NCBI RefSeq assembly: GCF_001941945.1
Contig: NZ_CP015583.1
Coordinates: 3,417,501 to 3,481,500, forward strand
Length of the DNA: 64,000 nucleotides
Direction: 5' to 3'
DNA from: Roseomonas gilardii
Lineage (GTDB): Bacteria > Pseudomonadota > Alphaproteobacteria > Acetobacterales > Acetobacteraceae
The notes under the pieces were generated by a model. That model was not told where the DNA came from, did no database searches, and saw nothing but the letters and a program-made list of their open reading frames with translations. The position numbers and the translations under genes were made by a program. The stretch's first letter is position 1; every line of letters begins with the position of its first letter. This document shows, piece by piece, positions 1 through 64,000 of this stretch.

Positions 1-46
1 CGAGCGCCTGGCGGCCGTCGCCGACCGCGTGCTGCGCCTGAGCTGA
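1..46 (+). CDS. cydD: C-terminal end of upstream ABC protein, probably CydD (partial)
   Basis: Only the last 14 codons and a TGA stop are inside the window. The tail ends in ADRVLRLS, a common ending of ABC-transporter ATPase domains (the D-loop/H-loop region lies further upstream). It stops 7 nt before the cydC start, so the two are almost certainly one operon, and cydD normally precedes cydC. The identity therefore rests on context and a short tail; another ABC ATPase cannot be excluded. Confidence 0.55.
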   Translation, partial: ERLAAVADRVLRLS

Positions 47-53
47 GCCCGCC

Positions 54-1772
54 ATGACCAAGTCCCATGCCCTGCCGGCCGAAGCCTCCAAGGAGAGCAC
101 CGGGACCGCGCCCCTGCCCCCGCTCCCCGCCTCCCCCGCCCCGGCCGGCCCGCTGCGCCGGATCCTCGGCGCGGAATGCCGGCGCCAGCGGCCCCGGCTG
201 CTCCTGGCCGGCCTCCTCGCCGCCCTGGTCGCGGCCGCCTCGGTCACGCTGCTGGGCCTGTCCGGCTGGTTCATCACCGCCGCCGCCCTGGCTGGGCTGG
301 GCGGGCCGGCGGTGGCGCAGGGCTTCAACTATCTGCTGCCCAGCGCCGCTATCCGCCTGCTCGCCATCCTGCGCACCGGCGGGCGCTATGGCGAAAGGCT
401 GGTCGGGCACGATGCCGCGCTGCGCGCCCTGGCGCGGCTGCGCCCGGCCCTGTTCCGCGCCCTGGCCGCTTCGCCCCCTGCCACCGCCCTGGCGCTGTCC
501 ACCGGCGAGGCCACGGCGCGCGTGGTGGGCGACGTGGATGCGCTGGAGGCCGACCTGGTGCGCCGCTCCGCGCGCTGGGGGCTCTGGGCCTCGCTGCTCT
601 CGGGCACGGCGCTGCTGCTCCTGGCGGGGACAGGCCCCGCTTTGGCGGCGGCCCTGGCGCTGGGCCTGACCGTCGCCGTTGCACGGCGGCTGTCCGCGCA
701 TCTGACGGAACGCGGGCGGGAGGCCCAGCGCGCCGCCGGCAGGCTGAAGGAGGAGTTGGCCACCCTGCTGGCCGCCGCCACGGAACTGCGCGCGCATGGG
801 CTGGAGGACTGGGCCGCCGAGCGGATCGCGCAGCGCGGCGCTGCCCTGGGCGCGGCGCAGCAGCGCGCGGCCGCCGGGGCGGGCTGGTTCGAGTTGCTGC
901 AGGCCGGGGCGACCGGAACGGCCGCCGTTGCTGCGCTGGCGCTGGCGGGACCGGCCGACCTGCCGATGGCCGCCCTGGCGGCGCTGGGCGCGGCCATGGT
1001 GGTGGACGGCGCCTCCGGCTTCGTCCGCGGGCTGGAGCGCCAGGGCAGCGTCGCCGAGGCGGAGGCACGGCTCGACGCGATGCTGGCCCCCGCCGGGGAA
1101 GAAGCTCCGGCCGGCCGCGTCCTGGCTTATCCGCCTTCGATCCGCTTCGCCGGGCTGGCGGCGGGGCTGCTGCCCCCGGGCTGCGTGGCCGCGATCACCG
1201 GCCCCTCCGGCTGCGGCAAGACCACGCTGCTGGAAACCCTGCTGCGCCTGCGGGAACCGGAGCCGGGGCGGATCTTCCTGGGCGGCGTCGATCTGGCGGA
1301 GCTGGATGCCGCGACCGCCCGGCGCTGCTTCTCGCTGCTGCCGCAGGATGCGGCGCTGCTGGCCGGCAGCCTGCGCGACAACCTGCTGCTCGCCGATCCG
1401 GAGGCGAGCGAGGAGCGGCTCTGGCAGGCGTTGCACGATGCCGGGCTGGAGGAGCGCGTGTCGCGGCTGCCGGGCGGGCTCGATGGCTGGCTGGGAGAGA
1501 ACGGGGCCCGGCTGTCGGGCGGCGAACGGCGCCGCCTGGGCCTCGCCCGTGCGCTGCTGCGGCCGGCGCCCTGGCTGCTGCTGGACGAACCCACCGAGGG
1601 GCTGGATGCGGCCACCGAGGCGCTGGTCCTGCGGCGGCTGGCGGCACGCCTCGCGCGGGAGGGCCAGGGCGCGCTGATCGTCACGCACCGGCCGGCCCCG
1701 CTGGCCCTGTGCCGGAGGATCATCCCGCTCGGCGCCCTGGAAGCGGCGGGGCGCCCGGCCCTGTCGCTCTGA
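54..1772 (+). CDS. cydC: CydC, thiol reductant ABC exporter subunit
   Basis: 572 aa, half of the heterodimeric CydDC inner-membrane exporter that moves cysteine/glutathione to the periplasm and is needed for cytochrome bd assembly. The N-terminal ~330 residues are hydrophobic (ABC type-1 membrane domain). The ATPase domain follows: Walker A GPSGCGKTT near residue 383, signature LSGGERRRLGLARALL near 487, Walker B LLLDEPTEGLD near 507, and switch His in IVTHR near 544. The ATG lies 7 nt after the preceding stop. No cydAB genes follow; the next gene is a TonB receptor. CydC versus CydD is assigned by order and by the degenerate N-terminal third. Confidence 0.85.
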   Translation: MTKSHALPAEASKESTGTAPLPPLPASPAPAGPLRRILGAECRRQRPRLLLAGLLAALVAAASVTLLGLSGWFITAAALAGLGGPAVAQGFNYLLPSAAIRLLAILRTGGRYGERLVGHDAALRALARLRPALFRALAASPPATALALSTGEATARVVGDVDALEADLVRRSARWGLWASLLSGTALLLLAGTGPALAAALALGLTVAVARRLSAHLTERGREAQRAAGRLKEELATLLAAATELRAHGLEDWAAERIAQRGAALGAAQQRAAAGAGWFELLQAGATGTAAVAALALAGPADLPMAALAALGAAMVVDGASGFVRGLERQGSVAEAEARLDAMLAPAGEEAPAGRVLAYPPSIRFAGLAAGLLPPGCVAAITGPSGCGKTTLLETLLRLREPEPGRIFLGGVDLAELDAATARRCFSLLPQDAALLAGSLRDNLLLADPEASEERLWQALHDAGLEERVSRLPGGLDGWLGENGARLSGGERRRLGLARALLRPAPWLLLDEPTEGLDAATEALVLRRLAARLAREGQGALIVTHRPAPLALCRRIIPLGALEAAGRPALSL

Positions 1773-2009
1773 ACGGCCCAGGAGGCTGGCGAGAGGCCGG
1801 CCGAGCCTGTGCCGCTCCCGCCGCTTCTGTTGAAGCCGTCATCAATCCCCCACAGGGTGTGTCATTTCGATCATGGTCCGCCCGGAAATGCGGCGGCGAC
1901 GGTGTCCCCGTCTCGGAAAACTTCCCTTTCGTCTCCACCTGTCACTAAGAGGCGCTCGCAATTCAGGGCGGAACGATCCGCCCATTTCCCGGAAGCAGAG
2001 ACCACTCCC

Positions 2010-4253
2010 ATGACGCATCTCGCCCGACCTGCGTTCCGGCCCCTGCTGCGCCTTCTCGGCACGACAGCCCTGGTCCCGGTGGCCCTCGCCCTGTGGCCCC
2101 CGGCCGCAGTGGCCCAGACGAGCCAGACCCAGACCCAGTCCGGCGACGCGGCCGGGAGCGCCAACGGCAACGGCACGACCGTTCTGCCGACGGTGAGCGT
2201 GCAGGGCGCCAGTCAGAACCCGCTGGGGCCGGTGGACGGCTATGTCGCCACGCGCAACCTGACCGGCAGCAAGACGGACACGCCCCTGATCGAGGTGCCG
2301 CAATCCGTCTCCGTGGTGACGCGCGACGCGATCGACCAGCGGCAGGCACAGAATCTCGGTGAGGCGCTGCGCTATTCCGCCGGCATCCGGCCGGAGCAGT
2401 ACGGCTTCGATTCCCGGGCCGACTGGCTGCAGATCCGCGGCTTCGAGGCGACCGACACCAGCCAGTTCCTGAACGGGCTGCGATTCAACCCGGGCTACAC
2501 GGCCGGCGTCTTCGAGACCTATGGGCTGGAGCGCTATGAGATCCTGCGCGGGCCCTCCTCCGTGCTCTACGGCCAGATGGCGCCGGGCGGCCTGATCAAC
2601 ATGGTGCAGCGCCATCCGACCGACACGGCGCAGGGCGAGGTGCGACTGACCGCCGGCACGCAGAACATCCGCCAGCTCGCCTTCAACACCAGCGGCCCGC
2701 TGACGGCGGATGGCCAGTGGAGCTACGCGCTCACCGGCGTCGGCCGCCTCGCCGACCTGGACGTGCAGAACAGCAACAACGACCGGCTCTTCGTCGCCCC
2801 GGCGCTGACCTGGAAACCCACCGGGGACACACGCTTCACGCTGCTGCCCTACTACCAGCGCGACCGGACCATCGGCGCCCAGTTCCTGCCCTATCTCGGC
2901 ACCGTGCAGCGCAGCGCCTTCGGCCGCATCTCGCGCAGCCTCAACATTGGCGAGGACGGGTTCGACAAGTACGACCGCACGCAGTACGGCATCGGCTACG
3001 AGTTCGAGCACCGCTTCAACGACGTCTTCTCCTTCAGCCAGAACGCCCGCTACGCGCATGTCGGCGTGAACTGGAAGCAGGTCTATGGTGGCGGCCTCGT
3101 CGCGGGCAGCGAGCGGCTGCTGAACCGCTACGCCTATGACGAGCAGTACAGCTTCGACACCTTCCAGGTGGACAACCGCGGCCAGGCGCGCTTCGACACC
3201 GGCCCGCTGCAGCACACGGTGCTCGGCGGCTTCGACTACCAGCACACCAGCTACAAGAGCGTGGCGGCCTTCGCCGTCGCCAGCCCGCTCGACCTCTACG
3301 CGCCCGTCTATGGCAGCGGCATCCCGACCCTGGGCAGCCCGTACCAGAACCGGCTGCAGGGCATCGACCAGTACGGCCTCTATGGCCAGGACCAGATCCG
3401 CTACGGGCGCTTCGTGGCGACGCTGGGGGTCCGGCACGACTGGGTGGACACGAACACCAAGAACCGCGCCTTCGGCTTCACCAGCGAGAGCAAGGAGGAC
3501 ACCGACACCACCTGGCGGGCGGGCATCACCTACCTCGCCGAGAACGGCCTCGCACCTTACTTCTCCTACAGCACCTCCTTCCTGCCGCAGGCGGGCGGCT
3601 TCTCCCCGGCGCGCGGCAACGGCACCTTCGACCCCACCACCGGCGAGCAGTACGAGGTGGGCATCAAGTACCAGCCGAACGGGCTGAACAGCTTCGTCCA
3701 GGTCTCGGCCTTCCACATCACGCAGAGCCAGGTCCTGACCGCCGATCCGGACAACGCGCTGTACCAGGTGCAGACGGGCCGCATCCGCGTGCGCGGCGTG
3801 GAGGCCGAGGGCGTGGCCAGCCTGGGCAACGGGCTGAACCTGATCGGCTCGATCACCTATCTGGACCCGGAGATCACCCGCGACACGGTGGCAAGCAATG
3901 TCGGCAACCGGCCGCTCGGCGTCTCGAAGTTCACGGCCGGCCTCTATGCCGACTACAGCTTCGGCGAGGGCCGGGGCGCGATGAGCGGCGTGGGCCTGGG
4001 CGCCGGCGTGCGCTTCGTCGGCAACACCGCCGTGGACAACGCCAATTCGGCGGTGGTGCCCTCCGTGACGCTGTTCGACCTCGCGGCGCGCTACGACCTC
4101 GGGCAGCTCGCGCCGAACCTGAAGGGCTTCCAGGCGCTGCTGAACATCAACAACGTGGCCGACAAGCGCTACGTCGCCCGCTGCACCAGCGAGGCCTCGT
4201 GCTTCTACGGCAACAGCCGGACGATCCTCGGCTCGCTCGCCTACCGCTGGTAA
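2010..4253 (+). CDS. TonB-dependent siderophore receptor
   Basis: 747 aa outer-membrane receptor of the ferric-siderophore type (FhuA/FcuA-like). Residues 1-35 form a Sec signal ending AAVAQ; a spacer with a possible TonB box (TVLPTVSVQG) follows. The plug domain (about 65-180) contains IEVPQSVSVVTRDAI and the RGPSSVLYGQMAPGGLINMV segment typical of this family. The rest is a 22-strand barrel ending in a terminal aromatic residue (LAYRW). No N-terminal STN signalling domain is present, so it is not a FecA-type transducer. The frame is open upstream to 1809, but the ATG at 2010 is followed immediately by the signal peptide. No siderophore genes are adjacent and I could not see a clear Fur box. 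Confidence 0.88.
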   Translation: MTHLARPAFRPLLRLLGTTALVPVALALWPPAAVAQTSQTQTQSGDAAGSANGNGTTVLPTVSVQGASQNPLGPVDGYVATRNLTGSKTDTPLIEVPQSVSVVTRDAIDQRQAQNLGEALRYSAGIRPEQYGFDSRADWLQIRGFEATDTSQFLNGLRFNPGYTAGVFETYGLERYEILRGPSSVLYGQMAPGGLINMVQRHPTDTAQGEVRLTAGTQNIRQLAFNTSGPLTADGQWSYALTGVGRLADLDVQNSNNDRLFVAPALTWKPTGDTRFTLLPYYQRDRTIGAQFLPYLGTVQRSAFGRISRSLNIGEDGFDKYDRTQYGIGYEFEHRFNDVFSFSQNARYAHVGVNWKQVYGGGLVAGSERLLNRYAYDEQYSFDTFQVDNRGQARFDTGPLQHTVLGGFDYQHTSYKSVAAFAVASPLDLYAPVYGSGIPTLGSPYQNRLQGIDQYGLYGQDQIRYGRFVATLGVRHDWVDTNTKNRAFGFTSESKEDTDTTWRAGITYLAENGLAPYFSYSTSFLPQAGGFSPARGNGTFDPTTGEQYEVGIKYQPNGLNSFVQVSAFHITQSQVLTADPDNALYQVQTGRIRVRGVEAEGVASLGNGLNLIGSITYLDPEITRDTVASNVGNRPLGVSKFTAGLYADYSFGEGRGAMSGVGLGAGVRFVGNTAVDNANSAVVPSVTLFDLAARYDLGQLAPNLKGFQALLNINNVADKRYVARCTSEASCFYGNSRTILGSLAYRW

Positions 4254-4316
4254 GGTAGCCGGTGCTGCCCGCGGCGGCCGTGCTTCCCCGGCAGGGGCAG
4301 GCGGTCGCCGCCAGTC

Positions 4317-4961
4317 TCACTCCGCCAGCAGCCGGCGCAGCTTCCGCACCGCGCTGTCCGGCGTGGTCAGCACCGGGCGGCCCGTCGCGGCCGCCACGAG
4401 CGGCGCCGCCCTGGCCAGGCTGAACTGCGCCAGGGCGATCACGTCGCAATCCGCCAGTTCGCGCGATGCCTCGGCCGCGATCCTGTCATGCCGGTCCCGG
4501 TCGCCGGCATCCAGGGCGGCCAGGGCCCCTTCGGCCAGCACGGTCCTCAGCCCCGTCCCGGGCGGGAACTCGGCCGGCATGGAATCCAGGGTCGGCGCGA
4601 AGCTGGCCAGCAGCCCGATCCGGCCGCCGCCCCCGCCTCCATGGGCCACGGCCTCCTCGATCATCGCCTCGTTCGGCTTCAGCACCGGCATCGGCGCCAG
4701 TGCCTCCTGGCAGGCCTCGATGCAGGGGCCGAAGGCGGAGCAGGTGAAAAGGATGCCATCCGCCCCCGTTCCTGCGGCATAGCGCGCCAGGGTCAGGAAG
4801 CGCTCCGTCATGCGCGGCGTCAGCGCCCCCCCGGCGGCGAGATCGGCCGAGAGGCTGTCATCCAGCAGGTTCATCAGCCGTGCCTCGGGCCATAGCCGGG
4901 CGAAGGCGGCCTCGATCGGGGGCGGCGAATGCCGCAGGGCGTGGATCAGGGCGATACGCAT
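4317..4961 (-). CDS. Aspartate/glutamate racemase family protein
   Basis: 214 aa; a cytoplasmic protein of the Asp/Glu/hydantoin racemase superfamily. The first catalytic cysteine is at C74 in LFTCSAFG. The position of the usual second cysteine carries DVIALAQFSLA (about 172-182), so the two-cysteine racemase mechanism is doubtful; single-Cys relatives include arylmalonate decarboxylase. The ATG at 4961 starts MRIALIHALRHSPP, the usual first beta strand; the in-frame extension to 5054 would run across the operator. It is divergent from the RpiR regulator and converges with the TonB receptor gene. Likely co-regulated with the aminotransferase cluster. Substrate unknown. Confidence 0.72.
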   Translation of the reverse strand: MRIALIHALRHSPPPIEAAFARLWPEARLMNLLDDSLSADLAAGGALTPRMTERFLTLARYAAGTGADGILFTCSAFGPCIEACQEALAPMPVLKPNEAMIEEAVAHGGGGGGRIGLLASFAPTLDSMPAEFPPGTGLRTVLAEGALAALDAGDRDRHDRIAAEASRELADCDVIALAQFSLARAAPLVAAATGRPVLTTPDSAVRKLRRLLAE

Positions 4962-5047
4962 GGCCGTGCAATCCTCCGGCGGCGACAGGCTGGGCGTGCA
5001 ACAACTGTCGCAGCCTCCGGCCATCCGGCGATGGCCAGAAAACAATC

Positions 5048-5074
5048 GTTGCATCCATCCTGCTTCGATGCAAC
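5048..5074. promoter_or_regulatory. Inverted repeat, candidate operator for the RpiR-type regulator
   Basis: GTTGCATC at 5048-5055 and GATGCAAC at 5067-5074 form a perfect 8-bp inverted repeat with an 11-nt spacer, in the 122-nt gap between the divergent racemase (start 4961) and rpiR (start 5084) genes. The flanks extend the dyad weakly (AAAC on both outer sides). Two-fold symmetric sites in a divergent gap are the usual place for autoregulation by RpiR/MurR proteins. Function is inferred. Confidence 0.6.
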
Positions 5075-5083
5075 ATTCGTTTC

Positions 5084-5968
5084 GTGACCAAGCCCGGCCC
5101 CATCGATGCGCTGCGACGCGCGCTGCCCGGCCTGCCGCCCCGGCTGCAGGATGCGGCGCGCTTTGTCGCCCGGCATGATTTCGACGCCGTGACCCGCTCG
5201 ATGCGGGATCTCGCCGCCGCCGCCGGCACCAATCCGGCCACCTTCACCCGCTTGGCGCAGGCCCTCGGCTATCCCGGCTGGGAGCAATTGCGGGAGGCCA
5301 TGGTGGAGGCGCGGCGCGGCGCGGCGGGCGCTCCCTTCTCGAAGCGCGTGCGCACGGCCCCGCGGCGCGACCAGCGGGAGGGCGCGGACACCTTCACCCT
5401 GCCGGCCGAGATGCTGGCCGCCGATGCCGCCGGGCTGCAACTGCTCGACCCCGCGCCGATCGCCGCCGCTGCCCGCGTCCTGCATGATGCACCGCGCGTC
5501 TGGGTGGCGGGCTTCCGTTCCTGCCGGGGCGTGGCGCAGCTCCTGCACTACCAGCTCCGCCTCTTCCGCCCCGGCGATGTCAGGCTGGTGGGCGGCGCGG
5601 GGCCGGAGGACCTGGACCTGGGCGCCTTCGCCCGTGGCGACGCCGTGGTGCTGGTCAGCTTCGCGCCCTATTCCCGCTCCATCGCGCTCACCGCCCGCAT
5701 GGCGCGGGAGAATGGCTGTACCGCCATCGCCCTGGCCGACCGTGCCGATGCCCCGATGGCCGAGGGCGCGGCGCACTGCCTGCTCTTCGATGCCGATGCC
5801 GGCCCCGGCTTCTTTCCCAGCCTGACCGGCGCCTTCGCCACGGCCCAGGCCCTGGCCGCCGCCAGCTTCGCCCTGGGCGGGGAGGCGGCGCTGGTGCGTC
5901 TGCGCGAGACCGAGGCCCGGCTCGCTGCCCTCGCCGAATACGTCCCCGATCCGGAAACCCTGCGATGA
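5084..5968 (+). CDS. MurR/RpiR family transcriptional regulator
   Basis: 294 aa. The N-terminal HTH_6 domain (about 1-75) includes ARFVARHDFDAVTRSMRDLA and the recognition region TNPATFTRLAQALGYPGW. A SIS sugar/effector-binding domain covers about 110-260 (WVAGFRSCRGVAQLLHYQL, then VLVSFAPYSRSIALTARMA). The start is set at GTG 5084: the open frame continues upstream to 4880 but through operator sequence, and the next in-frame Met falls inside the HTH. There is no Shine-Dalgarno sequence before this GTG, so translation may be leaderless. Stop and the next ATG overlap (ATGA), so it is the first gene of the rightward operon and probably its regulator. Confidence 0.82.
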   Translation: MTKPGPIDALRRALPGLPPRLQDAARFVARHDFDAVTRSMRDLAAAAGTNPATFTRLAQALGYPGWEQLREAMVEARRGAAGAPFSKRVRTAPRRDQREGADTFTLPAEMLAADAAGLQLLDPAPIAAAARVLHDAPRVWVAGFRSCRGVAQLLHYQLRLFRPGDVRLVGGAGPEDLDLGAFARGDAVVLVSFAPYSRSIALTARMARENGCTAIALADRADAPMAEGAAHCLLFDADAGPGFFPSLTGAFATAQALAAASFALGGEAALVRLRETEARLAALAEYVPDPETLR

Positions 5969-7359
5969 ACGCCGAAGCTCCCACGGCCACCCCGGTGGCC
6001 CCGCCCCGCCGCAGCCGCGTGCTGCACCGCTCCTCCCGCGCCACGCCGCCCGTCGCGGTCGGCGGCCATGGCGTCTGGCTGGTGGAGGAAGGCGGGCGCG
6101 AGGTGATCGACGCCTCGGGCGGCGCCGCCGTCTCCTGCCTCGGCCACCAGCATCCGCGTATCGTCGCGGCGATCAAACGGCAGGCGGACCGGCTCTGCTA
6201 CGCCCATACCGGCTTCTTCTCCAACGAGCCCGCCGAGGCGCTGGCCGAGGAGTTGGTAGGGCATGAACCCGGCGGGCTGGCCCAGGCCTATTTCGTGTCC
6301 GGCGGCTCCGAGGCGGTGGAGGCCGCGATCAAGCTGGCCCGGCAGTATTTCCTGGAGATCGGGCAGGAGAAGCGGGTGCGCTTCATCGCCCGCCGCCAGA
6401 GCTATCACGGCAACACGCTGGGCGCGCTCTCGGCGGGGGGCAATGCCTGGCGCCGGGCGCCCTATGCGCCGCTGCTCTCGCCGGCCTTCAGCCATGTCTC
6501 GCCCGCCTTCAGCTATCGCGAGCAAAGCGCGGAGGAAGACGAGGCCGGCTATGTGGCGCGCCTCGCCGCCGAGCTGGAGGCGGAGTTCCAGCGCCTCGGC
6601 CCCGACACGGTGGCGGCGTTCATCGCGGAGCCGGTGGTCGGCGCCACGGCGGGCTGCGTGCCCGCCCCGGCCGGGTACTTCCAGGCGGTGCGCGCGGTCT
6701 GCGACCGCCACGGCGCGCTGCTGATCCTCGACGAGGTGATGAGCGGCATGGGCCGCACCGGCACCCGCCATGCCTGGGAGCAGGAGGGCATCGCCCCGGA
6801 CATCCAGGCCATCGCCAAGGGGCTGGGCGGCGGCTACCAGGCGATCGGCGCGGTGCTGCTGTCCGGCCGTATCGCCGAGGCGGTGGAGAAGGGTTCCGGC
6901 GCCTTCCAGCACGGCCACACCTATCTCGCCCATCCCCTGGCCGCCGCTGCGGCGCTGGAGGTGCAGCGGGTGATCCGCGAGGACCGGCTGCTGGAGAACG
7001 TGGTCGCCATGGGCGAACGGCTGGAAAGCCGGCTGCTGGAGCGATTCGGCAACCATGCGCATGTCGGCGACATCCGGGGCCGGGGCCTGTTCCGCGCCAT
7101 CGAGCTGGTCCAGGACCGTGCCACGAAGGCGCCCTTCGACCCGTCGAGGCAGCTCAATGCCCGCATCAAGCGCGAGGCCTTCGCGCGCGGCCTCGCCTGC
7201 TATCCGGGCGGCGGCACGGCGGATGGCCGCAGCGGTGACCATGTGCTGCTGGCGCCGCCCTATATCGTCTCCGCCGCCGAGATCGACCTGATCGTCGAAC
7301 GTCTCGGCGAGGCGGTGGACGCCGCGCTCGACGCCACCCTGGCCAGCCTGCCAGGCTGA
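5965..7359 (+). CDS. Class III PLP-dependent aminotransferase
   Basis: 464 aa, fold-type I omega-aminotransferase (aspartate aminotransferase family in database usage). Visible motifs: glycine-rich phosphate loop VSGGSEAVEAAIKLARQY near 112-130, the PLP-nitrogen Asp in LILDEVMSG (D256), and Schiff-base Lys K285 in AIAKGLGGGYQ. Translationally coupled to the RpiR gene by an ATGA overlap and followed after 26 nt by a binding-protein gene. Substrate cannot be read from sequence; context with an amino-acid-type binding protein suggests an amino acid, beta-amino acid or diamine. Confidence 0.85.
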   Translation: MNAEAPTATPVAPPRRSRVLHRSSRATPPVAVGGHGVWLVEEGGREVIDASGGAAVSCLGHQHPRIVAAIKRQADRLCYAHTGFFSNEPAEALAEELVGHEPGGLAQAYFVSGGSEAVEAAIKLARQYFLEIGQEKRVRFIARRQSYHGNTLGALSAGGNAWRRAPYAPLLSPAFSHVSPAFSYREQSAEEDEAGYVARLAAELEAEFQRLGPDTVAAFIAEPVVGATAGCVPAPAGYFQAVRAVCDRHGALLILDEVMSGMGRTGTRHAWEQEGIAPDIQAIAKGLGGGYQAIGAVLLSGRIAEAVEKGSGAFQHGHTYLAHPLAAAAALEVQRVIREDRLLENVVAMGERLESRLLERFGNHAHVGDIRGRGLFRAIELVQDRATKAPFDPSRQLNARIKREAFARGLACYPGGGTADGRSGDHVLLAPPYIVSAAEIDLIVERLGEAVDAALDATLASLPG

Positions 7360-7385
7360 GCCTCCCAGCCACACGTTCCGGGACA

Positions 7386-8405
7386 ATGCAGATGAAGAAA
7401 ATTCTCCTCGCGGGCCTCGCCCTGCTCGGCCTCGGCGCCGCGCAGGCGGCCCATGCCGCCACGCTCGACACGGTGAAGCAGCGCGGCCAGCTGGTCTGCG
7501 GCGTCAGCACCGGCTTCGCCGGCTTCTCCCTGCCGGACAGCCAGGGCCAGTTCCGCGGCATCGACGCGGATTACTGCCGCGCCATCGCCGCCGCCGTGCT
7601 GGGCGATGCCACGAAGGTCCGCTTCACCGGGCTGACAGCGCAGAACCGCTTCACCGCGCTGCAATCGGGCGAGGTGGACGTGCTGCTGCGCAACTCCACC
7701 CAGACCTTCCTGCGCGACGCCACGATCGGCCTGCGCGCCGGGCCGGTGAACTTCTATGACGGCCAGGGCTTCGCGGTGAAGCGCGAGGCCGGCGTCAGCA
7801 AGGTGGCCGAGCTGAACGGCGCCACGGTCTGCGTCGCCCAGGGCACCACGCACGAGGTGACGCTGGGCGACTATGCCCGCGCCCACAACATCACCTTCCA
7901 GCCCGTGGTCTTCGAGCGGGTGGACACGATGTACCAGGCCTTCTTCTCCGGCCGCTGCGACGCCATGACGCAGGATGCCTCGGCGCTCGCCGGCGCCGTC
8001 GCCACCGCGCCCAAGCCGGACGACTACATGGTGCTGGCCGAGACCATCTCGAAGGAGCCGCTCGGCCCCTTCACCCGCAACGGCGACGACCAGTGGTCCA
8101 CCATCGTCTCCTGGGTGCATTACGGGCTGATCGAGGCGGAGGAGCTGGGCGTCACCCAGGCCAATGCCGAAGCCCAGGCCAAGGGCGCCAACCCGACGGC
8201 GCAGCGCCTGCTGGGCGGCGCGGGCGAGTTCGGCTCGCGCATCGGCCTCGACAATGCCTGGATGCTGAACGCCATCAAGGCGGTGGGCAATTACGGCGAG
8301 GTCTTCGAGCGCAATGTCGGCGGCGGCAGCCAGCTCAAGCTGCAGCGGGGCCTGAACGGGCTCTGGAGCAAGGGCGGGCTGATGTACGCCATCCCCTTCC
8401 GCTGA
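7386..8405 (+). CDS. Amino acid ABC transporter substrate-binding protein (AapJ-like)
   Basis: 339 aa periplasmic protein of the SBP_bac_3 cluster. A Sec signal (MKKILLAGLALLGLGAAQAAHA) ends near residue 24. The mature part begins with TLDTVKQRGQLVCGV and contains GIDADYCRAIAAAVLGD and RFTALQSGEVDVLLRN, the pattern of general L-amino-acid binding proteins (AapJ/BztA group). Two ATGs lie two codons apart (7386 and 7392). No permease or ATPase gene is adjacent, so it must work with a transporter encoded elsewhere or act as a spare receptor. Confidence 0.85.
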   Translation: MQMKKILLAGLALLGLGAAQAAHAATLDTVKQRGQLVCGVSTGFAGFSLPDSQGQFRGIDADYCRAIAAAVLGDATKVRFTGLTAQNRFTALQSGEVDVLLRNSTQTFLRDATIGLRAGPVNFYDGQGFAVKREAGVSKVAELNGATVCVAQGTTHEVTLGDYARAHNITFQPVVFERVDTMYQAFFSGRCDAMTQDASALAGAVATAPKPDDYMVLAETISKEPLGPFTRNGDDQWSTIVSWVHYGLIEAEELGVTQANAEAQAKGANPTAQRLLGGAGEFGSRIGLDNAWMLNAIKAVGNYGEVFERNVGGGSQLKLQRGLNGLWSKGGLMYAIPFR

Positions 8406-8415
8406 GCCGCCGGAC

Positions 8416-8453
8416 GGGCCGGCCCTTCCCCCGCCACGGGGAGGGGCCGGCCC
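8416..8453 (+). terminator. Strong hairpin after the aapJ-like gene
   Basis: Arms 8416-8431 (GGGCCGGCCCTTCCCC) and 8438-8453 pair over 16 bp with a single G-T wobble and a 6-nt loop, followed by CTTTCC. It lies 11 nt after the stop codon. The T run is short, so it may attenuate rather than fully terminate before the next binding-protein gene, which starts 38 nt downstream. Confidence 0.6.
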
Positions 8454-8491
8454 TTTCCATGTCCACAGCCACCCCCCGCCGGGAGCCGCCG

Positions 8492-10081
8492 ATGCAGCGC
8501 CGCAGCCTTCTCCGATCCGCCGCCCTCCTGCCGCTCACCGGCCTCGCCCGTCCGGCCCTGGCGCAGGCCCGGCGCGCGGGGACGCTGCGCTTCGTGCCGC
8601 AGGCCAACCTCACCGTGCTGGACCCGATCCTCACCACGGCGGGGGTGACGGCGGACCATGGCTATGCCGTCTTCGACACGCTCTATGGCACGGGCGCGGA
8701 TTTCCGCCCGACGCCGCAGATGGCGGAGGGCCATGAGGTCTCGGCGGATGGCCGCGTCTGGACCATCCGGCTGCGCGAGGGGCTGCGCTTCCATGACGGG
8801 GAGCCGGTGCGCGCGGCGGACTGCGCCGCCAGCCTCGCGCGATGGAGCAAGCGGGACAGTTTCGGCCAGACCCTGGGCGCCGCCGTGGATGCCTGGGAAG
8901 CCCCGGGGGACCGCGAGCTGCGCATCCGGTTGAGCCGCCCCTTCCCGCGCCTGCTTTCGGCCCTGGCCTATGTCGGGCCGATCCCCGCCTTCATCATGCC
9001 GGAGCGGCTGGCGAAGACCGATCCCTACAAGCCGGTGACGGAGATGGTCGGCTCGGGCCCCTACCGCTTCCTGGCCGACGAGTTCGTCTCGGGGGCCCAT
9101 GCCGCCTATGCGCGCTTCGACGGCTACCGGCCACGCGACGAGGCACCGGTGCTCAATGCCGGCGGCAAGCGGGCCTATTTCGAGCGCATCGAGTGGAAGA
9201 TCATCCCGGATTCCTCCACGGCCGCCAGCGCGCTGCAGTCCGGCGAGGTGGACTGGTGGGAATTCGCCGATGCCGACCTGGTCCCCATGCTCGCCCGGGA
9301 CCGCGCCATCCGGGTGCAGTCCTACGACCCGCTCGGCTTCATGGGCTTCCTGCGCTTCAACTCGCATGTGCCGCCCTTCGACAACGCGGCGCTGAAGCGG
9401 GTGGTCCTGGCGGCGGTGCAGCAGGCGGACTACATGGCGCTGGTCACGGGGGGCGACGACAAGGCCTGGAACACCGCCTACAGCATGTTCCCGCCCGGCC
9501 TGCCTTTCGTGAAGCCGGTCGGCACCGATGTGATGGGGGCGCCCAAGGACTTCGCGAAGCTGCGGCAGGCGGTGAAGGATGCCGGCTACGCGGGCGAGAA
9601 GGTGGTGATCCTGAGCCCGAGCGACATTCCTTCCCTCGCGCCCTTCGGCGACGTGACGGCCGAGATGCTTCGCCGGCTGGGCATGAACGTGGACCTGCAG
9701 GTCATGGACTGGGGCAGCGTGGTGCAGCGGCGCACCTCGCGGGAGCCGGTGGAGAAGGGTGGCTGGAGCCTGTTCCACACCACCTGGAAGAGCGGCTCGA
9801 TCGCCAATCCGGCGCTGAACACCAACATCCGCGGCCAGGGGGCCTCCGGCTGGTTCGGCTGGTTCGAGAATGCGAGGATCGAGGCCCTGACACGGGAATG
9901 GCTGGAGGCGGCCAGCGACGACGAGCAGCAGCGCCTCTTCGATGCCATCCAGGCCGAGGCCTTCGACAAGGTGCCTGTCATTCCCCTGGGGCAGTTCCAG
10001 CAGAAGACGGCGCTGCGGGCGGAGCTGACCGGCGTGCTGCCTGGCCCCGCCGCCTTCCCCTGGAACATCCGGCGCGCCTGA
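8492..10081 (+). CDS. Peptide-type ABC transporter substrate-binding protein (family 5)
   Basis: 529 aa SBP_bac_5 (DppA/OppA-like) periplasmic protein. The N terminus MQRRSLLRSAALLPLTG with a twin arginine and cleavage near ALAQA suggests Tat or Sec export. Family features: LRFVPQANLTVLDPILTTA at the mature N terminus, GRVWTIRLREGLRFHDGEPV and VGSGPYRF. Start 8492 has GGGAG 6 nt upstream; an in-frame ATG at 8459 would overlap the hairpin. The M81 peptidase gene follows 8 nt after the stop. No cognate permeases are adjacent. Likely ligand: a peptide or modified amino acid handled by the neighbouring hydrolase. Confidence 0.82.
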   Translation: MQRRSLLRSAALLPLTGLARPALAQARRAGTLRFVPQANLTVLDPILTTAGVTADHGYAVFDTLYGTGADFRPTPQMAEGHEVSADGRVWTIRLREGLRFHDGEPVRAADCAASLARWSKRDSFGQTLGAAVDAWEAPGDRELRIRLSRPFPRLLSALAYVGPIPAFIMPERLAKTDPYKPVTEMVGSGPYRFLADEFVSGAHAAYARFDGYRPRDEAPVLNAGGKRAYFERIEWKIIPDSSTAASALQSGEVDWWEFADADLVPMLARDRAIRVQSYDPLGFMGFLRFNSHVPPFDNAALKRVVLAAVQQADYMALVTGGDDKAWNTAYSMFPPGLPFVKPVGTDVMGAPKDFAKLRQAVKDAGYAGEKVVILSPSDIPSLAPFGDVTAEMLRRLGMNVDLQVMDWGSVVQRRTSREPVEKGGWSLFHTTWKSGSIANPALNTNIRGQGASGWFGWFENARIEALTREWLEAASDDEQQRLFDAIQAEAFDKVPVIPLGQFQQKTALRAELTGVLPGPAAFPWNIRRA

Positions 10082-10089
10082 AGGAGAGC

Positions 10090-11568
10090 ATGGCCATGCG
10101 TATCGCGATCGGCGGAACCCACCAGGAATCCGTCAGCTTCCTACGGCTGCTGACGGAGCTGGCGGAGTTCCAGGCCACCGAGGCGGCGGGGCCGGAGCTG
10201 CTGACGCGCTTCCGCGGCACCAACACGCTCTGCAGCGGCTTCATCGAGGTCTGCGAGGCGGAAGGCGCCGAGATCCTGCCGATGGTCTATGCCGATGGCG
10301 GTGCCGCCGGGCCGGCCTCGGACGAGGCCTTCCTGCATTATGCCGACCGGATCTGCGCGACGCTGCAGCAGGCCGGACCGCTGGATGGCGTGCTCCTCGC
10401 CCTGCATGGCGCCATGACCACGCCGACGCGGCTCGATCCGGACCGGGAGCTCCTGGAGCGCGTGCGCGCGGTGGTCGGCCGGGATGTGCCCGTGGTGATC
10501 GGCCTGGACTACCATGCCAATATCGACCGCCACACGGTCGAGCTGGCGGATGCCGTCTTCGGCTACCACTACTCGCCGCACACCGACATCGCCGAGACCG
10601 GCGCCCGCGCCGCGCGCTGCCTGATGCGCATGCTGCGCGACGGGCTGCGCCCCGCCATGGCCTTCGACAAGCCGGGCGTCATGGTGCCGAGCATCTTCAG
10701 CGCCACGGGCCTCGCGCCGCTCTCGGAAATCGTCGGCGATTCTGTCGCCATGGCGGAGGACAGCCCCGGCTATCTCGATGTCTCCGTCTTCGCCGGCTTC
10801 TCCTATGCCGACGTCCCCAATTGCGGCTTCTCCGTCCTCGCCGTCTCGGACGATGCCGCGCGCGCGGAACACGCCGTCCGCACCCTGAGCCGCCGCATCC
10901 GCGACGCCCGCCATGAGCTGCTGCACGGGGATCTCGTGCTGGGCATCGAGGAAGGCGTCGATCGCGCCATCGCCCTCGCCGCGGGGGCCGACCGGCCGGT
11001 GGTGCTGCTGGAACACGCCGACCGCTGCAACGACAGCACCTATCTGCTGCGCGCTCTCCTGGAACGGAAGGCGAAGCGCGCGGCCGTGCCCTATATCTGG
11101 GATGCGAAGGCCGCCGCCGCCTGCCTCGCGGCAGGTGCCGGGGCCGAGGTGACGCTGGATGTCGGCGGCCATTCCTCCGAGCGCGCCGGCGGTCCGGTGC
11201 GGCTGACCGGACGCGTCACCTGGGTGGGGGAGAAGACGTACCGCACCACCGGCGCCTACATGCATGGCAAGCTGGTGCAGCTCGGCACCGCGGCGGTGCT
11301 GGATGTGGACGGACTGATGGTCAGCCTGGTCAGCCGCCCCACCCTGACGGTGGACGAGGACGTCTTCACCCAGTTCGGCATGCGGACGCGAGACTTCGGC
11401 ATCATCGTGCTGCGCTCGAAGACGCATTTCCGTGCCGCCTATGAGCCCATCGCCGAGGCGATCCTGATCGTGGACACGCCCGACTGGGGCCCGGCGGACC
11501 TGACCACCCTGCCCTACCGCCAGGTGCCGCGGGAGCGCGTCTTTCCCTTCAGCGACCTGCCGGACTGA
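10090..11568 (+). CDS. M81 family metallopeptidase (MlrC-like)
   Basis: 492 aa. N-terminal DUF1485/M81 domain starting MAMRIAIGGTHQESVSF, with metal-binding candidates in GLDYHANID and FGYHYSPHTD, and a C-terminal MlrC_C domain ending near the 490s. The family is named after microcystinase C of sphingomonads, which hydrolyses linearised microcystin fragments; most members have unknown physiological substrates. AAGGAGAG lies directly before the ATG and only 8 nt separate it from the binding-protein gene, so import and hydrolysis are probably linked. Confidence 0.82.
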   Translation: MAMRIAIGGTHQESVSFLRLLTELAEFQATEAAGPELLTRFRGTNTLCSGFIEVCEAEGAEILPMVYADGGAAGPASDEAFLHYADRICATLQQAGPLDGVLLALHGAMTTPTRLDPDRELLERVRAVVGRDVPVVIGLDYHANIDRHTVELADAVFGYHYSPHTDIAETGARAARCLMRMLRDGLRPAMAFDKPGVMVPSIFSATGLAPLSEIVGDSVAMAEDSPGYLDVSVFAGFSYADVPNCGFSVLAVSDDAARAEHAVRTLSRRIRDARHELLHGDLVLGIEEGVDRAIALAAGADRPVVLLEHADRCNDSTYLLRALLERKAKRAAVPYIWDAKAAAACLAAGAGAEVTLDVGGHSSERAGGPVRLTGRVTWVGEKTYRTTGAYMHGKLVQLGTAAVLDVDGLMVSLVSRPTLTVDEDVFTQFGMRTRDFGIIVLRSKTHFRAAYEPIAEAILIVDTPDWGPADLTTLPYRQVPRERVFPFSDLPD

Positions 11569-11590
11569 GGGCGGAGCGCGTCCGGCCTGG

Positions 11591-11622
11591 CCCCGTGCCG
11601 CCTTGCATCCGGCGGCGCGGGG
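11591..11622 (+). terminator. Hairpin between the M81 peptidase and deformylase genes
   Basis: CCCCGTGCCGCC (11591-11602) pairs with 11611-11622 over 12 bp with one G-T wobble; loop 8 nt. No T tract follows, so it may be an mRNA-stability or partial termination structure. Confidence 0.4.
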
Positions 11623-11688
11623 GGCCATCACGGGCATGTCCCGGCCGGCGGCGACCTCCGGCCCCATCCCCTGGAAGGGAGACCGGCC

Positions 11689-12249
11689 ATGGCCATCCTG
11701 AAGATCGCCCGCATGGGCCATCCCGTGCTGCTGGAACGCTGCGAGCCCGTGCCCGATCCGGGCGCACCGGAGATCCGCCGTCTCGTGCGGGACATGTTCG
11801 AGACGATGGAGGACGCGCCGGGCGCGGGCCTCGCCGCGCCGCAGGTGCATGTGCCGCTGCGCCTCTTCGTCTTCCGCGTCCTGCCGTCCCGCAGCAGCGG
11901 CGCGCCGGATGACACGGTGGTCGGCAACACGGTCCTGATCAACCCGGTGGTGGAGCCGATCGGCGAGGAGACGCATCTGCGCTGGGAAGGCTGCCTTTCC
12001 ATCCCTGGCCTGCGCGCCGCCGTGCCACGCTTCCGGCGGGTCCGCTACACCGGCACGGATTGCGACGGCCGCACCGTCGCGGCCGAGGTGGAGGGTTTCC
12101 ATGCCGGCGTCGTCCAGCACGAGAACGACCATCTGGATGGCATCCTCTATCCGATGCGGATGACGGATTTCGGCCTGATGGGCTTCAACGAAGAGATCGC
12201 GCGCTTCTCGGACCAGCCGGGCGCCGCGCCGCCCACGGCCCGCGGGTAG
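11689..12249 (+). CDS. def: Peptide deformylase
   Basis: 186 aa Fe/Zn hydrolase that removes the N-formyl group from nascent proteins. All three motifs are present: GAGLAAPQ near 45-52 (motif 1), EGCLS with metal ligand C102 (motif 2), and QHENDH with ligands H144/H148 and catalytic E145 (motif 3). GAAGGGAGA lies upstream of the ATG. It stands outside the usual def-fmt context, at the end of a transport/aminotransferase cluster, which suggests an accessory deformylase; the essential copy is probably elsewhere. It converges with the sensor-kinase gene. Confidence 0.88.
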   Translation: MAILKIARMGHPVLLERCEPVPDPGAPEIRRLVRDMFETMEDAPGAGLAAPQVHVPLRLFVFRVLPSRSSGAPDDTVVGNTVLINPVVEPIGEETHLRWEGCLSIPGLRAAVPRFRRVRYTGTDCDGRTVAAEVEGFHAGVVQHENDHLDGILYPMRMTDFGLMGFNEEIARFSDQPGAAPPTARG

Positions 12250-12270
12250 TCCGTCAGGCGGGGCGGCGGT

Positions 12271-14685
12271 TCAGGGCGCGGTTTCCGGCTGGGCGGCGAG
12301 CAGGCCGGTGATGGCGGCGGCGATCTGCTCCACGGTGACGGGCTTGCGCAGGATGGCGAAGGGGCCGCCCGCCCTCGCTTCCGCCAGATCGTCTTCCGCG
12401 GCCTCGCCGGCGAAGCCGGTGACCAGGAGGACGCCCAGCCCCGGCCGCCGCAACCGGGCCCGGCGCGCCAGTTCCAGCCCGTTCATGCCGGGCATGGCCA
12501 GATCGGTGACCAGCAGTTCCGCCCGTGGCAGCGCCGGGGAGACCAGCGCCTCGGCACCGCTGCCGGCCGTGCCGACGCGGAAGCCGCTTTCCGCCAGCGC
12601 ATCCGACAGGAGTTCGCGGAGCGCGGCCTCGTCCTCCACCAGCAGCACGGAACGTTTCCCGCCCACTCCGGTGCCGTGCCCCCCTGGACCGTTCCCGGGG
12701 GCCAGGGCGTCAGGCACGGCTCTGGCCTGTGCGGCCGGAGCGGCATGGGGTGGGCCGGCGGCCGCCTCCTCCCGGACCGGCAGGGGCAGCCAGAGCGTGA
12801 CCACGGTGCCCCGGCCCGGGGTGCTGGCGATCAGGAGGGCGCCGCCGGACTGCTCCGCGAACCCCTTGGCCATGGACAGGCCGAGGCCGGTGCCCTGTCC
12901 CTTCGGCTTGGTGGTGAAGAAAGGCTCCGTCGCCCGCGACAGCGTCTCCGCGTCCATGCCGTTCCCCGTATCGGAGACGGCCAGGCGCAGATAGGACACG
13001 GCCGCCGGCGCCGGGGCGGGTGCCTGTCCGACGCCATTCCCATCGCCACCCCGGGGAGCCGCGAGCAGCGGCGGCCCCTCGCCTTCCGGGGCGCGCGAGG
13101 CGGCAAAGCGGAGCGTCCCGCCCTCGGGCATCGCATCCCGCGCATTGGTGGCCAGGTTGATCAGTACCGCCTCCAGCTGCGAACGGTCCGCGCGCAGCAC
13201 CGGCAGGCCGGGCTCCGCCTCCACCAGGATGCGCAGGCCGGGGCCCAGCGTATGCCGCAGGATCTCCATGAGGTCGGCGAGCAGGGCCTCGACCGCCACG
13301 CTCTCGCTGCGCAGCTCGTCCTTGCGGGCGAAGGCGAGCAGGCGGCGCGTCACGGCCGCCCCACGCTCCGCGGCCTCGCCCATCATCCCCGCCAGCTTCG
13401 CCACCGCCTGTGGGTCGCCGGCACGGCGGCGGATCAGGTTCGCGCCCCCGGCGATGGCCTGCAGCACGTTGTTGAAGTCATGCGCCACGCCGCCGGCGAG
13501 CTGTCCCAGCGCCTCCAGCTTCTGCGCCTGCCGCAGCTGCTCCTCGGCACTGCGCCGCCCGCGTTCCGCCGCCTCGCGCGCCGCCATGGCCTCCGCCATC
13601 CGGGCATAGAGGCGGAAGCGCCCGGCGACGAAGCTGGCGATGAGCAGGAGCGCCACGGCGATCAGCACCGCCGAGGCGATCAGGATGCCGGCATCGATGC
13701 GCCAGCGGGCCAGCACCGCCTGCGTGGTCCGGCTGATGCTGATCACCACGGGCTGGGTCTGCAGCCGGGTGGCGGCCACGATGCGGTGCCGGCCATCCAT
13801 CAGGCTGGACAGTTCCATCACCCGCCGCTCCCCCGGCTGCATGCCCATCACCAGCTCCGGGCTCCGCATGCCGGCGGGAAGCGGCGGATGGCGCAGCAGC
13901 AGGGCCCCGTCGTCACGCCACAAGGCGATCCCCGTGTCCTTGGGCATCTGCAGATCGGCATAGAGGCGCTCGAAGTAGTGCAGGTTCATGGCCCCGAGCA
14001 CCAGCCCCAGGAACTGCCCCTCCGCCGAGGAGATCCGGCGGGCCAGATAGATGGTCGGGCTGCCATTCCCCCGGTTCTCGACCGGCAGGCCGACGAAGGT
14101 CAGCCGCGACGGGTCGGTGCTCAGCACCCTGAAGTAGTCGCGGTCGGCGACGTTGACCGGAGGCACCGGCTGGTAGCGGGAGAAGTTCAGCAGCCTCCCG
14201 TCCCGGGCGATGACCGTCACGGCATCGAGCTGCGGGATGCCCGAGATCCGTGCCACCAGCATCCCGAAGACCTCCGGCGCCGTGGCCCGGTCGTTGAATT
14301 CCTCGGCGTTCTGCAGCCGGCCGTCCCGCAGGTCCTCGGCCACGCCGTTCACGACCAGCTCCACGCTCTGCAGGGCGCGGTCGGACTGTTCCGCCAGCAG
14401 GGTATCCAGCGCGGCCAGGTTCGCCTGCGCCGTCATCAGGGTGCTGGTGCGCAGATGCATCGCGGCCAGCGCGGCACCGGCCAGGATGGCGATCGCCACC
14501 AGCAGCCCGGCCAGGCGAACGAAGCGGACCATGCCGCCGGGCCGGCCGGGAAAGGAGGCCGGCCTCTTCAAGCCCGGCTCCACGCGCCGCCGGGATGGCC
14601 GGGCGGCATGGCGCGCCCCGGCCGGCCCGGGCGCGAGACCGGGCCTGCGCCGCTCCGTGTCACGGCTCGCCCTTCCCCCCGTCAT
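12271..14685 (-). CDS. Hybrid sensor histidine kinase / response regulator
   Basis: 804 aa from the ATG at 14685. Order: an Arg/Pro-rich N terminus, membrane segment 1 (VRLAGLLVAIAILAGAALAA), a periplasmic Cache-type sensor domain of about 250 residues, membrane segment 2 (ILIASAVLIAVALLLIASF), HisKA with phospho-acceptor H402 in GGVAHDFNNVLQAI, HATPase (DTGNGMD, GTGLGLSMAKGF), and a C-terminal receiver with D728 in LLVTDLAMPGMNG. The start is uncertain: ATG 14532 (MVRFVRLAGLL) would begin right at the first membrane helix and give 753 aa. No partner regulator or output gene is next to it; signal unknown. Confidence 0.83.
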   Translation of the reverse strand: MTGGRASRDTERRRPGLAPGPAGARHAARPSRRRVEPGLKRPASFPGRPGGMVRFVRLAGLLVAIAILAGAALAAMHLRTSTLMTAQANLAALDTLLAEQSDRALQSVELVVNGVAEDLRDGRLQNAEEFNDRATAPEVFGMLVARISGIPQLDAVTVIARDGRLLNFSRYQPVPPVNVADRDYFRVLSTDPSRLTFVGLPVENRGNGSPTIYLARRISSAEGQFLGLVLGAMNLHYFERLYADLQMPKDTGIALWRDDGALLLRHPPLPAGMRSPELVMGMQPGERRVMELSSLMDGRHRIVAATRLQTQPVVISISRTTQAVLARWRIDAGILIASAVLIAVALLLIASFVAGRFRLYARMAEAMAAREAAERGRRSAEEQLRQAQKLEALGQLAGGVAHDFNNVLQAIAGGANLIRRRAGDPQAVAKLAGMMGEAAERGAAVTRRLLAFARKDELRSESVAVEALLADLMEILRHTLGPGLRILVEAEPGLPVLRADRSQLEAVLINLATNARDAMPEGGTLRFAASRAPEGEGPPLLAAPRGGDGNGVGQAPAPAPAAVSYLRLAVSDTGNGMDAETLSRATEPFFTTKPKGQGTGLGLSMAKGFAEQSGGALLIASTPGRGTVVTLWLPLPVREEAAAGPPHAAPAAQARAVPDALAPGNGPGGHGTGVGGKRSVLLVEDEAALRELLSDALAESGFRVGTAGSGAEALVSPALPRAELLVTDLAMPGMNGLELARRARLRRPGLGVLLVTGFAGEAAEDDLAEARAGGPFAILRKPVTVEQIAAAITGLLAAQPETAP

Positions 14686-14854
14686 ATTGCTTCTGCGCGG
14701 CCATGCACGCAGCATCCCGCTTAGGCGCCGGTCCTGCAACCGCGTTGATGGCGGGGGCGCATGACAGGGCGTTCATCCCCCCGGCCCGAACCGCCGCGAC
14801 GCCGCGCCATCGGACCAGGCCTGGGCGGCGCGGGCTTCCGGACGACGGCCCCCC

Positions 14855-15568
14855 CTATTCCTGCTCCTGCGCCGCATGGGCGGCGATGTAGCCGCGAAGC
14901 GCCCCGGCGGCGTTGAGCATATGCGCCCGCATGCAGCGCGCCGCCTCCTCGCCATCCCCCCGCGCGATCGCTGCCATCACCTGCCCATGCTCCTCGCGCG
15001 AGCGGTGGATGCGGTCGCCGTGGCGAAGCTGCGTGCGCCGGAAGGCCGCCAGCCGGCCGCGCAGCGCCATGGCCTGCTCGGCCAGGAAGGCGTTGTGCGT
15101 GGCGCGGTAGATGGCGTCGTGGAAATCCCGGTTGAAGCCGTCATAGGCATCGACGTCGCCACGCCGCACCATCTCCGCCGAGGCCTCGTGCAGGTCCATC
15201 AGCCGGCTGCGTTCCAGCGGCGTCATGCGATAGGTGGCGAGGCGGACGCAGAGCGCCTCCATCTCCGCCGAGGCCTCGAACATGTCCATGATCCGCGTCG
15301 CGGTCACGCGGGTCACGACCACGCCCCGGCGCGGGCGCAGTTCCACCAGACCGCTCACCGCGAGTTGCCGCAGCGCCTCCCGCACAGGGGTGCGGGAGGC
15401 GCCGAAACGGTCGGCGAGGAGCTGTTCGTCCAGCGCCGTGCCGGCGGCCAGGGCACCGGAGGCGATCTCGTCGGTCAGCGCGTTGCGGATGCGCTCGGAC
15501 AGGAGAATCCGCTCTTCCGACAATGCCTCCACCGGCTCCAGCACCGATTTCGCCTCCATGCCATCCAT
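14855..15568 (-). CDS. GntR/FadR (FCD) family regulator, probable malonate regulator
   Basis: 237 aa. Winged helix (about 22-90) with LLADRFGASRTPVREALRQL and a wing GLVELRPRRGVVV; C-terminal FCD ligand-binding domain with conserved metal-type His residues (FNRDFHDAIY, EEHGQVMAAI). It starts 4 nt after the madM stop, so it is the third gene of a madL-madM-gntR operon facing the mdc genes. Enterobacterial mdc clusters use a LysR-type MdcR; a GntR-type regulator is the arrangement known for MatR of rhizobial malonate genes. Role as malonate-responsive repressor is inferred from position. Confidence 0.8.
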   Translation of the reverse strand: MDGMEAKSVLEPVEALSEERILLSERIRNALTDEIASGALAAGTALDEQLLADRFGASRTPVREALRQLAVSGLVELRPRRGVVVTRVTATRIMDMFEASAEMEALCVRLATYRMTPLERSRLMDLHEASAEMVRRGDVDAYDGFNRDFHDAIYRATHNAFLAEQAMALRGRLAAFRRTQLRHGDRIHRSREEHGQVMAAIARGDGEEAARCMRAHMLNAAGALRGYIAAHAAQEQE

Positions 15569-15571
15569 GAT

Positions 15572-16339
15572 TCAGCCGCCCATCAGGGCCCGGACGGCCA
15601 GATAGAGCACGGATGGCGCCACGAGGCAGCCCAGGCCGGTGTGGAAGGTGGCGGTCAGCGCGCCATAGGGCACCAGCCGCGGGTCCGTGGCGGCGAGGCC
15701 GCCGGTGACGCCGCTCACCGTGCCCATCAGCCCGCCGAAGGCCATGGCGGAGCGCGGATTGTCCAGGCCGATGAAACGGGCGACGAAGGGCGTGCCGATC
15801 ATCACCAGCACCGCCTTGAGCACGCCGGTGGCGATGGAGAGCGCGATCACCGCCGAATCCGCGCCCAGCGCGGCGCCGGTCACCGGGCCGACGATATAGG
15901 TGATCGCCCCGGCGCCGATGGTGGTGAGGCTGACCGCATCCGTGTAGCCGAAGGCCAGCGCGACGCAGACGCCGAAGATGAAGGGCAGCACCGTGCCCAG
16001 GCCGAGCGCGACGACGCCCAGCAGCCCGGCCTTGCGCGCCTCGATCACGTCCACCTCGAAGGCGGTGGCGACGATGGCGAAGTCGCGCAGCATGGCGCCC
16101 CCCATCAGCCCGATCCCGGCGAAGACGGGCAGGTCGGCGATGCCCTTCTGCCCGCCGGTGGCCAGACCGCCGGCATAGGCCAGCACCAGGCCGATCACGA
16201 TGGCGATGGCGGAGCCATGGACGCGGCCCAGCGTCAGGTGGCGGGAGATCAGGTAGGAGACCCACATCACCGCGCCGACCAGGGCGAAGGCGGTGACGAG
16301 GCTCTGCTCGACGAAGAGGTGGCGCAGGCTCTCAGGCAT
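15572..16339 (-). CDS. madM: Malonate transporter subunit MadM
   Basis: 255 aa, highly hydrophobic with about eight membrane segments; the larger subunit of the MadL/MadM malonate:cation symporter. Diagnostic stretches include HGSAIAIVIGLVLAYAGGLA and DPRLVPYGALTATFHTG. Start ATG 16339 overlaps the end of madL by 8 nt; the longer open frame to 16426 is only overlap with madL. MadLM supplies malonate to the decarboxylase encoded on the opposite strand. Confidence 0.9.
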   Translation of the reverse strand: MPESLRHLFVEQSLVTAFALVGAVMWVSYLISRHLTLGRVHGSAIAIVIGLVLAYAGGLATGGQKGIADLPVFAGIGLMGGAMLRDFAIVATAFEVDVIEARKAGLLGVVALGLGTVLPFIFGVCVALAFGYTDAVSLTTIGAGAITYIVGPVTGAALGADSAVIALSIATGVLKAVLVMIGTPFVARFIGLDNPRSAMAFGGLMGTVSGVTGGLAATDPRLVPYGALTATFHTGLGCLVAPSVLYLAVRALMGG

Positions 16340-16742
16340 GGTGGCCACCCTCCGTCTTGAGCGGGGCGAAGCGGCCATCGGCATCGCGCGGCCGCCCGAT
16401 CCGGCTGAGCAGCGCCGTGGCGGCAAGGCAGACCACCGTCGCGCCGACGCCCGCGACCAACACCAGCGGTCCGCCGCGCAGCGCGGTCACCACGTTCTGC
16501 TGCGCCGCCATGGCCACCACGATGGGGATGTACATGGTGGCCCAGAACTCGACGCCGAGCTTCAGCCCGTGGGTGAGCTTGCCGCGCCTCGCCAGCCAGA
16601 GCCGGGCGGCGATCAGCAGCATCATGGCGAGGCCGACCCCGCCGACATTGGCCTTCACGCCGAGCATGAAGCCCAGCAGGTCCCCCAGGTAGACGCCAGC
16701 CAGGGTGCAGACCGCGAGCAGGGCGACGCCGAAGATGGTCAT
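16332..16742 (-). CDS. madL: Malonate transporter subunit MadL
   Basis: 136 aa small membrane protein with four predicted helices, beginning MTIFGVALLAVCTLAGVYLG. It is the small partner of MadM and heads the leftward operon, 270 nt from the divergent mdcA start. The two transporter genes overlap by 8 nt, indicating coupled translation and an obligate complex. Confidence 0.9.
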   Translation of the reverse strand: MTIFGVALLAVCTLAGVYLGDLLGFMLGVKANVGGVGLAMMLLIAARLWLARRGKLTHGLKLGVEFWATMYIPIVVAMAAQQNVVTALRGGPLVLVAGVGATVVCLAATALLSRIGRPRDADGRFAPLKTEGGHHA

Positions 16743-16851
16743 GGGTGCCCCCCGGACAGGGTGGGGCGAGAGGCAGAGGGCAGCGACATGGGGCCGGAAT
16801 CCTTCCTGGATGTTCCCGAGATTGCGGACCGGTCTGGCGCCGGCCTGGGTT

Positions 16852-16924
16852 CAAGTATGCAGAACGCCGATCAGGAAGCAACAAAGTATGCAATGAGGCC
16901 GAAACAAACTTGTCCTGTACACGG
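16852..16924. promoter_or_regulatory. Divergent mad/mdc control region with repeats
   Basis: In the 270-nt gap between madL and mdcA, CAAGTATGCA (16852-16861) and AAAGTATGCA (16883-16892) form a direct repeat spaced exactly 31 bp, about three helical turns. Just beyond lies CTTGT (16909-16913) and TACACG (16918-16923), resembling the TCTTGTA/TACACGA halves I recall for the rhizobial MatR site, but with different spacing. The stretch is more AT-rich than its surroundings. Binding by the GntR-type gene product is inference. Confidence 0.5.
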
Positions 16925-17012
16925 TTATCCGGATGGGCCACTCTGCCATCCGAAGAGCTGGAAGGCGGCGCCGATCATGGCCGCCCGGTCCGACAAGCCT
17001 GGGAGGGAAGGC

Positions 17013-18659
17013 ATGGCCCAATGGCGCCAGGAACAGGAAGCGCGGGAGGCCCGCATCGCCGCGGGGGCGCCCCTGGCCGATGGCAAGGTCGTGCCCGCTG
17101 GCAGGGCGGGCGCCCTGCTGGAGGCGGTGCTGCGCCCCGGCGACCGCGTCTGCCTGGAGGGGGACAACCAGAAGCAGGCGGACCTGCTGGCCCGTGCCCT
17201 GGCCGGGCTCGATCCGGACAAGGTGCATGACCTGCACATGGTGCAGTCGGGCGTGGTGCTGCCCGAGCATCTGGACATCTTCGAGACGGGCATCGCCCGG
17301 CGGCTGGACTTCGCCTATTCCGGCCCGCAATCGGCGCGCATCGCCCGGATGCTCTATGGCGGGCAGATCGCGCTGGGCGCGGTGCACACCTATCTGGAGC
17401 TCTTCGCCCGCTACTTCATCGACCTGACGCCACATGTGGCGCTGATCGCGGCGGTGAGCGCGGATCGCGAGGGCAACCTCTACACGGGGCCCAACACCGA
17501 GGACACGCCGACCGTGGTGGAGGCGACGGCCTTCAAGAACGGCGTGGTGGTGGCGCAGGTGAACGAGGTGGTGGACAAGGTGCCCCGCGTCGACATCCCC
17601 GGCGACCGCGTGCATTTCGTGGTGGAGGCGGGCAGGCCCTTCTATGTCGAGCCGCTCTTCACCCGCGACCCGGGCGCCATCACCGAGACGCAGATCCTCA
17701 CCGCCATGCTGGCGCTCAAGGGGATCTATGCCGAATACGGCGTGCGCCGGCTGAACCACGGCATCGGCTTCAACACCGCCGCCATCGAGCTGCTGCTGCC
17801 GACCTATGGCGAGCGCCTGGGCCTCAAGGGCAAGGTCGCCACCCACTGGGCGCTGAACCCTCATCCCACGCTGATCCCCGCCATCGAGAGCGGCTGGGTG
17901 GAGCAGGTGCACTGCTTCGGCTCCGAGGTCGGGATGGACCGCTACATCTCGGCGCGGCCCGACATCTTCTTCACCGGCGCGGACGGCTCGCTGCGCTCCA
18001 ACCGCGCCTTCTGCCAGACCGCGGGCCTCTATGCCTGCGACATGTTCATCGGCTCCACGCTGCAGATCGACCTGGAGGGGCATTCCTCCACCGTCACCCA
18101 GTCGCGCATCGCGGGCTTCGGCGGCGCGCCGAACATGGGCTCCGACGCGCGCGGGCGGCGCCATCCCAGCGAGCCCTGGCTGCGCGCGGGGCGGGAGGCC
18201 GATCCGGACGGCGCCGCCGCGCTGCGGCGCGGGCGCAAGCTGGTGGTGCAGATCGGCGAGACCTTCGGCGACAAGAACGCGCCGCTCTTCGTGGAGCAGC
18301 TCGACGCGCTGCTGCTGGCGGACAAGCTGAAGCTCGATCTGGCGCCGGTCATGGTCTATGCCGACGACGTCACGCATATCGTCACCGAGGAAGGCATCGC
18401 CAATCTGCTGCTCTGCCGCGACCGGGACGAGCGCGAGCAGGCGATCCGCGGCGTCGCGGGCTATACCCCGCTCGGGCGCGGGCGCGATGCGAGGCTGGTG
18501 GAGCGGCTGCGCGAGCGCGGCGTGATCCGGCGGCCGGAGGATCTGGGCATCGACCCGCTGGATGCCGATCGCGGCCTGCTGGCGGCGCGCTCGATCAAGG
18601 ACCTCGCGCATTGGTCAGGCGGGCTCTACCAGCCGCCCGCGCGTTTCCGGAACTGGTGA
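17013..18659 (+). CDS. mdcA: Malonate decarboxylase subunit alpha (acetyl-S-ACP:malonate ACP transferase)
   Basis: 548 aa, the CoA-transferase-like subunit that exchanges acetate for malonate on the acyl-carrier subunit MdcC. Begins MAQWRQEQEAREARIAAG, the usual MdcA N terminus, with GGGAGGGAAG just before the ATG; the upstream ATG at 16977 lacks such a site. Contains LEGDNQKQADLLARAL, HDLHMVQSGVVLPEH and GFGGAPNMGSDARGRRHPS, all characteristic. First gene of seven rightward mdc genes. Confidence 0.93.
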   Translation: MAQWRQEQEAREARIAAGAPLADGKVVPAGRAGALLEAVLRPGDRVCLEGDNQKQADLLARALAGLDPDKVHDLHMVQSGVVLPEHLDIFETGIARRLDFAYSGPQSARIARMLYGGQIALGAVHTYLELFARYFIDLTPHVALIAAVSADREGNLYTGPNTEDTPTVVEATAFKNGVVVAQVNEVVDKVPRVDIPGDRVHFVVEAGRPFYVEPLFTRDPGAITETQILTAMLALKGIYAEYGVRRLNHGIGFNTAAIELLLPTYGERLGLKGKVATHWALNPHPTLIPAIESGWVEQVHCFGSEVGMDRYISARPDIFFTGADGSLRSNRAFCQTAGLYACDMFIGSTLQIDLEGHSSTVTQSRIAGFGGAPNMGSDARGRRHPSEPWLRAGREADPDGAAALRRGRKLVVQIGETFGDKNAPLFVEQLDALLLADKLKLDLAPVMVYADDVTHIVTEEGIANLLLCRDRDEREQAIRGVAGYTPLGRGRDARLVERLRERGVIRRPEDLGIDPLDADRGLLAARSIKDLAHWSGGLYQPPARFRNW

Positions 18660-18671
18660 GGAGACGATCCC

Positions 18672-18989
18672 ATGGAGAACCTGACCTTCCGCCACCAGGC
18701 CGCGAAGCCGGCCGGCGGCACGCGGAAGACGGCGATCGCCGGCGTGGTCGCGTCCGGCAATCTCGAAGTGCTAGCGGAGCGCGTGCTGCCCGGCACGGAA
18801 TGCGTGGTGGAGATCGCCACCGCCGCGCATGGCTTTGCTCCGGTCTGGGAGGCGGTGGTGGCGGATTTCGTTGCGCGCCGCTCACCCGGCGGCCTGCGCC
18901 TCTCGGTGAATGACGGCGGCGCGCGGCCCGACACGGTGGCGCTGCGGCTGGCCCAGGCGCAACGCCTGATCGAGGAGGATGCGCCGTGA
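18672..18989 (+). CDS. mdcC: Malonate decarboxylase acyl carrier subunit delta
   Basis: 105 aa carrier protein. The 2'-(5''-triphosphoribosyl)-3'-dephospho-CoA prosthetic group is expected on Ser28 in VVASGNLEVL, matching the SG(D/N)LEVL site of characterised MdcC proteins. The group is made by MdcB and attached by MdcG, both encoded downstream. Its TGA overlaps the GTG start of mdcD. Confidence 0.92.
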   Translation: MENLTFRHQAAKPAGGTRKTAIAGVVASGNLEVLAERVLPGTECVVEIATAAHGFAPVWEAVVADFVARRSPGGLRLSVNDGGARPDTVALRLAQAQRLIEEDAP

Positions 18990-19900
18990 GCCTCGACCTT
19001 CTCAAGGCGAGCTGGTACGAGGCCAGCGCCCGCCAGCGCCTCCAGGGGCTGCTGGACCCTGGCAGCTTCACCGAGTTCCTCGGCCCCGAGACGCGCGAAC
19101 TGAGCCCGCATCTGCCGCTCTTCGACCTGCCGCGCCAGTTCGACGACGGCATGGTGGCGGGCGCTGGGCGGATCGAGGGGCAGCCCGTCCTGGTGGCGGC
19201 ACAGGAAGGCCGCTTCATGGGCGGTGCCTTCGGCGAGGTGCATGGCGCCAAGCTGACCGGCCTGCTGCGCGCCGCGTGCGAGATGGGGGCGGCGGGCCGC
19301 GTGCTGATCCTCTTCGACACGGGCGGCGTGCGGCTGCAGGAGGCCAATGCCGGCGAGCTTGCCATTGCCGAGATCATGCGTGCGCTGCTGGAGGCCCGCG
19401 CCGCCGGGGCGCGCGTGGTGGGGCTGATCGGCGGGCGCAACGGCTGCTATGGCGGCGGCGGGCTGATCGCCGGCTGCTGCTCGCGCCTCGTCGTCTCGGA
19501 ACAGGGGCGCATCAGCGTTTCCGGCCCGGAGGTGATCGAGACCAACAAGGGCGTCGAGGAATTCGATTCCCGCGACCGGCCGCTGATCTGGCGCACCATG
19601 GGCGGCAAGCACCGCCGGTTGCTGGGCGGCGCGGATGCCTATTGCGCCGACACGATGGGGGCGTTCCGCGAGGCCGCGTTGCAGGCGCTGGACGCGGCAG
19701 GCGGCTTCGGCCTCGCCGCGATGCAGGCGGAGCAGAAGCGGCTGGAGGCGCGCCTGCAACGCTTCGGCAACAGCACCGATGCGCGCGAGATCTGGCACGC
19801 CCTGGGGGCCGAGGCGCCGGACAGCGTGCCCGACCTGGACGACAAGGCTTTCGCGGACCTCGCCACCCGTATCGCGGAGAGCGCCGATGACGCCCGCTGA
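18986..19900 (+). CDS. mdcD: Malonate decarboxylase subunit beta
   Basis: 304 aa crotonase-fold carboxyltransferase-type subunit; with MdcE it decarboxylates malonyl-S-MdcC to acetyl-S-MdcC. Features: SWYEASARQRLQGLLDPGSF at the N terminus, EGRFMGGAFGEVHGAKL, and LFDTGGVRLQEANAGE. GTG start overlapping the mdcC stop, preceded by GAGGAGGA. Overlaps mdcE by 14 nt. Confidence 0.92.
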   Translation: MSLDLLKASWYEASARQRLQGLLDPGSFTEFLGPETRELSPHLPLFDLPRQFDDGMVAGAGRIEGQPVLVAAQEGRFMGGAFGEVHGAKLTGLLRAACEMGAAGRVLILFDTGGVRLQEANAGELAIAEIMRALLEARAAGARVVGLIGGRNGCYGGGGLIAGCCSRLVVSEQGRISVSGPEVIETNKGVEEFDSRDRPLIWRTMGGKHRRLLGGADAYCADTMGAFREAALQALDAAGGFGLAAMQAEQKRLEARLQRFGNSTDAREIWHALGAEAPDSVPDLDDKAFADLATRIAESADDAR

Positions 19901-20615
19901 TATCCTCGCCTCCCTCTTCCCCGCCGGCCATGCGGTGCGGATCGGCGAGGACGGGCTGATTGCCGGCGGCGGCACGCTGCCGGATGGACAGGAGGCCGTG
20001 GTGATCGGCGTGGCGCGCCGCGCGGCGCTGGGGGTGGAGGGGGCGCTGGCGCTCTCCGGCCATGTCCTCGCGGCGCTGGAACGCGGCGGCAACGGTCCGG
20101 TGCTGGTGCTGGTGGACAGCGACAGCCAGCGCATGAGCCGGCGCGACGAGCTGCTCGGGCTGAATGAGTTCCTCGCGCATCTGGCGAAGTGCCTTGTCCT
20201 CGCCGATCTGCGCGGGCGGCCGACGATCGGCCTGCTCTACGGCCATACGGCGGCGGGCGCCTTTATCGCCACGGCGCTGGCGACGCGCGTGCTGGTGGCG
20301 CTGCCGGGCGCGGAACCCGCGGTGATGGACCTGCCCTCCATGGCGCGCGTGACCAAGCTGCCGCTGGAGGTGCTGCAGGAGAAGGCGAAGTCCACCCCGG
20401 TCTTCGCGCCCGGCCTGGACAACCTCGCCCGGACCGGCGCGGTGCTGGAAAGCTGGGACCCGGCGGCATCCCTGGCAGACCAGCTCCAGGCCCTGCTGGC
20501 ACGCGGCCTGCCGGAACGTGACACGCGCGCCGCGCTCGGCCAGGAACGCGGCGGCCGCCCCAAGGCGGCGGAGATCGCGGCACGGGTGCGGGAACTGGCC
20601 CTGCGCCATGGCTGA
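19887..20615 (+). CDS. mdcE: Malonate decarboxylase subunit gamma
   Basis: 242 aa, second decarboxylase subunit (codecarboxylase) that pairs with MdcD. Contains VLVLVDSDSQRMSRRDELLG, YGHTAAGAFIATALA and PAVMDLPSMARVTKLPLEVL. The ATG at 19887 lies within the end of mdcD; a longer frame upstream is just mdcD overlap. Overlaps mdcG by 8 nt. Confidence 0.92.
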   Translation: MTPADILASLFPAGHAVRIGEDGLIAGGGTLPDGQEAVVIGVARRAALGVEGALALSGHVLAALERGGNGPVLVLVDSDSQRMSRRDELLGLNEFLAHLAKCLVLADLRGRPTIGLLYGHTAAGAFIATALATRVLVALPGAEPAVMDLPSMARVTKLPLEVLQEKAKSTPVFAPGLDNLARTGAVLESWDPAASLADQLQALLARGLPERDTRAALGQERGGRPKAAEIAARVRELALRHG

Positions 20616-21270
20616 GAAGGCGCCGCGCCACGCCCTGCTGCAGGTCTCGCCCGCGGGCTGGGCCGCCGTGCTGGAAACGCGGCCGGAATGGCGGGCGGAA
20701 CCGCTCCTCGCCCACTGGGCGGAGCGCGGCTGGCCGCTGGTGGCGCGGCGGCGCGGCGAATGCGAGGCCGGCGGCGGGATCGCGGCGGGGCTGCCGCTGC
20801 CGCCCAGTGCGGGCAAGCGGCGCATCGCCGTGCTGCTGCCCGGGGAGGCGGTCATGGAGATCCGTTCGCCTCTGCCCCTGGCCGAAGCCCTGCCCGCCGC
20901 ACCACCGGGCTGGCGGCCCGTGCTGGAGGCGCTGCTCGCCCTGGGCGTCGAACACGGCGTCACCCCGCGCGTCTTCGGCAGCCTGGCCTGGGCGGCTTTG
21001 ACGGGGCTGGACTATCTCGGTCCCGCCTCCGATCTCGACCTGCTCTGGCCGGCGCTGCCGCCGCCCCGGATGGAGGGGCTGCTCGCCGCCCTGGCGGGGA
21101 TCGAGGACCGGGCGCCGATGCGGCTGGATGGCGAGGTGCTGCGGCCCGATGGCAGCGGCGCGAACTGGCGCGAGCTCCAGGCCGGCGGCGCGGAGATCCT
21201 GGTGAAAGGAGCCGACGGCGTGGCGCTGCATCCGCGCGCGGGTTTCCTCGGCGTGGTGGAGGCCGCGTGA
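20608..21270 (+). CDS. mdcG: Phosphoribosyl-dephospho-CoA transferase MdcG
   Basis: 220 aa nucleotidyltransferase that loads the triphosphoribosyl-dephospho-CoA group onto apo-MdcC. The Pol-beta-like active site is visible as VFGSLAWAALTGLDYL followed by SDLDLLW (two Asp for metal). Overlaps both neighbours (8 nt with mdcE; GTGA with mdcB). Confidence 0.88.
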   Translation: MAEKAPRHALLQVSPAGWAAVLETRPEWRAEPLLAHWAERGWPLVARRRGECEAGGGIAAGLPLPPSAGKRRIAVLLPGEAVMEIRSPLPLAEALPAAPPGWRPVLEALLALGVEHGVTPRVFGSLAWAALTGLDYLGPASDLDLLWPALPPPRMEGLLAALAGIEDRAPMRLDGEVLRPDGSGANWRELQAGGAEILVKGADGVALHPRAGFLGVVEAA

Positions 21271-22106
21271 GTTTCATCCGTCCCCTGCCTTATGCGCTCC
21301 GGGCCGAAGCCGCGCGGATCGGCAGCCTCGCCGCGCACTGCCTGGTCCTGGAGGTCGAGACCTGGCCTAAGCCCGGCTTGGTCAGCCATCTGGACAATGG
21401 CAGCCACACGGACATGGACGCGGACAGCTTCCGGCGCAGCGCGGCGGCGATCGAGCCCTTCCTCGCGCGCCTTGCCATCGCCGGCATCGAGGGCGCCACC
21501 ATGCCCCGGCTGCGCGCCATCGGGCTGGAAGCGGAGCGGGCCATGCTGTTCGCCACGGGCGGGGTGAACACGCATCGCGGTGCGATCTTCGGCCTGGGCC
21601 TGCTCTGCGCCGCCGCCGGAGCCCGGCTGGCGGGCGCGAGCGGTACGCTGGGCGAGGTGGTGGAGCGCCTCTGGGGCGAGGAGATCCTCGGCACGCCCTC
21701 CGCCCCCGACAGCCATGGCGGCTGTGCCGCCCGCCGCTATGGCGCGGGTGGCGCGCGGCGGGAGGCGGCGGAGGGTTTCCCCACCCTCTACCGCACCGGC
21801 CTGCCCGCCCTGAGGCACGGCGCGCTGCTGGCGTCGGGAGATGACGAGGCGGCGCGCGTCCAGTCCTGCTTCGCCCTGATCGCCACGCTGGGCGACACCA
21901 ACCTGCTGCACCGTGGCGGGGCGGAGGGCCTGGCCTTCGCGCAGGAAGCCACCCGTGGCTTCCTGGCCGCCGGTGGCGTGGGCCGGCCGGGCTGGCGCGC
22001 GGCGGCGGCGGCGATCAGTGCGGCATTCGTGGCCCGGCGCCTCAGCCCCGGCGGCTCGGCCGACCTGTTGGCCATGAGCCTTTTTCTGCGGGCGATGGGG
22101 GCGTGA
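21267..22106 (+). CDS. mdcB: Triphosphoribosyl-dephospho-CoA synthase MdcB
   Basis: 279 aa CitG-family enzyme making the prosthetic-group precursor from ATP and dephospho-CoA. Motifs: WPKPGLVSHLDNGSHTDMD, FATGGVNTHRGAIFGLG, and GDTNLLHRGG near the C terminus. GTG start overlapping the mdcG stop; the earlier open frame has no family similarity. Stop overlaps the GTG of mdcH. Confidence 0.9.
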   Translation: MSFIRPLPYALRAEAARIGSLAAHCLVLEVETWPKPGLVSHLDNGSHTDMDADSFRRSAAAIEPFLARLAIAGIEGATMPRLRAIGLEAERAMLFATGGVNTHRGAIFGLGLLCAAAGARLAGASGTLGEVVERLWGEEILGTPSAPDSHGGCAARRYGAGGARREAAEGFPTLYRTGLPALRHGALLASGDDEAARVQSCFALIATLGDTNLLHRGGAEGLAFAQEATRGFLAAGGVGRPGWRAAAAAISAAFVARRLSPGGSADLLAMSLFLRAMGA

Positions 22107-23035
22107 CCCTCGCCCTGCTCTGCCCCGGCCAAGGCACGCAGCATGCCGGGATGTTCGCGCTAACCGGGGCGGCACCGGAGGCGGCGCCAGTCTTCGCCGC
22201 CGCCACGGCGCTTCTGGGCGAGGACCCACGCCATCTCGTTCAGCGGGCGGATGCCGCCACCCTGCACGGGAACCGGATGGCGCAGATCCTGTGCGGCACG
22301 CAGCAGCTCGCTGCCTTCCTGGCTCTGCGCGGGGCATTGGGGGGACGGCTGATCCTGGCCGGCTACAGCCTCGGCGAGGTGTCCGCCTGGGGCTGCGCCG
22401 GGCTGCTGCCGCCGGAACGGGTGCTGCCACTGATCGCACGCCGGGCCGCAGTCATGGACGGTGCCGGTGCCCCGGGGCAGGGGCTGGCCTATATCCGTGG
22501 CCTGGAGCGCCAGCGGGTCGAGGCCCTCTGCGCCGAACACGGCGCGGCCCTGGCCATCGTCAATCCGGGGCTGCTGCATGTGGTTGGCGGGCCGGATGCC
22601 GCCCTGGCCACACTGTGCGACGCCGCCCGCGCGGCGGGTGCGCTGCGGGCCGAACCCCTGCCCGTCCATGTCGCCTCCCATACGCATTTCCTGGCCGGTG
22701 CCGTCGCCCCCTTCCGCACCGCCATCGGGGAAGCGCAGCCCGCGAAGCGCCCGGCGCCTGGATGCCGTCTGCTGAGCGGCATCGACGCCGCCCCGGTGCT
22801 CGACGGGGCCCAGGGCGCGGAGAAGCTGGCGGCGCAACTGGCGCGGACCATCGAATGGGCGGCCTGCCTGCAAGCCTGTGCCGAGGCCGGGGCCAGCGCC
22901 TTCCTGGAACTCGGCCCCGGCCGTGCCCTCGGGGCCATGGCGGCGGAGGCCTGCCCCGGCATCCCCGCCCGCAGCCTGGAGGATTTCCGGAGCCTCGACG
23001 GGGTGCGGCACTGGCTGGCGGGGTTCGCCGTCTGA
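22103..23035 (+). CDS. mdcH: Malonyl-CoA:MdcC acyltransferase MdcH
   Basis: 310 aa FabD-like acyltransferase that primes MdcC with malonyl groups. Substrate-entry motif CPGQGTQHAGM at the N terminus, nucleophile elbow AGYSLGEVSAWG, and catalytic His region PVHVASHTHFL. GTG start coupled to mdcB. Last mdc gene; with it the set ACDEGBH is complete, lacking only mdcF, whose role is taken by madLM. Confidence 0.9.
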   Translation: MTLALLCPGQGTQHAGMFALTGAAPEAAPVFAAATALLGEDPRHLVQRADAATLHGNRMAQILCGTQQLAAFLALRGALGGRLILAGYSLGEVSAWGCAGLLPPERVLPLIARRAAVMDGAGAPGQGLAYIRGLERQRVEALCAEHGAALAIVNPGLLHVVGGPDAALATLCDAARAAGALRAEPLPVHVASHTHFLAGAVAPFRTAIGEAQPAKRPAPGCRLLSGIDAAPVLDGAQGAEKLAAQLARTIEWAACLQACAEAGASAFLELGPGRALGAMAAEACPGIPARSLEDFRSLDGVRHWLAGFAV

Positions 23036-23401
23036 CGGATGGGCAGTGCCGCCGGAAGACAGTCGGGACACATACGCGATGTCACTTGCCGGACAGCCCG
23101 GTGACAGGCCGAACGACATCGTTTCAACTTTGCTATTACTTTTTCTTTACTTCAAGAATGCTCCCGCATGTCCAGGGTGATTCGCGCCATTAGCCCTTCC
23201 GGAACCCTACCTGCCGGCCGGAACGCCACCATCTGAGCTGATGTGGTCGGCAATATCTTGTATGGAAAAGAAAATTTCGGGTCGGCCCGACATCGAACGG
23301 CAGCGGCTCAACGTTGACAGCGCCTATCGCCGCAAGTCCTTGCGAGGGGATTTACTTGGGCATACGCTGTCGCGAATCAATAAACCTGCTGGAAACGTTC
23401 A
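23036..23401. other. Gene-free AT-richer region before tctBA
   Basis: 366 nt between mdcH and tctB with no convincing coding frame. Composition differs from the surroundings: T-rich around 23120-23160 and an A-rich stretch near 23255-23275. A TTGACA hexamer at 23314-23319 is present but no good -10 at normal spacing. It most likely holds the tctBA promoter and leader. No clear terminator was found after mdcH. Confidence 0.45.
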
Positions 23402-23887
23402 ATGAACAAGCTGACATCTCCACAATTCCGGGATTATTGCAGCAGTTTCATACTACTCGCGCTCGGCCTTGCCTCGGCCTACCACGCACAGAGCTACCAG
23501 ATCGGCAGCTTCACCCGCATGGGGCCGGGCTTCTTCCCGCTGGCCCTCGGGCTGATCCTCGCCCTCACGGGCGCCATGCTCCTGGGCGCCACCTTCCTGC
23601 GGAAAATGGACCCGGCCGAAGCCCGGGGCAAACTCGTGCGGCTGCCCGCGGAATGGCGCGGCTGGATCTGCATCTGCCTCTCCGTCGTCGCCTTCGCGGT
23701 GCTCGGCGAGGAGACCGGACTGGTGCCCGCGACCTTCGCCTGCGTGTTCATCGCAGCCCTCGGCGACCGCGAGAACCGGCTGCACGAGGTCCTCCTGCTC
23801 GCCGCCGGCGTCACCATCGCGGGTGTCCTTGTCTTCTGGTGGGGCCTCGGCATTCTCTTCCCGCTCTTCAGCCGGAATTTCCTCTGA
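23402..23887 (+). CDS. tctB: Tripartite tricarboxylate transporter small membrane subunit TctB
   Basis: 161 aa with four predicted membrane helices; family signature TRMGPGFFPLALGLIL near residues 38-54. TctB is the small subunit of the secondary TTT transporters for citrate and related carboxylates. Stop overlaps the tctA start by 1 nt (TGATG). Adjacent to the malonate genes, so the substrate could be a dicarboxylate, but that is a guess. Confidence 0.87.
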   Translation: MNKLTSPQFRDYCSSFILLALGLASAYHAQSYQIGSFTRMGPGFFPLALGLILALTGAMLLGATFLRKMDPAEARGKLVRLPAEWRGWICICLSVVAFAVLGEETGLVPATFACVFIAALGDRENRLHEVLLLAAGVTIAGVLVFWWGLGILFPLFSRNFL

Positions 23888-25422
23888 TGTGGCAGTCCCT
23901 GCAGGATCTCGGCTTCGGCTTCGGCCTGGCCCTCGAACCCTATAACCTGTTCTGGTGCTTCGTCGGCGTCCTGGTCGGCAACCTGATCGGCGTGCTGCCG
24001 GGCACGGGCGCGCTGACCGCCATCTCGATGCTGATGCCGCTGACCTATCCCATGCAGCCGGTTCCCGCGATCATGATGCTGGCGGGCATCTTCTACGGCT
24101 CCCAGTATGGCGGGGCGATCGGGGCCATCCTGCTGAACCTGCCCTCGCATCCGCCGCATGCTGTCACCTGCCTCGACGGCTATCCGATGACGCAGAAGGG
24201 CAAGGGCGGCACGGCGCTCGGCCTGACCATGATGTCCTCCTTCTTCGCCGCCTCCTTCGGCATCCTGGTCATGATCTTCGCCTCGCCGCTGCTGGTCACG
24301 GTGGCCTTCAAGTTCGGGCCGACCGAGCTCTTCTCGATCATGCTGCTCGGGCTGATCGCGGGCTCCACCATGTCCCGCGGCTCGCCGATCAAGGGCTTCG
24401 CCATGACGGTGATCGGCCTGCTGATCAGCACCATCGGCACCGACGTGCAGACGGGCACGCAGCGCTTCACCTTCGGCATGCCGCAGCTCACCGATGGGAT
24501 CGAGCTGGTCTCCATCGCCATGGGCGTCTTCGGCATCGCCGACTTCCTGCGGCACGTGAACCGCATGAAGCACATCAACAGCCCCGGTTCCGTGAGCCTG
24601 CGGGACATGCGGCCCAGCCGCGCCGAGGCCCGCGAGGCCTTCTTCCCCATGCTGCGCGGCACCCTGGTCGGCACGCTGTTCGGCGCCATGCCGGGCACCG
24701 GGCCGACCATCACCACCTTCATCGCCTATGCGCTGGAACAGAAGGTCTCCCGCACGCCGCAGAAGTTCGGCACCGGCATGATCGCCGGCGTGGCGGCGCC
24801 CGAGGCGGCCTCGCATTCCAAGACCCAGGTGGATTTCATCCCGACCATGAGCCTGGGCATCCCGGGCGACGCGGTGATGGCCCTGCTGCTGGGCGCGCTG
24901 CTGATCCATGGCATCCAGCCCGGCCCGCGCCTGCTGACCGAGCATCCGGATGTCTTCTGGGGGCTGATCGCCAGCTTCTGGGTCGGCAACGTCATGCTGA
25001 TGGTGCTCAACGTGCCGCTGATCGGGGTCTGGGTGAAGCTGCTCCAGGTCCCCTACCGCTTCCTCTTCCCCGCCGCGATCTTCTTCATCGCGATCGGCGC
25101 CTATTCCGTGAACAACGACATCTTCGCGGTCTACGAGGTCCTGGCCTTCGGCATCTTCGGCGCGGTCTTCATGGCGCTGGACTTCCCCATCGCCCCGATC
25201 CTGCTGGGCTATGTGCTGGGACCGATGGTGGAGGAGAACTTCCGGCGCTCCATGCTTCTCTCGCGCGGGCAGATCTCGACCTTCGTCACGCATCCGATCA
25301 GCGGCACGATCCTGGGCATCATCGTGCTGCTCCTGGCCGCGCAGGCCTTCTTCGCCATCCGCAAGCGTATGGGCAAGGGCGGGGATCCCCTGCCCATCCC
25401 GCCCTCCGACGTGGTGGCGTGA
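23887..25422 (+). CDS. tctA: Tripartite tricarboxylate transporter large membrane subunit TctA
   Basis: 511 aa, about 11-12 membrane segments. Characteristic motifs GNLIGVLPGTGALTAIS, YGSQYGGAIGAILLNLPSHP and, in the second half, GTLFGAMPGTGPTITTF; the repeated PGTG loops are the family hallmark. The third component, the periplasmic TctC (Bug) protein, is not encoded next to it. An intrinsic-type hairpin lies 8 nt after the stop. Confidence 0.9.
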   Translation: MWQSLQDLGFGFGLALEPYNLFWCFVGVLVGNLIGVLPGTGALTAISMLMPLTYPMQPVPAIMMLAGIFYGSQYGGAIGAILLNLPSHPPHAVTCLDGYPMTQKGKGGTALGLTMMSSFFAASFGILVMIFASPLLVTVAFKFGPTELFSIMLLGLIAGSTMSRGSPIKGFAMTVIGLLISTIGTDVQTGTQRFTFGMPQLTDGIELVSIAMGVFGIADFLRHVNRMKHINSPGSVSLRDMRPSRAEAREAFFPMLRGTLVGTLFGAMPGTGPTITTFIAYALEQKVSRTPQKFGTGMIAGVAAPEAASHSKTQVDFIPTMSLGIPGDAVMALLLGALLIHGIQPGPRLLTEHPDVFWGLIASFWVGNVMLMVLNVPLIGVWVKLLQVPYRFLFPAAIFFIAIGAYSVNNDIFAVYEVLAFGIFGAVFMALDFPIAPILLGYVLGPMVEENFRRSMLLSRGQISTFVTHPISGTILGIIVLLLAAQAFFAIRKRMGKGGDPLPIPPSDVVA

Positions 25423-25430
25423 TGGACAGG

Positions 25431-25454
25431 GCGGGAGGGGACATCCCCTCCCGC
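25431..25454. terminator. Bidirectional terminator-type hairpin
   Basis: GCGGGAGGGG (25431-25440), loop ACAT, CCCCTCCCGC (25445-25454): a perfect 10-bp stem with tetraloop, between the convergent tctA and ABC ATPase genes (gap 52 nt). No T run on either side. Confidence 0.6.
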
Positions 25455-25474
25455 TCCGGTGTGCCGTCCCGGCG

Positions 25475-27202
25475 TCAGGCCACGTAGCGGAAGCGCTGAT
25501 GCATCCGCCGCGCCCGGGGATCGGGGCGCGGGATGGCCGAAAGCAGGGCCTGGGTATAGGCATGGGTCGGATGGTCGCAGACCTGCCGCGCGGGGCCCGT
25601 CTCCACCACCTTGCCGCGATACATCACCGCCACCCGGTCGCACATGTAGCGGATCACGCCGAGGTCGTGGCTGATGAAGACATAGGACAGGCCCAGCCGG
25701 TCCTGCAGCCCCATCAGCAGGTCCAGCATCTGCGCCCGCAGCGACACGTCGAGCGCCGAGGTCGCCTCGTCCGCCACGATGATGCGCGGGTTCAGCGCGA
25801 TGGCACGCGCGATGCCGATGCGTTGCCGCTGCCCACCGGAGAAGGCATGGGGATAGCGCTCCCGCCAGTCCGGGTTCAGCCCGACCTGCTTCAGCAGCTC
25901 GGCCACACGCGCATCGAGTTCCCGGCCCTTGGCGATCCGGTTCACCAGGAGCGGCTCGCCCACGATCTGCGCCACGGTCATGCGCGGGTTCAGCGAGGAG
26001 ACGGGGTCCTGGAAGACCATGCGGATCTCCCGCCGCGCGGCGGCCAGAACCTCCTTGTCCGCGGTGGCGAGATCGACGATCCCGCCATCGGCGCGGCGGT
26101 AGCGGATGGCGCCGGCGGTCGGCTGGTACATCCGCAGCAGGCAGCGGCCCATCGTGGTCTTGCCGGAGCCGGATTCCCCCACGATGCCCAGCGTCTCGCC
26201 GGGGCGAAGCTGGAGCGAGACGTCGTCCACCGCCAGGACCGGGTTCTTCGCATTGCCGAAGATCATGGTGAGGTTGCGCACGTCCAGCACCGGCGGCACC
26301 TCGGCCGGGATGGGCTTGCGATGCTGGCGGATCTCCGCCTCGTGCTCCAGCTTCAGCACGGAGCCGATCAGCATCTTCGTGTAGGCGTTCTGCGGCGCGT
26401 GGAAGACCTGGTCCACGGGGCCGCCCTCCATGACCTTGCCGTGGTACATCACCAGCACCTCGTCGGCGATCTCGGCCACCACGCCCATGTCATGGGTGAT
26501 GAACATCACCGCCATGCCGTGCTGCGCCTGGAGCCGCTTGATGAGGTCGAGGATCTCCGCCTGGGTGGTGACGTCGAGCGCGGTGGTCGGCTCGTCCGCG
26601 ATCAGCAGCGACGGGTTGCAGGCCAGCGACATGGCGATCATCACGCGCTGCCGCATCCCGCCCGAGAACTCGAAGGTGTAGCGGTCGATCGCCTGCTCGG
26701 GGCGGGGGATCTCCACCTGTCCCAGCAGCTCGATGCAGCGCGCCCGCGCCTGGGCCTTGCTCATGCCCAGATGCAGGCGCAGCACCTCGGTGATCTGGTC
26801 GCCCACCGTATGCACCGGGGAGAGCGAGGACATCGGCTCCTGGAAGATCATCGCGATCTCCCGCCCCCTGACCGCGCGGATCTGCCGGCTGCGCGGATGC
26901 AGCTTCGCGAGGTCCACCGAGCTGCCATCCGGCCGGTGCAGCACCATGGAGCCGCCGACGATCCGCCCCGGCGCGTCCACGATCTGCAGGATGGAGCGCG
27001 CGGTGACGCTCTTGCCCGAGCCGCTTTCCCCCACCACGCAGAGCGTGCGCCCGCGCCGCAGGGTGAAGGAGACGCCGTCCACCGCCTTCACCACCCCCGC
27101 CCGGGTCGGGAAATGCGTGACGAGGTCGCGCACCTCCAGCACGGTGTCGGAGGGTGCCGGCATCGGGGCCGCCGGCCGGGCCTCCAGGATCGTGGCGCTC
27201 AT
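25475..27202 (-). CDS. ABC transporter ATP-binding protein, fused DppD-DppF type
   Basis: 575 aa with two complete ATPase domains. Domain 1 (about 20-290): Walker A GESGSGKS, signature FSGGMRQRV, Walker [13 protein letters not shown]. Domain 2 (about 310-570): [38 protein letters not shown]. The C-terminal part after each domain is the oligopeptide/dipeptide type. It energises the two permeases encoded just upstream; its start overlaps the permease stop by 4 nt. Confidence 0.9.
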
Positions 27203-28314
27203 TTGTTGTACGGGTCCGCGGCGTCGCGCAGACCGTCTCCCAGGAAGTTGAGGGCGATCACGGCCAGCACCACGGCGACGCCGGGGGCGAAGAGCCAGGG
27301 CGCGGTGGCGATGGAGCGGATGTTCTGGGCCTCCCGCAGCAGCACGCCCCAGGAGATGGTGGGCGGCTGCAGCCCGAGGCCCAGGAAGGAGAGCGAGGTC
27401 TCCGCCAGGATCATCGCTGGGATGGCCAGCGTCACCGAGGCGATGATGTGGCTGGCGAAGGAGGGCAGCATGTGGCGGAAGATGACCCGCTTCTCCGAGG
27501 CGCCGTCCAGCCGCGCCGCCGCCACGAAATCCTCCGTCCGCAGGCTGAGGAAGCGGCCGCGCACCACACGGGCGAGCTGCGCCCAGCCGGTGAGCGAGAG
27601 GATCAGCGTGATCATGAAGTAGTTGAGCGTCGCCGGCCAGTCATGCGGCAGCGCGGCCGAGGCGGCGAGCCAGATGGGGATGGAGGGCAGCGAGAGCACG
27701 AATTCCACCGCGCGCTGCACGGCGGCATCCACCCAGCCGCCGTAATAGCCGGAAACGCCGCCCAGGATGATGCCCAGCGTCAGCGACAGGAAGACGCCGA
27801 CGAGGCCCACCGAGAGCGAGATCTGCGCCCCCTGCATGATGCGGGAATAGACGCAGCGCCCCAGCCGGTCGGCGCCCAGCGGCAGCACCACCTGCCCCGG
27901 CTCGCCCGGGGCCAGGAGGTGGACGCGGGTGGGGAAGAGGCCGAGGAGGTTGTACTCGTAGCCCTGGCCGAAGAGGCGCAGGCGCACCACCCGGCTCTCG
28001 TCCGGCACGTAGCGCATCTCCAGCGTCTCGGGATCGCGTTTCAGGATCGAGGGATGGACGAAGGGACCGAAGCTGCCATCCGGCGCGATGAAGTGGATCA
28101 TCTGCGGCGGGTGGTAGGCGGCGCGGGTGTTCTGCTGCTCCGGATCATTGATCGCGAAGAAGCCGGGCACCAGGGCGATGACGTAGAAGATGGCCGTGAC
28201 CACCAGCCCGATCATGGCAAGGCGGTGGCGGCGGAAGGCCCACCAGACCAGTTGCCATTGCGAGGCGACGGCGAGGCTCTGGCGATCGACGGTTCCGAGG
28301 ACGGCGTCTGACAT
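27199..28314 (-). CDS. ABC transporter permease (DppC-like)
   Basis: 371 aa integral membrane protein with a long N-terminal periplasmic insert (about 65-170) between helix 1 and the transport core. The core carries LGADRLGRCVYSRIMQGAQ (OppC motif) and the EAA loop EDFVAAARLDGASEKRVIFRH. C terminus [15 protein letters not shown] is typical of DppC proteins. Second permease of the operon, 7 nt after the first. The enlarged insert is seen in transporters that pair with large (>600 aa) binding proteins. Confidence 0.88.
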   Translation of the reverse strand: MSDAVLGTVDRQSLAVASQWQLVWWAFRRHRLAMIGLVVTAIFYVIALVPGFFAINDPEQQNTRAAYHPPQMIHFIAPDGSFGPFVHPSILKRDPETLEMRYVPDESRVVRLRLFGQGYEYNLLGLFPTRVHLLAPGEPGQVVLPLGADRLGRCVYSRIMQGAQISLSVGLVGVFLSLTLGIILGGVSGYYGGWVDAAVQRAVEFVLSLPSIPIWLAASAALPHDWPATLNYFMITLILSLTGWAQLARVVRGRFLSLRTEDFVAAARLDGASEKRVIFRHMLPSFASHIIASVTLAIPAMILAETSLSFLGLGLQPPTISWGVLLREAQNIRSIATAPWLFAPGVAVVLAVIALNFLGDGLRDAADPYNK

Positions 28315-28321
28315 GGGGTCC

Positions 28322-29308
28322 CTACTCCAGCCGGATGCGCGGATCGGCGATGGCGAGGAGGATGTCGCTGATCAGGGAGCCCAGCAGGGTCAGCACGCAG
28401 ATCAGCAGCACGAAGGCGCCGGCCAGGTACATGTCCTGGCTCATCAGCGACTGCAGCAGCATCGGGCCCGCCGTCGGCAGGTTCAGCACGATGGCCACGA
28501 TGATGGAGCCGGAGACGAGGTTCGGCAGCAGCCAGGCGATGGTGGAGATGAAGGGGTTCAGCGCCACCCGCATCGGGTACTTCACCAGCAGATGGAATTC
28601 CGAGAGGCCCTTGGCCCGGGCGGTGGTGACATAGGGGCGATGCAGCTCATCCAGCATGTTCGCCCGCATCACGCGCACCAGGCTCGCCGTGCCGGAGACG
28701 GCGAGGATCACCACCGGGATCCAGAGATGCGAGAACAGGTCGAGCAGCTTCGCCATGCTCCAGGGCGCGCTGACATACTCGTCGGAGAAGAGGCCGCCGA
28801 CCTCCTGCCCCCATTCCACCGCGGCCACGTACATCAGCACGATGGCCAGGAGGAAGGAGGGGATGGCCAGGCCGACGAAGGAGAAGAAGGTCAGCACATA
28901 GTCGCCGATCGTGTACTTCCTCACCGCCGAGAAGACGCCGAGCGGCAGGGCGATGGCCCAGGTCAGCAGCAGCGTGGCGAAGGTCAGCACCAGGGTCAGC
29001 GCCATGCGCTCCCAGATCAGCCCGCTGACCGGCTGCTGCCATTCGAAGCTCAGCCCGAAATCCCCGTGCAGGAGGATGTTGCCGATCCACTTCACGTACT
29101 GGACCAGCATCGGCTGGTCCAGGCCGAAGCGTTCGCGCAGTTCGGCGGCGGTGTTCTGGTCCACCGTCTCGTTGGAGGCGGCGAGGGTGGCGATATAGGT
29201 CGTCACATAGTCGCCGGGTGGAAGCTGGATCAGCACGAAGGCCAGGAAGGAGACCACCAGCAGGGCGGGCACCATCCAGGCCAGGCGCTTGAGGATGAAT
29301 TTCAGCAT
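28322..29308 (-). CDS. ABC transporter permease (DppB-like)
   Basis: 328 aa, six predicted helices, beginning MLKFILKRLAWMVPALLVVS, the usual DppB/OppB N terminus. EAA loop: RPYVTTARAKGLSEFHLLVKYP; C terminus LLAIADPRIRLE. Forms the heterodimeric channel with the DppC-like protein. 74 nt downstream of the binding-protein stop in the same direction. Confidence 0.88.
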   Translation of the reverse strand: MLKFILKRLAWMVPALLVVSFLAFVLIQLPPGDYVTTYIATLAASNETVDQNTAAELRERFGLDQPMLVQYVKWIGNILLHGDFGLSFEWQQPVSGLIWERMALTLVLTFATLLLTWAIALPLGVFSAVRKYTIGDYVLTFFSFVGLAIPSFLLAIVLMYVAAVEWGQEVGGLFSDEYVSAPWSMAKLLDLFSHLWIPVVILAVSGTASLVRVMRANMLDELHRPYVTTARAKGLSEFHLLVKYPMRVALNPFISTIAWLLPNLVSGSIIVAIVLNLPTAGPMLLQSLMSQDMYLAGAFVLLICVLTLLGSLISDILLAIADPRIRLE

Positions 29309-29382
29309 GGTCCCGCCAAGGTTGCAGGAGTCGGTTGCAGGGGATCATGCGTCCCGCCCAGCCGGGCGGGACGCAGCCGGGG

Positions 29383-31356
29383 CTACGACGAGAAGAAGAA
29401 CTGCTGCGGCAGGGCCGGGCCCGGATTGGGCCAGGACCAGGAATTGGGATAGCGCGGGGGCACGTTCTGCAGGTTGTTCCGCACCACGCCGAAGGAGTTG
29501 CAGTAGAGGCAGACACCGATCGGCTCGAAGGCCTCGGCGGCGATGTCGAAGACCTGCTTCATGATCTCGCCGCGCTTGCCGAGATCCGCCGTGCCGCGCG
29601 CCTGATCGAAGAGCTGCATGCGCTTCTTCTGGTGTTCGGGCGGCTCCATCCCTTCCTTGCCGCCGGACACGTACCACTGCGCCCAGGGCAGGCCGTAGCG
29701 CGTGCCCTGCGGATGCTGCGCGAAATAGTCGCGCGGGTCGATCATCGGGTCGAGCCCGCCCGGCCCGGCCCAGGTGGCCGCGTCGTGGTCGTTGTTGTCG
29801 CCACGCGTGTAATAGAGGGCGCGCTCGATGGTGTTGACCTTGATGTCCACGCCGATCGCGGCCCAGTGGCGCTTCACCAGCTCCAGCGCATCCACTTGGT
29901 CCGGCGCCAGGGTCGGGATGACATCGACGGCGAAGAAGACCTTCTGCCCGTCCGGCCGCAGACGGAAGCCCTGCCCGTCCTTCTTGTTGTAGCCGAGCTC
30001 GTCCAGCATGGCATTGGCCCTGGCCGGGTCGTACTGGGTGAACTGGCGGCCCAGGGCCTCGTGATACCAGGGATGGCCCGGGCGCGGCCCCATCTGCCAG
30101 GGCTCGGACTGGCCGAGATAGACGAGCTCGATAATTTCCGCCCGGTTGATGCCATGGGACAGCGCCTGCCGGAAGCCCTTGTTGCCGAACATGGCCCGCA
30201 TCTGCGGGTCCTTGTGCGTCAGGTTCAGGTAGATCTGCATCTGCTGCGAGGAGGCGCCGATCAGTTCCACCAGATGGTAGCCGCCCTTCTGCATGTTGCG
30301 CGACAGGGTCGGCTTGTTCTGCAGGCTGTCGATATGCCGGTCCTGGATGTCGAGCTTGCCGGAGACGGCATCGATCATCAGGGATTCGACATCCTGCGAG
30401 ATGCCGAGGTTCAGCCGGTCGATATAGGGGAGCTGGCTGCCCGCCGTATCGACCTGCCAGAAATACGGGTTGCGTTCCAGCACCACGCGCGTCGCGCCGC
30501 CGGTATAGGGCTCGCGGATCACCCAGGGGTCGAGCACCGGCTTCTCCGGATTGCCCCAGCGCGCGGGGATCTCGACATCGCCGCATTTCGCGCGGAACAG
30601 CGCGGCCCAGTCGGACATGCCGGCCGCCTTCGCGGCCTCCGCGACGCCCGTGCCGTATTTGGGGTGGAACTGGCCGCAGTAGTGCTTCGGAAACAGCGTC
30701 GGATACTGGCCGAGCGGCGTGGCCAGCGCCTCCATGAACATGGCGTAGGGCGCAGCGAAGCGGAAGCGGACCGTGTTGTCGTCCACCTTCTCCGCCGTGC
30801 CGGCCTTGTTGGCGATGACGATGGCCGAGGGCGGCGAGCGGTACAGCTCGGTGTTCTTGGCGCAATCCTCGATGGCGAAGACGACGTCGTCCGCCGTGAA
30901 GGGATGCCCGTCCGACCACCGCATGCCGGGGCGCAGGTGGAAGGTGAATTCCGTCGCGTCGGCGTTGATCTCCCAGCGCTCGGCGACGCTCGGCAGCACC
31001 TCGGTATAGGCGAGGTTCCAGCGCACCAGCCCCTGGTTGCCGACGATCTTCAGGATGCCGTTATGGTCTGCGGAGCCGCGCAGCCCGCGCCGCAGCGTGC
31101 CGCCATAATGGCCGACCTTCTCGACCTGCACCACCAGCGGCGTCTTCGGCAGGCGCTCGGCCAGGGGCGGCAGCTTCTTCTCCGCCACCAGCTTGGCCAG
31201 GTCAGGCGACTCCTTCGCCGCCGCGCCTTGTGCGGAAGCGATGCCCGGCAGGGCCATGGCCACCGTGGCGCCGACGGCGCCCTGCAACAGGCGGCGACGC
31301 TCCAGGCGGCAGGATTCAGGGACCGCGCGGGGGCGGCTTTCCTCGTACTCGGACAT
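29383..31356 (-). CDS. ABC transporter substrate-binding protein, family 5, large type
   Basis: 657 aa SBP_bac_5 protein, about 120 residues longer than DppA. A Tat-type leader (CRLERRRLLQGAVGATVAM, cleavage after ASAQ) is followed by HYGGTLRRGLRGSADHNG and the family pattern EFTFHLRPGMRWSDGHPFTADD. Start 31356 chosen because GGAGGAAGAG directly precedes it; the GTG 12 nt upstream is part of that ribosome-binding site. First gene of the transporter operon. Large family-5 proteins next to sugar-acid enzymes often carry oligosaccharides rather than peptides; the substrate is not readable. Confidence 0.86.
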   Translation of the reverse strand: MSEYEESRPRAVPESCRLERRRLLQGAVGATVAMALPGIASAQGAAAKESPDLAKLVAEKKLPPLAERLPKTPLVVQVEKVGHYGGTLRRGLRGSADHNGILKIVGNQGLVRWNLAYTEVLPSVAERWEINADATEFTFHLRPGMRWSDGHPFTADDVVFAIEDCAKNTELYRSPPSAIVIANKAGTAEKVDDNTVRFRFAAPYAMFMEALATPLGQYPTLFPKHYCGQFHPKYGTGVAEAAKAAGMSDWAALFRAKCGDVEIPARWGNPEKPVLDPWVIREPYTGGATRVVLERNPYFWQVDTAGSQLPYIDRLNLGISQDVESLMIDAVSGKLDIQDRHIDSLQNKPTLSRNMQKGGYHLVELIGASSQQMQIYLNLTHKDPQMRAMFGNKGFRQALSHGINRAEIIELVYLGQSEPWQMGPRPGHPWYHEALGRQFTQYDPARANAMLDELGYNKKDGQGFRLRPDGQKVFFAVDVIPTLAPDQVDALELVKRHWAAIGVDIKVNTIERALYYTRGDNNDHDAATWAGPGGLDPMIDPRDYFAQHPQGTRYGLPWAQWYVSGGKEGMEPPEHQKKRMQLFDQARGTADLGKRGEIMKQVFDIAAEAFEPIGVCLYCNSFGVVRNNLQNVPPRYPNSWSWPNPGPALPQQFFFSS

Positions 31357-31511
31357 CTCTTCCTCCACACCGCGAGGATTGTTCCCCGCCGGTTGCGCTT
31401 CGCGTTCTTGTTTCCGCTCTTCGGCGGTCTTTGCTTGCGGGCCGGTGGAAACCGGGGCCGTTCCGGCTCAATTAGAATTCATGACAGGGTAATAATCACC
31501 ATCGATCAAAG

Positions 31512-32501
31512 TCAATCAGCTTTGCTGTCCAGGCGACCAAGCGCTTGCAGAAGCCCGGTGATGTAGCCGTAGCAGAAGGCGAAGGCCGTATCCCGGGGAT
31601 CGCGCCCGCTGATGGTCGGCACATGGTCCGGCATGATCATGTGCTCATAGCCGGTCTCGCCGTAGATCTTCAGCGACTCCCACATGTCCATGTCGCCATC
31701 CTCCGGGAAGGTCTCCATGAAGGACAGCTTCCCGCCGCGGATGTTGCGGAAATGGACGTTGAAGATTTTCTTCCGTTCGCCGAACCAGCGGATGACGTCG
31801 CCGACCTCGCGCCTTGGGTCGTCCAGCATCTCACCCACCGTGCCCTGGCAGAAGTTCAGGCCGTGATACGGGCTCTCGCGCATCAGCACGAAACGCTTCA
31901 TTCCCTCCACCGTGCCCAGCACGCGCGTCACGCCGCGATAGCCCGGCGGCGTGTAGGGATCGTGCGGATGGCAGGCGAGGCGAACGCGGTTGCTCTCCGC
32001 CACCGGCACGACACGTTCGAGGAAATAGTCGATGCGCGCCCAGTTCTCCTCTTCCGGCAGGATGCCCGCCAGGGTGGGCGGCGCATCATGATCGGCCTTC
32101 TCCCAGCGGAAGGCCTCGCTCATCGCGCCGCCCCGGCTCGACTCCAGGGGGGTGCGCGGGATGCCGATGATGTTGAGGTTGTACTTGGCGGCGGGGATGC
32201 CGGCCTCGGCCAGCCGCTCGATCAGGCGGCAGATGCTGTCGATCTGCCGATCCCGGTCCGGCCCGGCGGACAGGATGTCGGGGCTGTGCTGCTGCTCGAT
32301 CGGGCGCGAGGACAGCGGCAGCTGCACCATGTCGAGCGACAGGCCGAAGCCCCCGATCCTGTCGCGGAAGTGCAGCAGCGTGTCGAGCGTCCAGTCATGC
32401 GGATTGCCCGGTGGATCGGCGCAGACATGGCGGATGCCGAGCTGCGCCATCACGCGGTAGTCGTCGTCGTCGCGAGCGGGAACCTGGGTGCCGAGATGCA
32501 T
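31512..32501 (-). CDS. Mannonate dehydratase family protein (UxuA-like)
   Basis: 329 aa TIM-barrel enzyme. UxuA removes water from D-mannonate to give 2-keto-3-deoxygluconate in glucuronate breakdown. Features: metal-site His/Asp in RLACHPHDPYTPPGYRG, NFCQGTVGEM, FNVHFRNIRGG and a C-terminal MIMPDHVPTI. It is slightly shorter than E. coli UxuA (394 aa), which lacks close similarity in the N-terminal region. ATG 32501 opens MHLGTQVPAR; the upstream frame to 32765 is not conserved-looking. It lies 155 nt upstream of the ABC operon in the same direction. The exact substrate within sugar acids is unproven. Confidence 0.75.
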   Translation of the reverse strand: MHLGTQVPARDDDDYRVMAQLGIRHVCADPPGNPHDWTLDTLLHFRDRIGGFGLSLDMVQLPLSSRPIEQQHSPDILSAGPDRDRQIDSICRLIERLAEAGIPAAKYNLNIIGIPRTPLESSRGGAMSEAFRWEKADHDAPPTLAGILPEEENWARIDYFLERVVPVAESNRVRLACHPHDPYTPPGYRGVTRVLGTVEGMKRFVLMRESPYHGLNFCQGTVGEMLDDPRREVGDVIRWFGERKKIFNVHFRNIRGGKLSFMETFPEDGDMDMWESLKIYGETGYEHMIMPDHVPTISGRDPRDTAFAFCYGYITGLLQALGRLDSKAD

Positions 32502-32797
32502 GGTCAGGCCCCGCCCCGGCCGGGGATCGTCACGGCGCGCGCACCCGCCGCCCGGGAAGACGACATTCGATTCAAGGCCCGCTCTCCCATTCCAGGCGCC
32601 CGGAAGGGGCACCATGGATCTTATATTTGTCATATGAATAGGGCGGAAACGGGCTGCTCCACAAGCGGATTCCCCGATCCACGGCTGGAGTTTCCGGGCA
32701 TCCGAGCCATGTCCCGGCCCAGTTCCCCCGCCAACCCTTCCGGACCGGCGAAATGGTATGATCAATCCGCCTGCCCTGCGGTCCCCGGCGCGCCGTC

Positions 32798-33949
32798 TCA
32801 GGGAAAGGCGGTCGAGCCGTCAGGGCGACGCGGCACCTTGCGTTCCCAATGGACGTAGCCGTCCTGGCGCAGATACTCCTCGTCGATCTCCACGCCCCAA
32901 CCCGGCCGGTCCGGGCGAAGTTCGAGATACCCGTCGCGCGGCAGGTAGGGATCGCGGACATAGCAGCCCACCCCCTCCCCCATCGGCGGCAGCCGGTATT
33001 CCAGGATGCGGAAGTTCGGCTGCGACGCGCAGAAATGCAGGTTCACCGCCGTGGCGAGCGGCCCCATCGGGTTGTGCGGTGCGACCGTGACGTAATGCGC
33101 TTCCGCGATGGCGGCGATCCTGCGCATCTCCAGCATCCCGCCGACGGCACAGATATCCGGCTGGATGATGTCGCAGCCCTGGACCTGGAGGAGACGCAGG
33201 AACTCGAAGCGGCTGTAGAGGGATTCCCCTGTCGCCAGGGTGCAGTCCAGGCCTCGCCGCAACGCGCCCCAGGCCTCGACATTCTCCGGCCGGATCGGCT
33301 CCTCGAAGAAGAGCGGGTCATAGGGCGCCAGGGCATTGCCCAGTTGCATCGCCTGACGCGGCTCGAAGATCTTGCCGTGTGCGTCGAAGGCGATCTCGAA
33401 GCCGGATGGCAGCGTCTCCCGGAGTTGGCGGAAGTATTCCGCACTGCTCCGCACCACCTCGCCCCAGCGATGCGCGTGCAGGTCGATGCGGTAAGGGCTG
33501 AGCTTGAAGGCGGTGAAGCCCCAGGCCGCGTGCAGCGCCTCCATCTCCGCCTTCGCCTGTGGCGGGTCAGGCGCGGTATAGACGCCGGCATAGACCCGCA
33601 CGCGGTCGCGCGCATGGCCGCCCAGCAGCATATAGACCGGCACGCCCAGGGCCTTGGCCGAGATGTCCCAGAGGCAATGGTCGATGGCCGAGATGGCGGC
33701 GAGGCCCAGAGCACCCGGCGGAAAGCGGGACTGCTGCATCAGGAACTGGACCAGGTACTCGATGCGCCTTGGGTCCTGCCCCGCCAGGAAGGTGGAGAGG
33801 TAGTCCAGCAGCGGCGGCAGGGCCTTGTCCGGGCCGTGGTTGTAGCATTCGCCCCAGCCGGTGATCCCGGCATCCGTGTCCATGGCCAGCAGCACGCGCG
33901 GGCGGTCCCTGTCGCGTGTCATGAAGGCGCGCAGCCGTTCGATCCGCAC
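32798..33949 (-). CDS. Mandelate racemase/muconate lactonizing family dehydratase (galactonate/mannonate type)
   Basis: 383 aa enolase-superfamily enzyme. Metal ligands D189 (FDAHG), E216 (FFEEP) and E242 (ATGES); acid/base candidates K149, H191 and H292 in APHNPMGPL, the pattern of D-galactonate and D-mannonate dehydratases. Start GTG 33949 is preceded by AGGGAGGGGA at good distance; the longer frame to 34063 is Pro-rich and unlike the family. Same direction as the UxuA-like gene, 296 nt upstream. The gap holds an AT-rich stretch with a TCATATGA palindrome (32631-32638), a likely promoter. Together they suggest parallel routes for aldonates. Confidence 0.83.
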   Translation of the reverse strand: MRIERLRAFMTRDRDRPRVLLAMDTDAGITGWGECYNHGPDKALPPLLDYLSTFLAGQDPRRIEYLVQFLMQQSRFPPGALGLAAISAIDHCLWDISAKALGVPVYMLLGGHARDRVRVYAGVYTAPDPPQAKAEMEALHAAWGFTAFKLSPYRIDLHAHRWGEVVRSSAEYFRQLRETLPSGFEIAFDAHGKIFEPRQAMQLGNALAPYDPLFFEEPIRPENVEAWGALRRGLDCTLATGESLYSRFEFLRLLQVQGCDIIQPDICAVGGMLEMRRIAAIAEAHYVTVAPHNPMGPLATAVNLHFCASQPNFRILEYRLPPMGEGVGCYVRDPYLPRDGYLELRPDRPGWGVEIDEEYLRQDGYVHWERKVPRRPDGSTAFP

Positions 33950-34222
33950 CCGTTCCCCTCCCTTTGCCCGGCCGGCCTCCCCCACCTCGCGGTGTCCGGC
34001 CTCTTCCGGTGGAGGAAACAATGGGGCGCGGAAGACCGCAATGGGCATGGGGGCCGGGTCCACCGCTGGGGCGTCACGGAGTCCGCTTTGCTCCTGACGA
34101 TCATGGACGCCCGATTCCGGACGGGAAGGAAGGGCAGGCCTACCTTCCTAAATTCTGCTGTGGCGCATGACTAACGAATCATATTCGGCAACGGACATGA
34201 TAACCCTTCGATCATACCGACC

Positions 34223-37200
34223 ATGCCGGAACCCAGCCATCTCATGTCGCTCGCCACCCGCCTCGATGTGCCAGTTGCTGCACCTGCCCCCTTCGATGCC
34301 TTCGCCGCCTCGGTCCAGGTGCAGCCTCCGCTCCGCGCCGCCATCACCCGGCACGAGCGCGCGGCGGAGCCCGACTGCATCGCCCGCCTCCTGCCGGACG
34401 CCACGCTTCCCGCCCCGCTCGCCGCCCGGGCGGCCGACACCGCGACGCGGCTGGTGGAGGCCCTGCGCCGCAAGGGCACGCGCGGCGCCGTCGAGGGGCT
34501 GGTGCAGGAGTTCTCGCTCTCCTCGCAGGAAGGCGTGGCGCTGATGTGCCTGGCGGAGGCGCTGCTGCGCATTCCCGACACCGCCACGCGCGACGCGCTG
34601 ATCCGCGACAAGATCGGCGGCGGGGACTGGCGCTCGCATCTGGGGCATTCGCCCTCGCTCTTCGTGAACGCCGCCACCTGGGGGCTGGTGGTCACCGGCA
34701 GGCTCGCCACCACCAGCAGCGAGACGGGGCTGTCGCACGCGCTGACGCGGCTGATCGCGCGCGGCGGGGAGCCGGTGATCCGCAAGGGCGTGGATCTGGC
34801 GATGCGGATGATGGGCGAGCAGTTCGTCACCGGCCAGACCATCGCCGAAGCCCTGGTGCGCGCCCGGAAGATGGAGGCGAAGGGCTTCCGCTATTCCTAT
34901 GACATGCTGGGCGAGGCGGCGACCACGGCGGCGGATGCGGAGCGCTATGGCCGCGACTACGAGACGGCGATCCATGCGATCGGGCAGGCCGCGGCGGGGC
35001 GCGGGATCTACGAGGGGCCGGGCATCTCCATCAAGCTCTCGGCGCTGCACCCGCGCTATTCGCGCGCGCAGCGGGACAGGGTGATGGCGGAACTGCTGCC
35101 GCGCGTGGCCATGCTGGCGGGCCTGGCGAAGCGATACGACATCGGGCTGAACATCGATGCCGAGGAGGCCGACCGGCTCGACCTTTCGCTGGACATCCTG
35201 GAGGCGCTCTGCCTCGACCCCGCCCTGGCCGGGTGGGACGGCCTCGGCTTCGTGGTGCAGGCCTACCAGAAACGCGCGCCCTTCGTGCTGGACTTCGTGA
35301 TCGACCTCGCGCGGCGTTCCGGCCACCGGCTGATGATCCGGCTGGTGAAGGGCGCCTACTGGGACAGCGAGATCAAGCGCGCGCAGGTCGACGGGCTGGA
35401 GGACTTCCCGGTCTTCACGCGCAAGCGGCACACGGATGTCTCCTACCTCGCCTGCGCGCGGAAGCTGCTGGAGGCGCGCGACGCCGTCTTCCCGCAATTC
35501 GCCACGCACAACGCCCAGACCCTGGCCAGCATCCACGCCCTGTCCGGCTCCCTGGCCGGCGATTCCTTCCGCGTCGGCGACCACGAGTTCCAGTGCCTGC
35601 ACGGCATGGGCGAGCCGCTCTACGAGGAGGTGGTGGGGCCGGGGAAGCTGGACCGCCCCTGCCGCATCTACGCCCCGGTCGGCACGCATGAGACGCTGCT
35701 CGCCTATCTCGTGCGCCGCCTGCTGGAGAACGGCGCCAATTCCTCCTTCGTGAACCGCATCCAGGACCCTGCCGTGACGATGGAGGCGCTGGTCGCCGAT
35801 CCTGCTGCGCAGGTGGCGGCGGAACAGCCGGCCGGCGGGCCCAATCCGCGCATCGCCCTCCCGCGCGACCTCTTCGGCGCGGAACGGGTGAATTCCCTCG
35901 GACTGAACCTGAGCAACGAGGCCGAGCTGGCCCGGCTGGCCGCGGCGCTGCAGGACAGCGCGGCGCGGGACTGGCACGCAGCACCGCTCCTGGCCGGCAT
36001 GAAGGGCCAGGGCATGCCGCGTCCGGTGCTGAATCCGGCCAATCATCGCGATCAGGTCGGTCTGGTGGCGGAAGCCTCGCCGGAGGCCGTCGAGAGCGCG
36101 CTGCGTATCGCCACGGAAAATGCCGCGTCCTGGGCCGCCGAGCCCCCCGAGGCCCGCGCCGCCTGCCTGTTCCGCGCCGCCGACCTGCTGGAACAGCGGA
36201 TGCCGGTGCTGCTCGGCCTGCTGGTCCGGGAGGCCGGGAAGTCCTTCGCCAATGCGGTGGCGGAGGTGCGGGAGGCGGTGGATTTCCTGCGCTACTACGG
36301 CGCGCAGGCGCGGCGGGAGTTCCGCAACGACACGCATCGCGCGCTCGGGCCGGTGCTCTGCATCAGCCCCTGGAACTTCCCGCTCGCCATCTTCACCGGC
36401 CAGGTCGCGGCGGCGCTCGCCGCGGGCAATCCGGTGATCGCCAAGCCGGCGGAGGAAACGCCGCTGATCGCCGCGCAGGCCGTGGGTATCCTGCACGAGG
36501 CCGGAATCCCCGCCGGGGCACTGCAACTCCTGCCCGGCGACGGCACGGTGGGGGCGGCCCTGGTCGCGGATGCGCGTATCCATGGCGTGATGTTCACCGG
36601 CTCCACCGAGGTGGCGAAGCGCATCCAGGCGGAACTGGCGAAGCGCCTGAATCCCGGCGGCGCCCCGGTGCCGCTGATCGCCGAGACCGGCGGACAGAAC
36701 GCGCTGGTGGTGGATTCCTCCGCCCTGGCCGAGCAGGTGGTGGGGGATGTGCTGATTTCCGCCTTCGACAGCGCGGGGCAGCGCTGCTCCGCGCTGCGCG
36801 TGCTCTGCCTGCAGGAGGATGTGGCGGAGCGCATCCTCGCCATGCTGCGCGGCGCCCTGGCGGAGCTTTCGACCGGCAACCCGGACCGGCTTTCCACCGA
36901 TATCGGGCCGGTGATCAGCGTCGAGGCGCGGGACGGCATCCTGGCGCATGTCGAGGCGATGCGCGCGGCCGGCCATCCGGTGCACCAGTCCGTGCTGCCG
37001 GAGGAATGCCGCCACGGCACCTTCGTGCCGCCGACCATCATCGAGATCGACAGCCTGGATGCCCTGACGCGGGAGGTCTTCGGCCCCGTGCTGCATGTGC
37101 TGCGCTTCCGCCGCGATGGGATCGAGGCGCTGATGCGGGCGGTGGAGGCCACCGGCTATGGCCTGACCTTCGGCGTGCATTCGCGGATCGACGAGACCAT

Positions 37201-37930
37201 CCAGCGCGTCACCACCCTGGCGCGGGCGGGGAACATCTATGTCAACCGCAACCTGGTCGGCGCCGTGGTCGGCGTGCAGCCCTTCGGCGGACATGGGCTC
37301 TCCGGCACCGGGCCCAAGGCGGGCGGGCCGCTCTATCTCCGCCGCCTGCTGGCCGCCCGCCCGGCGGCGACGGGCCTGCTGGCGGGCGCCGTGCCCGAAC
37401 ACCTCCGCGCCTGGGCGGCCTGGCTGGCCGGGCGTGGCGAGGCCGTCGCGGCGGCGGAGGCGGAGGCCCTCGGCGCCGCCACGCCCGCCGGCCTCGTGCT
37501 CGAACTCCCTGGCCCGGTCGGCGAGCGGAACACCTACGCCACCGAACCCCGTGGCAGCGTGCTGTGCCATGCCGCCGATGCCGCGACGCTCCACCGCGCC
37601 ATCACGGCGGCGCTGGCTGCCGGGAACCGCGCCCTGGTCGCCGCCGGCGGCGCGCGGCTGGAGGCTCCCCTGCCCCCCGCCCTGGCCGGCTGGGTGCGCG
37701 AGGCCGGTCCCGCTGCCCTCCCGGACGTGCAGGCCGTGCTGTTCGGCGGAACGGAGGAAGCGCTGAAGGCCCTGGCGCAGCACCTCGCCTCGCTCGACGG
37801 CCCCATCGTCCCGGTCCATGCCATCGGTGGGGAGTCCGGCTTTCCGGCGGAGTTCCTGCTGCTGGAACGCTCGGTGAGCACCAACACCGCGGCGGCGGGC
37901 GGCAATGCGAAGCTGATGATGCTCGGCTGA
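34223..37930 (+). CDS. putA: PutA, bifunctional proline dehydrogenase / glutamate-semialdehyde dehydrogenase
   Basis: 1235 aa. Oxidises proline to glutamate using FAD and NAD, passing P5C by internal channelling. PRODH domain about 130-480 with RLVKGAYWDSEIKRAQ; ALDH domain about 560-1010 with E821 (ETGGQNAL) and nucleophile C855 (GQRCSALR); a C-terminal ALDH-like tail follows to 1235. No N-terminal ribbon-helix-helix domain is present, so it is not self-regulating like E. coli PutA. Start ATG 34223, with AT-rich promoter sequence in the 270 nt before it. Monocistronic, divergent from the dehydratase gene. Confidence 0.95.
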   Translation: MPEPSHLMSLATRLDVPVAAPAPFDAFAASVQVQPPLRAAITRHERAAEPDCIARLLPDATLPAPLAARAADTATRLVEALRRKGTRGAVEGLVQEFSLSSQEGVALMCLAEALLRIPDTATRDALIRDKIGGGDWRSHLGHSPSLFVNAATWGLVVTGRLATTSSETGLSHALTRLIARGGEPVIRKGVDLAMRMMGEQFVTGQTIAEALVRARKMEAKGFRYSYDMLGEAATTAADAERYGRDYETAIHAIGQAAAGRGIYEGPGISIKLSALHPRYSRAQRDRVMAELLPRVAMLAGLAKRYDIGLNIDAEEADRLDLSLDILEALCLDPALAGWDGLGFVVQAYQKRAPFVLDFVIDLARRSGHRLMIRLVKGAYWDSEIKRAQVDGLEDFPVFTRKRHTDVSYLACARKLLEARDAVFPQFATHNAQTLASIHALSGSLAGDSFRVGDHEFQCLHGMGEPLYEEVVGPGKLDRPCRIYAPVGTHETLLAYLVRRLLENGANSSFVNRIQDPAVTMEALVADPAAQVAAEQPAGGPNPRIALPRDLFGAERVNSLGLNLSNEAELARLAAALQDSAARDWHAAPLLAGMKGQGMPRPVLNPANHRDQVGLVAEASPEAVESALRIATENAASWAAEPPEARAACLFRAADLLEQRMPVLLGLLVREAGKSFANAVAEVREAVDFLRYYGAQARREFRNDTHRALGPVLCISPWNFPLAIFTGQVAAALAAGNPVIAKPAEETPLIAAQAVGILHEAGIPAGALQLLPGDGTVGAALVADARIHGVMFTGSTEVAKRIQAELAKRLNPGGAPVPLIAETGGQNALVVDSSALAEQVVGDVLISAFDSAGQRCSALRVLCLQEDVAERILAMLRGALAELSTGNPDRLSTDIGPVISVEARDGILAHVEAMRAAGHPVHQSVLPEECRHGTFVPPTIIEIDSLDALTREVFGPVLHVLRFRRDGIEALMRAVEATGYGLTFGVHSRIDETIQRVTTLARAGNIYVNRNLVGAVVGVQPFGGHGLSGTGPKAGGPLYLRRLLAARPAATGLLAGAVPEHLRAWAAWLAGRGEAVAAAEAEALGAATPAGLVLELPGPVGERNTYATEPRGSVLCHAADAATLHRAITAALAAGNRALVAAGGARLEAPLPPALAGWVREAGPAALPDVQAVLFGGTEEALKALAQHLASLDGPIVPVHAIGGESGFPAEFLLLERSVSTNTAAAGGNAKLMMLG

Positions 37931-37970
37931 ACGGCTGCCCAACGGCGCGCGGGGGCCGCCCCGATGCCCG

Positions 37971-39617
37971 TCAGCCGGCTTCCAGGCGGGCCATGGCGCG
38001 GATGCGGTCCGCCATCCGGCAGGCCAGGGCCTGGATGGTGAGCGAGGGGTTCACGCCGCCGCTGGTGGGGAAAAGCGAGCTGTCGCAGATCCACAGGTTG
38101 CGGATGTCCCAGCACCGCCCATCGGCATCGGTCACGCTGCGCTCCGGGTCCGTTCCCATGCGGCAGGTGCCCATGAGATGGGCCGTGTCGCCCGGCTCGG
38201 TGAAGATGTCGCGCCCCCCGGCGGCCTCCAGGTGCCGCCGCATGAAGGCCTCCGCGTGCCGGTGCAGCCGCCGGTCCTCCTCGCCGAAGGAATGCGTCAC
38301 CCGGGCCACCGGCAGGCCGAAGCGGTCCTTCTCCTCCGCCAGGGTGACGCGGTTGCGCGGCTGCGGCAGGCTCTCGCCCACGATCTTCAGCCCGGCCTGG
38401 TGGTTGTAGTCGGTCATGCGCGTGCGCAGCGCCTCGCCCCAGAGGCCCAGGCTGCTGGTCATGGTATTGACCCAGGACACCGGCAGCGGCCCCTGGCTCA
38501 TGTAGGAATAGCCGCCCGGGAAGTCCTTGCCCTCGTCCGTGTAGTTCCAGTGTTCCGTGACGGAGAGGGAGGGCGGCCCCTTGTACCAGCGGATCTCGTC
38601 CTCCATCCGCCCGAAGACGCCGAGATTGCCGTGCACCATCAGGTTCCGGCCGACGAGGCCGGAGCGGTTGGCCAGGCCGTCCGGGAAGCGGGCATTGGCC
38701 GAGTTCAGCAGCAGGCGCGGCGTTTCGATCGCATAGCCCGCCACCACGACGTTGCGCGCCTTCTGGAAGCGCCATTCCCCGTCCCGGTGGTAGTGCAGGC
38801 CGGTGGCTCGGTCGTCCGGCCCCACCTCGATCCGCCCCGCCATGGCGAGGTCGCGGATCTCCGCCCCAGCCTCCAGCGCGCGCGGCAGCCAGGTGACCAG
38901 CACGCTCTGCTTGGCATTGGTGGAGCAGCCGGAGACGCAGAAGCCGCGATAGACGCAGGGATGCGCCAGCCCGCGCGGCGCGGAGACGGTGGCCAGCGGC
39001 GTCGGCGCCCAGGCGATGCCCAGCTTCTCCGCCCCGCGCGCCAGGACATTGGCGGCGGCGTTCATCGGATGCGCGCGGTAGGGGGAGCGGCGACGGTGCG
39101 GCCCCCAGGGATAGCGCACCGGGCCGGAAATCTTCAGCGCATCCTCGACCTCGTCGTAGTAGCGCCACATCTCGCGCCAATCGACCGGCCAGTCCTCGCC
39201 ATAGCCGAGCCGCGAGCGCGCCTTGAACCATTCGGGGCGGAAGCGCAGCGAGACCATGGCGAAGTGCACCGTGCTGCCGCCCACCGCCTGGCCGCTGTTG
39301 TTGGCGCCGAGCTCCAGCGGGTCGTCGCCATCGCAGATCCGCTCGTCGAGCCAGTAGAGCTTGCTCTGGGAGCGTTCGTCGGAGGCGAATTCCTCCAGCG
39401 GGCGCCAGTAGGGACCGACATCGAAGGCGACCACGGAAAAGCCCGCTTCGGCCAGCCGGCAGGCCAACGTGCCGCCCCCGGCCCCGGTGCCGACGATGGC
39501 GAAATCCACCGTGTCGCCGTCGGCATATTGCCGCATCGGCACCCAGGCGCCGGGGCGCATCACATCCGGCGCGCGGTGGTCGCGGGCGCGGGTCCCGCTC
39601 GCGGCGTCAGCGGTCAT
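37971..39617 (-). CDS. GMC-family FAD oxidoreductase with 3Fe-4S type Cys motif
   Basis: 548 aa. FAD-binding Rossmann motif IVGTGAGGG at 41-49; GMC C-terminal block with HLMGTCRMG and GVNPSLTIQALA near the end. C221, C227 and C231 (C-x5-C-x3-C in CVYRGFCVSGC) match the spacing known for the [3Fe-4S] cluster of bacterial FAD-dependent glucose dehydrogenase. It overlaps by 11 nt with the subunit-3 gene, its expected partner. No signal peptide. Likely a quinone- or membrane-linked sugar/alcohol dehydrogenase; substrate unknown, but neighbouring rhamnose and dehydratase genes suggest an aldose. The longer frame to 39821 is overlap with its partner. Confidence 0.85.
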   Translation of the reverse strand: MTADAASGTRARDHRAPDVMRPGAWVPMRQYADGDTVDFAIVGTGAGGGTLACRLAEAGFSVVAFDVGPYWRPLEEFASDERSQSKLYWLDERICDGDDPLELGANNSGQAVGGSTVHFAMVSLRFRPEWFKARSRLGYGEDWPVDWREMWRYYDEVEDALKISGPVRYPWGPHRRRSPYRAHPMNAAANVLARGAEKLGIAWAPTPLATVSAPRGLAHPCVYRGFCVSGCSTNAKQSVLVTWLPRALEAGAEIRDLAMAGRIEVGPDDRATGLHYHRDGEWRFQKARNVVVAGYAIETPRLLLNSANARFPDGLANRSGLVGRNLMVHGNLGVFGRMEDEIRWYKGPPSLSVTEHWNYTDEGKDFPGGYSYMSQGPLPVSWVNTMTSSLGLWGEALRTRMTDYNHQAGLKIVGESLPQPRNRVTLAEEKDRFGLPVARVTHSFGEEDRRLHRHAEAFMRRHLEAAGGRDIFTEPGDTAHLMGTCRMGTDPERSVTDADGRCWDIRNLWICDSSLFPTSGGVNPSLTIQALACRMADRIRAMARLEAG

Positions 39618-40227
39618 GGCGATGCTCCGCCGCCTCCCAGGGATCGCGCCGGTTCTCGTCCATGCGGACATAGCCGCGCGGCGAGGCCGGGCCGCCGAAG
39701 CCGATCTCGCTCCAGGCGGTGGGATGAGCGTAGTAGGCGCTGCCGATATCGTGCAGCACGCGGCTCTTGAAGAAGGCCTTCGGCGGCAGCCCGCGCCATT
39801 CCGGCGCCTGGGTCTCGCCACGCTGTACTGCGCCCAGCAACGCGTCCTGGCGCCCCGGCGTCAGCTCCGGAAAGGCCGCGCCATAGACGAGCCATGCCTC
39901 CGCATCCAGGGCGCGCAGCCCCTGCCGCCAGCATTCGCCGATCGGCGGCATGCCGTCGATGCGGTAGCCGTCGCCATGGCCGGACCGCATCTGCGCGTCG
40001 ATCATCTCCGGCAGGGGCACAGGCCGGTCGCGCAGCGCGGGCTGCGGCAGGATGCGGGCACAGAGCGCGACCAGCACCCGCCATTCCACCGCGTCGAAGA
40101 AACCCGGCGCGGGCGGGGCGAGGCGTTCCTCCACCACGGCCCGCGTCTGCGCGTTCCAGGACGGGGTGTCGCGCTTGGCCAGCACGTCATAGCCGGGATA
40201 GCTGTAGCGCTGCCGGGGCTCAGCCAT
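39607..40227 (-). CDS. Gluconate 2-dehydrogenase subunit 3 family protein
   Basis: 206 aa. Resembles the small hitch-hiker subunit of gluconate/glucose/fructose dehydrogenases (Gluconate_2-dh3): EWRVLVALCARILPQP near 48-63, FPELTPGRQDALLGAVQRGE and FFKSRVLHDIGSAYYAHP. In characterised complexes this subunit carries a Tat signal that exports the flavoprotein; here the N terminus (MAEPRQRYSYPGYDVLAKRD) has neither twin arginines nor a hydrophobic stretch, so the complex should stay in the cytoplasm. Overlaps both neighbours (11 and 8 nt). Confidence 0.83.
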   Translation of the reverse strand: MAEPRQRYSYPGYDVLAKRDTPSWNAQTRAVVEERLAPPAPGFFDAVEWRVLVALCARILPQPALRDRPVPLPEMIDAQMRSGHGDGYRIDGMPPIGECWRQGLRALDAEAWLVYGAAFPELTPGRQDALLGAVQRGETQAPEWRGLPPKAFFKSRVLHDIGSAYYAHPTAWSEIGFGGPASPRGYVRMDENRRDPWEAAEHRHDR

Positions 40228-41170
40228 GGTCCGGCCCTCCCATCAGCGCCAGCGCCGCCAGGCCGGCCAGGCCGAGGCCGGTGAAGGAAGGCGGCGCCGG
40301 GACCGGCGGCCCGTCCAGCAGGTTCTGGCTCCAGTTGCGCCAGCCGCCCATGTGGCGGGACACGCCGCGGATGTGGAAGCCCGCCCCGGCCATGCCAAGC
40401 AGCACCGTCAGCCAGGAAGCGCCGCGTGCCCGCTGCCGTGAGCGCCGTTCCTCCGGCCGCGCCGCCGCCCAGCCCAGCAGCCCCGCCACGGCGGGCGGCA
40501 GCAGCACGGGGAGGTACATGGCCCGGTTCTGGAAGTTGCCACGGAAATGCAGCAGCGCCGCCTCCGCCGTGGTGCCGAGCAGCCCGGCGGCGACCAGGGC
40601 GGCAATCCCCTGCCCCAGTTCGCGGTCGCCGAGCGGTTCCGTCTGCGTCAGGCCGAGGCTGTCCAGGCGGTCCGGCGGCTGTTCCCGCACCTGTTCCGCC
40701 GCCAGCCCCACCGCGCCGGAGAGCAGCATGGCAGCCGGGGCGCCCAGCGGGGCGCCGTAGAACAGGTTCTCGAAGCTCAGCCGGCCGGGGCGCTTGAGGA
40801 CGTTGTAGATGTGGAAGCCCGTCCCGATCAGGCCGGTCAGCGCCGCCAGCCCGTGGATCGCGTTGCGCGTCCGGTGCGGCAGTGGCCTCCGGTCCGCCAG
40901 CCCGTGCAGGGCCGAGACGAGCGAGACGCCTGCCGTCAGCAGCGGCGTGACCATCGCCTTGTTCCGGAAGGCACCGCGATAGTGCTCGATACCGCTGTCG
41001 CCCAACACGGCGAGGGCCAGGATGGCGGCCCCGCCATGCAGATGCCGGGCGGCGCGCCTGCGCCTGTCATGCACGGCAGCCGTGCTGGGCAAGTGCAGGC
41101 GGGTGAGCAAAGCTCCCGCTGGCAGCGGCCAGGAAGGATTGCGGTCGGCGCGGGCTTTCAACCGGATCAT
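40220..41170 (-). CDS. Internally duplicated multi-pass membrane protein of unknown function
   Basis: 316 aa, about eight predicted membrane segments. I do not recognise a named family. Two homologous halves are visible: EHYRGAFRNKAM (62-73) repeats as LHFRGNFQNRAM (207-218), and GTGFHIYNV (116-124) as GAGFHIRGV (262-270), each followed by an aromatic loop (LFYGAPLGAP and NLLDGPPVPAP). Each half keeps two His at matching positions (H63/H208 and H120/H266). It overlaps the dehydrogenase small subunit by 8 nt, so it is probably the membrane anchor and perhaps the haem/quinone electron acceptor of the GMC enzyme. Start ATG 41170; the frame to 41488 is overlap with the upstream gene. Confidence 0.7.
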   Translation of the reverse strand: MIRLKARADRNPSWPLPAGALLTRLHLPSTAAVHDRRRRAARHLHGGAAILALAVLGDSGIEHYRGAFRNKAMVTPLLTAGVSLVSALHGLADRRPLPHRTRNAIHGLAALTGLIGTGFHIYNVLKRPGRLSFENLFYGAPLGAPAAMLLSGAVGLAAEQVREQPPDRLDSLGLTQTEPLGDRELGQGIAALVAAGLLGTTAEAALLHFRGNFQNRAMYLPVLLPPAVAGLLGWAAARPEERRSRQRARGASWLTVLLGMAGAGFHIRGVSRHMGGWRNWSQNLLDGPPVPAPPSFTGLGLAGLAALALMGGPDHG

Positions 41171-41198
41171 GCGCGCTTCTTTCTGGAGGGCGTGACGG

Positions 41199-42308
41199 TC
41201 AGGAAACGAGGTAGCGGGCGGCGTCGGCCTGCCGGAAGGCGAGCCCCAGCCCCGGCCGCGACAGGTCCGGGGCGATGACGCCGCCCCGCAACACGGGCGC
41301 GCCGTCGAAGAGCATCGCCTCGATCCGCACATGGTCGTGGAACCATTCGAGATGCCGCAGGCGCGGGGCGGCGCAGGCGGCATGCAGGTGCAGGGCCGGG
41401 GCGCAGTGCCCCGAGAGATCCGTGTGGAAGCTGTCGCAGATCGCGGCGGCGCGCAGGAAGCCGGTGATGCCGAGGCAGCGGCTGGCATCCGCCTGCATCA
41501 CATCCACGGCGCCCGCCGCCAGCATCCGGCGCACATAGGCGGGGTCGTAGGCATATTCCCCCGCCGCGATCTCCTGCCCCGGCGGTCCGCCCTCCCGCAC
41601 CAGGCGCAACCCGTCCAGGTCGTCGCTGGAGACGGGTTCCTCGAACCAGGCGACCTCAGCCTCCGCGGCGCAGCGATGCGCCACGGCCAGGGCCCGCTTC
41701 GCGGTGAAGGCGCCATTGGCATCGACGAAGAGCCCGCCCCGCCCCGCCGCCGCGCGCGCCACGGCAATGCGGCGCGGGTCCTCTTCCGGATGGGTGCCGA
41801 TCTTCATCTTCACCCAGCGGCAGCCATCCCGCTCCACCCAGCCGGCGAGCTGGTCGCGCAGCACCTCGTCGGGATAGGTGGTGAAGCCGCCGCTGCCATA
41901 GACCGGCGCCTCCCGCCGCGTGGCGCCCAGCAGTGTCACCAGCGGCAGGCCCAGCAGCTTCGCCTTCACGTCCCAGAGCGCGGCGTCGAGGGCGGAGATG
42001 GCGCAGGCCGCGACACCCTCCCGGCCGATGTTACGCACCGCCCGCACCATCGCCTCCCAGGCGGCGGGGAGGTCCATGGCATCCTGCCCCTGCAGCGCCT
42101 TCGCCAGCACGCCCTGCACCAGCCCGGCAGCGGCGGCGTCCGCATAGGTGTAGCCCAGTCCCCGCTCGCCCCCGGCCCGCAGCTCCGCCAGGACCAGCGT
42201 GGTGCGGTCCCAGGCGATGGTGCCGTCCGCCTCGGGGCGGTCGGTCGGGATGGTGTAGGCGGAGGCCGATACGGAGCCGACCGGAGCCTCCGCGCGCCGC
42301 AGGCTCAC
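41199..42308 (-). CDS. Enolase-superfamily dehydratase/racemase (MR/MLE family)
   Basis: 369 aa. KxK base motif K167/K169 in WVKMKIG, metal ligands D196 (VDANGA), E223 (WFEEP) and E251 (AAGEYAYD), and H301 in SGHCAP. This is the mandelate-racemase pattern with a KxK, different from the galactonate-type paralogue at 32798. Probably a sugar-acid dehydratase or an epimerase. 4-nt overlap with the TPP gene upstream and 28 nt to the membrane protein gene downstream, so it belongs to the redox operon and could act on the aldonate formed by the GMC enzyme. Confidence 0.82.
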   Translation of the reverse strand: MSLRRAEAPVGSVSASAYTIPTDRPEADGTIAWDRTTLVLAELRAGGERGLGYTYADAAAAGLVQGVLAKALQGQDAMDLPAAWEAMVRAVRNIGREGVAACAISALDAALWDVKAKLLGLPLVTLLGATRREAPVYGSGGFTTYPDEVLRDQLAGWVERDGCRWVKMKIGTHPEEDPRRIAVARAAAGRGGLFVDANGAFTAKRALAVAHRCAAEAEVAWFEEPVSSDDLDGLRLVREGGPPGQEIAAGEYAYDPAYVRRMLAAGAVDVMQADASRCLGITGFLRAAAICDSFHTDLSGHCAPALHLHAACAAPRLRHLEWFHDHVRIEAMLFDGAPVLRGGVIAPDLSRPGLGLAFRQADAARYLVS

Positions 42309-44104
42309 GACCGGCCCGGCAGCACCGAGCTTGCGACCTGTCGGAAGGTGTCCCTGATGACGCTGCCCAGTTCCGGCTCGCCCGCCATCGAGCGGGTGAA
42401 GGCCAGCGCCTGCTTCAGCGTGATATGCGGCGGCAGCGGCGGCACGTTGCCATCGGCGCGGAACTCCACCACCACCGGGCGGTCGGAGGCGAAGGCTTCC
42501 TCCCAGGCCGCGCCGATCTGCTCCGGATCATGCACCTCGATGCCCCTGAGCCCGATCATCTCGGCGAAGCGGGCATAGGCAACGTCGGGGATGTCCTGCG
42601 TCGTCAGGTATTTCGGGTCGCCCTCCATCACCCGCTGCTCCCAGGTCACCTGGTTCAGATCGCGGTTGTTCAGCACCATGGCGACGAATTTCGGCGTTTC
42701 CCACTGCTTCCAGTACTTGGCCACGGTGATCAGCTCGGCCATGCCGTTCATCTGGAAGGCGCCGTCACCGCAGATGGCCAGGACCGGGCGGCGCGGATGG
42801 GCGAACTTGGCCCCGATGGCATAGGGCATGCCCGAGCCCATCGTGGCGAGGCCGCCGGACAGCGAGGCCATCATGCCGCGCCGCATCTTCACGTCGCGCG
42901 CATACCAGTTGGTGTGGGAGCCGGAATCGCCGGTGATGATCACCCCGTCCGGCAGGCGCGGCGACAGCTCCCAGAAGATGCGCTGCGGGTTGATCGGATC
43001 GGCCGGCTGCATGGCCCGGTCCTTCAGGGTCTCCCACCAGCCGGCGATGTCCTTGGCGATCGTGTCGCGCCAGGAGGTGTCGGTCTTCTGCTCCAGCATC
43101 GGCAGCAGCGCGCGCAACGTCGCCGCCGCATCGCCTTCCAGGTTCACCTCCATCGGATAGCGGATGGAGAGGTTCCGTGCCTGCATGTCGATCTGCACGC
43201 CGCGCGCCGCGCCTTCCTTCGGCAGGAACTCCGAATAGGGGAAGGAGGAGCCCACCATCAGCAGCGTGTCGCAGCCCTGCATCAGGTTCCAGCTCGGCTT
43301 CGTGCCCAGCAGGCCGATGGAGCCGGTGACCCAGGGCAGGTCATCCGGCAGCGCCGCCTTGCCCAGCAGCGCCTTGGCCGCCCCGGCCTGGAGCCTGTCG
43401 GCCACGGCGATCACCTCGTCGGTGGCCTCCAGCGCCCCGGCGCCGACCAGCATGGCGACCTTCTTGCCGCTGTTCAGCACCTCCGCCGCGCGTTCCAGCG
43501 TCGCCGCGCCGGGGATGACGCGCGGCGCGGAATAGCCGCTGCCCGAGGGCACGATCCCGTGCGCGCGCGGCAGGTCCTCGACGGCCGGGAGATCCTGCAG
43601 GTCGTTGGGGAAGATCAACGCCGTGACTGCGCGCTCCCCCATGGCGATGCGCATGGCACGGTCGATCAGGTGGCGGATCTGCGCCGGCACCATCGCCGTC
43701 TGCACAAAGGAGCCCGCGACATCCTTGAACAGCGCCTGGAGGTCGATCTCCTGCTGGAAATGCCCGCCCAGCGCCGTGCGCGCCTGCTGCCCGACCAGGG
43801 CGAGCACGGGCTGATGGTCGGCACGCGCGTCATAGAGGCCGTTCAGCAGATGCACCGCGCCGGGGCCGGAGGTCGCGATGCAGACGCCGACCTCGCCGGT
43901 GAACTTGGCGTGGGCGCCGGCCATGAAGGCCGCCATCTCCTCGTGCCGCGCCTGGACGAAGTCGATCTTCCGCTCAGGAATCTCGTTGTGCCGCGCGAGG
44001 CCGCCGATCAGCCCGTTGATGCCGTCGCCGGGATAGCCGAAGACCCGGCGCACCCCCCATTCGCGCAGCCGCTCCCAGACCTGGTCGCCCACTGTCTTCG
44101 CCAT
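42305..44104 (-). CDS. Thiamine-pyrophosphate-dependent enzyme (pyruvate oxidase/acetolactate synthase-like)
   Basis: 599 aa with the three-domain POX/ALS architecture: N-terminal PYR domain with catalytic Glu E55 (RHEEMAAFMAG), central domain with DADH-type remnants, and C-terminal PP domain with GDGAFQMNGMAELITV ... NN (about 442-475). ATG 44104 is preceded by AAGGAAAG; the frame to 44236 lacks family sequence. The reaction (oxidase, decarboxylase or carboligase) cannot be read. It starts the five-gene redox operon and lies 141 nt after rhaI, so read-through from rhaDI is possible. Confidence 0.82.
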   Translation of the reverse strand: MAKTVGDQVWERLREWGVRRVFGYPGDGINGLIGGLARHNEIPERKIDFVQARHEEMAAFMAGAHAKFTGEVGVCIATSGPGAVHLLNGLYDARADHQPVLALVGQQARTALGGHFQQEIDLQALFKDVAGSFVQTAMVPAQIRHLIDRAMRIAMGERAVTALIFPNDLQDLPAVEDLPRAHGIVPSGSGYSAPRVIPGAATLERAAEVLNSGKKVAMLVGAGALEATDEVIAVADRLQAGAAKALLGKAALPDDLPWVTGSIGLLGTKPSWNLMQGCDTLLMVGSSFPYSEFLPKEGAARGVQIDMQARNLSIRYPMEVNLEGDAAATLRALLPMLEQKTDTSWRDTIAKDIAGWWETLKDRAMQPADPINPQRIFWELSPRLPDGVIITGDSGSHTNWYARDVKMRRGMMASLSGGLATMGSGMPYAIGAKFAHPRRPVLAICGDGAFQMNGMAELITVAKYWKQWETPKFVAMVLNNRDLNQVTWEQRVMEGDPKYLTTQDIPDVAYARFAEMIGLRGIEVHDPEQIGAAWEEAFASDRPVVVEFRADGNVPPLPPHITLKQALAFTRSMAGEPELGSVIRDTFRQVASSVLPGRS

Positions 44105-44245
44105 GACGCCGCTTTCCTTTTCATGAAATTCTGGAAAGTTCTGCGGCGAAACGGAACGGACACGCCGCGAATTACGGCGTTTGAACGTGCCGGCGCGGGA
44201 TCTGTTGCCTGTGCGCGGCTGTCGATGCGGTGACACAGCGTTCCA

Positions 44246-45562
44246 TCAGACGATGCCACCTCCGCCACCACGCCGGACGGGGCGGCGGGCGGCGCGGTCC
44301 TGGCGGTAGCCGCTGGCGCGATAGGCCGCGACCGGGTCGATGGCCGCGCCCTTGCGCTGCCGCACCATGGCCAGGATCGGCGAGACATCCGTCTGGAAAG
44401 ACTGCTTCAGCAGGCGGTGCGCCATCAGCGCGTCGTTCGCCTCCTGATACGCGGCCAGCGCGGCGCGGTCCACGAGCAGCGCCTGGGCATAGGCGCGCTG
44501 GATCTCCAGGGCCGACCCGATCAGGCTTTCGATCGGGTCGGTGACATTGTGCGACTGGTCGATCATGTAGGCGGGCGGCCGGTCGAAGGCCCCCGCCGCC
44601 CCGGCATCCACCAGCTCGTTGAAGACCAGGAAGAGCCGGAAGGGGTCGATCGAGCCGCTGTCCAGGTCGTCGTCGCCATACTTGGAATCGTTGAAGTGGA
44701 AACCGGCGAGGCGCTTCGCGTGCACCAGCCGCGCCACGATCATCTCGATGTTCACGTTCGGCGCGTGGTGGCCGAGATCGACGAGGCAGCGCGCCTGCGG
44801 CCCGATCTCCTGCGCCGCCAGCAGCGAGGAGCCCCAGTCCTGGATCACCGTGGCATAGAAGGCGGGCTCGCAGAGCTTGTGCTCCAGGAAGAGCGACCAG
44901 TCCGGCGGCAGCGCGGCGGCGATCTGCCGGACGCTGCCGATATAGCGCTCATAGGCCCCGCGCAGGTTCGACTGCCCAGGGAAGTTGGCGCCGTCGCCGA
45001 TCCAGATCGTCAGCGCCTTGCTGCCCAGCGCCTCGCCCGCGCGGATGCAGGCGATGTTGTGCGCCACGGCCTGGGCCCGCACCGCAGGATCGGTGTGCGA
45101 CAGGCTGCCGAACTTGTAGGAAAGCGGATGGTCCGGATGATCCGGGTGGTCCTGGAAGGTGTTCGAGTTCACCGCGTCGAAGCACAGGCCCAGCCCCTCC
45201 GCCTCGGCCCGCAGCGCGGCATGGTCCGCGACCTCGTCCCAGGGGAAGTGCAGCGAGACGCCGGGGGTGGCGCCCGTCAGCGCCTGCACCACGGCGCAGT
45301 CCTCCAGCCGGTCGCGCAGGCTGGCCGGCTCGCCCCCGCCGGGGAAGCGCGCGAAGCGCGTGCCGCCCGTGCCCGTGCCCCAGGAGGGCAGCGCCACGGC
45401 GAAGCCCGCGAGCCGCTCCGCCACCGCCTCGATGTCGATGCCGCGCGCCGCCAGCTTCCCGCCCAGCCATTCATAGTCGCGCGCCGTCTCGGCCTCCAGC
45501 GCGCGGTTGCATTCCGCGCGGAACGCCTCGTCCACCGGACGGACCCTCATGATCTGGTTCAT
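44246..45562 (-). CDS. rhaI: L-rhamnose isomerase, RhaI type
   Basis: 438 aa xylose-isomerase-like TIM barrel that converts L-rhamnose to L-rhamnulose, of the type found in rhizobia and Bacteroidetes/actinobacteria rather than E. coli RhaA. Metal-site residues are seen in FLEHKLCEPAFY, LVDLGHHAPNVNIE and GFHFNDSKYGDDDLD; substrate region GVSLHFPWD. ATG 45562 has GGGAGGGGACGGGA before it. 31 nt downstream of rhaD in the same direction. Confidence 0.92.
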   Translation of the reverse strand: MNQIMRVRPVDEAFRAECNRALEAETARDYEWLGGKLAARGIDIEAVAERLAGFAVALPSWGTGTGGTRFARFPGGGEPASLRDRLEDCAVVQALTGATPGVSLHFPWDEVADHAALRAEAEGLGLCFDAVNSNTFQDHPDHPDHPLSYKFGSLSHTDPAVRAQAVAHNIACIRAGEALGSKALTIWIGDGANFPGQSNLRGAYERYIGSVRQIAAALPPDWSLFLEHKLCEPAFYATVIQDWGSSLLAAQEIGPQARCLVDLGHHAPNVNIEMIVARLVHAKRLAGFHFNDSKYGDDDLDSGSIDPFRLFLVFNELVDAGAAGAFDRPPAYMIDQSHNVTDPIESLIGSALEIQRAYAQALLVDRAALAAYQEANDALMAHRLLKQSFQTDVSPILAMVRQRKGAAIDPVAAYRASGYRQDRAARRPVRRGGGGGIV

Positions 45563-45593
45563 TCCCGTCCCCTCCCTCGCGCCTGTCCCGACC

Positions 45594-47720
45594 TTAGCGG
45601 GTGAAGGCGGGCGCATGGCCCGCATCCACGTTCAGGATGTTGCCGGTGGACTTGCCGGACCGCGCCTCCGCGGCGAAGAAGGCGATGGCCTCGGCGATAT
45701 CCTCAGGAAAGACGCCGCGCTTGAGCAGCGAGCGCTCGATATAGACCTTCTCCAGATCCTCCCGCGTCGTCCCGTTGGAGGCGGCGCGCTGGTCGCCCCA
45801 TTCCCCCTGCCAGATGCGCGAACCGCGCAGCACCGCATCCGGGTTCACCACATTGGCACGGATGCCGTGCGGCGCGCCTTCCAGCGCGAGACAGCGGGCG
45901 AGGTGCAGTTCCGAGGCCTTGGCGACGCAATAGGCCGAGGCGCCCGGCGAGGCCACCATGGCGTTCTTGGAGGCCACCAGCACGATGGAGCCGCCCGTGC
46001 CCTGCGCCCGCATCAGCCGAAAGGCCTCCCGCGTCACCAGGAAATAGCCGGTGGCGAGGATCGAGAGGTTGCGATCCCAGAGTTCCAGGCTCGTCTCCTC
46101 GATCGGCGCGGCGGAAGCGATGCCGGCATTGGAGACGCAGATATCGACGCCGCCGAAAGCCAGCGCGGCCTCGGCATAGAGGGCCTGGACCGCTTCCTCC
46201 CGCGTCACGTCCACCCAGGCCGAGGCCACGGCATCGGCGCCATGGCTGCGGCGCAGCGCCGCCTCGGCCTCCGCCAGCGCGTCGCGGTCGATGTCGCAGA
46301 GCACGATGCAGGCGCCCTCATCCGCCAGGCGGCGCGCCGTGGCCATGCCGATGCCGCCCGCGCCGCCGGTGATCAGCGCCACCTTGCCGGCCAGCGCCTT
46401 CGGCCTCGGCATGCGTGCGAGCTTCGCCTCCTCCAGCAGCCAGTACTCGATGTCGAAGGCTTCCTGCTCCGGCAGGCCGCGATAGGCGGAGACGGTGGAG
46501 GCGCCGCGCATCACGTTGATGGCGTTGGTATAGAACTCGCCCGCGATGCGCGCCGTCGCCTTGTCAGCGGCGAAGGTGATCATGCCCACACCCGGCACCA
46601 GATAGACCACCGGGTTCGGGTCGCGCATCGCCGGGCTGTCCGGGCGCCGGCAGCGTTCGTAATAGGCGGCATAGCCTTCGCGATAGGCGGCGATGGCCGG
46701 CTCCAGGCGCGGCAGCAACTCCTCCAGCCCCTCCCGCGCCGGATCGAACTCCAGCACCAGCGGCGCGATCTTGGTGCGCAGGAAATGGTCGGGGCAGGAG
46801 GTGCCCAGCGGCGCCAGTTCCGCCAGGGCCTGCGAGCCCACGAATTCCAGCACCGCCGGGCTGTCGTCGAAATGCCCGATGCGGGTGGGCGTGGCGCCGC
46901 CATGGTCGCGCCCCGCGATCAACCCACGGATCCGGGGCATCAGCGCTGCCACCAGGGCGCGCCGTTCCTCCCGCGGCAGGGCGGCCACCTTCCCGCCGCC
47001 GAAAGCGGGCCGCCCCTGGGATTGCAGCGTCAGCCAGTCGATCGCCCGGTTGATCGTGCCGATCGTGGTCTCGTAGCACTCCCGCTGCGTCTCGCCCCAG
47101 GTGAAGAGCCCGTGCGCCTCCAGGATCACGCCCTTCGCCCGGGGATTCTCTACCACGAAGCGCTGTAGCCACAGCCCCAGTTCGAAGCCCGGGCGCCGCC
47201 AGGGAATCCAGCCGATCGTGTCGCCGAAGATCTCCTGCGTCAGGCGTTGACTGTCGGCCGAGGCGGCGATGGCGATGATCGCGTCCGGATGCACGTGATC
47301 GACATGCGGCCAGGGGATCAGCCCGTGCAGCGGCGTGTCGATCGAGGTCGCACGCGGGTTCAGGTTGAAGGTCAGATGGGGATAGAGCGCCACTATCGCA
47401 TCCTCCCGCTCCGGCCCCCCGTAGAGATCCGGCAGCCGCAGCAGGCGGTCCTGGTAGAGCGTGGCGAAGCCGTCGAGCTTCATCGTGCCGATATCACCGC
47501 CCGAGCCCTTCACCCAGAGCACCGTCACCGTCTCGCCCGTCAGGGGATCGCGCATCGGGATCTTCGAGGAGGTGTTGCCGCCGCCGTAGTTGGTGACGCG
47601 CTTGTCGGAACCGAGCAGGTTCGAGCGGTAGAGCAGCTCCTCCTCCGGCGCCAGGGTCGCGGCATGCGCGGCGTCCCAGCGGTTCTCCAGCAGGGGAGCG
47701 ATGGGGGTGACGGTGTTCAT
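45594..47720 (-). CDS. rhaD: RhaD, bifunctional rhamnulose-1-phosphate aldolase / short-chain dehydrogenase
   Basis: 708 aa fusion. The N-terminal class II aldolase domain (about 40-390: NYGGGNTSSKIP, HVDHVHPDA with metal His, and VILEAHGLFTWG) splits rhamnulose-1-P into DHAP and L-lactaldehyde. The C-terminal SDR domain (about 425-708: GKVALITGGAGGIGMATA, VSNAGIASAAPIEE, SAYCVAKASELHLARC) oxidises lactaldehyde to lactate. AGGGAGG precedes ATG 47720; the 20 extra codons upstream run into the operator. First gene of the leftward rha operon, divergent from rhaR. Confidence 0.95.
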   Translation of the reverse strand: MNTVTPIAPLLENRWDAAHAATLAPEEELLYRSNLLGSDKRVTNYGGGNTSSKIPMRDPLTGETVTVLWVKGSGGDIGTMKLDGFATLYQDRLLRLPDLYGGPEREDAIVALYPHLTFNLNPRATSIDTPLHGLIPWPHVDHVHPDAIIAIAASADSQRLTQEIFGDTIGWIPWRRPGFELGLWLQRFVVENPRAKGVILEAHGLFTWGETQRECYETTIGTINRAIDWLTLQSQGRPAFGGGKVAALPREERRALVAALMPRIRGLIAGRDHGGATPTRIGHFDDSPAVLEFVGSQALAELAPLGTSCPDHFLRTKIAPLVLEFDPAREGLEELLPRLEPAIAAYREGYAAYYERCRRPDSPAMRDPNPVVYLVPGVGMITFAADKATARIAGEFYTNAINVMRGASTVSAYRGLPEQEAFDIEYWLLEEAKLARMPRPKALAGKVALITGGAGGIGMATARRLADEGACIVLCDIDRDALAEAEAALRRSHGADAVASAWVDVTREEAVQALYAEAALAFGGVDICVSNAGIASAAPIEETSLELWDRNLSILATGYFLVTREAFRLMRAQGTGGSIVLVASKNAMVASPGASAYCVAKASELHLARCLALEGAPHGIRANVVNPDAVLRGSRIWQGEWGDQRAASNGTTREDLEKVYIERSLLKRGVFPEDIAEAIAFFAAEARSGKSTGNILNVDAGHAPAFTR

Positions 47721-47773
47721 GGTGCCTCCCTGGACGCGGTTGTCGGCCCGCTTCCGGATGCAGGCTTCCATAT

Positions 47774-47819
47774 CGATCATAAACGATCAAGTCCAATCCA
47801 ATTCGACCGATTTTGATCG
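47774..47819. promoter_or_regulatory. Repeat-rich divergent operator of rhaDI / rhaR
   Basis: CGATCA occurs at 47774-47779 and again at 47784-47789 (10-bp phase, one helical turn), and its inverted copy TGATCG at 47814-47819. The 46-nt block lies in the 167-nt gap between rhaD and rhaR, and is AT-rich compared with its surroundings. DeoR-family repressors commonly bind such direct/inverted repeats. Binding by the adjacent DeoR protein is inferred. Confidence 0.6.
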
Positions 47820-47887
47820 AGCGCCCTTGACGCCCTTCCGGCCGCGCCCTTAGCTGTCCGCTCGACCTCCCAGGGAAGGACCGGCGG

Positions 47888-48691
47888 GTGCTGGAGCGGG
47901 AACGTCAGCGGCTGATCCTCAAGACGGCAGAGGAGCGCAGCGTGGTCAGCGTGACCGATCTCTGCGACCTGCTCGGCGCCTCCGAGGCCACCATCCGCCG
48001 CGACATCGTGGCCATGGCCGAGCGCGGCGAGATCCGCCGCGTGCGTGGCGGCGTGGAGGCGCTGGAGCCGCGCTACCAGCCGCAGCTCGTCGGCCGCCCC
48101 TTCGCCGTGAGCCAGGAGGTGCAGGCGCCGCAGAAACGCGCCATCGCGCGCGTGGCCGCCGGCATGATGCGGCGCGGCGAGAGCATCATCATCGGCGCCG
48201 GCAGCACCACCTATTGCCTCGCGGAGTTCCTGGAAGGGACGAGCCTCGACATCCTGACCAGCTCCTTCCCGCTCGCCAGCCATCTCGTCGCGCAGAGCCG
48301 CAACCGCATCACCCTGCCCGGCGGCCCCGTCTATCGCGAGCAGGGGATCGTGCTCAGCCCCTTCGAGAGCGACGTGGCGCGGCATTTCCGGGGCGAGCGG
48401 ATGTTCACCTCCTGCTACGGCCTGAACCGCTTCGGCCTGATGGAGAACGACCCGCTGATCGTGCAGTCGCAGATCCGCCTGATGGCCAGCGCCGAGACGG
48501 TGGTGGTGCTGGCCGACAGCCGCAAGCTGCGCCAGCAATCCTCGATGATCGTGGTGGAGCCTGGGCGGATCGGCACGCTGATCACCGACTGGGAAGCCCG
48601 TCCGGAGGAGCTGGAGCCGTTCCGGACCCTGGGCATCGAGATCATCCAGGCGGAACCGGGCCAGGAGGACGGGATCAGGCGGGTGGCCTAG
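47888..48691 (+). CDS. rhaR: DeoR family transcriptional regulator of rhamnose catabolism
   Basis: 267 aa. N-terminal DeoR HTH (about 1-58: ERQRLILKTAEERSVVSVTD, LLGASEATIRRDI, RRVRGGVEAL) and a C-terminal DeoR sensor domain with IIGAGSTTYCLAEFL and VVLADSRKL. DeoR proteins sense phosphorylated sugars; by analogy with Rhizobium RhaR the inducer is likely a rhamnose intermediate. GTG start with AAGGA 10 nt upstream. Divergent from rhaDI and the first gene of rhaR-rhaM-kinase. Confidence 0.87.
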   Translation: MLERERQRLILKTAEERSVVSVTDLCDLLGASEATIRRDIVAMAERGEIRRVRGGVEALEPRYQPQLVGRPFAVSQEVQAPQKRAIARVAAGMMRRGESIIIGAGSTTYCLAEFLEGTSLDILTSSFPLASHLVAQSRNRITLPGGPVYREQGIVLSPFESDVARHFRGERMFTSCYGLNRFGLMENDPLIVQSQIRLMASAETVVVLADSRKLRQQSSMIVVEPGRIGTLITDWEARPEELEPFRTLGIEIIQAEPGQEDGIRRVA

Positions 48692-48808
48692 CGCCAACAC
48701 CGGCGAACGGGAGCAGGCCGCCGGCAGAGCGGCCGCTCCGGAACAGGGAACAGGAAACGGAACCATGACGGATGGCGCACGGCCCGCCGGATGGCAGGGG
48801 GCACGGCC

Positions 48809-49132
48809 ATGAGCGGCGATGGGAAGATCGCCTTCCGGATGCAGCTCAACCCCGGACAGGCGGCGGCCTACAAGGCGCGGCACGACGCGATCTGGCCGGA
48901 GCTCATCGCCCTGCTGCGGGCGTCCGGCATCGGCGACTACAGCATCTTCCTGCATGAGCCGACGCAGAGCCTTTTCGCGGTGATGCGGCGCGCCCCGGAC
49001 CACCGCGCCGATCATCTGCCGGAGGAAGCGGTGATGCGCCGCTGGTGGCGGCACATGGCCGATATCATGGCCACGGACGCCACCGGCGCCCCGCTCGCCG
49101 AGCCTCTGCCCCTGATGTTCCACATGGACTGA
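48809..49132 (+). CDS. rhaM: L-rhamnose mutarotase
   Basis: 107 aa, close to the 104 aa of E. coli RhaM. It speeds alpha/beta interconversion of L-rhamnose so the isomerase gets its preferred anomer. Conserved features: FRMQLNPGQAAAYKARHDAIW with the catalytic-site His, IFLHEP, and the WWRHMADIM helix. ATG 48809 has AGGGGG 7 nt upstream; ATG 48791 is an alternative. In Rhizobium the homologue is called RhaU. Four nt before the kinase gene. Confidence 0.92.
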   Translation: MSGDGKIAFRMQLNPGQAAAYKARHDAIWPELIALLRASGIGDYSIFLHEPTQSLFAVMRRAPDHRADHLPEEAVMRRWWRHMADIMATDATGAPLAEPLPLMFHMD

Positions 49133-49136
49133 GCCC

Positions 49137-50678
49137 ATGCCCGGCGAATGGCCCCCTGGCGAAAACTTCCCTGGCAAAAACTTCCCTGGCGGATGGACCC
49201 CGGGGCGGCTGCTGGCCGTGCTCGATATCGGCAAGAGCAACGCCAAGCTGGTTCTGCTCGACCCGCTGAGCGGCCGGGAACTCGCCCTTCGGCAGAAGCC
49301 GAACGCGCCGCGCGAGGATGGCCCGCTGCGCCAGCTCGACCTGCCCGGGCTGGAGGACTGGCTGCTGCGGACGCTGTCCGGCCTGCCGGAACGCGGCCGC
49401 ATCGCCGCTATCCTGCCGGTGGCCCATGGCGCGGCCGCCGTGCTGCTCGATGGGGAGGGCGAGCCCCTGCTGGCGCCCGACTACGAGGACCCGGCCCTGT
49501 CGGGGGAGGACGTGGCCTACGAGGCCCTGCGCGATCCCTTCGGCGCCACCCTGTCGCCTTCCCTGCCGGCGGGGCTCAACCTGGGGCGCCAGATCCATTT
49601 CGTGCAGCACCGCCTGCCGGAGATCTTCGCCCGCACCGCCGCGATCCTGCCCTATCCGCAATACTGGGCCTACCGGCTCTGCGGCGTCGCGGCCAGCGAG
49701 GTCACCTCGCTCGGCTGCCACACGGATCTGTGGCAGCCGGCGCAGGCCCGCTTCTCCGGGATGGCCATCGGCCAGGGCTGGGAAAGGCTCTTCCCGCCAC
49801 TGCGGTCCGCCGGTGCCGTGCTGGGCCGGCTGCGGCCCGCCCTCGCCGACCGCTGCGGCCTGCCGGGGGACTGCGCGGTGCTCTGCGGCCTTCATGATTC
49901 CAACGCCTCCTACCTGGCCCATCTGACGCATCGCGCGGCGGCGGAGCCCTTCGCCGTCGTGTCCTCCGGCACCTGGACCGTGCTGATGGCGCGCGGCACC
50001 CCCGCCTCCGCCCTGCGGCCGGAGCGGGACATGCTGGCCAATGTGGATGCGTGGGGCGGGCTGGTCGGCACCGCCCGCTTCATGGGCGGGCGGGAGTACC
50101 GGGCCGTGGCCGGCCCGGATGCCCCGCCGCCCGGCGAGGCGGACCTGTTCCATGTCCTCGACGAGGGGGCCTGTGTGCTGCCGGGCTTCGCCGGGGGCGG
50201 CGCCTTTCCGGGCCGCCATGGCGCGGTGCTGCGGGCCGGAAGGCTGGACGGCGCGGGCCGCAGCGCCCTGGCCAGCCTCTATCTGGCGCTGCTGACGGAC
50301 CTGTCGCTCGGCCTGCTGCACGCCGCCGGCGACGTGGTGGTGGACGGCCCCCTGGCCCGCGACCCGCTCTACCCCGCGCTTCTCGCGGCGCTGCGGCCCG
50401 GTTCGCGCCTGCTGCGCTGCCCGGACAGCGCGGGGGCGGTCGCCGGGGCGCGTTGCCTCGTCCTGGGCCGGAAGGCACCGCCGCCCGTGCCCGAGGAGGT
50501 TCCGCCGCCCGCCTGGGCGGCCCGGGTCCGCGCGGCGCGTCGGCGCTGGCAGCGGGCTCTGGCAGGCCCCGGGGATACGGCCGGCCCCATCGGGCACATC
50601 GCCTTGCCCAAGGCCCCGCCCCTGTCCCTACCCCTGGCGGAATCCGTCCCTCCCGCGACGCCGGGCGGCATGATCTGA
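49137..50678 (+). CDS. rhaB: Rhamnulokinase, FGGY family
   Basis: 513 aa sugar kinase (RhaK in rhizobia) phosphorylating L-rhamnulose at O-1. FGGY features: first phosphate loop LAVLDIGKSNAKLVLLD (26-42), CGLHDSNASYLAHL near the substrate/ATP interface, SSGTWTVLMARG adenosine region, and VDGPLARDPLY near the C terminus. An unusual 24-residue Pro/Gly/Asn-rich N-terminal extension carries a short tandem repeat. A GTG at V28 would remove it. Family is certain; rhamnulose as substrate is from context (rhaM, rhaR, rhaI, rhaD). Confidence 0.85.
   Translation: MPGEWPPGENFPGKNFPGGWTPGRLLAVLDIGKSNAKLVLLDPLSGRELALRQKPNAPREDGPLRQLDLPGLEDWLLRTLSGLPERGRIAAILPVAHGAAAVLLDGEGEPLLAPDYEDPALSGEDVAYEALRDPFGATLSPSLPAGLNLGRQIHFVQHRLPEIFARTAAILPYPQYWAYRLCGVAASEVTSLGCHTDLWQPAQARFSGMAIGQGWERLFPPLRSAGAVLGRLRPALADRCGLPGDCAVLCGLHDSNASYLAHLTHRAAAEPFAVVSSGTWTVLMARGTPASALRPERDMLANVDAWGGLVGTARFMGGREYRAVAGPDAPPPGEADLFHVLDEGACVLPGFAGGGAFPGRHGAVLRAGRLDGAGRSALASLYLALLTDLSLGLLHAAGDVVVDGPLARDPLYPALLAALRPGSRLLRCPDSAGAVAGARCLVLGRKAPPPVPEEVPPPAWAARVRAARRRWQRALAGPGDTAGPIGHIALPKAPPLSLPLAESVPPATPGGMI
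49151..49195 (+). repeat. 15-bp tandem repeat in the kinase N terminus
   Basis: CCCTGGCGAAAACTT (49151-49165) is followed by CCCTGGCAAAAACTT (49166-49180) with one difference, then a diverged third copy beginning CCCTGGCGG. In frame, coding for PGENF-PGKNF-PGGW. Copy-number change would alter the N terminus by five residues without a frameshift. Confidence 0.65.
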
Positions 50679-50750
50679 ACCTTCCACGCCCCGGGTGGCC
50701 GCTGCCCTGCCCCGGCGAAAGGGCGGCGGCGGAATTCCCGCGGCAACGGC

Positions 50751-50779
50751 TTGGCACTCCGCTCCCAACTACCTAGCTT
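50751..50779 (+). promoter_or_regulatory. Sigma-70-type promoter for the small ORF
   Basis: TTGGCA (50751-50756) and TAGCTT (50774-50779) at the optimal 17-nt spacing, about 140 nt before the TTG start of the small gene. The leader between them would be about 130 nt. Confidence 0.45.
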
Positions 50780-50888
50780 CCGCCGCAGGTGGGGGGGCAT
50801 CCCGCACCGTGACGGCTCCATGAGGGACCGCACGGTCAACAAGAATGGGGGGCGCCGCCGGATCAGGACCTCCTGCCGGCGCGCATGA

Positions 50889-50915
50889 TCCTCCACCCCA
50901 CCAAACCAAGGAGGA
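50889..50915 (+). promoter_or_regulatory. Possible Shine-Dalgarno-sequestering stem
   Basis: TCCTCC (50889-50894) is complementary to the ribosome-binding GGAGGA (50910-50915) of the small gene, with a 15-nt C/A-rich loop. If formed in mRNA it would hide the initiation site. Six base pairs only, so tentative. Confidence 0.3.
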
Positions 50916-50919
50916 AGAC

Positions 50920-51132
50920 TTGACCGCGACCGACAATCTCCGCGTTCTGCGCCAGAATCTCCGGCAGGCCCGTGCCCATGTCGCCGCCAGCGTCATGGGG
51001 CGCGCCAATCTGCACGCCAACCAGGGCCGCCTTGGCCGGGTCCAGCGCCTGATGCTTTCCGTCAACCGGACGCTCTGGCCGCGCCAGGGCGAGGCAGGCA
51101 CGTCGGCGGAACGGGACGGCCTTCGGCACTGA
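50920..51132 (+). CDS. Small protein of unknown function, TTG start
   Basis: 70 aa. I recognise no family. The evidence that it is real: AGGAGGAAGAC placed exactly before TTG 50920, a plausible promoter 140 nt upstream, and a clean stop. The product is basic (Arg-rich), without a membrane segment: TATDNLRVLRQNLRQARAHV then NLHANQGRLGRVQRLMLSVN, probably two amphipathic helices, and a polar tail. It lies alone between the rhamnose cluster and the MocR gene. Could be a small regulatory or nucleic-acid-binding protein; function unknown. Confidence 0.5.
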   Translation: MTATDNLRVLRQNLRQARAHVAASVMGRANLHANQGRLGRVQRLMLSVNRTLWPRQGEAGTSAERDGLRH

Positions 51133-51204
51133 GCCAGGGCACCGGGGCATGATCCGCCGGCCCTCGCCCACGGATCATGCCCTGCCGCCTTCCAGGCCGG
51201 CGGG

Positions 51205-52638
51205 TCAGGCGGCCGCGGCACCGGGGCTCCAGGCCCGCACCGCCTCGCCCAGCCGCTCCGCCGCGCGCCGCAGCGCCGGCAGCGAATGGCCGGAGAATCC
51301 CAGCACGAAGCCATCCGGCCCCTGTTGCACCAGCCGGGTCTCCGACAGCAGCCAGCCCTCGATCCCGGCCGCCGCGCGGATGCGCGCCGCCGTCCCGGGC
51401 GGCCAGTCCTCCGGCAGCAGGGCCAGCAGGGAAAGACCCTGGTCGGGCACCGTTACGCGCAGCAGGCCACCGGAGGCGCGGGGCAGGAGCTCCGCCAGCA
51501 GGTCACGGGCGATCCGGTAGCGGGAGCGCATGCGCCGCACATGCGCGGCGAAACCGCCGTCCCGGATCAGCTCGGCCAGGGCCTCGCCGGTCAGGCTGGG
51601 CGGAAAGCGGTCGCCGACCAGCCGCGCGGCGGTGACCTTCTCCAGCAGTTCCCCCGGCAGCACCGCGAACCCCGTCCGCAGCCCGGGAAACAGCGTCTTG
51701 GAGAAGGTGCCGAGATAGATGACCCGTTCCCGCGCATCGATCCCCGCCAGGGCGGTGAGCGGCGGGCCGGCATAGCGGAACTCGCTGTCGTAGTCGTCCT
51801 CCACCACCCAGCTCCCCGCCTCGCGCGCCCAGTCGAGCAGGGCGAGGCGCCGCTCCATGCTCATCGTCACGCCGGTCGGGAACTGGTGGGATGGCGTGAC
51901 ATAGGCCAGCCGCGCCGCGGGAGCCTGACGCCGCCCCTCCTCCGCATCCAGCCCGTGACGGTCCACCGGGACGGGCACCAGCCGGGCGCCGCAGGCCTCC
52001 AGGATGCGCCGCGCCGAAGGATAGCCCGGGTCCTCCATCCACACAGCGTCGCCGGGGCGCAGCAGCACCTCGGCGCAGAGGCGCAGCGCCTGTTGCGTGC
52101 CGCTGGTGACGAGCACCCGTCCCGGATCGCAGGCGATGCCGCGCGTGGCCGCCAGATGCGCCGCGATGGCCTGGCGCAGCGCCTCCACGCCGCGCGGGTC
52201 GCCATAGCCGAAATGCGCCGCATCGGCCGTGAGGTGGCGGCGGATGAGGCGCCCGAACTGGCGCAGCAGCGCCGGGTCCGCCTGTGTGCGGCCCAGTGCG
52301 AAGGGCGCCTGCCCCGGTATGGGGATGGCAGCCCCGGCCGGCGCCGCGGCACCCGGCCCGCGCGGCACCCGGGCGGCCACGAAGGTGCCCGCCCCGACCC
52401 GGGCCTCGGCCAGCCCGTCGCTCAGGAGCTGCTCATAGGCGATGACCACGGCGTTGCGGCGCAGGCCGAGCTGGGTGGCGAGGTCCCGGCTGGAGGGCAG
52501 GCGCAGCCCGGGCGCCAGCCGTCCGCCCAGGATCGCGGCGCGCAGCCCCGCATGCAGCCGGCCCGACTGGCTGCCCGCCCCGTCCAGCAACAGGGGCATG
52601 TCCAGCACTTCGGGCTTGCGCCGGGAATTGGTCGGCAT
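51205..52638 (-). CDS. MocR/PdxR-type regulator (GntR HTH + aminotransferase domain)
   Basis: 477 aa. N-terminal winged helix (about 15-85: LPSSRDLATQLGLRRNAVV) joined to a fold-type I aminotransferase domain with WVVEDDYDSEFRYAG and PLP-Lys K314 in YLGTFSKTLFPGLR. Such proteins use PLP as an effector, controlling vitamin B6 or amino-compound genes. ATG 52638 has CGGAG at good distance; the ATG at 52677 would leave no promoter space. Divergent from a PNPOx-like flavoprotein gene, its probable target. Confidence 0.87.
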   Translation of the reverse strand: MPTNSRRKPEVLDMPLLLDGAGSQSGRLHAGLRAAILGGRLAPGLRLPSSRDLATQLGLRRNAVVIAYEQLLSDGLAEARVGAGTFVAARVPRGPGAAAPAGAAIPIPGQAPFALGRTQADPALLRQFGRLIRRHLTADAAHFGYGDPRGVEALRQAIAAHLAATRGIACDPGRVLVTSGTQQALRLCAEVLLRPGDAVWMEDPGYPSARRILEACGARLVPVPVDRHGLDAEEGRRQAPAARLAYVTPSHQFPTGVTMSMERRLALLDWAREAGSWVVEDDYDSEFRYAGPPLTALAGIDARERVIYLGTFSKTLFPGLRTGFAVLPGELLEKVTAARLVGDRFPPSLTGEALAELIRDGGFAAHVRRMRSRYRIARDLLAELLPRASGGLLRVTVPDQGLSLLALLPEDWPPGTAARIRAAAGIEGWLLSETRLVQQGPDGFVLGFSGHSLPALRRAAERLGEAVRAWSPGAAAA

Positions 52639-52650
52639 GGCACGCTCCGG

Positions 52651-52672
52651 ATTGGCCCTCGCACCGGCCAAT
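52651..52672. promoter_or_regulatory. Inverted repeat in the mocR / PNPOx-like divergent gap
   Basis: ATTGGCC (52651-52657) and GGCCAAT (52666-52672), a perfect 7-bp inverted repeat with an 8-nt spacer, 12 nt before the mocR start. The whole gap is only 75 nt, so this is the likely operator/promoter core for both genes. Confidence 0.5.
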
Positions 52673-52713
52673 TTCATGGGCTCATGATGACAGCGTCAAC
52701 CAAGGCCTTTCCG

Positions 52714-53427
52714 ATGTCCGAAACCCAGACCTATCCCGTCGAGGCGCGCAACCGCGTCAAGCGGCGGCACGACCGCGGCTTCTACGACCACGAGACCGTC
52801 CACCGCCTGCTCGATGCCGCGGCCCTCTGCCATGTCGCCTATGTCGTGGACGGGCAGCCCTATTGCACGCCGACCCTGTTCTGGCGCGAGGGCACCCGGC
52901 TCTACTGGCATGGCAGCAGCGCCAGCCGGATGCTGCGCAACCTGTCCGAAGGCCAGCCGGCCTGCCTGACCGTCACGCATTTCGACAGCTTGGTCCTGGC
53001 CCGCTGCGGCTTCAACCACTCCGCCGACTACCGCTCCGTGATGGCCTTCGGCCAGGCGAGGCTGGTGACCGACCCGGAGGAGAAGCGCCAGGCCCTGGTG
53101 ATGATGGTGGACCGCTTCTTCCCCCATCGCACCGCCGGGCTGCGCCAGAGCACGGAGCAGGAGATCAAGGCCACCGCCGTCGTCGTCATGGAGATCGAGA
53201 CCGCCTCCGCGAAGATCCGCGCCAAGGGTGTGGCCGATGACGAGGAGGATTACGACCTGCCGATCTACGCCGAGCGCCTGCCCATCCGCACGGTGATCGG
53301 CGCGCCGGAACCCTGCCCCCGCCTGCAGCCCGGCGTTGCGCGGCCAGCGGATCTGGCGGCCTATCGCGCGGAACGCCCGCTGGAGGAGGCCCTGGCCGAG
53401 GCGCATGCGGCGGTCTATCGTGACTGA
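52714..53427 (+). CDS. Pyridoxamine 5'-phosphate oxidase-like flavin-binding protein
   Basis: 237 aa with the FMN-binding split-barrel of the PNPOx-like (Putative_PNPOx/NimA) group: DAAALCHVAYVVDGQPYCTP near 34-53, LYWHGSSASRMLRNL, VLARCGFNHSADYRSVMAFG and a C-terminal IPIR-like LPIRTVIG. Unlike true PdxH it lacks the dimer-forming C-terminal PNPOx_C motif that I could see. ATG 52714 (MSETQTYPVEARNRVKR) is favoured; ATGs at 52684/52687 are alternatives but cut into the divergent gap. Role perhaps in flavin, haem or B6-related redox; unproven. Confidence 0.8.
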   Translation: MSETQTYPVEARNRVKRRHDRGFYDHETVHRLLDAAALCHVAYVVDGQPYCTPTLFWREGTRLYWHGSSASRMLRNLSEGQPACLTVTHFDSLVLARCGFNHSADYRSVMAFGQARLVTDPEEKRQALVMMVDRFFPHRTAGLRQSTEQEIKATAVVVMEIETASAKIRAKGVADDEEDYDLPIYAERLPIRTVIGAPEPCPRLQPGVARPADLAAYRAERPLEEALAEAHAAVYRD

Positions 53428-53503
53428 TCGCGCGGAGGGGCACCCGCCACCGCGCCCTTCCCGCCGCCCTGGTTCATGGGCAGGGGGATAGCCGGTGGGA
53501 AAC

Positions 53504-53543
53504 AGCCGGGGAAAATCGACGCTTCCGCATCCTTTCCCCGGCT
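53504..53543. terminator. Long-loop inverted repeat after the PNPOx-like gene
   Basis: AGCCGGGGAAA (53504-53514) and TTTCCCCGGCT (53533-53543) pair perfectly over 11 bp with an 18-nt loop, between the PNPOx-like gene and the MFS gene. It could terminate the former or act in the leader of the latter. Confidence 0.4.
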
Positions 53544-53622
53544 CCACCCGGCCGGAACCGTCTGGCACAGGCCGTGACAAGGTGACACAAGCCGCCGGAT
53601 TTTTCGGGAACGGGGTGGCCCT

Positions 53623-54858
53623 ATGGCGGAACCAGCCAAAGCCTTCGCAACATCGGATCAGGACAGGATCACGCCCGCCGCGCGGAAGGCGCTGTGGGGC
53701 TCCGCGCTGGGCTATGCCATGGACGGCTTCGACCTGCTGATCCTGGGCTTCATGCTGCGGGCCATCTCGGCCGATCTGGGGCTGACCCCGGCCCAGGCCG
53801 CCTCCCTGGTCACGGCGACGCTGGTCGGCGCGGTGATCGGCGGCGTGGGCTTCGGCATGCTGTCCGACCGGCTGGGGCGGGTGCGGGTGCTGACCTGGAC
53901 CATCATGCTCTTCGCCGTCTTCACCGGCCTCTGCGCCCTGGCCCAGGGCTACTGGGACCTGCTGATCTATCGCACCATCGCGGGCATCGGCCTGGGCGGC
54001 GAGTTCGGCATCGGCATGGCCCTGGTGGCCGAGGCCTGGCCCGCCTCGAAGCGTGCCCGCGCCTCCTCCTATGTCGGACTGGGCTGGCAGGCCGGCGTGC
54101 TACTCGCCGCCGTGGTGACGCCGATGCTGCTGCCGGTCATCGGCTGGCGCGGGATGTTCGCGGTCGGCCTGTTCCCGGCCATCGCCGCCTATTTCATCCG
54201 CCGCAGCCTGCACGAGCCGGATGTCTTTGTGGAACGCTTGGCGAAGGCGCCCGCCGCCTCGCCGCTGCGGCTGCTGGTGGCGGATCACCAGGCCCGGCGC
54301 AACAGCCTCGGCCTGGTGATCCTCTGCTCAGTGCAGAACTTCGGCTATTACGGCGTCATGATCTGGCTGCCGAACTACCTTTCCAGCCGGTTCGGCTTCG
54401 GCCTCACCCAATCCGCGACCTGGACCGCGGTGACCATCCTGGGCATGGCGGTGGGCATCTATGCCTTCGGGCAGGTGGCCGATCGCGTCGGGCGCAAGCC
54501 GGCCTTCCTCGGCTGGATGCTGGGCGCGGCGGTCATGGTCGTCGTCTATTCCAGGCTGACCGACCCGGCTGCGCTGCTGGTCGGCGGCGCGGTGATGGGC
54601 TTCTTCGTCAACGGCATGCTGGGCGGCTATGGCGCGCTGATGAGCGAGCTGTACCCGACGGCGGCCCGCGCCACGGCGCAGAACGTGCTGTTCAACATCG
54701 GCCGCGCGGTGGGCGGCTTCGGTCCGGTGGCCGTGGGTGCCGTGGCGGCCGCCTATGGCTTCGAGACCGCCATCGCCCTGCTGGCCCTGCTCTACATCCT
54801 CGACATCCTGGCCATGTGGTTCCTCATCCCGGAACGCCGTGGCGCGGAACTGGCCTGA
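53623..54858 (+). CDS. MFS transporter, aromatic acid:H+ / sialate symporter-like
   Basis: 411 aa, twelve predicted helices. Conserved MFS motifs: AMDGFDLLILGFML in helix 1 (the DGFD pattern of the aromatic acid:H+ symporter group), GMLSDRLGRVRVL in loop 2-3, and GQVADRVGRKPAF in loop 8-9; YRTIAGIGLGGEFGIGM in helix 4. C terminus LIPERRGAELA. Single gene, followed by a hairpin-rich gap and convergent with the FAD dehydrogenase gene. Substrate likely an organic acid. Confidence 0.87.
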   Translation: MAEPAKAFATSDQDRITPAARKALWGSALGYAMDGFDLLILGFMLRAISADLGLTPAQAASLVTATLVGAVIGGVGFGMLSDRLGRVRVLTWTIMLFAVFTGLCALAQGYWDLLIYRTIAGIGLGGEFGIGMALVAEAWPASKRARASSYVGLGWQAGVLLAAVVTPMLLPVIGWRGMFAVGLFPAIAAYFIRRSLHEPDVFVERLAKAPAASPLRLLVADHQARRNSLGLVILCSVQNFGYYGVMIWLPNYLSSRFGFGLTQSATWTAVTILGMAVGIYAFGQVADRVGRKPAFLGWMLGAAVMVVVYSRLTDPAALLVGGAVMGFFVNGMLGGYGALMSELYPTAARATAQNVLFNIGRAVGGFGPVAVGAVAAAYGFETAIALLALLYILDILAMWFLIPERRGAELA

Positions 54859-54899
54859 TCCAGTTCAGGCGCCGGCCGCAGGTCTGGCGTCGCGCCGTC

Positions 54900-55205
54900 C
54901 CGGGGGAAAGGCTCCGCCTTTCGCCCCGGACCCCCTATCCGCCAGGACCCTGCGGGCCCTGGACCCCATTCGCTGGTCTTCGCTGATGCCGGATCGCGCT
55001 GGAGAGCCAATGCTCTCCGGCGGGCTGCCGGTGCCACCAGCGCGGAAATGGTGATTTTCTTCTTCAGGAGCTCCGCCGCCCCACCTGCTCTCCAGGATCG
55101 GGCCGCAGGCTGACGGTTGCCACGGAAACCAACGAATGCCCGGGGTCCGGGGACCGGCTTCGGTCCCCGGCGGAGAGGGTGTGGGAGAGGCGGCGCCTCT
55201 CCCAC
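54900..55205. repeat. Mosaic of five hairpins in a gene-free gap
   Basis: The 372-nt convergent gap holds five stems: 54900-54929 (13 bp with one bulge), 54942-54962 (9 bp, one mismatch), 55001-55018 (GGAGAGC-CAAT-GCTCTCC), 55149-55168 (8 bp, loop GCTT) and 55181-55205 (12-bp arms GTGGGAGAGGCG). No coding frame looks genuine. It resembles the palindromic intergenic elements I recall from GC-rich alphaproteobacteria. It could also serve as a bidirectional terminator. Confidence 0.6.
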
Positions 55206-55230
55206 GGCGGGCGGCCATGAAGCGGAACGG

Positions 55231-56979
55231 TCAGGGCAATCCGGCCGCGCCACCGGCCAGGGCCACCTCCGGCTGCCGGGCTTCCGCCTGTGCCCCGGCC
55301 AGGTGCCGCGCGGCGATATAGCCGAAGACCAGGGCCGGCCCGAGGGTGATGCCGCCGCCCGGATAGTTGCCGCCCATGATGCTGGCCATGTCGTTGCCCG
55401 AGGCATAGAGGCCGGGGACGGGCCGCCCCGCCTCGTCCAGCACCCGCGCGTCGCCATCGGTGCGCAACCCGGCGAAGGTGCCGAGATCGCCCACCACCAC
55501 TTCCACGGCATAGAAGGGCCCCTTGGCGATCGGGGCCAGGCAGGGGTTGGGCTGGAATTCCGGGTCACCGTTGAAGCGGTTGTAGGCGGTCGATCCCTTG
55601 CCGAAGGCGCGGTCCTCACCCGTGGCGACGTCGCGGTTCCAGTCCGCCACCGTTGCCTCCAGCCCGCGCGGGTCGATCCCGGCCTTCTGCGCCAGTTCGG
55701 CCAGGCTGCGCCCGGCCTTCAGGTAGCCGGAGCGGATCTGCGGTCCCACCGGCACCGGGAAGGGCTTCACGAAGCCCAGGCCGAAGCGGCGGAGGAAGGG
55801 CTGGTCCACCACCAGGAAGGCGTGGACACGCTCGCCCGGCGGCGTCGCGGCGAAGAGCGCCTGGATGAAGTCGTGATAGGAATTCGCCTCGTTCACGAAG
55901 CGCCGCCCGTTCGGCAGCACGGCGATCAGGCCCGGCTTGGCCCGGTCGATGAAATGCGGGAAGACGCCCCAGCCGCCATCCTTGCGCGGCACGCGGGAGA
56001 CCGGCACCCAGGCCGCCGCGTTCGGATAGCCCTCCTCCACCGCCCCGCCGGCCTGTTCGCCGAGCCGCAGGCCGTCGCCGGTGTTGCCCTTCGGCGCCGG
56101 GGAGAAATGCCCCTGGTTCGTGCCGTCATGCGGGAACATCGCCCGGCGCCGCTCCAGGTCCTGTGGGAATCCGCCCGCGGCGAGAACCACGCCCCGGCGG
56201 ACGCGCAGGTGCTGCTCCTGCCCGTCGCGGCGGAGGACGGCGCCGCGCACCGCGCCGCCCTCCCGCTCCAGCCGGAGGACGGGCGCCTCCGTCCAGACCC
56301 GCACGCCACGGTCCAGCGCGCTGCGGAAGAGTCGCGCCGCCAGGGCGTTGCCGTTGGTCAGCAGCATGCCGCGCCCGTTCAGCGCGAGGTCCCGCGCATG
56401 CGCGCTCAGCCGCCGCGCCACATAGGCGGCGGAGGCCAGGGAGCGCGTGGCGTTGAAGAAGTGCTTCAGCTCCGGCCCCGACCCCACCATCAGCCCGGCG
56501 AAGGTCAGCTCCGGCAAAGGCGGGCGAAGGCGCTTCAACTCGCCGCCCAGCTCCTGCGCCCGGAAGTCGCGCGCCTTGATCGAACGTCCACCCGGACGCC
56601 CGCCCGGCGCCGTGGGGTGATAGTCGGAGAAGGCGGAGGCGGCCTCGAACTGCACCGCCGTCTCGCGCTCGAAGAAGGCCACCGCCTCCGCGCCCGTGTC
56701 CAGGAAGGCATCCACCGCCGGGGCGTTGAAATGGTTCCCTGCCTCGTGCCGCAGATAGGTGCGGGCGGCCTCGATGCTGTCCTCGATGCCGTCGCGGCAC
56801 GAGACGGGGTTGTTGGGCACCCAGAGAAAGCCGCCGGACAGGGCCGTGGTGCCGCCGACCCAGGGCTCCTTCTCCGCCACGATTACCGAGAGGCCGCGTG
56901 CCGCCGCGCTGACTGCCGCCGAAAGGCCGCCCGCGCCGGAGCCGACCACCAGCACGTCGCATTCCATCACGTCGCTCAT
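55231..56979 (-). CDS. FAD-dependent dehydrogenase, KstD/fumarate-reductase flavoprotein type
   Basis: 582 aa. N-terminal FAD motif VVGSGAGGLSAAVSAAARG (10-28), TTALSGGFLWVPNNP typical of 3-ketosteroid delta-dehydrogenases and related 3-oxo dehydrogenases, GVVLAAGGFPQD, and the C-terminal FAD block GGNYPGGGITLGPALVFGY. The enzyme probably desaturates or reduces next to a carbonyl in a cyclic substrate. GGGAGGAG precedes ATG 56979; 4-nt overlap (ATGA) with the Old Yellow Enzyme gene. Last gene of a four-gene leftward operon. Confidence 0.85.
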   Translation of the reverse strand: MSDVMECDVLVVGSGAGGLSAAVSAAARGLSVIVAEKEPWVGGTTALSGGFLWVPNNPVSCRDGIEDSIEAARTYLRHEAGNHFNAPAVDAFLDTGAEAVAFFERETAVQFEAASAFSDYHPTAPGGRPGGRSIKARDFRAQELGGELKRLRPPLPELTFAGLMVGSGPELKHFFNATRSLASAAYVARRLSAHARDLALNGRGMLLTNGNALAARLFRSALDRGVRVWTEAPVLRLEREGGAVRGAVLRRDGQEQHLRVRRGVVLAAGGFPQDLERRRAMFPHDGTNQGHFSPAPKGNTGDGLRLGEQAGGAVEEGYPNAAAWVPVSRVPRKDGGWGVFPHFIDRAKPGLIAVLPNGRRFVNEANSYHDFIQALFAATPPGERVHAFLVVDQPFLRRFGLGFVKPFPVPVGPQIRSGYLKAGRSLAELAQKAGIDPRGLEATVADWNRDVATGEDRAFGKGSTAYNRFNGDPEFQPNPCLAPIAKGPFYAVEVVVGDLGTFAGLRTDGDARVLDEAGRPVPGLYASGNDMASIMGGNYPGGGITLGPALVFGYIAARHLAGAQAEARQPEVALAGGAAGLP

Positions 56980-58175
56980 TCCTGTTCTCCTCCCATCGTG
57001 GCGGCCTCTGTCGTATCGGCCATGGCCCGCGCCAGCTCGGCCCGCCGCTGGCGCAGGACGCCGCCCATGCTCTGCTCCCGCTTGGCCAGCCAGACGCCAT
57101 GGCGTTCCGGCCAGCCGGCGTAGTCCTCCTCCAGCCCGAGCTGTTCCGCCGCGTGGCGGGGCCAGTAGGGGTCGCGCAGCGCCTCGCGCGCGATGGCGAT
57201 GAGATCCGCCTGCCCGTCCCGCAGCACCGCCTCGGCCTGCGGCCCGTCCAGGATCATGCCGACCGCCTGGGTGGGGACCGAGGCGCCCTGGCGGATGGCC
57301 TCGGCAAAGCCGCACTGGAAGCCGGGGCCGCGCGGCACGGCCAGGCGCCGCGTCTCCTCGGTCAGACCGCCGGAGGACACGTCGATCACATCGACGCCGA
57401 GCGCCTTGAGCCGCCGGGCGAGAAGGACGGAATCCTCCAGCCCCCAGCCGCCCTCGGCCCCATCCACGGCGGAGAGGCGGCAGAAGAGCGGCTTCGCGGC
57501 GGGCCAGGCCTCGCGCACCCGCGCCGCGATCTCCAGCGCGAGGCGCATGCGGCCTTCCCGATCGCCGCCATAGGCATCCTCGCGGCGGTTGGAGAGCGGG
57601 GAGAGGAAGCTCGCGACGAGATAGCCATGGCCGAAATGCAGCTCCAGCACGTCGAAGCCGGCGGCCTCGGCACGCCGGGTGGCGGCGGCGAAATCCCCGG
57701 TGACGCGGGCGATACCCGCCATGTCGAGCGCCTCGGGGCGACTCCAGGCGGGGCCGGCGGCGATGGCGCTCGGGCCCAGGCGGCGCCAGCCCCGCGCCGC
57801 GAGCTCGGCCTCGCCCAGCGCATGCCCGCCTTCCCAGAGCGGCGCGCTGCCGGCCTTGCGTCCCGCATGGGCAAGTTGCACGCCGATGGCGCCGCCCTGT
57901 TCGTGGACGAAGCGCACCACGCGGTGCAGCGGTTCCACCTGATGATCCGCCCAGAGGCCCAGATCGGCGATGCCGATGCGCCCTTCCGGCGAGACGGCGG
58001 TGCTTTCCGTCAGGATCAGCCCGGCGCCGCCCAGAGCGAACTTGCCGAGATGCACCAGGTGCCAGTCGGTGGCGCAGCCTTCCTCCGCCGCATGCTGGCA
58101 CATCGGCGAGATCACCACGCGATTCGGCAGCGTCAACCCGCGCAGCCGCAGCGGGGAGAAGAGCAGCGGCACCAT
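56976..58175 (-). CDS. NADH:flavin oxidoreductase, Old Yellow Enzyme family
   Basis: 399 aa FMN TIM-barrel ene-reductase of the YqjM/xenobiotic-reductase class: starts LFSPLRLRGLTLPNRVVISPMCQ, HAGRKA and HFGHGYLVASFLSPLSNRR as active-site elements, and SSGGLTEE with an FMN-phosphate region AIAREALRDPYW. The C-terminal ~40 residues (KREQSMGGVLRQRRAEL) extend beyond the barrel. ATG 58175 overlaps the EthD stop. Likely reduces an enone/enoate made or used by the FAD dehydrogenase next door. Confidence 0.87.
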   Translation of the reverse strand: MVPLLFSPLRLRGLTLPNRVVISPMCQHAAEEGCATDWHLVHLGKFALGGAGLILTESTAVSPEGRIGIADLGLWADHQVEPLHRVVRFVHEQGGAIGVQLAHAGRKAGSAPLWEGGHALGEAELAARGWRRLGPSAIAAGPAWSRPEALDMAGIARVTGDFAAATRRAEAAGFDVLELHFGHGYLVASFLSPLSNRREDAYGGDREGRMRLALEIAARVREAWPAAKPLFCRLSAVDGAEGGWGLEDSVLLARRLKALGVDVIDVSSGGLTEETRRLAVPRGPGFQCGFAEAIRQGASVPTQAVGMILDGPQAEAVLRDGQADLIAIAREALRDPYWPRHAAEQLGLEEDYAGWPERHGVWLAKREQSMGGVLRQRRAELARAMADTTEAATMGGEQE

Positions 58176-58876
58176 CACAGCACCCGGTGCGGTTCGACCA
58201 GAAAGGTCGTGATCTCGGCGATGAAATCGAGCGCATGGCGCTGCGACACCACGGCCGCAGGCGAGGCGAAGGCGGCTTCGAGGTCCTCGCGGCTGCGGAA
58301 CCACATCTCCACCACGCCATCGACGGGCAGGGCCTCGTAGGGCAGCGGATGGCGCGGGTCGCCGCCGCGCTGCACCACCAGGTTCTGCGTGTAGCCCGCG
58401 ATGCGGGGAAATTTCCGCACCGCCTCGGCATGGAAGCCGAACCACTCTTCGCGGAACCGCGCCGCATCCAGGCCGGGCCGGCGGCGCAGCAACGACATGC
58501 GCTTGATCAGCGGCCCGTCCTGCGTTGGCTCCTGTACTGGCACCACTAGGTTGGGCATGGCCAGCAGCACGCCGCGCAGCGTGGCGAAACGGTCGTTGTC
58601 CTCCGGAATGGGCGCGAATTCCGGGGAATCGACCGCCGCCTGCATCGCGGCCGCGTCGTCGAACCAGAGCTGCGAGACGCCGTCGAGCGCCCAGTCGCCG
58701 CGCGCATGGTCGATGGCGAGCTGCGAGCGGTCGGTCACGAGGTTCTGCGTGTAGCGCCGCAGCCCCGGCAGGCGCGTGGCGAGCGGCCCGTGCCTGTCCC
58801 GCCAGTGGCGGGCGAACTGATCCGGCGGCACCTCCGGCCGGCGCGTGAGGAGGCCCATGCGCAGCATCATCGGCAT
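58175..58876 (-). CDS. Tandem EthD-domain protein
   Basis: 233 aa made of two EthD (dimeric alpha-beta barrel) domains: MGLLTRRPEVPPDQFARHW with LRRYTQNLV (about 6-50), and SLLRRRPGLDAARFREEW with IAGYTQNLV (about 125-170). EthD proteins are poorly understood partners or lactone/polyketide-type catalysts in degradation pathways. ATG 58876 is chosen because it just clears the SDR stop; M at 58903 would overlap it. ATGA overlap with the OYE gene. Confidence 0.78.
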   Translation of the reverse strand: MPMMLRMGLLTRRPEVPPDQFARHWRDRHGPLATRLPGLRRYTQNLVTDRSQLAIDHARGDWALDGVSQLWFDDAAAMQAAVDSPEFAPIPEDNDRFATLRGVLLAMPNLVVPVQEPTQDGPLIKRMSLLRRRPGLDAARFREEWFGFHAEAVRKFPRIAGYTQNLVVQRGGDPRHPLPYEALPVDGVVEMWFRSREDLEAAFASPAAVVSQRHALDFIAEITTFLVEPHRVL

Positions 58877-58880
58877 CGCC

Positions 58881-59630
58881 TCAGAGCGCCAGATAGCCGC
58901 CATCGACCACCAGCACCGTGCCGGTGACGTAGCTCGCCATCCCGGAGGCCAGGAAGGCGACCGGGCCGACCAGTTCCTCCGGCTCGCCGTACCGGCCCAT
59001 GGGGATGCGGGCCAGGAAGCGGGCCGAGCGCTCGGGGTTGGAGCGCGTCGCCTCGGTCATGCGGGTGGCGAAGGTGCCGGGCGCGACGGCGTTCACCCGC
59101 ACGCCGTCCGGCGCCAGCTCCTGCGCCAGGCTCTGCGTCAGCGCGCGTACGCCCGCCTTGGAGACGGGATAGCTGACCGAGGTGGCGGTGGAGACGAAGG
59201 CCGCGATGGAGGCCATGTTCACCACGCTGCCGCGCCTGCGGCGCAACGCGGGCAACAGGGCGCGCGTGACGTTCAGCGTGCCGCGCAGGTTGACCGCCAT
59301 GGCGGCCTCCCAGGCATCGTCCAGCGCCGGGTCGTCGATGGAATGGCGCGGGCAGATGCCGGCATTGTTGACCAGCACGGAGACGTCGCCCGCTTCCTCC
59401 GCGAGGCGCGCGGCCAGGGCGCGGCAGGCGGGCAGGTCGGCGACATCCAGCGCATGGGCATAGGCCGTGCCGCCCGCCGCCCGGATGCGCTCCGCGGTGT
59501 GCGTCGCGGCATCGCCGTCGAGATCCGTGGCAACCACCGCCGCGCCATGCCGGGCGAGCCCCAGGCTGATCGCCGCGCCATTGCCCTGCCCCGCGCCGGT
59601 GACGAGTGCGAGATGCCCTGCAAGGAGCAT
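58881..59630 (-). CDS. Short-chain dehydrogenase/reductase
   Basis: 249 aa classical SDR. Cofactor motif TGAGQGNGAAI (11-21), NNAG at about 88-91, catalytic S-Y-K in NMASIAAF and SYPVSKAG, C-terminal GGYLAL. The acidic residue after beta-2 (ATDLDGD) predicts NAD preference. AAGGAAA precedes ATG 59630. First gene of the operon SDR-EthD-OYE-FAD dehydrogenase, divergent from the liv-type transporter. Substrate unknown, probably a cyclic alcohol. Confidence 0.87.
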   Translation of the reverse strand: MLLAGHLALVTGAGQGNGAAISLGLARHGAAVVATDLDGDAATHTAERIRAAGGTAYAHALDVADLPACRALAARLAEEAGDVSVLVNNAGICPRHSIDDPALDDAWEAAMAVNLRGTLNVTRALLPALRRRRGSVVNMASIAAFVSTATSVSYPVSKAGVRALTQSLAQELAPDGVRVNAVAPGTFATRMTEATRSNPERSARFLARIPMGRYGEPEELVGPVAFLASGMASYVTGTVLVVDGGYLAL

Positions 59631-59722
59631 TGGAGTTTCCTTCCCGTTCCATGGCCGCTCCGTGCCGGGGGCGCCAGGAGGCGCCGGCGGGCCGGGCGGG
59701 ATTGCGGAAAGGCAAACACAGA

Positions 59723-59769
59723 GCGAATTCATTCGCAAGGGACAAATCATCTCGTTGGAGACGATTTGT
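59723..59769. promoter_or_regulatory. Two palindromes in the SDR / liv divergent region
   Basis: GCGAAT-TC-ATTCGC (59723-59736) is a perfect 6-bp-arm palindrome. Directly after it, ACAAATCATCTC (59742-59753) faces GAGACGATTTGT (59758-59769): 12-bp arms with one mismatch and a 4-nt centre. They lie in the 298-nt gap between divergent operons, which otherwise holds no gene. Strong operator candidates; no regulator gene is adjacent inside the window. Confidence 0.6.
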
Positions 59770-59928
59770 TCATTGCGTAACGCTTCGCCAGGACATAGCC
59801 TCCATGGCCAAGAAGGGTCGGCAAGACCCGGCACGGAACGGGCGGGACGGAAACGGGAGGACGATGGCGGATGCCGTCGTCCGCACCTCCTCCTGGCCGT
59901 CATGGCCAAAGGCCTTGAGGAGGACGTG

Positions 59929-61176
59929 ATGACAGGAAAGACCCCCCACCCGGAGGCCGCCGGCCCCACCCGCCGCGGTTTCGGCCGCGCCGCCGCGGCG
60001 CTGCTCGCCGCCCCGGCCCTCGCCCTGCCGCATCGCGGCGCGCTGGCGCAGGCGGAGCCGATCCGGCTGGGCTTCAACGGCGACCTCTCGGCCTCGCCTT
60101 CCGCCCAGTCCGGCCGCGCCGCCGTGGTCGGCATCCAGGCGGCGATGGAGGACGTGAACAAGGCCGGCGGCGTGCTCGGCCGCCCGCTGGGCCTGACGGT
60201 CCGCGACGACCTCTCGCAGCCGCCGAAATCCATCCAGAACATGAGCGACCTGATCGACAACGAAAAGGTCGCCGCGGTCTTCGGCCCGACCAATTCGGGC
60301 AATGCCCTGGCCTGGAAGCACATCCCGAACCAGAAGCGCATCCCGGTCATGGGCTGCATCGGCTCGGCCACCGACATCACCAAGCCGGTGCGCGAGGGCG
60401 CCGACAACTACATGTTCCGCATCGGCAGCGTGGACCGCATCCAGGTCGTCACGCTCATGGCCTATGCCAAGAAGAACCCGCGCACCGGCAAGATCGGCTT
60501 CCTCACCGAAACCACGGGCTATGGCCAGGGTGGGCTGAAGGACCTCCAGGAGGTGGCGCAGGCCCAGGGCCTCACCGCCGTGGCCAGCGAGAAGTTCAAC
60601 GTCGGCGACACGGACATGACCTCGCAGCTCGCCAAGCTGCGCGCGGCCGGGGTGGAGACGGCGCTGGTCTGGGCGCAGGGCACGCCGATCGGCCAGCTCA
60701 TGCGCAGCATGGACAAGATCGGCTACTTCCCCATCGTGCTGACGAGCTGGGCAGCGGACAACCTGAGCTTCATCAACGCCGCCGGCCCGGAACTGGCGGA
60801 AAAGCCGATCTTCCTGCGGACCGTGTCGGAAGACCGCACGCCGCACCAGCAGGCCTTCTTCGACCGCATCCGCCCGAAGCTGGACGCGGATTCCGCCTTT
60901 TCCTTCGCCGTGCACGGCTATGATTCCACCGTCCTGCTGGCCGCCGCGATGAAGCAGGCGGGCAAGACCGATGGCGCGGCCATCCGCGCGTCGCTGGAGG
61001 ACCTGAAGGAGAAGGTCGAGGGCTATGCCAAGACCTATGACCACCCCTTCAGCCGCACGGAGCATGAGGGGCTGACCGCCGCCGACCAGCGCTGGACCTG
61101 CTGGCGCAACGGCAAGCTGGCCGCCTTCCGCGACGAGGTCGTGCAGAACCTGCAGGAAGGCGACTTCAAGGGCTGA
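59929..61176 (+). CDS. Branched-chain-amino-acid-type ABC substrate-binding protein
   Basis: 415 aa, type I periplasmic binding protein (LivJ/Peripla_BP_6). A Tat-like leader TRRGFGRAAAALLAAPALAL is followed by RLGFNGDLSASPSAQSG, EDVNKAGGVLGRPLGLTVRD and VFGPTNSGNALAW. GAGGAGG lies before ATG 59929; ATG 59902 is an alternative. First gene of the rightward transporter operon. Given the divergent FAD/OYE/SDR genes, the ligand may be an aromatic or alicyclic acid rather than leucine. Confidence 0.85.
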   Translation: MTGKTPHPEAAGPTRRGFGRAAAALLAAPALALPHRGALAQAEPIRLGFNGDLSASPSAQSGRAAVVGIQAAMEDVNKAGGVLGRPLGLTVRDDLSQPPKSIQNMSDLIDNEKVAAVFGPTNSGNALAWKHIPNQKRIPVMGCIGSATDITKPVREGADNYMFRIGSVDRIQVVTLMAYAKKNPRTGKIGFLTETTGYGQGGLKDLQEVAQAQGLTAVASEKFNVGDTDMTSQLAKLRAAGVETALVWAQGTPIGQLMRSMDKIGYFPIVLTSWAADNLSFINAAGPELAEKPIFLRTVSEDRTPHQQAFFDRIRPKLDADSAFSFAVHGYDSTVLLAAAMKQAGKTDGAAIRASLEDLKEKVEGYAKTYDHPFSRTEHEGLTAADQRWTCWRNGKLAAFRDEVVQNLQEGDFKG

Positions 61177-61205
61177 GCCCCGGCGAGGCAAGAGGGAGGA
61201 ACTCC

Positions 61206-62126
61206 GTGCTGGCGACCTATCTGCAGGCGCTGGTGAGCGGGCTCGCGATCGGCGGCGTCTATGCGCTGATCGCGCTGAGCTTCAGCATCACCTTCACCAC
61301 CACCCGCACGCTGAACTTCGCCCAGGGCGAGTTCATCGGCGTCGGCGCCTTCCTCGGCGTCACCGCGCTCTACCTGTTCTCCGGCGGCGGCAGCTTCGCC
61401 GCGTTGGAGCCGGCGGCCTCGGCGGGCTTCCGCTATCCCGCCGCGGCCGCTGCGGCGGGCGCGGCGATGGGCGCGCTCGGCCTCCTTCTCTTCATCGCCG
61501 CCATCCGGCCCTTCGCCGGCAAGCCGGGCATGTCCTGGGTGATGAGCACCATCGGCTTCGGCATCATCCTGCAGAGCCTGGGCCTCGCCGTCTGGGGGCC
61601 GGCACCGGTCAACATGCCCTCCCCCTTCGGCGACGAGGTGCTGCGCCTGGGGGGTGCCGGGGTGCGGCCGCAGGAGATCGCGGTGCTGGCGGTGGCGGTG
61701 CTGCTGATGGTGGCGCTCGACCTGCTGCTGCGCCGCACGCGGCTGGGCAAGGCGATGCGCGCCGTGGCGCATGACCCGAAGGTGGCGGCGCTGATGGGCA
61801 TCAATGTCGGCGCGGTGATGCTGGGGGCCTTCGCCCTGTCCAGCGGGCTGGCGGGGCTGGGCGGCGTGCTGGTGGCGCCGATCGCCTCGGCCTCGCTCTT
61901 CATGGGCATGGGCATCGCGCTGAAGGCCTTCTCGGGCGCCATCCTGGGCGGTCTCGACAACCCGCGCGGCTGCATCTTCGGCGGCTTCGCGCTCGGCCTG
62001 CTGGAGGCTGGCGTGGCGCTCTGGCAGGCGCAGTGGCGCGAGATCGTCATCTTCCTCCTGATCATCCTGGTGCTCGCCATCCGCCCGAACGGGTTGTTCG
62101 GCGCACGCGCCCTGGACAAGGTGTGA
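61206..62126 (+). CDS. ABC transporter permease, LivH type
   Basis: 306 aa, eight or so helices. Starts LATYLQALVSGLAIGGVYALIALS and contains LNFAQGEFIGVGAF and the loop RAVAHDPKVAALMGINV characteristic of LivH. GTG start with AGGGAGGA upstream. One half of the membrane channel, partner of the LivM moiety encoded next. Confidence 0.88.
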   Translation: MLATYLQALVSGLAIGGVYALIALSFSITFTTTRTLNFAQGEFIGVGAFLGVTALYLFSGGGSFAALEPAASAGFRYPAAAAAAGAAMGALGLLLFIAAIRPFAGKPGMSWVMSTIGFGIILQSLGLAVWGPAPVNMPSPFGDEVLRLGGAGVRPQEIAVLAVAVLLMVALDLLLRRTRLGKAMRAVAHDPKVAALMGINVGAVMLGAFALSSGLAGLGGVLVAPIASASLFMGMGIALKAFSGAILGGLDNPRGCIFGGFALGLLEAGVALWQAQWREIVIFLLIILVLAIRPNGLFGARALDKV

Positions 62127-62131
62127 CGCCC

Positions 62132-63940
62132 ATGCGGCATGTCCTGGCGGCCATCCTGCTGGCGGGCGCGACGGCACTCGCCGTGGCCTTCGTCACCAAC
62201 GACTTCTACCTGCGCATCCTTTTCAACATCGGCATCTACTTCCTCTGCGCCTCGGGGATGAACGTGCTGCTCGGCTTCGCCGGGCAGAAATCCCTGGGCC
62301 AGGCGGGGCTCTTCGCCGCCGGCGCCTATGGCGTGGCGCTGCTCACCACGAGCTGGGACCTCGGACCCTGGCTGTCGCTGCTGCTCGCCACGGGCATCGC
62401 CGCCGCCGCCGGCGTGCTGATCGCCGCCCCGTCGCTGCGCGTGCGCGGGCCCAGCCTCGCCATGGTGACGCTCGCCTTCGGCATCGTGGTGGAGAAGCTG
62501 GTCACCGAGGCCTCCGACATCTTCGGCGGCGCCATGGGCATCTACGCCATCAAGCCGCTGACCTTCGGCGGCGAGGCGCTGAACATGCAGCAATGGGTCT
62601 GGCTCTGCATCCTGCTCGGCCTGGGGCTGCACCTGCTGCTGCGCAACCTGCTCACGGGCCGCTTCGGCCGCGCCTTCCTGTCCCTGCAGGCGGACGAGAT
62701 CGCGGCGGGCGCCGTGGGCGTGCCGGTGCATAGCTACAAGATCCTGGCCTTCGTGATCGCGGCCGCCACCTGCGGCCTCGCCGGTGCGCTGGTCGCGCAG
62801 CAGAACCAGTACATCAATTCCGACTTCATCAGCTTCAACCTGTCGATCTTCATCCTGCTGCTGGTGCTGTTCGGCGGCGCGGGCTCGCTGGCCGGGCCGA
62901 TCCTGGGCGCGGTCAGCCTGACGGTGATCTCCGCCCTGGTGGCGCGCTGGAGCTGGATCGAGCATTTCGTGCAGGGTGCGCTGCTGCTCTTCGCCCTCTA
63001 TGCCATGCCGAAGGGCCTGGCCGGGGTGATCGCCGGGCTGTGGCAACCCGCCCGTTCCGGTGAGCGGCGCGCGGCTGCGCCCGATGCCACGGCGTCCCTC
63101 CCCATCCGCGATGCGGAGCCGGCAGCCGCTTCCGCGCCCCTGCTCCAGGCCGAGGGGCTGAGCAAATCCTATGGCGGCGTGCATCCGGCGCGGGATGTCC
63201 ATGTCCGACTCACGCGCGGGCATATCCATGCGCTGATCGGCCCCAACGGTGCTGGCAAGAGCACCTTCATCAACATGCTGAGCGGCGTGGTGCAGCCGGA
63301 TTCCGGCGAGATCCGCTTCCTGGGCCGCAGCCTGGGCCGGGCGGGGACGCATGCGATCTGCGACCGCGGCATCGCCCGCACCTTCCAGAACCTGCGCCTG
63401 TTCCGCGACCTGTCGGTGCGCGACAACGTGCTGCTCGGCCAGCATGCGCGCATGCGCAACGGCTTCCTGTCCTCGCTGTTCGGCCTGCCCCTGGCCTGGC
63501 GGGAGGAGGCGGCCGCCCGGCGCCGGGTCGGGGAGATCCTGCGCTTCCTCGGCCTGTCGCCACTCGCCGACGAGCCGGCGGGCTCCCTGCCCTATGGCCT
63601 GCAACGCCGCACGGAGCTGGCGCGCGCCCTGGCGACGGAGCCGCAACTCCTGCTGCTCGACGAACCGGCCGCCGGTCTCAACCCGCAGGAAACGGCGGAG
63701 CTGGGCCAGATCCTTCTGCGCATCCGGGAGCGCGGGATCACCATCCTCCTCGTGGAACATCACATGGATCTCGTCATGGCCATTTCCGACCACGTGATCG
63801 TGCTCGACTACGGCGAGACCATCGCCGAGGGCACGCCCGCGCATGTGCAGGCCGATCCGCGTGTCACCGCCGCCTATCTCGGCACGGAGGAGCTGCCGGA
63901 GGCCGAGGCGGTGGAACCCGTCCTGGCGCTGCGGGCATGA
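62132..63940 (+). CDS. Fused LivM permease - LivG ATPase
   Basis: 602 aa. Residues 1-310 are a LivM-type permease (GMNVLLGFAGQKSLGQAGLFAAGAYG near 48; RFGRAFLSLQADEIAAGAVGV loop). After a Pro/Ala-rich linker (about 311-340), an ATPase of LivG type follows: Walker A GPNGAGKSTF, RTFQNLRLF Q-loop, signature LPYGLQRRTELARAL (variant of LSYGQQR), Walker B LLLDEPAAGLN, switch LVEHHMD. Fusions of these two subunits occur in other proteobacteria. ATGA overlap with the next gene. Confidence 0.9.
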   Translation: MRHVLAAILLAGATALAVAFVTNDFYLRILFNIGIYFLCASGMNVLLGFAGQKSLGQAGLFAAGAYGVALLTTSWDLGPWLSLLLATGIAAAAGVLIAAPSLRVRGPSLAMVTLAFGIVVEKLVTEASDIFGGAMGIYAIKPLTFGGEALNMQQWVWLCILLGLGLHLLLRNLLTGRFGRAFLSLQADEIAAGAVGVPVHSYKILAFVIAAATCGLAGALVAQQNQYINSDFISFNLSIFILLLVLFGGAGSLAGPILGAVSLTVISALVARWSWIEHFVQGALLLFALYAMPKGLAGVIAGLWQPARSGERRAAAPDATASLPIRDAEPAAASAPLLQAEGLSKSYGGVHPARDVHVRLTRGHIHALIGPNGAGKSTFINMLSGVVQPDSGEIRFLGRSLGRAGTHAICDRGIARTFQNLRLFRDLSVRDNVLLGQHARMRNGFLSSLFGLPLAWREEAAARRRVGEILRFLGLSPLADEPAGSLPYGLQRRTELARALATEPQLLLLDEPAAGLNPQETAELGQILLRIRERGITILLVEHHMDLVMAISDHVIVLDYGETIAEGTPAHVQADPRVTAAYLGTEELPEAEAVEPVLALRA

Positions 63941-64000
63941 GCGCGATGCTGGAGGTCGAGGGCGCCTGCATCGGCTACGGCCCCATCCGCGCGGTGAGCG
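63937..64000 (+). CDS. Start of LivF-type ABC ATPase (partial)
   Basis: Only the first 21 codons are in the window: MSAMLEVEGACIGYGPIRAV, the usual N terminus of a LivF ATP-binding protein (GYG before the bases that precede Walker A). ATG overlaps the LivMG stop. Expected to complete the transporter. Confidence 0.75.
   Translation, partial: MSAMLEVEGACIGYGPIRAVS

Follow-up and report, generated by a model that had tools for sequence, protein, structure and literature searches.

A 316-amino-acid (aa) protein of Roseomonas gilardii, here called X, is an internal duplication with two pairs of invariant histidines and is co-inherited with a clade of GMC dehydrogenases whose operon shows no cytochrome c gene. 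X is very likely a partner of the GMC enzyme and its small subunit (S3), and its role as a membrane link in place of cytochrome c is well supported genetically. We see an even chance that X is the membrane subunit connecting the cytochrome-c-less S3-GMC pair to quinone. The gene lies in a stretch of 64,000 nucleotides of contig NZ_CP015583.1, referred to here as the window; all coordinates are those of the window, and every feature given below lies on its minus strand.

Organization of the operon

The operon is transcribed in the order thiamine pyrophosphate (TPP) enzyme, enolase-type dehydratase, X, S3, and GMC. X (40220..41170) is a translated open reading frame with two homologous four-helix units, and we propose it as the membrane partner of S3-GMC. 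Downstream of X are S3, a Gluconate_2-dh3 small subunit of 206 aa (39607..40227; PF13618, 79.2 bits against a cut-off of 23.4), and the GMC dehydrogenase catalytic subunit of 548 aa (37971..39617; PF05199/PF00732; start codon inferred). Upstream are an enolase-superfamily sugar-acid dehydratase-like protein (41199..42308; PF13378/PF02746), for which the best NCBIfam match is talarate/galactarate dehydratase at 166 bits (under the cut-off of 500), and a PoxB-like TPP-dependent enzyme recognized by NCBIfam (42305..44104; start codon inferred, with the frame open to 44236). These two operon genes had been overlooked in the preliminary description of this DNA. X ends at 40220 and S3 begins at 40227, which reproduces the 8-nucleotide (nt) overlap described earlier; the overlap is 4 nt for the TPP and enolase-type genes and 11 nt for S3 and GMC, while 28 nt separate the enolase-type gene from X. 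A scan of the window for general stress promoters of the EcfG type, using what we take to be the consensus motif, gave 4 one-mismatch sites (a mean of 7.3 was expected), none of them before the operon, and this candidate was set aside.

Co-inheritance of X with S3 and GMC

A tblastn search with X (E of 1e-5) yielded 22 of 72,556 plasmid records, and X, S3, and GMC were adjacent, in that order, in every one of them. Among the matches listed, a GMC of at least 63.8% identity occurred in 22 plasmid records, exactly the same 22 as X; the tally of plasmid GMC matches at 60-80% comes to 23 records, with 22 among the matches listed. All ten X-bearing plasmid loci that we inspected combine X-S3-GMC with the TPP gene, and eight also have the dehydratase. 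In nine plasmid loci, X and S3 overlap by 8 nt (four loci) or by 4-26 nt (four more) or are separated by a gap (one locus).

We also surveyed the gene neighborhoods of 27 X loci with wider flanks, a nonrandom set of 16 chosen regions and 11 others. S3 was present in 25/27, GMC in 24/27, the TPP gene in 23/27, and the dehydratase in 20/27. The TPP gene sits between X and S3 in four loci. One X locus record ends just beyond X. S3 is missing from two X loci: one of these genomes has a GMC at 68% identity on another contig, and the other carries a truncated Roseomonas mucosa copy of X with no S3 in 18 kb.

The association also holds among 80 genomes of the same family, whose place in our X-search sample was deduced from numbering and kinship. 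X was found in all 13 genomes with the GMC clade (65% or more identity), and the GMC was found in none of the 66 genomes without an X match (P = 4e-14 by Fisher's test, uncorrected for kinship); in the 80th genome, both X and GMC are in fragments with stops. X and this GMC clade are thus co-inherited, and both decay in two relatives. The preliminary description had held that its reading would fall if homologues of X mostly occurred without GMC and subunit 3 genes; instead, they occur together in 22 of 22 plasmid records and 13 of 13 family genomes. In the other direction, 11 of the 37 plasmid records with an S3 match (five Sphingobium, three Burkholderia, and one each of D. gobiensis, M. bullatum, and Agrobacterium) had no X match at an E of 10, in a search that is weak for distant forms, as Frondihabitans surfaced only at an E of 4.

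The frequency of the TPP gene bears on an alternative in which X, S3, and GMC serve a membrane pyruvate oxidase as accessories, with the PoxB-like TPP protein as the main enzyme and X as a quinone-linked base shared by the two. Its presence with X in 23 of the 27 loci, including the four in which it separates X from S3, agrees with this, and PMC4596401, in the part available to us, gave the operon that name in Asaia bogorensis. The TPP protein itself belongs to the functionally unnamed family NF006129/PRK08273 (1038 bits; cut-off, 724), and it fails the equivalog model of ubiquinone-dependent pyruvate dehydrogenase (PoxB) with 373 bits against a cut-off of 792; among solved structures, it matches 3ey9_A (E of 1.7e-86). 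GMC has a catalytic site of its own, and two X-S3-GMC loci have no TPP gene in the 8 kb and 4 kb seen upstream of X, which also speaks against the pyruvate oxidase. We consider this alternative improbable and continue with X as the partner of S3-GMC.

Internal duplication and invariant histidines of X

The two homologous halves reported earlier for the 316-aa protein are borne out. Local alignment of the halves scores 157, whereas 1,000 shuffles gave a mean of 32.8 (standard deviation [SD], 5.7) and a maximum of 63, and the profile-profile comparison of the two half families with hhalign gave an E of 2.5e-20 over 124 columns (an E value for a single comparison). As both measures lie beyond chance, X is a significant internal duplication. 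Half 1 (residues 38-165; 40676..41059), which aligns to half 2 in that comparison, holds H63 and H120; half 2 (residues 182-316; 40223..40627), delimited by hhalign and by an AlphaFold2 model of residues 180-316, holds H208 and H266. Two motifs recur at the positions given in the preliminary description, which the translation reproduces: RGAFRNKAM (65-73) in half 1 returns as RGNFQNRAM (210-218) in half 2, and GTGFHI (116-121) returns as GAGFHI (262-267), so that H63 pairs with H208 and H120 with H266.

For conservation, 75 stretches were reduced to 47 by removing near-duplicates (88% or more), and a truncated copy of X was excluded to leave an alignment of 46 rows. Loss of the paired histidines among homologues had been named beforehand as evidence against a cofactor role, and all four are kept in 46/46 rows. 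They are H63 (codon 40982..40984), in the EHYRG motif at the end of helix 1; H120 (codon 40811..40813), in the GTGFH motif of helix 3; H208 (codon 40547..40549), in the LLHFRG motif where the first long helix of half 2 ends; and H266 (codon 40373..40375), in the GAGFH motif of the third long helix of half 2. X has 13 histidines in total, and none of the remaining nine is invariant across the 46 homologues. Also invariant are D58, E203, R65, R210, N279, Q282, and several Gly and Pro residues.

Distribution and single-unit relatives

Profile searches with X (E of 0.001) found it in 48/397 genomes of the family (several as fragments only), 4/385 genomes of the class, and 5/398 genomes of the phylum, the window genome being included in each. 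These counts are lower bounds, because about five first-look candidates were scored per genome and X may be missed. The distribution beyond Pseudomonadota is drawn solely from plasmid records, four of which carry a more distant version of X upstream of S3 and GMC. A Granulicella (Acidobacteriota) plasmid has a full X of 315 aa. A single-unit X of 154-157 aa, a form that had gone unnoticed in the preliminary description, is found in Frondihabitans (Actinomycetota) and in two strains of Deinococcus. The single units match both half profiles (45-77 bits; E of 5e-15 to 6e-25 in a set of seven sequences), and each keeps both histidines. At both Deinococcus loci, a VKOR-like gene overlaps the single unit; its matches to PF07884 (E of 4e-5 and 6e-6) fall slightly short of the cut-off. 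In Deinococcus strain D7000, S3 and GMC are fused as one 865-aa protein. Judging from these sequences, the likeliest origin of X is duplication and fusion of a unit that stood alone, and the series from single unit to fused duplicate would make a clear case of membrane protein evolution by duplication.

Predicted fold and membrane character of X

The AlphaFold2 model of X (38 sequences) has four long helices per half (pLDDT, 86.9; pTM, 0.85), and residues 180-316 modeled alone again gave four long helices (pLDDT, 90.7; pTM, 0.83). The preliminary description would have taken a failure of the halves to superpose as a refutation; secondary structure and profile alignment, the two grounds on which we assessed this, make superposition probable. 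In each half of the model, the first invariant histidine (H63 or H208) sits towards the end of the first long helix and the second (H120 or H266) towards the end of the third; all four are therefore expected at a single face of X.

The helix cores carry few charges and are moderately hydrophobic, with family-mean KD19 peaks of 0.91-1.49 per helix and a family GRAVY of 0.17; the maximum KD19 of X itself is 1.82. Stretches of 19 aa with no more than one charged residue occur 3.2 times per 100 aa in X; the same measure is 0.5-1.2 for seven other proteins encoded in the window, which makes X less likely to be a soluble cytoplasmic domain. An added N-terminal hydrophobic stretch (KD19 of >1.6) is present in 9/27 homologues (3/27 not being measurable) and absent from the X of the window. 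The earlier designation of X as a membrane protein is thus retained in a softer form: the long low-charge helices of the model make membrane insertion likely, while a peripheral X is possible because the helices are only moderately hydrophobic. Loop charges differ between the two sides of the model (K+R of 12.7 on side A and 7.9 on side B; net charge per residue, 0.094 versus 0.080) and weakly suggest that the histidine-bearing face is periplasmic. This is the main internal tension of our reading, as the weak positive-inside signal puts the histidine face outside, opposite to partners that appear to be cytoplasmic (see below).

The Pfam search of X called for earlier gave no family at an E of 1, and NCBIfam returned just two matches, both far under cut-off. 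Across the 46 homologues, no Pfam family was matched by more than one member at an E of 0.1; four families were matched by one homologue each (best E, 0.0023), and as mutually different single matches they were not taken as a family assignment. A sequence profile search of the PDB with X gave 0 matches at an E of 10, and the best Foldseek E values were 0.48 for the whole model and 0.45 for half 2. The highest structural row from VIA for X was the helical metalloprotein 3d19_D (Z, 11.3; root mean square deviation [rmsd], 4.2; 238 residues aligned), and the VIA rows for half 2 included designed haem-b bundles (8d9p: Z, 10.8; rmsd, 3.5; 136 aligned); VIA Z values under about 13 may reflect merely an arrangement common to helical bundles. 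We dismissed as generic helical bundles the rows for TTYH2, GGCX, and p22phox, the last of these covering half 1, and the half 2 rows for copper storage proteins and CD20. The VIA rows shown for X include no natural cytochrome b or NrfD, which proves nothing either way.

With its top structural row a helical metalloprotein and a conserved acid (D58/E203) near the first histidine of each half, X could also be imagined as a membrane protein that binds a nonhaem metal or a small molecule, such as a substrate transporter or sensor, and is merely co-regulated with the enzyme genes. The Z value of that row is within the range that helical bundles may share, and no Pfam relation is held in common. 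X also co-occurs more with S3 (25/27) and GMC (24/27) than with the dehydratase (20/27), and we regard this reading as highly improbable.

A rather unlikely, still weightier alternative makes X a structural anchor or assembly factor that, for example, guards the 3Fe-4S cluster of GMC or docks S3-GMC. The histidines would then be structural, and electrons would pass from the cluster to quinone directly or through another carrier. The tight X-S3-GMC linkage suits any partner role, no haem signature is recognizable by sequence, and the fold matches are generic, all of which an anchor would accommodate. Four histidines with neighboring Arg, Asn, Gln, and Trp residues that are invariant or nearly so exceed what an anchor would seem to need, and we prefer an electron-accepting X.

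Iron-sulfur ligands, export signals, and cytochrome c

The closest solved structure to GMC is 6a2u_B, the alpha subunit of the FAD-dependent glucose dehydrogenase of B. cepacia (E of 5e-52), followed by the fructose dehydrogenases 8k6k_A and 7w2j_A. The 3Fe-4S ligands of the B. cepacia enzyme are Cys212, Cys218, and Cys222 (PMC6719666, in the part available to us), and C221-x5-C227-x3-C231 of GMC (38925..38957), which align with them, are putative 3Fe-4S ligands; the triad is kept in all 25 GMCs aligned. The disulfide position Cys213 of B. cepacia is V, A, or M in 25/25 GMCs, and the available text of the same report describes the intersubunit disulfide as not essential for activity (PMC6719666). 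GMC H118 is kept and aligns with B. cepacia His105, for which a bond to FAD was proposed there (PMC6719666).

Reading by eye, with start codons inferred, we saw no Tat or Sec signal in the N termini of 26/26 S3 or 25/25 GMC proteins. This absence of visible export signals, which the preliminary description had passed over, suggests that GMC and S3 are cytoplasmic. The genome has 13 matches to the cytochrome c family PF00034, none inside the window, and the CXXCH motif is absent from eight operon and flanking genes (34.2 to 47.8 kb); the earlier statement that a cytochrome c subunit is missing here holds in both respects. The two other S3 genes of the same genome, which served as a control, encode twin-arginine-type signals and have as neighbors a GMC and a cytochrome bearing three CXXCH motifs; we therefore describe the window system as one without a classical export signal and cytochrome. 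GMCs of Paracoccus and D. gobiensis that have no adjoining X likewise carry the 3Fe-4S motif, and the D. gobiensis S3 has neither a signal nor an X beside it. Because both occur without X, neither the Cys triad nor a signal-less S3 alone demands X.

Proposed route of electrons to quinone

As X travels with GMC without the usual cytochrome partner, it probably carries the electrons of GMC into the membrane. In the route that we propose, the FAD site of GMC would oxidize the substrate, be it a sugar, an acid derived from one, or a related alcohol, and electrons would move from FAD to the 3Fe-4S cluster at the GMC surface, then to X, and from X to the quinone pool. In X, each half would be a four-helix unit with its two invariant histidines near one end, and the two halves together would form a pseudo-twofold site that may hold a b-type haem or a quinone head group. 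The proposed X-S3-GMC complex probably works at the cytoplasmic side of the membrane, since no export signal is visible in either GMC or S3; to our knowledge, a cytochrome c subunit cannot mature on that side.

Haem b specifically is a tentative choice of cofactor. More tentatively still, we raise the possibility that X represents a new family of membrane electron acceptors built on a four-helix unit that offers a single bis-His site for haem b or quinone. Such a unit would be single in Actinomycetota and some Deinococcota and a fused duplicate elsewhere, and it would take electrons from a cytoplasmic-side Fe-S GMC to quinone without cytochrome c. The interpretation with which this analysis began, that X replaces the cytochrome as anchor and electron acceptor, gains from the duplication, the histidine pairs, the absence of cytochrome c, and the near-obligate link to S3 and GMC, and it loses some of its claim to a new type, as an earlier report (PMC4596401) has part of it. 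It stays our preferred account, now placed in an operon of four or five genes and perhaps in the cytoplasm.

Glucose electrodes make use of this class of GMC dehydrogenase (PMC6719666 and PMC9727119, in the parts available to us). A cytoplasm-type GMC with another membrane partner, if true, would be a second wiring of the enzyme family to respiration; the characterized members known to us work in the periplasm, mostly with cytochrome c. A function would also be given to a family of "hypothetical proteins," and the TPP/dehydratase operon would become testable as an NADH-independent oxidation route.

Comparison with known systems

Subunits of the NrfD/PsrC type have eight helices in two bundles, are haem free, and form a quinone site by their Fe-S partner. 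X differs from them in its invariant histidine pairs and in having no Pfam match at an E of 1. The structures 3d19 and 3dby presumably represent DUF2935-like duplicated helical metalloproteins, to which the X family (46 members, searched against Pfam) gave no sequence-profile match. In its proposed role, X resembles the di-haem cytochrome b anchors of the fumarate reductase subunit C type, which take electrons from a flavin/Fe-S enzyme, and the available text of PMC6719666 draws a structural parallel between the B. cepacia enzyme and such anchors. We found no sequence relation of X to these anchors, and X consists of two homologous four-helix halves.

Asaia bogorensis very probably has the same system, likened here by gene order alone. 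Its operon Asbog_02184-02187, reported in 2015 (PMC4596401), encodes a TPP/PoxB-like protein, a seven-transmembrane protein, an S3-domain protein, and a GMC; five genomes of the family, all of one genus, likewise read TPP-X-S3-GMC, with TPP as the immediate upstream neighbor of X and the flanks ending near TPP. The parts of that report available to us call the operon unique to A. bogorensis, list it as a quinone-linked pyruvate oxidase, describe the enzyme as seemingly periplasmic with the cytoplasmic side not excluded, and liken its expression profile to that of cyo-2 (section 3.5). Seven transmembrane helices are counted there, whereas X is predicted to have four long helices per half. Section 3.5 has no duplication, single-unit relatives, histidine pairs, four-phylum distribution, or Tat/cytochrome c contrast, and PMC4596401 is the only description of such an operon that we found in literature that leaves out most subscription journals. 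The operon and the quinone link were thus proposed earlier, the X system is not wholly new, and the novelty claimed for this membrane link of GMC enzymes is lowered because of the Asaia operon.

The FAD-dependent glucose, gluconate, and fructose dehydrogenase heterotrimers (6a2u and 7w2j) combine a GMC subunit, a small hitchhiker subunit, and a triheme cytochrome c. Like them, the window system has a GMC with the Cys-x5-Cys-x3-Cys motif and a Gluconate_2-dh3 subunit in one operon. Unlike them, it is without the cytochrome c, a visible S3 Tat signal, and an equivalent of Cys213, and it has X instead.

Operon organization and decay

The operon of the 316-aa duplicated putative membrane protein (X) varies in order among relatives. 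At four loci (L058-L061) the genes run X-TPP-S3(-GMC) instead of TPP-X-S3-GMC, where TPP is the PoxB-like TPP-dependent enzyme and S3 the Gluconate_2-dh3 subunit; the operon is thus rearranged yet still clustered. In a Deinococcus strain carrying a single-unit form of X, S3 and GMC are fused into a single 865-aa protein (L076:5011-7608), which supports a tight S3-GMC complex.

Loss was also seen. X is truncated in Roseomonas mucosa ATCC BAA-692 and its twin genome G003 (L002/L008/L073), where the TPP and dehydratase genes are still present, S3 is absent from the 18 kb around truncated X, and the top GMC genome-wide has just 39% identity. In one small (2.0 Mb) genome, X and likewise GMC are fragmented and carry stops (G877:C1:775793-778908), so the two genes are decaying jointly.

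Neighboring genes

On two Deinococcus plasmids, the single-unit X gene overlaps a VKOR-like gene (L076:4166-4564 and L077:4161-4550) that encodes a CxxC motif and matches PF07884 slightly below the cut-off. Quinone linkage is a property of VKOR proteins. Recurrent operon neighbors, taken from the gene annotation of the loci, were sensory rhodopsin transducer (L021, L076, L077, and L084), GH15 (L017, L018, L022, L076, L077, and L084), SDR (the GH15 loci plus L024), and SMP-30/gluconolactonase (L016 and L023), which hint at a sugar substrate. In the window, genes resembling L-rhamnose isomerase/aldolase by eye lie upstream of the operon (44246-47780), and a convergent gene, PutA-like by eye, lies downstream (34223-37930).

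Comparison with classical loci

Two other operons in the window's source genome are of the classical kind, combining S3, GMC, and a triheme cytochrome c, and encode Tat-type signals (L088, C2:579000-591000; L089, C1:1244000-1256000). In Paracoccus pantotrophus (L081:3429-5563), an S3-like protein with a Tat-type signal adjoins an Fe-S-type GMC, and no cytochrome c is annotated within about 4 kb of the pair in a gene table that may be incomplete. This locus is possibly a further departure from the classical GMC/S3/cytochrome c trio.
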